DNA from: Spirochaetaceae bacterium
GTDB lineage: Bacteria; Spirochaetota; Spirochaetia; Treponematales; Rectinemataceae
Assembly (NCBI GenBank): GCA_025355995.1
Contig: JANXYQ010000066.1
Location: 1-32,222 of the forward strand
Reading direction: 5' to 3'
DNA length: 32,222 nt
Shown: positions 1 through 32,222 of the stretch, piece after piece
Layout of the letters: every line of letters starts with the position of its first letter
Position numbering within the stretch: the stretch's first letter is position 1
Translations under genes and position numbers: made by a program
Notes under the pieces: model-generated
What the model was told of the DNA's origin: nothing
The model's input: the letters and a program-made list of their open reading frames with translations, nothing else
The model's database searches: none

Positions 1-1033
1 CCGCGCGCGAGCCTGGGCCCTCGAACACGAGCTCGGCGTCGTCCCCCGGCCCGCTCAGATAGAGCGATCCCCTGCCTATCCGCCTCGTGGCGGCGCCCTC
101 GCGCCGAGAGAGCACGACGCCCTCCGAGCGCAGGCCCGAGCCCGGGCGCGAGGCTCCCGCGGCGAGATCGGGAAGGGTGGCCACCTGCCAGTCGTGCCAA
201 TCCTTGAGGTCGGCGATTTCGGCCGCGTGGATGGAGAGCGGCGCGTTGAGGGGAGCTACCCTGCAATTCGCGTCCAGGGACCACCGCGTCCCGCAGCTTT
301 TACAGGAGACGAGGTTCCCTCGCCCGCCTATCGAATCGGGCTTGCCGCAGACCGGGCAGCGCCAGAGCAGGCGCCCTATCCCCTCGGCGACTCCCTCGCC
401 AGTGAAGCCCAAGCCGAGCCCTCGGGCGTCCTTGATTTCGTCCTTCGAGATCGCCGACGAGATGATCGCGTCCACGAGGGCGTCGCTCATCCGGCCTAGC
501 TCGTCGGCTCCGTAGACCAGGAAGTCGACCCGCCACGAGCCGCTACGCGGCCTCGAGGCCCAGCGCGGATGCGAGAGATAGTTGCCCCTCTGCCTCGCGA
601 GCACGAGGGGCAGGCCGAGCCGCCGGGCCAGCTTGCCCGCGCCCCGAGCGAGGTTCGCCGAGCTTCCGTCCCAGCTGCGATCCCCTTCGGGGAAGATGCC
701 GATCGAGTCCCCGGAGCGGGCGAGCTCGAAGGTCCGGCGGATCGCGGCGGCGTCGCTCGCCGCCTTGCGCCTGCCATACGCGCCGATGAGCTCCGCGAAG
801 GAGGCCGCGAGGGGGGCGGCGCCTTCGATATTGGCCATATAGCGGATGGGACTCCTCGAAAAGGAGCCTAGGACGTAGGCGTCGAGGGCGTTGGAGTGGT
901 CCGACATGAGGAGGAAGGGCGGCGCGGGTAAATATTCGGCCCCGCTCGCCGTGACGTTATTTACCCTGAGCAGCGAAGGAGAGTATAAGGACCTGAGCAG
1001 GGTCCAGCTCGCACGATGGTACCACGCGGACAT
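1..1033 (-). CDS. PlsC-family 1-acylglycerol-phosphate acyltransferase-like protein with C-terminal zinc ribbon (partial)
   Basis: Reading the minus strand from an ATG at 1033 gives at least 344 codons open to the window edge, so the C-terminus is missing. An ideal GGAGG lies 6 nt upstream (1040-1044). The N-terminal half has the glycerolipid acyltransferase signature: H-x4-D in SDHSNALD (H46, D51) and the FPEGDRS block at about 114-120, equivalent to FPEGTRS. Family members transfer an acyl chain to lysophosphatidate or a related lysolipid at the inner membrane. A four-cysteine zinc ribbon follows (CPVC at 226-229, CKSC at 244-247), then a region of unknown fold with Trp- and Gly-rich segments. 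The catalytic motifs are convincing, but the substrate is not evident, and the zinc ribbon is unusual for a plain PlsC. The gene is divergent from pstS across a 225-bp gap. Confidence 0.8.
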   Translation of the reverse strand, partial: MSAWYHRASWTLLRSLYSPSLLRVNNVTASGAEYLPAPPFLLMSDHSNALDAYVLGSFSRSPIRYMANIEGAAPLAASFAELIGAYGRRKAASDAAAIRRTFELARSGDSIGIFPEGDRSWDGSSANLARGAGKLARRLGLPLVLARQRGNYLSHPRWASRPRSGSWRVDFLVYGADELGRMSDALVDAIISSAISKDEIKDARGLGLGFTGEGVAEGIGRLLWRCPVCGKPDSIGGRGNLVSCKSCGTRWSLDANCRVAPLNAPLSIHAAEIADLKDWHDWQVATLPDLAAGASRPGSGLRSEGVVLSRREGAATRRIGRGSLYLSGPGDDAELVFEGPGSRA

Positions 1034-1150
1034 GGCTTGCCTCCTATTATTCGGAAGCCTACAGCCGATCCATGAATCCGGGGTGATTCTTGGATGAGAA
1101 TGCGGTTAGTCGAAGCCCAAGCGGAGCGCGTTAGCCAAAGCCGTGGTCGG

Positions 1151-1178
1151 TTAACCTAATCCTAACAATACATTCACG
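1151..1178 (+). promoter_or_regulatory. Candidate Pho box: three 11-bp-spaced TTAACA-like repeats upstream of pstS
   Basis: The hexamers TTAACC (1151-1156), CTAACA (1162-1167) and TTCACG (1173-1178) start exactly 11 bp apart, with 5-bp spacers. This is the geometry of PhoP/PhoB-family direct repeats, and the hexamers resemble the Bacillus TT(A/C/T)ACA type. The site is 81 bp upstream of the pstS start, and the operon encodes an OmpR-family regulator. A weak -10 candidate, TATTGT, lies at 1199-1204. Imperfect copies of GTTAGYCRAAGCC at 1105-1117 and 1130-1142 lie further upstream and may be extra sites. Regulation is inferred from pattern and position only. Confidence 0.5.
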
Positions 1179-1258
1179 AAAGCCTCATTCCCCTCCCGTA
1201 TTGTCCAAGCGAGCGGCTCGATTACGAGTCCGCATCGAATCCCCCTGGAGGAATCAAT

Positions 1259-2089
1259 ATGAAGAAGATCGTTGCCGCCGTCCTAGGGCTCGCGCTCGCC
1301 GCCGGAGCCTTCGCCCAGCTTTCGGGTAACCAGACCTGGGGCGGATCCACCACCGTCGCCCCCTTCGTCTACGCCGCCATCGAGCAATTCCAGAAGGACA
1401 ATCCCGGCGTGAAGATCTCCTACGAGGCCACCGGCTCAGGCGCTGGCCTCAGCTCCCTCCTCGCAGGCCAGTACAGCCTCGCCGGCTCCTCCGCCGTCGT
1501 GACGGCCGAGCAGCAGGCCAAGGGCGCCCTTCCGACCGTGGTCGCCTTCGACGGCCTCACCCCCGTCGTCAACAAGAACGTCAAGCTCTCGAACATCAGC
1601 AAGGTCAACCTCGCGGCCGTGTTCGCCGGCAAGATCACCAATTGGAAGGACCTGGGCGGCCAGGACATGAAGATCGTCGTCGTCAACCGCGACGAGTCCT
1701 CCGGCACCTACGCCTCCTTCTGGGACATCGTCTGCGTGCCGACCCAGGGCAAGGCCCGCGCCTACACCAAGGACGCCATCGTCGCCAAGGAAAACGGCGA
1801 GGTAGCCGCCAAGGTCGCCTCCACCCCCGGCTCTATCGGCTATGTCGGCATGGCCTTCGCCGAGGAAGTGATCAAGGCGGGCGGCCGCTCCCTCATGGTC
1901 GACGGCGTCAAGGACACGGTCGCCAACGTGCTCTCCAAGAAGTGGCCCATCTCCCGCGAGCTCTACCTCGTGACCATGGGCGTCCCCAAGGACGGAACGG
2001 TCGAGAAAGCCTTCGTCGACTACCTCCTTTCCCCGAAGGGCCAGGCGATCGTCAAGTCCACCGACTTCATCCCCCTCCCGAAGAACTAG
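1259..2089 (+). CDS. pstS: PstS, periplasmic phosphate-binding protein
   Basis: The 276-residue protein is the phosphate-capturing subunit of the high-affinity PstSCAB importer. It starts with a Sec signal peptide (about residues 1-19, ending AGAFA-Q) and has no lipobox cysteine, so it should be soluble or peripherally held in the periplasm. The mature part opens with GGSTTVAPF, the first phosphate-binding loop. NWKDLGG (N128, W129) and NRDESSGTY, the R-x3-SGT anion-binding loop, follow, and GSIGYVG lies nearer the C-terminus; all are typical of PstS. The ATG is preceded by GGAGG (1247-1251) at 7-nt spacing. It is the first gene of the pst-pho operon and is set apart from pstC by an 84-bp gap containing a strong hairpin. 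Confidence 0.95.
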   Translation: MKKIVAAVLGLALAAGAFAQLSGNQTWGGSTTVAPFVYAAIEQFQKDNPGVKISYEATGSGAGLSSLLAGQYSLAGSSAVVTAEQQAKGALPTVVAFDGLTPVVNKNVKLSNISKVNLAAVFAGKITNWKDLGGQDMKIVVVNRDESSGTYASFWDIVCVPTQGKARAYTKDAIVAKENGEVAAKVASTPGSIGYVGMAFAEEVIKAGGRSLMVDGVKDTVANVLSKKWPISRELYLVTMGVPKDGTVEKAFVDYLLSPKGQAIVKSTDFIPLPKN

Positions 2090-2097
2090 GTCGGATC

Positions 2098-2126
2098 GCG
2101 CCGCGGCGTCGCAATCGCCGCGGCGC
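2098..2126 (+). promoter_or_regulatory. Strong hairpin between pstS and pstC
   Basis: GCGCCGCGGCG (2098-2108) and its exact reverse complement (2116-2126) form a perfect 11-bp all-GC stem with a 7-nt loop, beginning 9 nt after the pstS stop. No U-tract follows, so it is not a classical intrinsic terminator. Its position suits 3'-end protection or partial attenuation, giving more PstS than permease. The function is inferred. Confidence 0.6.
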
Positions 2127-2173
2127 ATCCAGTCCCGCCTCTTGCCCATCCTGCTAAGCCTAAGGAGCCGTCC

Positions 2174-3061
2174 GTGAAGCGACGGATTTTATTCGAGAAA
2201 GGCGCCGAGGCCCTGCTCTTCGCCTGCGCCTTGGTTTCGATCCTGACCGTAGTGTTCATCACGGTGTTCCTCTTCCAGAGAGGCCTGCCGCTCTTCGCAA
2301 AGACCTCGATGGCCGCCTTCCTCTTCGGGACCAATTGGGAGCCTACGGCGGCGACGCCCCACTATGGCATCCTCTCATTCATCCTCGGCTCGGTATACGT
2401 GACCGGGCTATCCCTGGTATTCGCGGTGCCCGTCGGCCTCTCCGTCGGCATCTACCTCGCCGAGCTGGCGGACAAGCAGGCCTCGCGCGGCATCCGCGCG
2501 GCGGTCGAGATCCTCGCGGGAATCCCGTCGGTAATCTATGGGCTCTTCGGCATTGCCATCATATCCAGCGTCACGCGGACCCTCTTCGGCGGCTCGGGCT
2601 ACAGCCTCCTCTCAGCCTCGATCGTGCTCGCCATCATGACCCTGCCGACGATCATCAACGTTACGGAGGTCTCGCTCCGAGCCGTGCCGCGAGAGCTCAA
2701 AGAGGGCTCGCTCGCGCTCGGCGCGACTCATTGGCAGACGATAGTCAGGGTCCTCGTTCCCGCCGCCCGCTCCGGGATCATCGCGGGCGTGGTTCTCGGG
2801 ATGGGCCGCGCGATAGGCGAAACCATGGCCGTGCTCATGGTCGGCGGCAACGCCCCGATCATGCCCAGCGGCCTCACGGGCAAGGTCCGGACCCTCACGA
2901 TGAACATAATCACCGACATGAGCTACGCGAAGGGCGACCATCTCACGAGCCTCTTCGCGACCGGCATCGTCCTCTTCGTCTTCATCCTCGCGCTAAACCT
3001 CACCGTTCAGCTCGCGCTCAAGCGCTCGATCTCCGGGACGGAAGGGAGCGCAGGTGCGTAG
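2174..3061 (+). CDS. pstC: PstC, phosphate ABC transporter permease
   Basis: This 295-residue inner-membrane permease of the PstSCAB importer is of ordinary PstC length with about six hydrophobic segments. The first is around residues 12-36 (ALLFACALVSILTVVFITVF). The cytoplasmic coupling region contains the family motifs [15 protein letters not shown] and GRAIGETMAVLMVGG, which contact PstB. The start is a GTG with AAGGAG at 2162-2167, 6 nt upstream. Its TAG stop (3059-3061) lies inside the start of pstA (8-nt overlap), which indicates translational coupling. Unlike its partner PstA, it has no large periplasmic insertion. Confidence 0.93.
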   Translation: MKRRILFEKGAEALLFACALVSILTVVFITVFLFQRGLPLFAKTSMAAFLFGTNWEPTAATPHYGILSFILGSVYVTGLSLVFAVPVGLSVGIYLAELADKQASRGIRAAVEILAGIPSVIYGLFGIAIISSVTRTLFGGSGYSLLSASIVLAIMTLPTIINVTEVSLRAVPRELKEGSLALGATHWQTIVRVLVPAARSGIIAGVVLGMGRAIGETMAVLMVGGNAPIMPSGLTGKVRTLTMNIITDMSYAKGDHLTSLFATGIVLFVFILALNLTVQLALKRSISGTEGSAGA

Positions 3062-4652
3062 GCGCGGCAGCGTCGCCCGGGAAAGGGCGGCCTTCGGCGT
3101 GATACGCGGCCTCTCGCTGCTGACCATCGCGATCCTCGCCCTCATCATGGGCTTCATCCTGTACAAGGGCTTCCGCTTCTCGAACGAGGTGCGAGGCACG
3201 GTCCTGCCCTACGCCGAGCGGAGCCCCGACGGCTTGGCCCTCGTCGTGGGCGGCGGGATCGATCTGGACTCCCTGGATTTCCCCGTCCTCTACGGGATGT
3301 ACACCGACGAGTACATCAACTGGGCGAAGATCAGCGCCGACGATTTCGATCTCCTGCCCATCGCGATCGACCCCGCCAAGCCCGACGGGTCGGCGACCGC
3401 GAAGCTGCTTTTCGGGGAAAGCGCGGACCCGCAATGGGGAGGCCTAGTCAAGACGGTCCCCGACGCGGCGGCCGCGCTGGCGCTCCTGCGCTCGACGCCG
3501 GGGGCGGCAGCGATACTCCCCGTCGACGCGCTTCGCGCGTCGACGGATACGAAGGAACTGCGGGTAGTCCCGATACGGCGGCTCATGCTCGCGGCCAACG
3601 AGGACGTCGTCGCCCTGGTCGACAACAGATCCATCGAGGATCTGGACGACGCTGCCCTCGCCCGCCTCATGGGCGGGGCGGTGAAGAACTGGAAGGAACT
3701 CGGCGGACCCGACCTGACGGTGAAGATACTCTCCCCGCCCGCGGGATCCACGCTTGCCGCGGCCGTCGCCTCCGGCCGGCCCCTCTCCGCAGCCAAGGCA
3801 TCGATCGCCCCGCCGAGCATGGCCGCCTACGAGACGGCGCTGTCCGGCACGAGCGGGGCCGTGGGCTATTCCCTCGCGGCGGACGCCCAGGCGGCCGGCC
3901 TGGCGCCGCTGACCCTCAAGACCGTCGAGAGCGGATGGAACCTGACCTGGAAGTACCTCGTCGAGGCGCCGAGGCTATCGGGCAAGGTGGGCGGCATCTC
4001 CACGATCATCCTCAATACGCTGCTGATGCTCGCCCTCACGATCCTGATAGCGGCTCCGATAGGCGTCGCGGCTGCGGTCTACCTCATCGAGTACGCCAAG
4101 CAGGGTCCTTTGATCCGAGTGCTTCGCCTTGGCACCGAGACGCTTGCGGGCATCCCTTCGATTATCTTCGGGCTATTCGGCTTTCTCTTCTTCGTGAACA
4201 TCCTGCATTTCGGCTTTGGCCTCCTCTCGGGCTGCCTGACCCTTACGCTGATGATACTGCCGACGATAGTGCGCACCTCCGAGGAGGCGCTGAAGGCCGT
4301 GCCGCGCTCGCTCCGCGAGGGTTCCCTGGCCCTCGGCGCGACCAAGCTCCAGACCGTCCTCCGCGTGACCATCCCGGCGGCGGCTCCCGGAATCCTCACG
4401 GGGCTCATCCTCGGCGTGGGAAGGGCGGTCGGGGAGACCGCCGCCCTCCTGTTCACGATGGGCTCGGATTACAAGCTCGCGAAGGGACTGTTCTCCTCGG
4501 CGCGGGTGCTCTCCTCGCACGTGTATCTCCTCTTCGCCGAGGGCATCTCCTTCGACCGGGCCTTCTCGACGGCGACGGTGCTGATCCTCGTCGTCCTCGT
4601 CTTCAATTTCGCGGCGCGCCGACTCGTCGGCCGCATGGGTGGGGTTAAGTGA
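3054..4652 (+). CDS. pstA: PstA, phosphate ABC transporter permease with an inserted PstS-like periplasmic domain
   Basis: The protein has 532 residues, roughly twice the usual PstA length. TM1 (about 18-38) is followed by about 270 extra residues, then a standard PstA core from about residue 312 with [28 protein letters not shown] and [12 protein letters not shown]. The insertion is visibly related to the second half of PstS. It has [15 protein letters not shown] followed by [15 protein letters not shown] (N212, W213), matching NWKDLGGQDMKIVV of the upstream PstS, and later SGAVGYSLA, matching GSIGYVGMA. The phosphate loop R-x3-SGT is degenerate here (PPAGST), so this copy probably does not bind phosphate in the normal way. 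The start is a GTG overlapping pstC, with GGGAG at 3044-3048. Permease identity is firm; the role of the insertion is inferred. Confidence 0.92.
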
Positions 4653-5428
4653 TGGAATCGACCGGCGCCAAATTCGACGTGACCAAGCTCGACCTGTGGT
4701 ACGGGCAGACCCAGGCCCTCAATCAGGTCTCCATGAAGATCGAGGCTAATTCGATCACGGCCCTCATCGGGCCCTCGGGCTGCGGCAAGTCGACCTTCCT
4801 CCGCGTCCTGGACAGGATGAACGACCTCATCGACGGGGTCAGGGTCGAGGGCACGGTGCTCTACGACGGCGCGGACATCTTCGGGTCCGCCGACGTGATC
4901 GACCTGCGCAAGCGGATAGGCATGGTCTTCCAGAAGCCCAATCCCTTCCCGATGAGCGTGTTCGACAACGTGGCTTACGGCCCAAGGGTGCACGGCCTCC
5001 ATGCCCGCACGGCAGCGGAAAAGCGGCACTTGAGCGAACTCGTGGAGAAGAGCCTGGTCAACGCCGCCCTCTTCGACGAGGTCAAGGACAGGCTGCACAA
5101 GTCGGCCCTCGGCCTCTCCGGGGGCCAGCAGCAGCGGCTGTGCATAGCCCGCGTCCTGGCGGTCGAGCCCGACGTCCTCCTCATGGACGAGCCGACGAGC
5201 GCCCTCGATCCGATCTCCACCGCCAAGATCGAAGCCCTCCTCGACGAGCTGAAAGTCCGCTATACTATCGTCATCGTCACGCACAACATGCAGCAGGCGG
5301 GGCGCGTATCGGACAGCACGGGGTTCTTCCTGCACGGCGAGCTCGTCGAGTACGCGCCGACCAAGGAGATTTTCTTCAATCCGAGGGACAAGCGGACGGA
5401 AAATTACATTTCCGGCCGCTTCGGCTGA
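4652..5428 (+). CDS. pstB: PstB, phosphate ABC transporter ATPase
   Basis: The 258-residue protein is the ATPase that powers PstCA. It has all ABC motifs: Walker [10 protein letters not shown] (about 40-48), the Q-loop in [12 protein letters not shown], signature [13 protein letters not shown] (from about 155), Walker [14 protein letters not shown] (D179, E180) and the H-loop [16 protein letters not shown] is characteristic of PstB. The chosen ATG overlaps the pstA TGA by one base. An in-frame GTG one codon earlier (4649) is an equally possible start. GGGTGGGG just upstream is the likely ribosome site. phoU follows after 13 nt. Confidence 0.95.
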
Positions 5429-5441
5429 GATGGAGGATTTG

Positions 5442-6101
5442 ATGCAGACGCGCGTACATTTCATCGAGGAGCTCTCGAGGCTCAACCACGACGTGCTCGC
5501 CATGGGCACGCGGGTCGAGGAGAGCCTGAGGAAGGCCCTCGAGGCCCTCAAGACGCAGAATGTCGACCTCGCCAAGGAGGTCAAGGCCGGCGACGAGCTC
5601 ATCAACGCCCTCCAGATCAAGATAGAGGACCAGGCCGCGGTGCTCATCGCGACCCAGCAGCCGGTGGCGCGCGACCTCCGCGAGCTCGTGACCGTCTTCA
5701 AGGTCACGGACAACCTCGAGCGGGCGGGCGACCACGCCGTCCACCTCGCCAAGGCCGCCATCAAGCTAGCGGGCGAGCCGCCCTTCCGCCAGGTGGACAG
5801 GCTCGTGAGGATGGCCGAGATCGAGTGCGGCATGGTCAGGGGCGCCGTGGACGCCTACCTGAACCAAGACGCCGAGGCGGCGAGGCGGGTAGCCGCCGAG
5901 GACGACGCGGTCGACGTCGAGCACAAGCTGGTCGTGCGCGAAGTCCTCGAGCTCATGCGCGAGAGGCCGGACCAGGTCGAGCGCGCGGCGCGCCTGCTCA
6001 CGACTTCGGGCTTCCTCGAGCGGCTCGGCGACCATATGACCAACATCTGCGAGGCGGTCGTATTCATGGTAGAGGGCCGCCACGTGGAGCTCAACGATTA
6101 G
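5442..6101 (+). CDS. phoU: PhoU, phosphate signalling regulator
   Basis: At 219 residues the protein has standard PhoU length and consists of two copies of a helical PhoU repeat. The metal-binding type motif recurs as ERAGDHAVHLAKA in the first half and ERLGDHMTNICEA in the second. PhoU links transporter activity to the PhoR kinase, keeping it off when phosphate is plentiful. An ATG at 5430 is in frame, but GGAGG at 5432-5436 overlaps it and is correctly placed for the ATG at 5442, which I chose. The gene lies between pstB and phoB on the same strand with short gaps, consistent with one transcript. Confidence 0.94.
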   Translation: MQTRVHFIEELSRLNHDVLAMGTRVEESLRKALEALKTQNVDLAKEVKAGDELINALQIKIEDQAAVLIATQQPVARDLRELVTVFKVTDNLERAGDHAVHLAKAAIKLAGEPPFRQVDRLVRMAEIECGMVRGAVDAYLNQDAEAARRVAAEDDAVDVEHKLVVREVLELMRERPDQVERAARLLTTSGFLERLGDHMTNICEAVVFMVEGRHVELND

Positions 6102-6119
6102 CCCCGAGCGAAACGACTG

Positions 6120-6815
6120 ATGGCGAAGGCGACGGTGCTCGTCATCGAGGACGATCCCGACATCAGGGAGCTCCTCTCTTTTTCCCTGGCGAAAGAGGGC
6201 TGGAGCGTCGTCATGGCGGCCGACGGCGAGCAGGGCCTCGCCGCCCTACCCGCGACGAATCCCGACTGCGTCGTGCTGGACATAATGCTGCCCGGCATCG
6301 ACGGCATCGAGGTGCTGCGCGCGATCAAGTCCGACCCCGCCCGCAGGAGGCTGCCCGTCATCCTGACGACGGCCAAGGGCGAGGAGTCCGACGTCGTCTC
6401 CGGGCTCGAGCTCGGCGCGGAGGACTACGTCGTCAAGCCCTACAGCCCCAAGGTCCTCATAGCCAGGATACGCGCCGCCCTGCGCAGGACCGTCGACCTG
6501 CCCAGCCATCCCTTCCGCGCGGACGTCTCCCTTGCGAGGGGGAGCATCAAGCTCGATTCGGCGCGGCACGAGGTGCGGGTGAACGACAGGAAGATAGAGC
6601 TCTCGGCCACCGAATTCGCGATCCTGGAATTCCTCCTGCGCAGCCCGGGCTGGGTCTTCTCGCGCAGCCAGATCATCGACGCGGTCAAGGGCAGGGACTA
6701 TCCCGTGACCGACCGCGCGGTCGACGTCCAGATCCTCTCGCTCCGGCGAAAGCTCGCCGAGGGCGGCGAGGAGATAGAGACGGTGCGGGGCGTCGGCTAC
6801 CGCATCAAGGACTAA
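6120..6815 (+). CDS. phoB: PhoB-type response regulator (OmpR family)
   Basis: The 231-residue protein has a receiver domain with acidic pocket EDD (10-12), phospho-acceptor D54 in VVLDIMLPG, T83/T84 and K106 in VVKPYSP. A C-terminal OmpR-type winged helix follows (about 130-230), with ELSATEFAILEFLL and the recognition region YPVTDRAVDVQILSLRRKL, ending RGVGYRIKD. Adjacent pst genes and phoR make phosphate control its likely job, probably acting on the repeats at 1151-1178. No clear Shine-Dalgarno precedes the ATG; the gene starts 18 nt after phoU, so coupling is plausible. Confidence 0.93.
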   Translation: MAKATVLVIEDDPDIRELLSFSLAKEGWSVVMAADGEQGLAALPATNPDCVVLDIMLPGIDGIEVLRAIKSDPARRRLPVILTTAKGEESDVVSGLELGAEDYVVKPYSPKVLIARIRAALRRTVDLPSHPFRADVSLARGSIKLDSARHEVRVNDRKIELSATEFAILEFLLRSPGWVFSRSQIIDAVKGRDYPVTDRAVDVQILSLRRKLAEGGEEIETVRGVGYRIKD

Positions 6816-6820
6816 AGCGA

Positions 6821-8605
6821 ATGGCCGCCAGCCTCTTCAAGCGCAGCCTCCTCCTCCTCTCCGCCGCCGTGCTCGCCGCCGCCCTCGTCTTCGCGGCCGT
6901 GGGCCTGGGGGTCCTCGGCGAGGCCTATTCCAAGGCCAACGCGAGCTCCCTGTCGCGCTCGGCCTCCGCCCTCGCGGCCGCCTTCCCCCCGGCCCTCCTG
7001 GCCGACTCGGGCGAGGCCGCCGACTTCGCCAAGAGGACGGCCGCGAGCGGCTATCGCGTCACCCTGATCGTCGCCGACGGCAGGGTAGTCGCCGACAGCG
7101 AGGCCGATCCCCGGTCCATGGAGAACCACGCGTCGAGGCCCGAGGTGGCGGCTGCCCTGGCCGGCGGCTCGAGCGGCGGGAGCGCAGGCAGCCGCAGGAT
7201 GTCGGCAACCCTCGGCGAGGAACTCCTCTACGCGGCGGCGCCGATCCGCGGCGGCTCCGGAATAGTCGGCGTGCTCAGGCTCGCCCTCCACGAGCCGAGC
7301 CTCGAGCGGTCCCTCGCGCCCTCGCGCTGGAACTTGGCCCTCGCCTCCCTCGCCTTCGCGGCCGCCGCCATCGCGGCGGCGGCGGCCTTCAGCCGCATGA
7401 CGGCGCGGCCCTTGGCCTCTCTCGCCAGGGCGGCGCGCCAGTACGGATCGGGCGACGCGCCCGGCCCCGGGGCCGGGCGCGCCCTGCGGCCGGAGGATCC
7501 CGAGGAGATCCGCCTCCTCGCCTCGACCCTCGATTCCATGGCCGCAGAGATAGGCTCGCGCATGGTCGCGGCGCAGGCCCAGGGCAAGGAGCTCGAGGCC
7601 ATCCTCGACGCGATGGCCGAAGCCGTCCTCGCCCTCGACTCCGATCTCCGGATAACCCTGGCCAATCCCGCGGCCATTTCGCTCTTCTCCCCCGGGGAGG
7701 GAATGACGGGCAGAAGCCTCCTCGAGGCTACTCGCTCGAGCGACCTGCAGGCCGTCGCGGCCGGCTGCCGCGAGTCGGGCGAGGACCGCAGGATGGAGCT
7801 ATCCCTCTACGCGCCGGCCGAGCTTTCCTACCAGGCCTTCGCGACCCCTCTACGCGGGTCCTCGGACGAGGGGAAGGCCGGGGTCGTCCTCGTCCTCAAC
7901 GACATCACCGAGCTGCGGCGCCTCGAGCGCGTGCGCAGGGACTTCGTCGCCAACGTCTCCCACGAGCTCCGGACTCCGGTCCAGCTGGTCAAGGGCTTCG
8001 CGGAGACGCTGGAGGAAGGCGCGTTGGACGATCCCGAGCAGGCGCGGCGCTTCGTAGGCATCATCGGGAAGAACGCGGCCCGGATGGAGAGCCTGATCTC
8101 CGACCTCCTCTCGCTGGCCGCGCTGGAGCGGGAGGGAAGGGAACGGATCGCCGCCGAGCGCGCGGACCTGAGGACCGTCCTCGACGCGGCCCGCGAGGCC
8201 ATCCTGCCCAAGGCCGAGGCGCGGGGGATCGAGCTGCTCGTCGAGTGCGAGAGCGGGCTATCCGCCGAGCTGGACCCGGGCCTCATCGAGCAAGCCCTCG
8301 TCAATCTCATCGACAACGCCGTGAAGTACTCGCCCCCCGCCACCGCCGTGCGCGTCAGCGCGCGCGCGGAAGGGCCGTCCCTCGTCATCGAGGTCCGCGA
8401 CCAGGGCATAGGCATACCCGCGCGCGACCTGCCCCGCGTCTTCGAGCGCTTCTACCGCGTCGACAAGGCGCGCTCGCGGGAGCTCGGCGGCACGGGACTC
8501 GGCCTCGCGATAGTGCGGCACATCGCCATCGCCCACGGCGGCGAGGTCTCGGTTGAGAGCTGGGAGGGAGAGGGCTCCACCTTCAAGATCAGGATCCCGC
8601 GTTAA
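6821..8605 (+). CDS. phoR: PhoR-type sensor histidine kinase
   Basis: The 594-residue membrane kinase is the expected partner of PhoB. TM1 spans about 8-33, an extracytoplasmic domain follows to about 168, and TM2 spans about 170-190. Then come a HAMP-like linker, a PAS domain (about 255-350, LEAILDAMAEAVLALD), a HisKA domain with phospho-acceptor H381 in VSHELRTP, and an ATPase domain with N-box NLIDNAVKYSPP (about 496), DQGIGIP and GGTGLGLAIV. E. coli PhoR lacks the sizeable periplasmic loop; this layout is closer to Gram-positive PhoR. The frame is open far upstream, but ATG 6821, five bases after the phoB stop with AAGGA ahead of it, is the sensible start. Its 3' end overlaps the convergent gene by 3 bases. 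Confidence 0.93.
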   Translation: MAASLFKRSLLLLSAAVLAAALVFAAVGLGVLGEAYSKANASSLSRSASALAAAFPPALLADSGEAADFAKRTAASGYRVTLIVADGRVVADSEADPRSMENHASRPEVAAALAGGSSGGSAGSRRMSATLGEELLYAAAPIRGGSGIVGVLRLALHEPSLERSLAPSRWNLALASLAFAAAAIAAAAAFSRMTARPLASLARAARQYGSGDAPGPGAGRALRPEDPEEIRLLASTLDSMAAEIGSRMVAAQAQGKELEAILDAMAEAVLALDSDLRITLANPAAISLFSPGEGMTGRSLLEATRSSDLQAVAAGCRESGEDRRMELSLYAPAELSYQAFATPLRGSSDEGKAGVVLVLNDITELRRLERVRRDFVANVSHELRTPVQLVKGFAETLEEGALDDPEQARRFVGIIGKNAARMESLISDLLSLAALEREGRERIAAERADLRTVLDAAREAILPKAEARGIELLVECESGLSAELDPGLIEQALVNLIDNAVKYSPPATAVRVSARAEGPSLVIEVRDQGIGIPARDLPRVFERFYRVDKARSRELGGTGLGLAIVRHIAIAHGGEVSVESWEGEGSTFKIRIPR

Positions 8606-9330
8606 CGCCTCAGGAAGGCGGCCTCTCCCTCGGCGTCCACCGATACGAGGAGCTCCTCCCCGCTTCCCAGGAAGCGCCACAGGCCGACCGGCAGCTGGGC
8701 GACGCAAGCGCCCGCGCCCGAGACGGACCCGGCCGGGGCGAAGGGGCTTTCCGGCGCCCAGGGGCCGGGGCCGGGAAGGCTCACGGCGAAGCGGCGCGGC
8801 AAGCCGAAGGCGTCGATCCTGAAATCGCGCTTGGCCAGGGCTTCCGCCGTACCGAGGGCTGGCCGTAGCCAGGGATCCCCGCAGCGCCTCGTCGCCTCGA
8901 CGGCCAGCCTGGAAAGGTCGTAGGCCCAGGGGTCGATCCCCGCTCCCGAGAGCGCCAATGCGAGGCTCGCGGCATAGCCCCCGGTCCAATCGAGGCTCAG
9001 CCTATCGCCCTCGGATACTCCCTCGGGATACAGCGCCCCCGCCGGCATGAGCCCCCTGCCCGCGGAGGAGGGCAGGGCGAGGATGGCCTGGGGCAGACCG
9101 CGCTCGACCTCGATGCTCAGCTCGGAGCCGGGCTGCGCGAGGGCCGAGACGAGGCGCCCGCCGGGGCCTCTCCAGGTGAGCGCCATGCGCTGCTCGGGCA
9201 GTAGGGCCCAGGTCGGAGGGAGGGAGGGGACCGCGAGGAGGAGCTCGTGGCGGCCTGCGGGGCCGTAGGGCGAACAGGGGCAACAGGAGGCGAGGAGTGC
9301 GGCGAGCGAAAGCGAGGGGAGAGCCTTCAT
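8602..9330 (-). CDS. Predicted lipoprotein of unknown function
   Basis: The 242-residue protein begins with a lipoprotein signal (hydrophobic core about 5-15, lipobox LASC with C16 followed by another Cys), so it is likely anchored to the envelope. I recognise no domain. The mature part is rich in Pro, Gly, Leu and Ala, with many aromatic and Gly positions suggesting a beta-rich fold. The stop overlaps the convergent phoR stop. Upstream of the ATG there is no Shine-Dalgarno; instead TATACT lies five bases ahead, suggesting leaderless transcription. It is divergent from the next gene. Confidence 0.72.
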   Translation of the reverse strand: MKALPSLSLAALLASCCPCSPYGPAGRHELLLAVPSLPPTWALLPEQRMALTWRGPGGRLVSALAQPGSELSIEVERGLPQAILALPSSAGRGLMPAGALYPEGVSEGDRLSLDWTGGYAASLALALSGAGIDPWAYDLSRLAVEATRRCGDPWLRPALGTAEALAKRDFRIDAFGLPRRFAVSLPGPGPWAPESPFAPAGSVSGAGACVAQLPVGLWRFLGSGEELLVSVDAEGEAAFLRR

Positions 9331-9335
9331 GAAGG

Positions 9336-9341
9336 AGTATA
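9336..9341 (-). promoter_or_regulatory. -10 hexamer TATACT, 5 nt from the lipoprotein ATG
   Basis: On the minus strand TATACT is followed by five bases and the ATG at 9330. Transcription would begin at or next to the start codon. I see no good -35 at 16-18 bp upstream. Confidence 0.4.
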
Positions 9342-9393
9342 GCGCGGGGGGAGCCCCGCGGCATGAGGCTGGAGGCGGAAATCGGTCCCCGGC

Positions 9394-9422
9394 TTGCCTC
9401 GGAGGAAATTTTACACGATACT
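9394..9422 (+). promoter_or_regulatory. Candidate promoter TTGCCT-N17-GATACT
   Basis: TTGCCT (9394-9399) and GATACT (9417-9422) each match the sigma-70 consensus at 4 of 6 positions, with an ideal 17-bp spacer. The -10 ends nine bases before the ATG at 9432, so the mRNA would have almost no leader. Confidence 0.4.
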
Positions 9423-9431
9423 CGATATACC

Positions 9432-10391
9432 ATGGAAGACTCGCAGGCCTTCTCGCTACAGCTAGAGGAACGGCTCGACGCGAGGCGAGAGAGGCTGGAC
9501 CTCGCCGAGCTGCAAAAGCTGAAGGAATTTTTCAAGAACTTCCAATCGGCCTTCATCGGGATGAACGCGGTCCTCCACAAGAAGGGCGTGCTCCACGACG
9601 ATCCCTACCGCTACGACCTCAAGATATCGGACGTGAAGACCCCACCGGAGAGCCCCTTCTCGGAATCGGAGAAATCCGACCAGATGAGCATGAGGGTGGC
9701 CCAGTTCGAGGCCTACCTCGATTTCCTCAATAATTACTACCAATTCAGCTGCGATTTCCTCACGATGGGCCGCATCAAGCGCGTCCTCGCCCTCGTCAAG
9801 TACTACAATTTCTCCCAGTTCACCGATACCAGCACCCAGCTCAACACGAGGGCCCTCGCCGAGATCGCCGGCACCATCAAGAAGGGGAGCGATCAATTCT
9901 CCGCCGGCCTCATCGCCGACTCGGTAGCCCAGCTCGACAAGCTGAGCCGCGAGATACTCGCCTGCCTGAAGGAGCTGACGGACTATCATAAAGAGCGCTA
10001 CAAGCTTGAGCTGCGCCAGATCGTGATGCCCGGACTCCCGATAGACGCCGACCTCGCGATCGGCAAGAGGGACGAGGCGCTCAGGCTGGTCAAGCGCAAA
10101 TTCTCCGAGGTTTCCTCCGAGAGACCTTTCTACCCCGAGCTCGTCGAGGAGGTCCTGAACGAGGATTATTCCTCCGACGGCCCGTCCCTCCGCGAGGACC
10201 TTCTGCGGCGCTTCGCCCCGGCGGAGGCGAAGAAGGCCGACGACTCGCAGGCGAAATCGTACAAGGGCCTGCTGCTCGACGGCATCCGCTCCCTGTCCGG
10301 CGCCTCCTTCGCCCTCGAGGAGGTATCGCGAAGCTCGAGGAGGACTCGGTCCTGCTCTCGTCCTTCGACCAGGGCCTGGGCGCGCGCCTGA
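9432..10391 (+). CDS. Frameshifted hypothetical protein, N-terminal part
   Basis: This is the 5' portion of a gene that continues in another frame to 10852. It is mainly helical, charged and cytoplasmic in character, with segments such as QKLKEFFKNFQSAFIGMNAVLHKKG and LDFLNNYYQFSCDFLTMGRIKR; I recognise no named family. Good sequence ends at about 10322 (FALEE). After that this frame turns into Ser/Arg-rich nonsense and stops, while the frame that takes over at 10325 reads IAKLEEDSVLLSSFDQGLG without a break. One missing base between 10320 and 10325 explains it. An in-frame ATG at 9363 with GGGGAG upstream is an alternative start, but codons between 9363 and 9432 are unlike the rest of the gene. 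Confidence 0.7.
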   Translation: MEDSQAFSLQLEERLDARRERLDLAELQKLKEFFKNFQSAFIGMNAVLHKKGVLHDDPYRYDLKISDVKTPPESPFSESEKSDQMSMRVAQFEAYLDFLNNYYQFSCDFLTMGRIKRVLALVKYYNFSQFTDTSTQLNTRALAEIAGTIKKGSDQFSAGLIADSVAQLDKLSREILACLKELTDYHKERYKLELRQIVMPGLPIDADLAIGKRDEALRLVKRKFSEVSSERPFYPELVEEVLNEDYSSDGPSLREDLLRRFAPAEAKKADDSQAKSYKGLLLDGIRSLSGASFALEEVSRSSRRTRSCSRPSTRAWARA

Positions 10392-10396
10392 AGCGG

Positions 10397-10852
10397 ATGA
10401 TACGCAAGCTCTTCGCGCCCGAGGACAAGGGCCTCGTCTACGAGGTCGAGTTCGTGGATCCCGTCACCAAGGCCTGCGCGACCGAGGAGCTGGACTTCCG
10501 CGCCTTCGTCGCGGAGACTCTAAAAAAGGCCCGATTCCTCTCCTCGCTCTCGCAGCGCGGGGGGCCTTCGGCGAAGCGCCTCGAGGGGATGACCGACGAT
10601 CACGCCTACAAATTCCTGCAGCGCAACATCGAGGAGCTGCAGAGGGCGTTGCGCGTCCTCGCGGCCCTCGAGGAGTTCTTCAAGTCCGAGGTGCCCGGCG
10701 AGGCGAAGGCCCGCGTCAAGGGAGTCCGCGGCGAGATAACCACGGTCAAGGGTGCCGTGATCAAAGCCAACCAGAAGAAACACGAATACGTGGCCCAGTG
10801 CGAGGAGCTCGAGCAGATGAAGCGCCTCGGCATCAAGGATTCCGCACCGTAG
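10397..10852 (+). CDS. Frameshifted hypothetical protein, C-terminal part
   Basis: This is the 3' portion of the preceding gene. Coding-like sequence actually begins at 10325, upstream of this first ATG, and joins the N-terminal part without gap or overlap. The fragment has about 151 residues and is helical and charged (ITTVKGAVIKANQKKHEYVAQCEELEQM near the end). The restored protein would have about 473 residues. The two halves are otherwise clean, so a sequencing or assembly error, or a very recent mutation, is more likely than two genes. Function is unknown. The next gene starts 28 nt downstream on the same strand. Confidence 0.65.
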   Translation: MIRKLFAPEDKGLVYEVEFVDPVTKACATEELDFRAFVAETLKKARFLSSLSQRGGPSAKRLEGMTDDHAYKFLQRNIEELQRALRVLAALEEFFKSEVPGEAKARVKGVRGEITTVKGAVIKANQKKHEYVAQCEELEQMKRLGIKDSAP

Positions 10853-10880
10853 CGAGTCGCTGACGACCCAAGGAGAAAGC

Positions 10881-12503
10881 ATGAAACCAAGGATACTTGC
10901 GATAGCGGCCATGGCGCTCGCCATCGCCGCCGCGCCGGCGGCGATGGCGGCGCAGGCGGCCGACGAGGTGCCGAAGCCCGAGGAATTCGTCGCCGCCTTC
11001 AACGTCCTGGACCTCCAGCTCGACCCCCACCACTCCATCTACTCGGCGGAGGCGCAGATCTTCACGGCCGTCTACGAGGGGCTCTTCTCCTACGACCCCA
11101 ACAGCCTCGACCCGGTGAAGGCGGCCTGCCGCTCGTTCACCCGCTCGCAGGACGGGAAGACCTACACCTTTTACATCCGCGACGAGGCCCGCTGGTCCGA
11201 CGGCTCGCCCCTCCTCGCCCGCGACTTCAGGGACGCCTGGCTGCGCGCCATCTCCCCCAAGACGAAGGCCGACTACGGGGAATTCTTCGACATCATCGCC
11301 GGCGCCCACGACTACCGCACGGGCAAGACGGCGGATCCCTCCTCCGTCGGGATCTCGGTCATCGCCGACAAGATCCTCCAGGTGAAGCTCGAGGCGAGGA
11401 CGGACTATTTCACGCGCCTGCTCTGCCACCATTCCTTCTCGCCGATCCACCCCTCGATGCTCGCGGCCAAGGATTGGCGCGCGGCGCTGCCCTTCCCCGG
11501 GAACGGGCCCTATGCCTTCTCGTCCTTCGACTCCTCGGGGCTCCTCTTGGTCAAGAACGAGAAGTACTGGGACGCCGCCTCGGTCAAGATCCCCCGCATC
11601 CGCGCCGTCTTCACGGACGACGACGCCGACGCCACCAGGCGCTTCGACGACGGGTCCCTGCACTGGCTCGCGGGGCCCATGGACTTCAACGCCCTGCTCG
11701 CCCAGGGATCGATACAGGTAGGGCTCATGTTCAGCACTCATTACTGGTTCTTCGATTGCGGGAGCGCGCCGTGGTCGGACCGCGACGTCAGGCGGGCCCT
11801 CGCCCTCCTCCTTCCCTGGGACCAGATCCGCGCGAAGGACAAGTACCTCGCCCCCGCGACGACCCTCGTACTGCCCTACGCGAGCTACCACGGGGCAAAG
11901 GGCTTCGCCGCGGCCGACCAGGAAGAGGCGATGCGCCTCCTCGAGAAGGCGGGGCACAAGAACGGGGCGGGCCTGCCCAAGCTGGCCACACTCGTGCCGG
12001 AGGGCAGCGACGACGCCAAGCGCGTGTCGGGCCTCATGAAGGAGGCCTGGGAAAAGCTCCCCGACCTCGTCGTCGAGCTCAAGACCGTCAGCGCGGCTTC
12101 CTACTTCTCGGTAGTCCGGTCCGGCCCCGAGGCCGGCGGCTGGACCCTCTCCTCGACGAGCTGGATCGGCGACTTCTCCGATCCGGTAGCCTTCCTCCAG
12201 ATGTGGGCGGCGGATTCCAACCTCAACGACGCCCGCCTCTCCGACCCCGAGTTCGACCGCCTCCTCGGCGTCGCCGCGGCGAAGACGGGCGACGAACGCT
12301 TGGACGCGCTCGGCCTGGCCGAGACGCGGCTCCTCTCCGGCGCCGCCGTCCTGCCCATCTATCATAGCCTCGCGGCCAACGTCATCGATACCGACTACGT
12401 CGACGGCTGGTACCCGAACGCCCTCGACATCCATCCTTTCAAGTACCTGTCCTTCGGCGAGCGAAGGGTGCGCGCCAACGTCGCCATGGCGATGGCGAGG
12501 TAG
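10881..12503 (+). CDS. ABC transporter substrate-binding protein, family 5 (oligopeptide/OppA type)
   Basis: The 540-residue protein has an Ala-rich signal peptide (about 1-24, AMA-AQA) and no lipobox, so it is a secreted or periplasmic solute-binding protein. The family-5 signature is clear: VYEGLFSYDPNSLDPVKAACRSF, the block RDEARWSDGSPLLARDFRDAW, and a C-terminal TDYVDGWYPNALDIHPFKYLSF. Such proteins deliver oligopeptides or related solutes to a dipeptide/oligopeptide permease. No permease or ATPase gene lies nearby, so it is an orphan subunit. AAGGAG sits 7 nt before the ATG. The following gene begins one base after its TAG. Confidence 0.88.
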   Translation: MKPRILAIAAMALAIAAAPAAMAAQAADEVPKPEEFVAAFNVLDLQLDPHHSIYSAEAQIFTAVYEGLFSYDPNSLDPVKAACRSFTRSQDGKTYTFYIRDEARWSDGSPLLARDFRDAWLRAISPKTKADYGEFFDIIAGAHDYRTGKTADPSSVGISVIADKILQVKLEARTDYFTRLLCHHSFSPIHPSMLAAKDWRAALPFPGNGPYAFSSFDSSGLLLVKNEKYWDAASVKIPRIRAVFTDDDADATRRFDDGSLHWLAGPMDFNALLAQGSIQVGLMFSTHYWFFDCGSAPWSDRDVRRALALLLPWDQIRAKDKYLAPATTLVLPYASYHGAKGFAAADQEEAMRLLEKAGHKNGAGLPKLATLVPEGSDDAKRVSGLMKEAWEKLPDLVVELKTVSAASYFSVVRSGPEAGGWTLSSTSWIGDFSDPVAFLQMWAADSNLNDARLSDPEFDRLLGVAAAKTGDERLDALGLAETRLLSGAAVLPIYHSLAANVIDTDYVDGWYPNALDIHPFKYLSFGERRVRANVAMAMAR

Positions 12504-12504
12504 C

Positions 12505-13488
12505 ATGAAAAAGACCCTTGCGGACCTCCTGTTCGTATTCCTCGGCCTGCCCGTCGCCCTATCGGCCCTCTTCCTCGTGTCGGTGAGGCCCCTTGCCCTC
12601 GACCGCGAGACCTATCGGCGCTTCGTCGAGGACGACAGGCTGTACTCCGCGCTGCAGGCGCCCGAGATGGCGGCCCGCGCGCCGAAGACCATTTCCATCG
12701 GGCCGGCGATTTTCGACGGCCCCGCCCTGACCGCGGCGCTACAAAAGAGCCTTCCCGTCCCCGAGCTCAAGGAGACCGGATCGCGCGCGATCGACGCGGC
12801 CCTGGGAGCGGCCGAGCGCGGCGTTGCCGGCTTCCCCCTCCAGCTCGACCTGAAGCCCCTGAAGGCGGCGCTGCGGGCAAAGGGTCCGGCCATGGCGCGA
12901 GACTACGCGGCGGCGCTCGCCGGCGCGAATGCGACGGCCAAGGGGCCGGATGCGCTCAAGGGAGCGGACGCGGCCAAGGCTATCGTCGCCGCAGTCGACG
13001 CCCTGCCCGACACTGCCACCGCCCAACCCCCGGCGCCCGGCACGAGGCGGATAGGCGGCCCGATAGGAGTCCTGTCGAGAGGCCCGGACCTGAGCGGGCA
13101 GGGCCTCACCCAGGCCCTCCTCAACAGGATGACGGCGACGACGGCCGCCGCCGCCGCCCTCCTCCTGGCGGGCCTCGGCGCCCTCGGGGGCACGGGCCTC
13201 GTCTCGAGGCTCTCTCGCGCGGGCAGGTACCTCCTCGTCCCCTCGGCCCTCGTCCTCGCCCTGGGCGTCGTCCTAGCGATACCCGGCGGCCTCATCCTGC
13301 AGAACGTCCTCCCCCGCGAGTTGCAGGGAATGATCGGGGGCGCGGGCGGCGCCGCGCTGAAAGCCTACCTCGCGAGCGCGCTCGGCCCCGTGGCGCGGGC
13401 TTTCTTCGTCACCGGCCTCGTCGGCGCCAGCCTGGGCGGCGTCCTCGCGCAGGCCAGGCGCTTCGCGGAACCCAAGGAACTGGAATAG
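12505..13488 (+). CDS. Hypothetical inner-membrane protein, four TM segments
   Basis: The 327-residue protein has one N-terminal TM segment (about 9-28), a soluble loop of about 180 residues that is probably extracytoplasmic, and three closely spaced C-terminal TM segments (about 209-320). The loop is Ala/Pro-rich near its end. I recognise no domain and no catalytic motif. It is packed between the oligopeptide-binding protein (one-base gap) and the thymidine-kinase-like gene (starts immediately after its stop), so the three are probably co-transcribed. A link to the binding protein is possible but not shown. Confidence 0.7.
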   Translation: MKKTLADLLFVFLGLPVALSALFLVSVRPLALDRETYRRFVEDDRLYSALQAPEMAARAPKTISIGPAIFDGPALTAALQKSLPVPELKETGSRAIDAALGAAERGVAGFPLQLDLKPLKAALRAKGPAMARDYAAALAGANATAKGPDALKGADAAKAIVAAVDALPDTATAQPPAPGTRRIGGPIGVLSRGPDLSGQGLTQALLNRMTATTAAAAALLLAGLGALGGTGLVSRLSRAGRYLLVPSALVLALGVVLAIPGGLILQNVLPRELQGMIGGAGGAALKAYLASALGPVARAFFVTGLVGASLGGVLAQARRFAEPKELE

Positions 13489-14649
13489 ATGGCCGAGCCC
13501 TCCCGCGTCGCGGGCGAGGCGAGCGACGCGATGGGCGACCTGGGCGACGCATCGAGCCTCCTGCGCAACCTGGGCTACCCCAGGCTGCGGGTGCACCATC
13601 CCTTCAACCATTTCGACTTCACCCGCCCCGGCAGGCGCATCCTCGTCATAGGCCCGATGGGTTCGGGCAAGACCGAGTTCTCCGCGCGGATGTGGCGGGA
13701 CAGCAGGGTGGCCATGGCCAAGACCGGGGCTGCCCGGAGCTCGGCGACCACCGACGGGGCCGACAGGCGGGACATCTTCGTCGTGCGCTCGAGCCTGGAC
13801 TCCGCGCGCTTCCCCGACTATCCGGCCGACGCCCTCGCGTACCGCGGCGGCTACGAGCGCTGCGGCGACAGGATCGGGCAGGCGAGCGATTCCTTCGCGC
13901 TCGAGAGACTCCTCGCGGAGAACCCCGGCGTAGGGACCTGGATTGTCGACGAGGCCGCCTTCTTCGATGAGCGACTCGCCTACCTCATGAGGGATGAGTC
14001 GCTCCGCCGCGGCCTCGTGTTCGTGTGCCCCACCCTCGTCCTCAATTTCCGCAGGGAGATATTCAACCAGACCGCCCGCCTCATCCTCGACATAGCCACC
14101 GACGTCTTCCCCCTGACCGCCTACTGCGAGCAGGCCGAGTGCCTCGCGGACTCGCTGTACACCTATAGGTACTACCTAGTGGACGGGGTGGAATGCCCGG
14201 CCCCCTACTTCGATCCCCTCATCATCATCGGGGGCGACAGGACGAAAGAGGACGGCCGCGAGCCGAACTACTGCACGCGCTGCGACGAGCACCACTACCT
14301 GCCGGGCAAAGAATACACCTTCTTCACCCTCAAGCCCATGGGCGAGGCGGCCGCCCGCGGCGACCTCAAGCCCCTGCTCGCCGAGCTGGCCGCGGTAGCC
14401 GGCGGATCCGCCGACTCGAGGCTGGCGACGAGCCTGCGGGCCCGCCACCTCGAGTGCCGCGATCCCTGCCCCGAGATGCTCGAGTCCCTGCGCCTCCCCT
14501 GCCTCGCGGAACGCGAGCTCGCCTACCTGTTCGCGGAGCAGAACCTGCTCTCGGCGGAGCAGCTGCGCTCGATCGTCGCCGACCTGGGCCTCGACCGCGA
14601 GTACCTCATGAGGCGGCTCAGCGACAACAGGCGGCCGATGGAGCTGTAG
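13489..14649 (+). CDS. Thymidine-kinase-like protein (type II TK fold), extended
   Basis: The 386-residue protein resembles zinc-containing type II thymidine kinases, which phosphorylate thymidine with ATP in the salvage pathway, but is about twice their usual length. It has a P-loop GPMGSGKTEF (about 55-62), a Walker-B-like DEAAFF (D154, E155; DE-A/Q-FF in TKs), and a lasso/zinc region with C213, C218, C262 and C265 flanking IIIGGDRTKED. A further roughly 110 residues follow with two Cys pairs. An N-terminal extension of about 45 residues precedes the P-loop. Family assignment is fairly sure; thymidine as substrate is inferred. The ATG follows the upstream stop directly. Confidence 0.8.
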   Translation: MAEPSRVAGEASDAMGDLGDASSLLRNLGYPRLRVHHPFNHFDFTRPGRRILVIGPMGSGKTEFSARMWRDSRVAMAKTGAARSSATTDGADRRDIFVVRSSLDSARFPDYPADALAYRGGYERCGDRIGQASDSFALERLLAENPGVGTWIVDEAAFFDERLAYLMRDESLRRGLVFVCPTLVLNFRREIFNQTARLILDIATDVFPLTAYCEQAECLADSLYTYRYYLVDGVECPAPYFDPLIIIGGDRTKEDGREPNYCTRCDEHHYLPGKEYTFFTLKPMGEAAARGDLKPLLAELAAVAGGSADSRLATSLRARHLECRDPCPEMLESLRLPCLAERELAYLFAEQNLLSAEQLRSIVADLGLDREYLMRRLSDNRRPMEL

Positions 14650-14657
14650 GGACCGGC

Positions 14658-14685
14658 TTGGCTTTCGCGAGTTAGGCGATATAAA
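14658..14685 (+). promoter_or_regulatory. Candidate promoter TTGGCT-N16-TATAAA for the MFS gene
   Basis: TTGGCT (14658-14663) and TATAAA (14680-14685) are spaced 16 bp apart. The -10 ends nine bases before the ATG at 14695, and no Shine-Dalgarno fits in that interval. Confidence 0.5.
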
Positions 14686-14694
14686 CTGCCGCCC

Positions 14695-15954
14695 ATGGGA
14701 AAGAAGAATCGTCCCGAGCCACTGCCGCGCGCCATCCGCTACCTATTCCTCGCGCGGCTAATCAATTCCGCGGGCAGCTTCGTGATGCCCTTCATGACCA
14801 TGCTGCTCACGGTGAAGCTCGGCTGGGCGTCCGACAGGGCCGGGCTCTTCATGACCCTCATGTTCCTGGCCGGCGGCGCGGGCATGCTCGCGGGCGGCAA
14901 GATCGGCGACAGCGTCGGCCGCAAGCGCCTCATAGTATCCTGCCAAGCGGGATCGGCCGCGCTCTTCCTCGCCTGCTTCGCCCTCGGCGTCGGCCCCGCC
15001 CTCCCCTACCTCGCCGCGGGGTCCAGCATTCTCCTGAGCTCGACATGGCCGGTGTTCAACGCGATGGTCGCCGATATCGCGCCGCCGGACAAACGGCGCC
15101 GAGCCTATTCCCTCATCTACTGGGGCAACAATATCGGCTTCTCGCTCGGCCCCATGGCCGCGGGCTTCCTCTTCAACAGGGCTACACCCCTCATGTTCCT
15201 CTGCAACGCCGTAGCCCTCGCCTCAGTCTCCTGCATCCTCGGATTCTGCGTAAGGGAGACCCTGCCGGCCGCAGCCGTCGCGGCCGCCGAGCAGAAGGCC
15301 GGGGCGGCGCCCGACCCCGCGCCGGAGGCCGCGGAGAGGGGCGGCATACTGGCCGTCCTTGCGAGCCGCCCGCTCCTCCTCGCCTTCGCGCTCGCGCTCG
15401 CCCTGCTCAACCTCGTCTACGCCCAGCACCAGTTCAGCCTGCCCCTATTCCTCGAGGCGCGGCTCGGCCAGGCGGGACCCTCGGCCTTCGGTGCGGCGAT
15501 GACGGCCAACGGCCTCACGGTGGTCGCCTGCACCATCCCCCTCGCCTTTCTCTCGAGAAGGCTCTCTCCCCTCGCCTGTATGCCGATAGCCGGGATGCTC
15601 TACGCTGCGGGCTTCGGCCTGCTCGCCTTCCTGCCCTCGGGAAGCGGGGCCGGCCCGCTGGCCCTCGTCCTGGGGTCGACCTTCGTCTGGACCCTCGGGG
15701 AGATACTCGCGGCCACCAACGTCAACGCCTTCATCGCGTCGCGCTCGCCCGCCAGCCACCGATCGCGGCTCAACTCCCTGGTTTCGCTCATCGCGCAGTC
15801 GGGGTCGATGCTCTGCCCCCTCGTCTCCGGGAGCTTCATCGCCGCGCGCGGCTCGGCGGCGGTCTGGCCCGCTGCAGCCTGCCTCGGCCTCGTCGGCTCC
15901 GCGCTGATGGCGGCGCTCTACCTGGCGGACCGCTCGAGGGTCAGGGCCGAGTGA
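14695..15954 (+). CDS. Major facilitator superfamily (MFS) transporter
   Basis: The 419-residue integral membrane protein has about 12 hydrophobic segments. The loop between TM2 and TM3 reads GGKIGDSVGRKRLIV, the MFS motif G-x3-D-x2-GR-(K/R). A cytoplasmic linker (about 190-215, Ala/Pro/Glu-rich) separates two six-TM halves. The TM5 region (NNIGFSLGPMAAGFL) resembles drug-efflux MFS proteins, but the substrate cannot be read from the sequence. There is no Shine-Dalgarno; a promoter ends nine bases upstream. Its 3' end overlaps by 14 bases the end of a decayed gene on the other strand. Confidence 0.9.
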   Translation: MGKKNRPEPLPRAIRYLFLARLINSAGSFVMPFMTMLLTVKLGWASDRAGLFMTLMFLAGGAGMLAGGKIGDSVGRKRLIVSCQAGSAALFLACFALGVGPALPYLAAGSSILLSSTWPVFNAMVADIAPPDKRRRAYSLIYWGNNIGFSLGPMAAGFLFNRATPLMFLCNAVALASVSCILGFCVRETLPAAAVAAAEQKAGAAPDPAPEAAERGGILAVLASRPLLLAFALALALLNLVYAQHQFSLPLFLEARLGQAGPSAFGAAMTANGLTVVACTIPLAFLSRRLSPLACMPIAGMLYAAGFGLLAFLPSGSGAGPLALVLGSTFVWTLGEILAATNVNAFIASRSPASHRSRLNSLVSLIAQSGSMLCPLVSGSFIAARGSAAVWPAAACLGLVGSALMAALYLADRSRVRAE

Positions 15955-16650
15955 CCTTCCGGATGCGGTTGTTGCCGCCGTCCGAGAAATAGATGCTGCC
16001 CTTCGCATCGACCGCTACGTAGGTTGGGCTGGGAAGCGAAGCCGATTTGGCGGCGCCCCCGTCCCCGGATTTCCCGGGCTGTTCCCAATTCCCCGCGACC
16101 GTCGAAATCGTTCCGGCGATAGCGATTTTCCTGACGCGGCAACCCCCCCACGAAATATATTTCGCCCGAGGGTACGATAGTCACGCCCATCGGGTAGGCG
16201 AGCCGTACGGAAGTCGTGGGGGGCGTCCAGCATCGCGGAAATCGCCGGACCCTCGTCTCCCTAGAAGCCTGCGGTTCCGGTTCCCGCTATCGTCGAGATG
16301 ACCCAGTCCCACTTTGCGAATATCGTCGTATCCCCGAGAAGGACCAATTCATCACCCTCGAAGTAGTCATAGCCGCCGCCATCCGCCTCTCGGTTCCAGC
16401 AATAGAATGCGTAACCCGACTTCCCGAGCGACCCGCTATTACCGAGCACGATCGCGCTTGTCACGATATCGTATTACCTGGCTTCTGCGTGTACGGAGCC
16501 GCTCTTCGCTCCGTTCGCGTCATAGGTCAACATATCAGAGCAGGTGGCCGACGATCCCCCCGCATCCGAGGAGCGAAATGGCGATCGCAGCAAAGCCGAG
16601 CACGAGGAAAAAAGATCGCGCGCGAGCGATTCGTTCGGGATTCTTCTCAT
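15941..16650 (-). pseudogene. Decayed lipoprotein gene with Listeria-Bacteroides repeat and NHL repeats
   Basis: On the minus strand an ATG at 16650 with GAGGAG upstream starts a signal peptide whose frame breaks once, then continues as FFLVLGFAAIAISLLGC, a lipobox. Next comes a Listeria-Bacteroides repeat remnant (LTYDANGAKSG, then SGYAFYCWNREADGGG, ending FAKWDW). NHL-type segments follow: VISTIAGTGTAGF, MGVTIVPSGEIYFVGG, STVAGNWEQPGKSGDGGAA and VAVDAKGSIYFSDGGNNRI. Reading the whole needs frame changes near the signal peptide, at about 16215 and at about 16145, and passes in-frame TAA and TAG codons. The intact ancestor was a surface lipoprotein with a repeat-adhesin-like domain and a beta-propeller-type end. 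It is clearly non-functional as it stands. Confidence 0.75.
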
Positions 16651-16696
16651 GGTCCAAACTCCTCGAAATATTCCTTTCCGTTTTTCGCTGGCCGCG

Positions 16697-17917
16697 CTAG
16701 GCCGAAAGCTCCGCCTCCGCCGCTTTCAAGAAGGCCTCGACGCCCGCCGTATCGGGGAATACCGCCCTGAACGAGGCGCCGCCGCCCCCGCCCTTCCCCC
16801 CGGACCCTGCGAGAAGGGGCTTCAGCCTCTCGCCGAGCCGTGCCTCGGGGCTAGGAGCCAGGGCCTGGACCGTGAGCTCGGGGAGCGAGGCGAGGAGGGA
16901 ACAAAAGCCGAGGGAAGCGAAGGCCTTGGCGCTCTCAATCAGCGAAGCGGCATCCCTGTCGGCGTAGCGCCGCGAGACGAGCCTGGACGAGCCCTCCGCG
17001 GGAGTCCCGTCAGCCGAAAGCGCCTCCGCCGCGGAGCGCGCCTCCGCGTTGGCCCTCTCCCGGACCAGGACGCCGTTGGCGTACTCGAGGGCCCTGCGCC
17101 TCTCGGCCTCGCGCGCGACGGCGGCTGGCAGCTCGGCCACCGAGGTCCCGAGGATCCGCGCGGCCGATTCCGCGATGCGCGAAACCGCGCGGTAGTCGGC
17201 GGCCGCGGAGGCCCCGGCCGCGAAAAACAGCCGGGTCATGCCCTTGTATCTCTCGGTCCCCAGTATGCGCAGGAGGCGGAGCCTTCCGGTCGAGGATAGA
17301 TGCGTGCCGCAGCAGGGAGTGAAGTCGATCCCATCGATCTCCACTATGCGCAGCTCCTGGGCCCCAGCGGGCGGACGCTTGCGCAGGGGGAAGGAGGCGG
17401 GATCCTCGGGCGGGCAGAGGTGGACGCGAATGGGGTAGTCGTCGGCGATAATCCCCTCGATCAGGCTCTCGGCCTGGGCGAGGCCTTCTTCGGATACGGA
17501 GGCAATGTCGAAGTCGATGGAGCTGCGCTCGCGGCTCAGGTGTACCGAGACGGTCGCGGCGTCGAAGAGCCGCATGAAGGCCGAGGAGATAAGGTGCTGG
17601 GCCGAGTGGGCCTGGGAATAATCCAGGCGTCGCGCTCCATCGACCGAGAGCGCCGCCCGATCGCCGGGCCGCAACGCGACGGGCCCGGCCAGGCCGTGGA
17701 GGATTCGGCCGCCGAGGCCCTCCTCCTCCGTGACGGCGGCGACTCGCGCGCCGCCGAGGAGGCCGAGGTCGCAGGGCTGGCCACCCCCTTCGGGATAGAA
17801 GATGGTGCGGTCGAGCTCGAGGACGGGCCCGTCGGGATCGCCCTCGACGGCGACCACCGTCGCCTCGGTTTCCAGGAGCTCGGGCCTCGCGTAGAACAGC
17901 TTCTCGGTCTTCGCCAT
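16697..17917 (-). CDS. AlaX-type alanyl-tRNA editing protein
   Basis: The 406-residue protein resembles the editing half of alanyl-tRNA synthetase without the catalytic core. Such proteins hydrolyse Ser- or Gly-mischarged tRNA-Ala in the cytoplasm. It has the N-terminal FYPEGGGQPCDLG block, the zinc ligands H104 and H108 in HSAQH, and CCGTH (C203, H206) followed by the LSSTGRL stretch. A C-terminal DHHA1-like tail contains GGKGGGGG. This is the long, AlaX-L-like form. The frame is open upstream, but MAKTEKLFYARPELL at ATG 17917 is the natural start, with TACAAT six bases upstream and no Shine-Dalgarno. It is divergent from argA. Confidence 0.88.
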   Translation of the reverse strand: MAKTEKLFYARPELLETEATVVAVEGDPDGPVLELDRTIFYPEGGGQPCDLGLLGGARVAAVTEEEGLGGRILHGLAGPVALRPGDRAALSVDGARRLDYSQAHSAQHLISSAFMRLFDAATVSVHLSRERSSIDFDIASVSEEGLAQAESLIEGIIADDYPIRVHLCPPEDPASFPLRKRPPAGAQELRIVEIDGIDFTPCCGTHLSSTGRLRLLRILGTERYKGMTRLFFAAGASAAADYRAVSRIAESAARILGTSVAELPAAVAREAERRRALEYANGVLVRERANAEARSAAEALSADGTPAEGSSRLVSRRYADRDAASLIESAKAFASLGFCSLLASLPELTVQALAPSPEARLGERLKPLLAGSGGKGGGGGASFRAVFPDTAGVEAFLKAAEAELSA

Positions 17918-17923
17918 GGCCGC

Positions 17924-17929
17924 ATTGTA
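17924..17929 (-). promoter_or_regulatory. -10 hexamer TACAAT, 6 nt from the AlaX-type gene ATG
   Basis: TACAAT on the minus strand matches the sigma-70 -10 consensus at 5 of 6 positions and is followed by six bases and ATG. There is no convincing -35 within the 46-bp divergent gap. Confidence 0.45.
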
Positions 17930-17951
17930 GCGCAAGCCCGGCGCGATCGAA

Positions 17952-17957
17952 TATACT
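17952..17957 (+). promoter_or_regulatory. -10 hexamer TATACT, 6 nt from the argA ATG
   Basis: TATACT matches the sigma-70 -10 consensus at 5 of 6 positions and is followed by six bases (GCCCCC) and ATG. The placement mirrors that of the divergent neighbour; there is no Shine-Dalgarno. Confidence 0.5.
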
Positions 17958-17963
17958 GCCCCC

Positions 17964-19322
17964 ATGAGCGAGGATATCACGTCGAGGCGCGAGGAGACCG
18001 ACCTGATCAGGGAGGTTTTCGTCTACGCCCATAGGTTCATGGGCTCGGTCTTCGTCTTCCGCATCGGGGCCAGGCTCATGGACAACCCAGGCTTCCCGGG
18101 GCTCGTCGGTGATCTCGCCCTCCTCCACGAGAATGGCATCAAGATCATCCTCGTGCCCTCGGGCGGCGCCAGGATAGATGAGCTCCTCGCGATCTACGGC
18201 ATCGCGACCGAGCGGGCCGAAGGCCTGCGCATCTCCACTCCGGAGGCCATGCCCCTCATCCAGATGGCCGCCTTCGACACCGCGACGCGGCTCATGAACC
18301 AGTTGGCGCGCAACAAGGTCGAGGCCGTCGTCGGCAACTGGGTGCGGGCGCGATCCTACGGCGTGCGCGACGGCATAGACTTCCAGGCCACCGGCATGGT
18401 CGACAAGGTCAACGTCGAGCTCATCCGCCGCTCGATCGAGGACGACTTCGTGCCCATCCTTCCCTGCATCGGCTGGAGCGCGGTCGGCGAGCCCTACAAC
18501 ATCTCCTCGGTTGAGCTGGCGACCGAGCTGGCCGTGGGCCTGAAGGCGCACAAGCTTTTCTTCCTCACCGACGGCGAGCTCTTCTCCTCCGGCGGCATCA
18601 AGCTGCCCACCGAGGGCGTGGCCTTTCGCGGGGAGGCCGTAAGCCGGATGACTGTCCAGGCCGCCGAGCGCGCCCTCGCTGACAACCCCGACAGCCTGGA
18701 CCGCACGGAGCGCGACATGCTCGCCCATTCGGTGACCGCCTGCCGCTCGGGCGTCGAGCGCGTGCACTTCCTCGACGGGGGCCTCGAGGGCTCCGTGCTC
18801 AAGGAAGTATTCTCGACCCTGGGCTCGGGAACGATGGTGCACGCCGACCCCTTCGAGAACATCAGGCCGATGACGGAGGAGGACATCTCCGACGTCCTTC
18901 GCCTAATGGAGCCCCTCGTGCAGCAGGGCAACCTCGTGCGCAGGACCGAGGGGGACCTCCAGGACCGCCGCGCCGACTACGCGGTATTCGAGACCGACGG
19001 AACGATCCGCTGCTGCGGCGCCCTCCATCGCTACGGAAGCTCAGGTGCTCCCTCTTGGGGGGAGATAGCCGGCCTCGCCGTGGACATGAGCTACAAGCAC
19101 ATAGGCATCGGCCATAGGATGATCGGCTTCCTCATCGAGGAGGCCCGACGCCTCGGCCTGACCGGCGTCTTCGCCCTGACGACCCGCACCTCCGACTGGT
19201 TCCTGAGCCTTGGCTTCTCGCCGGCGACAGTCGACGACCTGCCCGAGGAGCGCCGGCTGACCTACGATACGGAGAGGAAGAGCAGGATATATTCCCTGGC
19301 ATTGAGGGATGGCCCGAGATAG
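17964..19322 (+). CDS. argA: N-acetylglutamate synthase, ArgA type (amino-acid kinase + GNAT)
   Basis: The 452-residue protein makes N-acetylglutamate from glutamate and acetyl-CoA, the first step of arginine synthesis. The N-terminal part (about 1-290) is an amino-acid-kinase-like domain (IILVPSGGARIDELL, later KLFFLTDGELF and VHFLDGG). The C-terminal part (about 300-445) is a GNAT domain with IAGLAVDMSYKHIGIGHRMI as acetyl-CoA motif, FALTTRTSDWFLSLGF and a terminal block around RKSRIY. Length and order match E. coli ArgA (about 443). No other arginine gene is in the window. In ArgA the kinase-like domain carries the feedback arginine site; whether that holds here is not visible. Confidence 0.88.
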   Translation: MSEDITSRREETDLIREVFVYAHRFMGSVFVFRIGARLMDNPGFPGLVGDLALLHENGIKIILVPSGGARIDELLAIYGIATERAEGLRISTPEAMPLIQMAAFDTATRLMNQLARNKVEAVVGNWVRARSYGVRDGIDFQATGMVDKVNVELIRRSIEDDFVPILPCIGWSAVGEPYNISSVELATELAVGLKAHKLFFLTDGELFSSGGIKLPTEGVAFRGEAVSRMTVQAAERALADNPDSLDRTERDMLAHSVTACRSGVERVHFLDGGLEGSVLKEVFSTLGSGTMVHADPFENIRPMTEEDISDVLRLMEPLVQQGNLVRRTEGDLQDRRADYAVFETDGTIRCCGALHRYGSSGAPSWGEIAGLAVDMSYKHIGIGHRMIGFLIEEARRLGLTGVFALTTRTSDWFLSLGFSPATVDDLPEERRLTYDTERKSRIYSLALRDGPR

Positions 19323-19346
19323 GAATCGCATCGCAGGAGGGACGAG

Positions 19347-20444
19347 TTGTACCTTTCGAAGTCGAATATCGCGCCGATGCGGGAGCTGATCGCGATGCTC
19401 TACGCCCGCCCCTTCGACGAGGCCCTCATCCTGGACGTGGCGAAAGGAGCCTGCCGCCTAATGGACGCCCACTACTCGAGTTTCTACGTGCTGGGGCTCC
19501 ATAAGCTTTCGAAGCCCCGTTTCATCGTATCCAACAATCCCTCGGACTTCCTTCCGGTCTATTTCTCGATCGCCCACGAGGACTTCCTCCTGGACACGCT
19601 GATCGCGACGAGGAAGGACTACGTCGCCAGTCGATGGCCCCACCACGGCCTGCCGGGCAACAAGAACTTCATGGGCGAGGTCCAAAGGGCCAGGCCCATA
19701 TCGGATATGGTCTATTCGCCCCTCATGGTGAGGGGCAGGCTGCTGGGATTCTGGTCGATGGCCAGGGCGGGACTCGACAGCCCCTGTTTTTCCGACGATC
19801 AACTCGAGGTCTTCGGCTTCGTGAAGACGTTCCTGAACGAGGCCTTCGAGCGCTCCCTGATCCCCCAGCCCGTCGACGAAGACCTGGCCTACCTCGATTA
19901 CCGGGGCCGAATAGTCGGCGCCGGCGCCAGGATCAAGGATAGCCTCGACCGCGCCTTCGGCCGCGAGCTCATCCTAGGCTCGTCCTCCTGCCACGACGAC
20001 CTGCGGGCCCGCTTCCGCGAGGGCTATCGCCGTTTCCTCCGCGGTCCCGCGGCGCGGCAGGCGGACAGGCTCAGCCTCTCTTCGGAGGGCAAGACCTATA
20101 CTTTCATATTCCGCCTCCTGAGGTCGAACGCATTCGGGCTTCGCGACGAGGGACTACCCTACGCCTCCGTCGCCCTCGTCGACGAGGGGACCGAGGCCGG
20201 CATGGACGGAGCCCTGGACCTGCCGGCCCTCTCGCGGGAGTACGGCTTCACGCCTCGGGAGACGGAGGTGATCTCCGGCATCTACGGCGGCCTGAGCAAC
20301 AAGGCGATCGCCTGCGCCCTCGGCATCGATGAATCCACGGTCAAGAGGCACAGCCACAACATCTACGCGAAGTCCGGTTTCCGCACCCGCGTCGAGCTAG
20401 TCCTGGGCCTATCGAACCTCCGCCAAACTCAACTAAAGTTGTAG
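19347..20444 (+). CDS. LuxR-family transcriptional regulator with N-terminal sensor region
   Basis: The 365-residue protein ends in a LuxR-type HTH (about 295-358): LSREYGFTPRETEVISGIYGG, then NKAIACALGIDESTVKRHSHNIYAK. The N-terminal 170 residues look GAF-like (FDEALILDVAKGACRLMDAHYS, MVYSPLMVRGRLLGFWSMAR), and a second variable region follows; the ligand is unknown. There is no receiver domain. The start is a rare TTG at 19347, chosen because AGGAGGG lies six bases upstream and no ATG fits. It is separated by 24 nt from argA and followed 73 nt later by a lipoprotein gene with an inverted repeat between them. Confidence 0.85.
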   Translation: MYLSKSNIAPMRELIAMLYARPFDEALILDVAKGACRLMDAHYSSFYVLGLHKLSKPRFIVSNNPSDFLPVYFSIAHEDFLLDTLIATRKDYVASRWPHHGLPGNKNFMGEVQRARPISDMVYSPLMVRGRLLGFWSMARAGLDSPCFSDDQLEVFGFVKTFLNEAFERSLIPQPVDEDLAYLDYRGRIVGAGARIKDSLDRAFGRELILGSSSCHDDLRARFREGYRRFLRGPAARQADRLSLSSEGKTYTFIFRLLRSNAFGLRDEGLPYASVALVDEGTEAGMDGALDLPALSREYGFTPRETEVISGIYGGLSNKAIACALGIDESTVKRHSHNIYAKSGFRTRVELVLGLSNLRQTQLKL

Positions 20445-20469
20445 TAGACGCATGCCTCCCCCGACCTAT

Positions 20470-20495
20470 GCTGTCGTATGTTTCTTGGCGACAGC
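20470..20495 (+). promoter_or_regulatory. Inverted repeat GCTGTCG-N12-CGACAGC between luxR-type gene and lipoprotein gene
   Basis: Perfect 7-bp arms (20470-20476 and 20489-20495) are separated by 12 bp, 22 bp ahead of the lipoprotein start. It could be an operator for the upstream regulator or a small mRNA hairpin. Confidence 0.4.
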
Positions 20496-20517
20496 CAATA
20501 GTTCAAAGGAGCCTGCG

Positions 20518-21237
20518 ATGAAGAACCTGCGTTTCCTGGCGCTGCTCGGCGCCTGCATCGTCCTCACTCTATCCTGCACAGAGGCCGGAGCGGGGGCCGC
20601 GGGAAAGGTCGACACTTTCGGACTCCAGCCCGCCGACGGAGTCATCCCCTACGTCGTCAACAACGGCGGATTCATGCTCTACCCGGACGGCTACGGCAAG
20701 TTGACCTATGTGACCTATTACCCGATGAACATCTCGGGCGAGGGCAACCTCGCCTGGGCCATGAATAGCGACAACAAGGCCTACGGCAACCTCGTGTGGA
20801 CCTTCGACCGGGTCAGCGACCTGCAGGGAACGCTCAAGTTCGTGTATCCCTACGGCGACTACGAGATCTACGACCTGTACCAGTTGAAGCCGCCCTCGGG
20901 CTATCGAGGCGCCTACTACTATAAATACGAGGGGCATTCGGGCGGGCAAAAAGTCACCTACGACGGATCCTTCGATATCGACACGGAGCTCGGCAAGACG
21001 CACGGGCTCGTGCTCATCCGTTCCAAGAGCATAAGCCCGGCCAGCTCGGTCAAGCTCACCCTCGACGGCAGCGCCCTCGTCACCCTCTACAGCAACCAGT
21101 TCTACGTGAAGAAGGTCCTCTGCGGGGACCATCCCTACACCTACCAGTGGACCGGCAGCGGCATAGATACCTCCGTCAACTCGGAAACGGTGACCGTGAA
21201 GGCCAACAACTACGCGGTGAAGTACTACGGGAACTGA
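20518..21237 (+). CDS. Predicted lipoprotein of unknown function
   Basis: The 239-residue protein has a lipoprotein signal (MKNLRFLALLGACIVLTLSC, C20). The mature region is rich in Tyr, Gly, Asn, Ser and Thr with alternating hydrophobic residues, consistent with a beta-rich extracytoplasmic fold; I recognise no family. The frame is open from 20452, but the ATG at 20518 has AAAGGAG upstream and starts exactly at the signal peptide. A GC-rich hairpin follows directly after the stop. The neighbouring LuxR-type gene may control it. Confidence 0.75.
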   Translation: MKNLRFLALLGACIVLTLSCTEAGAGAAGKVDTFGLQPADGVIPYVVNNGGFMLYPDGYGKLTYVTYYPMNISGEGNLAWAMNSDNKAYGNLVWTFDRVSDLQGTLKFVYPYGDYEIYDLYQLKPPSGYRGAYYYKYEGHSGGQKVTYDGSFDIDTELGKTHGLVLIRSKSISPASSVKLTLDGSALVTLYSNQFYVKKVLCGDHPYTYQWTGSGIDTSVNSETVTVKANNYAVKYYGN

Positions 21238-21266
21238 GGCGCGGGAGGGAAAGGCCTCCCCGCGCG
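21238..21266 (+). terminator. GC-rich hairpin terminator after the lipoprotein gene
   Basis: GGCGCGGGAGG and CCTCCCCGCGCC form an 11-bp stem with a one-base bulge and a short loop, starting at the base after the TGA. There is no U-tract, as with other hairpins in this window. Confidence 0.5.
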
Positions 21267-21355
21267 CCGTGCCTCGCGGAGCATTCATGTGCGCCAATGC
21301 CCGGAGGGTAAGCGCAGAAAGGCCGCGGCGTTTTCGCGCCTTACGCGAGCTTGCC

Positions 21356-22072
21356 TCATACCTGAACCGCTGGATGCGTCCCAGTACCGTCGGCCGGGGG
21401 CGACCGGAGGCGCCGGTACTCGCTAGGGGACATGCCGACGATACGCGAAAAATGATCGTTGAAGACTGTCCTCGAGCCGTATCCCGCGTCCACCGCGACG
21501 TCGAGGATGGTCCAGTCGGGACGCTCGATCATCTTCTGGCGCGCCTTTTCGACGCGCAGGGCGTTGAACCACGAGGGGATGCTCGTGTTGAGCCTAGTAT
21601 TGAAGCAGATCGAGAGGCGATAGGGCGGGACTTTGAGGATGGCCGCGAGGCCGCGGAGGCTTAGGCCCTGCTCGAAAGGGATCGAGTCGCTCTCGGCCAC
21701 CCTCGCGATCCGCTCGAGAAGTCTGCGGGCCTCTCCGTCGTCGAGCTGATGGGCTCGCGCCTTGATTTCACGGATCTCGGCCCGGGCACGGGCGAATATG
21801 CCGGGCCGAGCGACGACGTAGAGATAGGAAAGGAGGCTGAGCGCCTCCAGCGCCGCCTGGCCCTAGCGATAGAGGCCCGGCGAGGAGGCGACAAAAACCA
21901 GACCCAGGCTTCGGTTGACCCTCCCGCGCACCGGCGACAGGTTGAGCCCCGCTCCGCTACTTATCAGGGCGCAGCCGACGGAGCCTCGAAAGAAATCGAA
22001 GAGAGAGATGCTTTGGTTATCGCTCAACGACTGCTCCTGCCTCGCTTCAAACATCAGCAAACCAAATTGCAT
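21356..22072 (-). pseudogene. AraC-family regulator gene interrupted by amber codons
   Basis: The C-terminal part is a full AraC HTH: LSLRGLAAILKVPPYRLSICF, then WFNALRVEKARQKMIERPDWT, then VAVDAGYGSRTVFNDHFSR and MSPSEYRR. Ahead of it, in the same frame, lies a hydrophobic stretch (LSLLSYLYVVARPGIF) and a charged linker, as in membrane-tethered AraC proteins. The frame is cut by TAG at 21863-21865. The same frame is open above it back to an ATG at 22072 (MQFGLLMFEARQ), and a further TAG lies at 22088-22090. Between 21863 and a GTG at 21700 I see no ATG, GTG or TTG, so a protein made today could be only about 114 residues, essentially the HTH. I treat it as a pseudogene; readthrough or a short HTH protein are alternatives. 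Confidence 0.6.
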
Positions 22073-22191
22073 AGAACGCCCGGTATGCTAAACGCTTCGA
22101 TCAGGCAAAATCGGCATAAGGATTCGAAATACAGGACGATACTCCAGCAAATCGAGGTTATATAACGATAATCGAAATGTAATCGTATTCA

Positions 22192-22608
22192 ATGTATATG
22201 TATCAATTGGTGATCCTGGATTCCTGGCCCTACTTCGGCCTGGCCTACCACGACCGAAGCGCGAAGGAAGGCGGCAATGCCTTCGCGGCCTTCGCCGGGC
22301 GCGCGAGGAGCGGGACCTACGATCCAGCGATCGCCGCGTTGGACAAGGCGCTTTCGGGCTCCCTGTACTGCGCGCCCTACCTCGAGGCGTCGAGGCGGGC
22401 CGCGCTCGTCGTCCTGTGGAGCCGGGGCGGCCGCGACCGGCAGGTCCGAGTCCATTCCCCCGGCGGGACGGTCCGAGTAGTGTATCCGGTCCCCGGGACA
22501 GAGGTCGAGCCGGCGGAAAAATGGCGCGGAATCCTCGGCGAGGCTCCGATTTTGCTGGAGCTGACGGATTTCAGCGACGGGCACATATTCATCGATTCCA
22601 TAAAGTAG
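22192..22608 (+). CDS. Hypothetical protein, small
   Basis: The 138-residue protein matches no family I know. It has no signal peptide or TM segment, contains LDSWPYFGLAYHDRSAKEGG at the N-terminus and alternating hydrophobic strands near the end (APILLELTDFSDGHIFI), and looks like a small globular protein. The first 20 bases are AT-rich and there is no Shine-Dalgarno; GATAAT at 22167-22172 could be a -10. An ATG two codons later (22198) is possible. Codon use after the start is GC-rich like the core genes. Its start lies beside the broken AraC gene, divergently. Confidence 0.5.
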   Translation: MYMYQLVILDSWPYFGLAYHDRSAKEGGNAFAAFAGRARSGTYDPAIAALDKALSGSLYCAPYLEASRRAALVVLWSRGGRDRQVRVHSPGGTVRVVYPVPGTEVEPAEKWRGILGEAPILLELTDFSDGHIFIDSIK

Positions 22609-22716
22609 GCCCGCGAGGCGATACCTACCGTCCGATGGCGAAGCCGGATGGGATTATTGCGGGACGTAGATTACAAAATATGGCCGATGCGGCACCCGAG
22701 AACGGCATCGGGGATT

Positions 22717-23274
22717 TCAGTGCGAGGCCTTTTCGAGTTCCGTCAAAGCATCAGTGCCGTTCAATTTCTCATTCGCCTTCGCATAATCGAGAGCGCTCTT
22801 TCCATCCTTGACTCGAAGCGTCGCGTCCGCTCCGGCTTTGAGGAGCCTAAGGATGATTTCCGGATTGGTGGTTTTTACCGCGGCCCAAATCAAGGGAGTC
22901 ATGTCTTCCCTCGTATTGCGGGCATTGATCGCAGCCCCAGCCTCGAGCAGGGCTGAGATCACATCCGGGTTGGGGTTGTACGTGGCAGCCCAATGCAATG
23001 CCGTCGCGCCATAATTCGGATCCCGGGCATTCAAGTCGGCGCCGGCCTTAATCAGCACCGTAATGACCTCGGGATTCTTGTTGTACGCGGCGGCGAGAAT
23101 CAAGGGCGTGCCTTCGCTGCGAGTCGCGTTCACCTTCGCGCCCTTGTTTATCGCGGCTTGGATGTCTTCGGGGCTTCCGCCGTATATGATGCTGAATAGG
23201 CTTACCGCCTGGGAATAAGCGGAAACCAAGGCGAGGAGAAGCGCAAGGCCGACAAGACAGATTCGCTTTTTCAT
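22717..23274 (-). CDS. Secreted ankyrin-repeat protein
   Basis: The 185-residue protein has a signal peptide (MKKRICLVGLALLLALVSAYSQA) and about four ankyrin repeats covering the rest, for example GTPLILAAAYNKNPEVITVL, IKAGADLNAR, TALHWAATYNPNPDVISALL, TPLIWAAVKTTNPEIILRLL and ALDYAKANEKL. Each carries a short extra loop (NPE/NPD) before the second helix. Ankyrin arrays bind other proteins; the partner is unknown. AGGAGG at 23281-23286 fixes the start at 23274. The same frame runs upstream without a stop into a truncated IS3-type orfA, so a longer 257-residue hybrid is formally possible. TATCAT (23298-23293) could be a -10. It is lower in GC than most neighbours. Confidence 0.8.
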   Translation of the reverse strand: MKKRICLVGLALLLALVSAYSQAVSLFSIIYGGSPEDIQAAINKGAKVNATRSEGTPLILAAAYNKNPEVITVLIKAGADLNARDPNYGATALHWAATYNPNPDVISALLEAGAAINARNTREDMTPLIWAAVKTTNPEIILRLLKAGADATLRVKDGKSALDYAKANEKLNGTDALTELEKASH

Positions 23275-23311
23275 TACCTTCCTCCTGCTGGAATGATAGA
23301 TAAGAAACATT

Positions 23312-23539
23312 AACCCCGAATCCCTCTCAGCCTGACGCACCCAACGCCTGAGGGTCTCTGCCGTGCAGCCGATCTTCGTCGCTACCGAGACGATGGCCGG
23401 CCAAGTCGGCTCATTGCTCTTCACCTGGTCCAAGACCAGCCGAACCGCCCGCTCCTTCACCTCAGGAGAGAACCTGCTTCCGTTGCCCACGACCTATCCT
23501 CCCACAGAAATAGGTCTCCGGCAAACCCGGGGCGGTTCA
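23312..23539 (-). mobile_element. IS3-family remnant: left end and orfA N-terminus
   Basis: The minus strand begins at 23539 with TGAACCGCCCCGGG, typical of IS3-group ends. GGAGGATAGGTC and a GTG at 23490 follow, starting an OrfA-type HTH: RFSPEVKERAVRLVLDQVKS, then PAIVSVATKIGCTAETLRRW and VRQAERDSG. Similarity stops at about 23312, so only about 55 residues of orfA and no catalytic orfB remain. It interrupts the IS1380-type remnant on its right, and the ankyrin gene begins on its left. It cannot transpose by itself. Confidence 0.75.
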
Positions 23540-23834
23540 TATCGTTAGCAGGCAAGCGGATCGCGTATCCATAGCGCTCGGACTCGAGGTATTCATAGAT
23601 GTCCGGATTGGCGAAGGCGGCGTCTCCACGGAAGAACCGTGGGATATCGAGGTCATGGTAGCGCGCAACGATCGGCTCGAGTACCGTCTTCCAGTCCTTC
23701 GCGCTATGGACATTCCCTTCCCGAAGCATCGATCCTTCGATGTCCCCAAATTGGTTGAAGCAGAAGAGCGGATGGTAGCAGGTGCAACCGAAATGGCCGT
23801 TGAACGCGAGGCGCACAGAAGGGCTAAATTGCAC
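23540..23834 (-). pseudogene. IS1380-family transposase fragment
   Basis: The minus-strand frame from 23834 begins MQFSPSV, which looks like the transposase N-terminus, then jumps to FNGHFGCTCYHPLFCFNQF, GNVHSAKDWKTVLEPIVARY, RFFRGDAAFANPDIYEYLES and YGYAIRLPAN. These are typical of the central DDE region of IS1380-type transposases. A segment of more than 100 residues seems deleted after SPSV. The gene is cut after RLPAND by the IS3-type end at 23539. Upstream, at about 23835-23900, the sequence around TTTCTCGGGGAAC may be the element's own end. It is non-functional. The stretch to 24087 holds a TATAAT (23925-23920, minus) but no gene. Confidence 0.75.
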
Positions 23835-24087
23835 TCGAATCGTTGCTTTTCGGCCTTCGCCTACTGGATACCTCGCTGTTCCCCGAGAAATCCGTCTTTA
23901 TTCCATGACCAGACAATGCATTATAGCAGATAGCCAGCAACACCTGCTGATTTCATATGGGAAATCCCGGTTCAATCCTCATAGACAAAAAATCCTACAG
24001 GTGAAAATCTCTTTCTTGGCTGCCATGCAAATTGTCGGGATAGGTTTGCGATCCTACCCTTGCGACGCACGTAAAAGGAACACCTCC

Positions 24088-25632
24088 ATGAAACTCGTCC
24101 AGAAAATCGTGCTCTTCTCCATTCTCACCCTCGCGATCGCCATAATAACTTTCGCGGTCTTCATGGACCTTCGGATGAGATCGGTGATCGAGAACGATAT
24201 TCAGAACAGGGCTCTCGTCCTGGTACGGACCTTCGAATCCTAGATCGGAAGCGGTTACGATCAGGAGAGCGCGGCCGGCGAAAACGAGAATTTCAGCGGC
24301 GCCCTCCAATCCCTGATCTCGAGCTTCCCCGAGATCATCGAGAGTACGATCTACAAGATCGCCAGCGGGAAGGTTGTTTCCTCGACGGACGAGGCCTCTC
24401 GGGGAAAAGACCTGGACTAGGAGGATGCGAAATCCGCGACGGACGACTCGACCGTCGTCATCTTCGGCTCCGAAGACGGCAAGAGCATCATCGACGTCAC
24501 CGCCCCGCTCCACCATAAGGGCTCGATAGGCTACGTGATGGGAGTGAAGACCGACATCGGGGCGGACTTGAGAGGCCTTCGTCTCATCGTCCTCCAGACC
24601 ATCTGGGTCGGTCTCGGCCTTTTGGTCCTTATGGGTTTCCTCGCCATCCTTCTCGCGAGATCGATCTCCAGGCCCATCGAGAGGTCAGCCTCCTTCGCGA
24701 AGGCTATCGCCTCCGGCGACCTGGGCGCGAATATGGAAGCCGGCGACCTGGGCCTCAAGGGCGAGGTGGGGGCCGCGGGCGTGAGCGCGGGTTGCCAGCA
24801 GATAAGCGCGACCGCGCAGATCCTGAGCAGGGGCTCGGCCGAGCAGGCATCGGGGGTCGAGAAGCTCGCCGCTGCCATCGAGCTGATGGCCGCGGCGACG
24901 AGGCAGAACAGCGACAACGCCATCGCCACGGAGCGTCTCTCGGGAAAGGCGGCGCAGGACGCCTTGGAGGGAGGGAAGGCCGTCGAGGAGACGGTGAGGG
25001 CGATGAGGCAGATCGCGTCGAGCATCGGGATCATCGAAGAGATCGCGAGACAGACCAATCTCCTGGCCCTCAACGCGGCCATCGAAGCCGCGAGGGCCGG
25101 GGAATCGGGCAAGGGCTTTGCCGTGGTCGCGAGCGAGGTTCGCAAGCTCGCCGAGCGATCCCAGAAGGCGGCAGCCGAGATTTCGATACTGTCGCGGGAA
25201 TCGGTCGAGGTAGCGGAAAAGGCGGGGGAGCTCCTCGGGGAGATCGTTCCCGACATCCAGAAGACCTCTACCCAGGTTAGGGAGATAGCCTCGGCGAGCC
25301 AGGAACAGATCGCCAGCTCGGAGCAGGTGACGAAGGCCATACGGAGGCTCGACTCGGTCATCCAGCAGAACTCGGCAGCCTCGGAGGAGCTGGCCGCCTC
25401 GTCGGAGGAGCTATCGGGCCAGGCGAACTTGCTGCAAACCTTGATCGCCTTCTTCAAGCTCGAGGCGAAGGGATCGCCGGGTTCGGCCGCCCCTTCAACC
25501 ACTAAGTCCTCGGGCTCCACGTCGAGGCCCAGCACACCGAGGCAAGACTATCCGCCCCTCCGCCTCGAGCCGAGCCCGAGGGGAATAGCCTTGAAGCGCG
25601 GCGAGGCCGATTTGGAAGACAGAATTTCCTAA
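24088..25632 (+). pseudogene. Methyl-accepting chemotaxis protein gene with two in-frame amber codons
   Basis: One uninterrupted frame of 514 codons encodes a chemoreceptor: TM1 (about 7-27), a periplasmic sensor, TM2 (about 172-195), a HAMP-like stretch ([19 protein letters not shown]) and a signalling domain with the tip [20 protein letters not shown] followed by [21 protein letters not shown] occurs at 24241-24243 (after TFES) and 24418-24420 (after KDLD); no frameshift is seen. HAMP runs abruptly into [10 protein letters not shown], so about 25-30 residues usually found there are missing. AAGGA at 24074-24078 precedes the ATG. Translation could restart at 24535/24538 to give a TM2-plus-signalling protein lacking the sensor. 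I treat it as inactivated. Confidence 0.75.
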
Positions 25633-25702
25633 TGGAAGGGTCGAGCTCGCCTCTTCGCCTAATGTCCCAGATCGGCGGCGAAATGTCGTACCAGTCATGA
25701 AC

Positions 25703-25776
25703 GCGGGCGCGGTATAGCGCCTTCGGCGCTGACCGAGAGGTATGGATTCTATGCCCGCTGTCGCGGGCGCGGTCTA
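25703..25776. repeat. Pair of 14-bp direct repeats (GCGGGCGCGGTMTA), 60 bp apart
   Basis: The copies lie at 25703-25716 and 25763-25776 and differ at one position. The second copy includes the stop codon of the TPR lipoprotein gene. They flank the hairpin at 25716-25730. Confidence 0.4.
25716..25730. terminator. Hairpin between convergent genes
   Basis: AGCGCC-TTC-GGCGCT is a perfect 6-bp stem with a 3-base loop, in the 141-bp gap between the chemoreceptor gene and the convergent TPR lipoprotein gene. It could end transcription from both sides. No U-tract on either strand. Confidence 0.35.
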
Positions 25777-27051
25777 CCTAATATCGAAGTAATGCCTTTC
25801 GATGTAGGCCGCGCGCGCGTCGGCTTCGTCCCAGAAGGCGCTCTCGGGATATTCGTCGCGTAGCTTCCTATAATTGGCGTAGGCGCGCTTGATGTCCTTC
25901 TGAGGCCCGTTCGCCTCGAGGGCGCGGGCGTAGAGGATGTAGGCTTCGTCCGTTCCTCCTGGCGCGAGGGCGAGGAGGCGGTCGAGGGCGTCGAGCGCGC
26001 CCTGAGTCCTGCCGGCCGAAAGCTCGGAGCGCGCGGCGGCGAGGGCGGCTTCCGGCGTCGCGAGGGCAGCCGCATTGAAGGAGGGAGCCGCGGAGGAACC
26101 CTTAGCCGCGACGGCAGGGCTCGCAGGAACGACGGCCGAACTCGCGGGGGCGACCGCCGAACTCGCGGGGGCGACGGCCGAACTCGCGGCAGCGGCGGCA
26201 GTGCCCTTGGCCGCGACGCTCACGCCGACGAGCTCCTCATAGGATATTCCCCGGAGCGAGTCCTGCCTCTGGAAGCGGAGGATATAGTCTCCCGCCTTGA
26301 TGGGGTTGAGCACGAATACGAGCGAATCGTTGGTGAAGCGCCTCGAGTCGTAGGCGATGCCCTCTTTGCTGGTCTTTTCTCCCAGGTAGGTCCAGCCCGT
26401 GCCTCCGAAAGGCACCTCGAACCTCGTCCCCTCGACGGCCGGGAAGTTGCGCGCGATGTCGCTCATTTTTTCCGCGCTCGGATCGAGGGCGATGGCCTGC
26501 GCGGAGGCGGCGTTCTTGGGTTCAGGCTCGGGGACCTTGACCGCCGCCTTGGCGGGGGTCTCGGGCTTGGCGGGGATCGCCGGCTTGGCCGCGGCGGCCG
26601 CCTTGGGGACCGTCGCCGCGGTCGCGGCGGTTGCGGGCTTGGCCGCGTAGGTCGGTAGCTTGGGCGCCGAGGGCACTGCGGGGCCCTGCGCGACGGCTGG
26701 CGGCGCCGGACCTTGTGTCGTCGCGGTCGGAGCGCTCTGCGGCGCGGGGCCGGGAGCCTGCTTCGCCGCGGTCTTGGGCGCGACGGGAAGGGCCGGCTCG
26801 GGAAGGGCGGCTATGAGGACGGTCTGAGGAAAAGGCCTGCGGTGCGGAAACGAGACTTCGGGCTTCGCGTCGGCCTGGGAGACGAGCGCCTGCGAAGGCT
26901 TCGCCTCCTGGGCGGATCCCGGGGAGACGGTTTTCTGGGGGGGGACGGCCGCGACGGGGCTTGCCGGCTTAGTGGCGCAGGCCGACGCCAGGAGTAGGGC
27001 GGCCAGGGCGGCGGCCGCGATGGCCTCGAGTCTGCGGCGCGCCCGCTTCAT
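25774..27051 (-). CDS. Lipoprotein with Ala/Pro-rich linker and TPR-like C-terminus
   Basis: The 425-residue protein has a signal peptide with a relaxed lipobox (LASAC, C25). A long Ala/Pro/Lys-rich stretch (about 28-200) looks like an unstructured tether. A folded region follows (about 205-300, FPAVEGTRFEVPFGGTGWTYLGE through DYILRFQRQD), beta-rich in character. A second Ala/Ser linker carries four 21-bp tandem repeats, and a TPR-like helical end (about 340-425) contains LDALDRLLALAPGGTDEAYI and ALEANGPQKDIKRAYANYRK. ATG 27051 overlaps the upstream stop as ATGA, so it is coupled to the membrane-protein gene behind smc. It is likely a periplasmic-facing scaffold; function unknown. Confidence 0.8.
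   Translation of the reverse strand: MKRARRRLEAIAAAALAALLLASACATKPASPVAAVPPQKTVSPGSAQEAKPSQALVSQADAKPEVSFPHRRPFPQTVLIAALPEPALPVAPKTAAKQAPGPAPQSAPTATTQGPAPPAVAQGPAVPSAPKLPTYAAKPATAATAATVPKAAAAAKPAIPAKPETPAKAAVKVPEPEPKNAASAQAIALDPSAEKMSDIARNFPAVEGTRFEVPFGGTGWTYLGEKTSKEGIAYDSRRFTNDSLVFVLNPIKAGDYILRFQRQDSLRGISYEELVGVSVAAKGTAAAAASSAVAPASSAVAPASSAVVPASPAVAAKGSSAAPSFNAAALATPEAALAAARSELSAGRTQGALDALDRLLALAPGGTDEAYILYARALEANGPQKDIKRAYANYRKLRDEYPESAFWDEADARAAYIERHYFDIR
26110..26193 (-). repeat. Four 21-bp tandem repeats inside the TPR lipoprotein gene
   Basis: Copies start at 26110, 26131, 26152 and 26173. The last three are nearly identical and the first is more diverged. Each encodes about seven residues (PASSAVA type) in a flexible linker, so copy-number change would alter tether length without shifting the frame. 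Confidence 0.6.
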
Positions 27052-27632
27052 GGTACCGTCCCGTAGAGGTCTTCGATCACCGCGTTGTTCTTCTCGCGCA
27101 GGGCTGCCGCGGCGGCGGGGTCGACATGGATGCCGAGCTCGGCCACGTCCTCGGGGGTGTAGACGCCCGGGCCCTCGCGCTCCATCGCCATCCGAGGTTC
27201 CAAGGGATCTCCGGGCGGCGGAAGCCATTTCTTTACGAGGGCCAGCCCTTCCTCGGTGAAGGGAGCCGCGGCAGGAAGCGCCGTGGGAGGCCTCGTCACC
27301 ACGAAGGCGGTGACGGCGAGCGCGAGGAGGAAGGCGAGGAGGAGGAGGACGCCAGCTACAAGGATCCGGTTCTTGCGCGCCGATCGCAGGGCGGACCCGA
27401 GGTCGATGCCTCGGCTCTCGCCTTTGTCGGCCTTCGCCGCCATGCCGGGGGCCGCGTTGGAGTCGGAGAGGAGGTCGCCGAGGGGGGTATCGTCCTCGAT
27501 GGCCGAGAAGGGTTCGGGCACCGAGCTCGGGCGCTTGGGCAGAAAGGGGATTCGGGAGCTGAGCCGCGCGAGCAGCCCGGTCACCGCCGATTTGGCGGCG
27601 CCTAGGCCGGCTTTTTTGGGCTCCGCCGCCAT
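27048..27632 (-). CDS. Single-pass membrane protein encoded between smc and TPR lipoprotein
   Basis: The 194-residue protein has a positively charged, probably cytoplasmic N-terminal region (about 1-87), one TM segment (about 91-112, VAGVLLLLAFLLALAVTAFV) preceded by SARKNR, and an extracytoplasmic tail of about 80 residues with conserved-looking GPGVYTPEDVAELGIHVDP. I recognise no family. Its ATG overlaps the smc stop as ATGA, and its own stop overlaps the start of the lipoprotein gene in the same way, so the three are translated as a unit. Such a topology could link a cytoplasmic partner to the envelope; that is inference from context. Confidence 0.8.
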   Translation of the reverse strand: MAAEPKKAGLGAAKSAVTGLLARLSSRIPFLPKRPSSVPEPFSAIEDDTPLGDLLSDSNAAPGMAAKADKGESRGIDLGSALRSARKNRILVAGVLLLLAFLLALAVTAFVVTRPPTALPAAAPFTEEGLALVKKWLPPPGDPLEPRMAMEREGPGVYTPEDVAELGIHVDPAAAAALREKNNAVIEDLYGTVP

Positions 27633-30600
27633 CAGGAACGCTCCTCGACGATGGCTTCGGCGACGACGGCCTCGGCCGGCGCCTCGGTCGCGGACGACGC
27701 CGCGCTCGCCTCGGCCTTCTTCGCCTCGGCCGCGGCCTTCCTGGCGGCCGCCTTGGCCCTGGCCGCCTCCTCCTCGGGGGAGAGCTCGATCCCTTCCTCG
27801 AACTCGACCTCCTCCTCGGGCAGGGCGTCGACCTGCGGCTGGGTCGGGGCGGGCTTGCCGTCGGAATGCTCGAGGCGGACCGCGATGACCTTGGTCACGC
27901 CCGAGTCCTCCATCGTGACGCCGAGCAGCGCGTTGGCGCCGGTCACCGTCTTCTTGTTGTGGGTAATGACCACGAACTGGCTCATGCGACCGAACTCCCG
28001 GAGGAGGTTGACGAATCGCGCGACGTTCTGCTCGTCGAGGGCCGCGTCGATCTCGTCGAGGAAGCAGAAGGGCGAGGGCCTGACCATATAGGTCGCGAAG
28101 AGCATGGCGATGGCGGTCAAGGTCTTCTCGCCGCCCGATAGCAGGGAGATGGCCTCGAGCTTCTTGCCCGGCGGCTGGGCGTAGATCTCTATGCCGGACT
28201 CGAGGATGTGGGTCGGATCGACGAGGCGGAGCTCGCCACGGCCGCCGCCGAAGAGCCGCCTGAACATGTTGTGGAAATTCTTCTTGATCTTGTTGTAGGT
28301 CTCCAGGAAGAGGGCGGCGCTCTCGTCGCGGATCTCGTCGGTGATGCGCTTGAGGTCCGCCCTCGCCTTCTCGAGGTCGCCGAGCTGGCCGGAGAGGAAG
28401 TCGTAGCGTTCCTTGACCTCGGCGTACTCCTCGGGGGCCATGAGGTTGACCGATCCGAGGTCCTTGAGCCTCTGCTTCAGGACGGAGAGGGACTCGCGCA
28501 GGTCCGCGACGGGTGTGCGGATCTCGAACATCCGCGTCTCGAATTCCATGAGGTCTCGCGAGTACTGCTCCGAGAAGTTCTCCTTCACGTTGCGGATCTC
28601 GGTCTCGGTCTGGGCGAGCCCGAGGTGGAGCCGCTCGAGCTCGCCCTGCAGCAGGGCCAGCCGCTCCATCCGCTTCTTGAGCTCGTCCTGGCGCTTGGTC
28701 AGGTCGGAGTTCTTGAGGGCGATGTCCTTCTCGAGCCGCTCGAGCTCGGCCGAGAGCTCGCGGCCGCGCTTCTCGATGTCGGCGATGTCCTCGTCTATGC
28801 CCTCGAGCTCCTCCTGCGAGTCGGCCAGGCGCTTGCCCTCGAGGAAAACCTCGTTCTCGAGCTCCTTGAGGTAGCCCTCCTGGCCGGCAATCTCGCGCCG
28901 CAGCAGGCCGAGGGCCTCCTCGGCGCCGGTCGCCTGGGTCTGCATCCGTATGCGGTTCCCGCGCTGGTCCTCGAGGGTGGCACGGTATTCGGCCACTTTC
29001 TCGCCCAGCAGCCTGTTCTCCTTCTGGAGGGATGCTATGCGGCCCCTGCGCTCGGCCACGCTCTCGTCGCAAGCGCCGATCTCGCGGTCGATCGACCGCT
29101 TCTTGGTTATGATGCCCTCGGGGCTGAGGAATTCGTCGATGAAGGAGGGAGTCGTCTTCTTGTAGTCCTGGTAGCGGCGCCCCAGCTCCTCGACCTTCGC
29201 GGCGGTGTCGACGAGATCCGTGGCGGCCTTGGCGACTATGGCGTCGCGCTCGGCCGTCGCGGCGCCCAACTTGCCCAGGTCCTCGAGGATGGCGCCCTTG
29301 CCGGAAAGCCGGGCCTGGACGGCCGCGATCAGGGACTCGATGGCCTCCTCGGCCTTGAGCCTCTCCGCCGCGGAGTAGCCTGACTCCTTCAGCCTCGCGT
29401 CGAGCTGGGCGACTATGTCCTCGGTGATCGCGTCGAGCCTGCGCCGGGCGTCGGCCCGCTTCTCCTCGAGCCCGCCGATGTCGGCCTCGGCGCGGGCGAC
29501 GGAGGCCTCGTTGTCGCGGATGCCGGCCTCGGCCGCGCGTATGCCCGCCTCGAAGTCGGCGATGTTCTTCTCGATCTCCTTGAGCCGGGCGCGGAGGCTG
29601 GCGAGCTCGCCCTCCTTCTCGGACTCGTCCTCCCGCAGGCCCTCGAGCCTCTCGCGCAGGGACTTGGCCCGGAGGGAGGCCTGGTCCATCTTGCCGCGCG
29701 ACTCCGACACCCGCGAGGAGAGGAGCTTGCGCTGCTCCTGCTTCCCCTTCACCTCGACGGCGAGGCCGAAGACGGTCTTCTGGTGCTCGACGAGCTTCGA
29801 CTCCATGCCGTTGACGACGTCGAAATTCTCCTCGAGCGAGAGGTTGATCGAATCTATCTCGGCCTTGACCTTGTCGCGCTCCTTGGCCTTGCCCGAGATC
29901 TCCGCGTCGCGCCTGTCCTTCTCCTGGATGAACTGCCTTAGGCGTAGCAGGTGGAGGTCGAGCTCGGCGGCGAAGATCTCCTCGCGGAGGCTGCGGTATT
30001 TGAGCGTCTTCTCGGACTGGCTCTTCAGGGTGTCGTGGCTGCGCTTGACCTCGGCGAGGACGCCGCCGATCTGACGCATGTTCTCCTCGGTCTTCTCGAG
30101 CTTGAGCTCGGCCTCGCGGGAGCGCACCTTGTGCTTGGTGATGCCCGCCGCCTCCTCGAAGAGGTAGCGGCGGTCCTCGGGCTTGGACGAGAGGATCTGG
30201 TCTATCTTGCCCTGCTCCATCACCGAGTAGGCGGACTTGCCGATGCCCGTGTCCCAGAAGAGCTCGCGCAGCTCCTTGAGCTTGGCGCTCTGGCCGTTGA
30301 TGAAGTACTCGCCCTCGCCGGAGCGGTAGAGGCGCCGCTTTATGGAGATCTCGGGCGCGTCGATCGAGGTCAGGAGGCCGGCCTCGTTGGAGATGGTTAT
30401 GGTGACCTCGGCGACAGAGAGGGAGCGCCTGGACTCGGTGCCGTTGAAGATGATGTCTTCCATGCAGTCGGCCCTGAGGCTCCGGGCCGACTGCTCGCCG
30501 ACGACCCACTTGATAGCGTCGACGACGTTGGACTTTCCGCAGCCATTGGGCCCGAGGAGGGCCGATATGCCGTCGGAGAACTCGATGAGGGTGCGGTCGG

Positions 30601-30643
30601 CGAATGACTTGAAACCGAAGATCTCGAGACTTTTAAGGAACAC
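27632..30643 (-). CDS. smc: SMC-type chromosome segregation ATPase, short form
   Basis: The 1003-residue protein has an N-terminal ATPase half with Walker A GPNGCGKS (31-38) and SVMEQGKIDQILSSKPEDRR, a long coiled coil (about 170-740), and a C-terminal half with signature LLSGGEKTLTAIAMLFA (S836) and Walker B FCFLDEIDAALDEQN (D863, E864). SMC dimers organise and segregate the chromosome with ScpAB. Typical bacterial SMCs have about 1,180 residues, including a hinge of roughly 150 residues; here the coil apex near residue 500 (TTPSFIDEFLSPEG) shows no hinge-sized domain. The last 75 residues are an Ala/Glu-rich tail not usual for SMC. The start is a GTG with GAGGA upstream. Confidence 0.9.
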   Translation of the reverse strand: MFLKSLEIFGFKSFADRTLIEFSDGISALLGPNGCGKSNVVDAIKWVVGEQSARSLRADCMEDIIFNGTESRRSLSVAEVTITISNEAGLLTSIDAPEISIKRRLYRSGEGEYFINGQSAKLKELRELFWDTGIGKSAYSVMEQGKIDQILSSKPEDRRYLFEEAAGITKHKVRSREAELKLEKTEENMRQIGGVLAEVKRSHDTLKSQSEKTLKYRSLREEIFAAELDLHLLRLRQFIQEKDRRDAEISGKAKERDKVKAEIDSINLSLEENFDVVNGMESKLVEHQKTVFGLAVEVKGKQEQRKLLSSRVSESRGKMDQASLRAKSLRERLEGLREDESEKEGELASLRARLKEIEKNIADFEAGIRAAEAGIRDNEASVARAEADIGGLEEKRADARRRLDAITEDIVAQLDARLKESGYSAAERLKAEEAIESLIAAVQARLSGKGAILEDLGKLGAATAERDAIVAKAATDLVDTAAKVEELGRRYQDYKKTTPSFIDEFLSPEGIITKKRSIDREIGACDESVAERRGRIASLQKENRLLGEKVAEYRATLEDQRGNRIRMQTQATGAEEALGLLRREIAGQEGYLKELENEVFLEGKRLADSQEELEGIDEDIADIEKRGRELSAELERLEKDIALKNSDLTKRQDELKKRMERLALLQGELERLHLGLAQTETEIRNVKENFSEQYSRDLMEFETRMFEIRTPVADLRESLSVLKQRLKDLGSVNLMAPEEYAEVKERYDFLSGQLGDLEKARADLKRITDEIRDESAALFLETYNKIKKNFHNMFRRLFGGGRGELRLVDPTHILESGIEIYAQPPGKKLEAISLLSGGEKTLTAIAMLFATYMVRPSPFCFLDEIDAALDEQNVARFVNLLREFGRMSQFVVITHNKKTVTGANALLGVTMEDSGVTKVIAVRLEHSDGKPAPTQPQVDALPEEEVEFEEGIELSPEEEAARAKAAARKAAAEAKKAEASAASSATEAPAEAVVAEAIVEERS

Positions 30644-30743
30644 GCGTAGGTCCTCGTTCGGGCAGGGCTCTTGGCCTCAAAACTAGCACGCTCGAGCGCC
30701 GGTCTGCAAGGCCGAGGTGGAACTGGGTCGACCAGGAAATAGA

Positions 30744-30944
30744 GGCAACCACGGAGGCGCGGAGGGAAGAGGCGAGCACGGAGGGCGAAAGGGGGAATGA
30801 TGAGTGAAGCATGTGTGGGAAAGCCGGGGGACTACACATTCAATGAAATCGCAATCGACATGGGCTCCTGGATTCGGGAGCCTTATCCCTCAGATTCTTC
30901 CTCCGTGCTCTCCGTGGCTCAACTCCGTGGCTCTGTGGCGTGCC
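30744..30944. repeat. Imperfect long inverted repeat in the smc-PTS intergenic region
   Basis: The 306-bp gap 30644-30949 has no gene. Its left part contains CCACGGAG (30749-30756) and GAGCACGGAGG (30774-30784). Its right part contains the inverse, CCTCCGTGCTC (30900-30910) and CTCCGTGG twice (30910-30917, 30923-30930). The arms enclose about 115 bp that hold a smaller hairpin, GGCTCC-N8-GGAGCC near 30863-30882. It resembles dispersed (C)CACGGAG-rich intergenic repeats seen in many bacteria. The right arm ends just before the stop of the HTH-EIIA gene. Confidence 0.5.
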
Positions 30945-30949
30945 TTCTC

Positions 30950-31606
30950 CTACGGCTCGTCCTGGCTCACCAGGAGGGTGTAAACCTCGGTGGGGGTCTT
31001 GGCCGCGAGGAGGGAGGAACGGAGCTCGTTGTTCTTGAGCTTGGAGCTGAAGAAGCTGAGGGTCTGGAGGTAGTAGGCGTGCTGGTTGTAGGCGGCGGCG
31101 ATCATGAAGAGGAGGCGGACCGGCACGTCGTCGAGCGACTGGAAGTCGATGATGTCGCACTGGCTCACCCCGACGGAGACGACGAGGTCAGTCACCGAGG
31201 AGAGGCGCACGTGGGGGATGGCGATGCCGCGGCCGATGGCCGTGCTCATTAGCTCCTCGCGCCGGAGGATCTCGGCGATCAGCTCCTGGCGGGTCTTGAT
31301 CTGGGGGGCGCCGGCGAGGTTTTCGGCCATCGCGACAAGGACGTCGCGCTTCTTTGCGTGGTTCAGGAAAAGTATGCGGTCGGGTGAGAGGATGTTCTGG
31401 ATCTGGACGACGCTGAAGACGCTGGCGGGGCGGTTCGAGGAGAGCCTCTCGTTCACCCAGCGCTCGATCTCACTTTTCTTGAAGCGCCAGACCGTCCCGA
31501 TCTTTCCCGAGGGGATTTCGCCTTTCTGGGCCCAATCGTAGACCGTTCGCTCGGAAACACGCAGGTAGCGGGCGACTTCTTCGATCGTGAGGATATCGTC
31601 ATCCAT
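30950..31606 (-). CDS. Excisionase-type HTH fused to PTS EIIA (fructose/Ntr type)
   Basis: The 218-residue protein joins two domains. Residues 1-55 are a MerR/excisionase-like HTH (LTIEEVARYLRVSERTVYDW, then IPSGKIGTVWRFKKSEIERW). Residues about 68-215 are a PTS EIIA domain of the fructose/nitrogen type, with the phosphorylatable histidine in IGRGIAIPHVRL (H132). It probably senses PTS phosphorylation and binds DNA accordingly; the targets are unknown. GAGGAG lies nine bases before the ATG. A promoter TTGACA-N17-CAGAAT is present upstream. No transport EIIB or EIIC is nearby, which favours a regulatory role. Its expression runs towards the inverted-repeat element. Confidence 0.88.
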   Translation of the reverse strand: MDDDILTIEEVARYLRVSERTVYDWAQKGEIPSGKIGTVWRFKKSEIERWVNERLSSNRPASVFSVVQIQNILSPDRILFLNHAKKRDVLVAMAENLAGAPQIKTRQELIAEILRREELMSTAIGRGIAIPHVRLSSVTDLVVSVGVSQCDIIDFQSLDDVPVRLLFMIAAAYNQHAYYLQTLSFFSSKLKNNELRSSLLAAKTPTEVYTLLVSQDEP

Positions 31607-31642
31607 GCGAAAAACTCCTCTGTATTCACAAATATAGCGGTT

Positions 31643-31671
31643 ATTCTGGATCAGATGCGAAGGAATGTCAA
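31643..31671 (-). promoter_or_regulatory. Candidate promoter TTGACA-N17-CAGAAT for the HTH-EIIA gene
   Basis: On the minus strand a perfect -35 TTGACA (31671-31666) is followed after 17 bp by CAGAAT (31648-31643), a 4-of-6 match. It ends 36 bases before the ATG at 31606, leaving room for the visible Shine-Dalgarno, unlike the leaderless-type genes elsewhere in the window. Confidence 0.55.
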
Positions 31672-31684
31672 GTAATACTATCGT

Positions 31685-31700
31685 CTGCCCCCTAGGGCAG
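31685..31700 (-). terminator. Short hairpin downstream of recX
   Basis: CTGCCC and GGGCAG form a 6-bp stem with a 4-base loop, 36 bases after the recX stop. No U-run follows, so termination is uncertain. Confidence 0.3.
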
Positions 31701-31735
31701 GGGGGAGTGAGGGACGGGGAACCTGGAGGCCCCGG

Positions 31736-32222
31736 CTAGTCCTCGTCCCCGAAAAAAGAGGCGATCTCCGGCCCCTTGAAGCCCAGGCCGCGAAGCCGCG
31801 AGCGCGCCATCCTCTCGTCACCCTTCGCGCGCTTGAGCTCACGGGCGGCCGCCTTCTCGAGGGCGGCCTTCCTTTCATCGGGGGCGGCGTTTGCGCCGAT
31901 GGCCGCTGACACGGCGGCCTTGGCCAGGTCTCCGTCGATTCCCTTGGCCCTCAGGGCCCCCACGAGGCTTGTCGGCCCCTCGGCCTTGGCCGAAAGCCTG
32001 GCAGCGACATATGCGCGGGAGAAACGCTCGTCGTCGAGGAGGCCCGAGGCCTCGAGACGGGTGATGGCGAGCTTGACCGCCCTGGAGGGCAGGCCCCTGG
32101 CCTCGAGCTTGAGGCGGAGCATCCAGGCCGACTGCTCGGCCCTGGCGAGGAGGGAGGCACCCCGCTTCTCGGCATCGAGGACCTGGTCGGCGAGGAAAAG
32201 CAGCTCGGTCGCCTCCTCTTCG
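31736..32222 (-). CDS. recX: RecX, regulator of RecA (partial)
   Basis: The 162 visible codons run to the right window edge in an open frame, so the N-terminus is missing; an internal ATG at 32122 is not the true start. RecX is a small all-helical protein made of three-helix repeats that binds in the RecA filament groove and limits recombination. The sequence has the repeat pattern: ARAEQSAWMLRLKLEARGL, ITRLEASGLLDDERFSRAYV, LVGALRAKGIDGDLAKAAV, and RMARSRLRGLGFKGPEIASF at the end. The family weighs heavily on such short Leu/Gly patterns, so the assignment is good but not absolute. recA itself is not in the window. Confidence 0.82.
   Translation of the reverse strand, partial: EEEATELLFLADQVLDAEKRGASLLARAEQSAWMLRLKLEARGLPSRAVKLAITRLEASGLLDDERFSRAYVAARLSAKAEGPTSLVGALRAKGIDGDLAKAAVSAAIGANAAPDERKAALEKAAARELKRAKGDERMARSRLRGLGFKGPEIASFFGDED

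Follow-up and report, generated by a model that had tools for sequence, protein, structure and literature searches.

The uncultured Spirochaetaceae bacterium studied here (family Rectinemataceae) very likely makes mRNAs with no leader or almost none, alongside a dominant Shine-Dalgarno (SD) mode, as judged from the sequences compared below. In the window, the whole stretch of 32,222 nucleotides that was analyzed, direct reading of five gene starts revealed a -10-like hexamer 5 to 9 nt 5' of the ATG in all five (5/5), and in none of them (0/5) did an SD-like tetramer lie in the stretch from the hexamer to the start codon. SD sites were present at other genes of the window, e.g., at the starts at 1259, 10881, 20518 and 31606 (the last on the reverse strand). 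The initial annotation had proposed that the five genes give leaderless mRNAs and that two modes of initiation coexist. The coexistence was borne out, with SD and -10-adjacent starts in the same window and a swap between the two among orthologues of gltX and argA, and the leaderless reading gains support from genome-wide enrichment and from orthologues. This support is uneven over the five genes: three are conserved in near relatives, the argA case is lineage specific, and the lipoprotein gene has neither a -35 box nor conservation. A search of the window against Rfam gave no RNA family at gathering score. A consensus promoter scan (at least 9 of 12 matches) of positions 9000 to 18500 returned 0 matches, with 0.8 expected, and does not favour the reading of these hexamers as leaderless promoters; a consensus that strict misses these promoters.

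The genome-wide signal was determined in a sample of 0.97 Mb of the genome, comprising 624 ATG starts that were called from coding score alone. TANNNT peaked 12 to 13 nt before the ATG, with 51 of the 624 starts carrying it there, and 100 dinucleotide shuffles gave a mean of 11.5 at these positions (standard deviation, 3.5; maximum, 20). Chance would account for about 11 to 12 of the 51, and therefore single genes are uncertain; the lipoprotein gene may be one such match. For the set as a whole, we rejected the notion of chance matches in a region read with promoters in mind as extremely improbable, since the shuffles never exceeded 20 and orthologues of the gene at 9432 and of gltX conserve the layout. 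A TTG was found 17 to 18 nt upstream of the hexamer at 17 of the 51 TANNNT starts, compared to 13 of the 573 others and to 5/103 when seven other A/T hexamers at this position were used as a control; the remaining 34 of the 51 had no TTG at -35. The complete pair, TTG-17/18-TANNNT ending 6 to 8 nt before an ATG, occurred 24 times. These TTG counts, together with all orthologues of the 9432 gene (see below), argue that the hexamer is a promoter element with a paired -35. Over the whole genome, TATAMT-N5-7-ATG occurred 102 times, versus 44 times at the control spacing N14-16, and TATAMT-N6-ATG 49 times, versus 9 times for the reversed pattern. TATAMT-N5-7-GTG showed no clear excess (32 versus 25 at N14-16), but the excess expected for GTG is too small to judge. 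In G413, another genome of this genus, TANNNT was present at -12 in 14 of 264 ATG starts, with some 3 to 4 per position elsewhere. Hence, the check that the initial annotation had suggested, a genome-wide count of suitably spaced -10 hexamers, was positive in the sampled genome, in the whole-genome patterns and in G413. Leaderless-type starts amount to roughly 6 to 7% of the ATG starts in the genome.

TANNNT starts belong to the first genes of transcription units: they made up 27 of 172 starts next to a divergent gene and 15 of 107 behind a gap of 30 to 100 nt, compared to 5 of 244 behind a gap of less than 30 nt. The low count behind gaps of at least 100 nt (3 of 80) fits a first-gene position poorly, and wrong calls may be behind it. 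That several of these genes lie behind a codirectional neighbor (the 15 of 107) is what one would expect if a leadered transcript from a second, more distant promoter did the main work, with the adjacent -10 supplying just a part of the mRNA. This arrangement is quite unlikely, since the longer transcript would meet starts that are mostly devoid of an SD site; an SD tetramer was present at 6 of the 51. When the hexamer position was blanked, an SD site was found in 4 of the 51 TANNNT starts and in 36 of the 573 others, and thus the scarcity of SD sites in the 51 is mostly positional exclusion. A 16S rRNA, from which the anti-SD could have been read, was not found in the assembly.

The best-conserved layout is that of a hypothetical gene on the forward strand (9432..10391, interrupted near 10322), whose orthologues align from the Met at 9432. 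Its -10, GATACT (9417..9422), ends 9 nt before the ATG and is preceded at a distance of 17 nt by the -35 TTGCCT (9394..9399). In an alignment, TTGC-N17-SATAMT-N6-10-ATG was kept in 11 of 11 members of the family, and in each of them C or G replaces the first T of the hexamer, giving [CG]ATA[AC]T at 6 to 10 nt from the ATG. The probable transcription start is A9429. Of the 11 orthologues, 6 have an A exactly 7 nt after the -10, followed by 2 to 3 nt to the ATG, which would fit a leader of about 3 nt. Transcription might thus generally begin 2 to 8 nt before the ATG and give near-leaderless mRNAs with very short leaders, to which another way of 30S binding may apply, and the distance between hexamer and ATG does span 5 to 10 nt. 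As a general rule this is unlikely, because with the spacing of the main genome-wide peak, 6 to 7 nt, the usual +1 falls on the A of the start codon.

The gene for an MFS transporter (14695..15954, forward strand; Pfam MFS_1) had been assigned TATAAA (14680..14685, 9 nt before the ATG) as its -10 in the layout said to be shared by the five genes. When all five were reread, a hexamer 5 to 9 nt before the ATG without an SD site stood in each, but the MFS hexamer had to be corrected: the overlapping TAAACT (14682..14687, 7 nt; -10 region, 14680..14687) is probably the better candidate. The -35 TTGGCT (14658..14663) lies 18 nt before TAAACT and 16 nt before TATAAA, and TANNNT is found at 7 to 8 nt in the three closest orthologues, the window's own copy counted. 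On the reverse strand, the AlaX-type (alanyl-tRNA editing-like) gene (16697..17917; Pfam tRNA_SAD) has TACAAT (17924..17929) 6 nt before its ATG at 17917, and TA[CG]AAT at 5 to 8 nt was seen in 7 of 20 loci inspected, including the window's own. The lipoprotein gene (8602..9330, reverse strand) is the weakest of the five cases. Its TATACT (9336..9341), 5 nt before the ATG at 9330, has no TTG 17 to 18 nt upstream, and inspection of 10 other loci showed no clear counterpart; this hexamer may be a chance match.

The argA-type gene (17964..19322, forward strand), encoding an amino acid kinase and a GNAT domain, has TATACT (17952..17957) 6 nt before the ATG at 17964. The adjacent -10 was absent in the five orthologues inspected; the argA of the same genus has an SD-like run instead, and its gap to the same divergent neighbor is 93 nt, compared to 46 nt here. 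For gltX, 3 related genomes have an adjacent -10 and no SD site (3/3), whereas all 24 other relatives (24/24) have an SD site and no adjacent -10. Several of these 24 retain a TATACT-like box upstream of the leader. Relatives thus appear to show single genes, one of them essential, switching between leader and no leader. A tentative explanation, which we rate slightly on the doubtful side of an even balance, is that leaderless starts arise in the lineage when a gene loses the SD leader it had and an ordinary promoter comes to abut the ATG, and that essential genes tolerate this. If so, the gltX and argA pairs are natural experiments on the switching of translation mode. In both genes, the same start codon is served by an SD leader in one genome and by an adjacent promoter in another, which allows a single gene to be used for comparing the two modes. 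Among 21 usable pairs of orthologues chosen without bias from this genome and G413, the layout was present in both in 2, here only in 1 (argA) and in neither in 18; 4 further pairs had no start codon near the projected place. The set is too small for a rate.

The conservation of start codons also bears on whether the promoters are real but the true starts lie further downstream, behind an ordinary leader. Calling by coding score can indeed overextend genes, as it did with the AlaX-type and 9432 genes. Yet the start codon is common to the orthologues of the 9432 gene (11/11), gltX (27/27) and argA (4/5), and wrong starts would blur the peak, which is sharp to 1 to 2 bases relative to the ATG. 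Misplaced starts are therefore very unlikely and were rejected for the set as a whole; neither this rejection nor that of chance matches extends to each gene individually. The preferred reading is that of leaderless or nearly leaderless mRNAs, in which a sigma-70-type promoter would abut the gene and RNA polymerase would start at the A of the ATG or within about 0 to 3 nt of it. The resulting mRNA, with its 5' end at the position predicted from the -10, would have no SD leader, and ribosomes would presumably enter at the 5'-terminal AUG. The promoter boxes, their spacing and position, the genome-wide excess, the conservation in orthologues and the replacement by SD leaders in others are direct observations. 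Annotation tools that expect an SD site easily misplace the starts of such genes.

Leaderless expression is a known mode and has already been predicted and mapped in spirochetes, so that its description as less documented in this phylum, made in the initial annotation, has to be amended: both a prediction (PMC3160421) and a map of transcription start sites in Leptospira (PMC5243855) are published. Zheng et al. (2011) predicted TA-led genes in 6 of 18 spirochete genomes, with a mean of 3.9% and a range of 1.8 to 6.9% (PMC3160421). Their signal, a TANNNT located some 12 bp 5' of the start codon and evaluated with dinucleotide shuffles, is the one seen here; in the present case, it is found in an uncultured GC-rich lineage, and -35 boxes, conservation in orthologues and the exchange with SD leaders at single genes are added. 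In Leptospira interrogans, about 440 transcripts start within 10 nt of the start codon, around half of them within 2 nt, as reported by Zhukova et al. (2017) (PMC5243855). There, start sites were mapped and no -10 motif was found, whereas the lineage studied here shows a clear sigma-70-type motif in its sequence. According to a 2025 study, Deinococcus-Thermus has the same arrangement, with a -10 a few base pairs before open reading frames, an optional -35, leaderless mRNA and SD genes alongside, but it covers about 30% of the open reading frames and was tested with reporters, compared to fewer genes and sequence evidence here (PMC12340547).

The sequence signature of leaderless expression is strong in this uncultured spirochete family and extends, by a spacing-controlled count, to other families of the order. 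This count covered 178 of 392 genomes: families f1, f3 and f4 in full, the first 32 members of f2 and selected genomes from other families, so that the ratios are partial for every family except f1, f3 and f4. In a GC-rich genome of another family (G063), the sample of 70 ATG starts is too small for a position profile, but TATAMT-N5-7-ATG occurred 52 times in the whole genome, versus 11 times at N14-16.

The initial annotation had claimed a -10-like hexamer 5 to 9 nt ahead of the ATG, without a Shine-Dalgarno (SD) site, for five genes between positions 9330 and 17966. Indeed, reading of the sequence bore this out for all five: the lipoprotein gene (ATG 9330, minus strand), the hypothetical gene at 9432 (plus strand), the MFS gene (14695, plus strand), the AlaX-type gene (minus strand; the start codon is ATG 17917) and argA (17964, plus strand). 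The TATAAA assigned to the MFS gene is present at 9 nt, but the overlapping TAAACT at 7 nt is the better candidate. No gene was called in the ca. 740 bp between the MFS and AlaX-type genes (15955-16696), which is unusual where genes are otherwise closely packed, and the product of 13489-14649 (386 aa) weakly matches part of a thymidine kinase domain (7e-07).

Genome-wide enrichment of such hexamers had been proposed as a check, and it was found. The assembly (4.50 Mb, 138 contigs, 95% complete; the window is contig 116) was sampled regardless of motif by taking up to 20 kb from the beginning of each of contigs 1 to 60 plus the window, 972,685 bases altogether, and genes were called with a simple coding score that chooses starts independently of upstream signals. 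Among the 795 genes called, 624 had an ATG start with at least 70 nt upstream. Of these starts, 21 had TANNNT beginning at -13 and 30 had it at -12, compared to about 8 per position farther upstream, and TATAMT was found 4 times at -13, 8 times at -12 and 0 to 2 times at other positions. The 51 starts with TANNNT at -12 or -13 compare with a mean of 11.5 (standard deviation, 3.5; maximum, 20) in 100 dinucleotide shuffles; at -11 to -14 there were 70 starts, whereas nine control offsets averaged 25.6. The excess amounts to some 6 to 7% of the ATG starts in the sample, which, scaled up to the whole genome, would correspond to about 200 genes. Whole-genome counts agree: TATAMT-N6-ATG occurs 49 times and the reversed pattern 9 times, and spacings of 5 to 7 nt (N5-7) occur 102 times versus 44 for the control spacing of 14 to 16 nt (N14-16). 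The same TANNNT peak, with 14 at -12 and about 3 to 4 per position elsewhere, is present in a congeneric genome, G413 (457,747 bases, 264 ATG starts).

The hexamers have the character of promoters. In 17 of the 51 starts, the hexamer is preceded at 17 or 18 nt by the -35 element TTG, whereas TTG was found at these distances in 13 of the 573 other starts and in 5 of 103 pooled cases in which one of seven other A/T hexamers occupied that position. In 24 cases the TTG-17/18-TANNNT pair ends at a distance of 6 to 8 nt from the ATG, with 0 to 3 at other upstream offsets. TANNNT-type starts made up 27 of 172 divergent starts and 15 of 107 starts lying 30 to 100 nt behind a codirectional gene, compared to 3 of 80 with a gap of at least 100 nt, 5 of 244 packed within less than 30 nt and 1 of 21 at an edge. 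An SD tetramer precedes 6 of the 51 hexamer starts versus 309 of the 573 others, but with the hexamer positions blanked the numbers are 4/51 and 36/573; since the hexamer occupies the usual place of the SD site, the low count is mostly mechanical and was excluded as independent evidence. The genes concerned are ordinary: when 20 of the 51 were scanned against Pfam, 19 gave a match, and these include an alanyl-tRNA synthetase, regulators, histidine kinases, Cas2, and transport and sugar enzymes. Most likely, these are sigma-70-type promoters set so that transcription would begin at, or within a few nucleotides of, the AUG, and the resulting mRNAs would be leaderless, with ribosomes recognizing the 5'-terminal AUG. 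The putative promoters and their position are read from the DNA itself; transcript ends and ribosome entry we infer from established knowledge of leaderless mRNAs.

The most interesting part of the finding is the exchange of leaders in gltX and argA. The gene gltX, encoding glutamyl-tRNA synthetase (Pfam), is one of the 51, and the position of its start codon is conserved in all 27 loci that cover the N terminus (30 family loci, L193 to L222). TATACT lies 6 to 8 nt before the ATG, without an SD tetramer, in three of them (the window's genome, G413 and G399), whereas each of the remaining 24 has an SD tetramer and lacks a -10 hexamer at 6 to 8 nt; several of these 24 carry TATACT, TATAGT or TATAAT some 20 to 50 nt upstream. 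Thus, both layouts interchange on one essential gene. In G413, argA has kept its divergent AlaX neighbor, but the two start codons are 93 nt apart compared to 46 in the window, and an SD-like run lies upstream of argA, which suggests that a leader was lost in the window's genome or gained in G413. A scan of named genomes found the argA hexamer in none of five orthologues; the ATG is at the same place in four, and SD-like purines are present in some.

Orthologues of the other four genes were sought in 30 family genomes. For the 9432 gene, which has no Pfam match, the arrangement TTGC, 17-nt spacer, [CG]ATA[AC]T, 6 to 10 nt and ATG is present in all 11 loci covering the N terminus (the window's included; the fragment L092, which lacks it, was left out) and is kept down to 51% protein identity. 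This promoter lies in the divergent intergenic region shared with the lipoprotein gene (9331-9431), and the first T of its -10 hexamer is replaced by C or G. Since an A is found 7 nt past the -10 hexamer and 2 to 3 nt short of the ATG in 6 of the 11 loci, the mRNA of this gene may carry a short leader (about 3 nt) instead of none. Its reading frame is interrupted (10121-10391): the intact orthologue L082 (473 aa) matches 9432-10322 and then another frame to 10849, which points to a genuine frameshift or to an error in the assembly. The AlaX-type gene has TA[CG]AAT 5 to 8 nt before the ATG in 7 of 20 inspected loci, the window's included, and not in the other 13. For the MFS gene, the comparison covered the three of 20 loci with at least 59% identity (the window's included), all with TANNNT 7 to 8 nt before the ATG; identity in the remaining 17 is 35 to 42%. 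The lipoprotein hexamer had no clear counterpart in the other loci inspected (11 of 20, the window's included); in the orthologue L143, TATTAT precedes a candidate ATG by 4 nt.

This kind of system is already known, and the window's genome adds a member. Zheng et al. (PMC3160421) describe a TANNNT signal about 12 bp ahead of the start and, for spirochetes, list 6 of 18 genomes as having such predicted genes, with a mean of 3.9% (range, 1.8 to 6.9%). The same arrangement was reporter tested in Deinococcus-Thermus (PMC12340547), whereas here it is deduced from sequence. A literature search of limited coverage found no study on leaderless genes in the window's order. N5-7:N14-16 ratios for TATAMT-ATG were obtained from 178 of 392 phylum genomes. 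The window's family reached 1.64 (5 genomes), and three further families of its order reached 1.57 (11 genomes), 1.40 (16 genomes) and 1.40 (32 genomes). Outside the class, values near 1.0 were obtained for several families, which were covered in part (f29, 1.01; f49, 0.99; f38, 1.04; f34, 0.99), but this is no proof of absence because an AT-rich background dilutes the ratios and because Leptospira interrogans (PMC5243855) has ca. 440 measured transcripts that begin no more than 10 nt from the start codon, with no -10 motif detected there. Six genomes, G063, G271, G320, G342 and G379 of family f3 and G011 of f31, have a spacing-specific excess of TATAMT ahead of ATG above that of the window's genome, with N5-7 versus N14-16 counts of 93 versus 22 in G320 and 87 versus 31 in G011.
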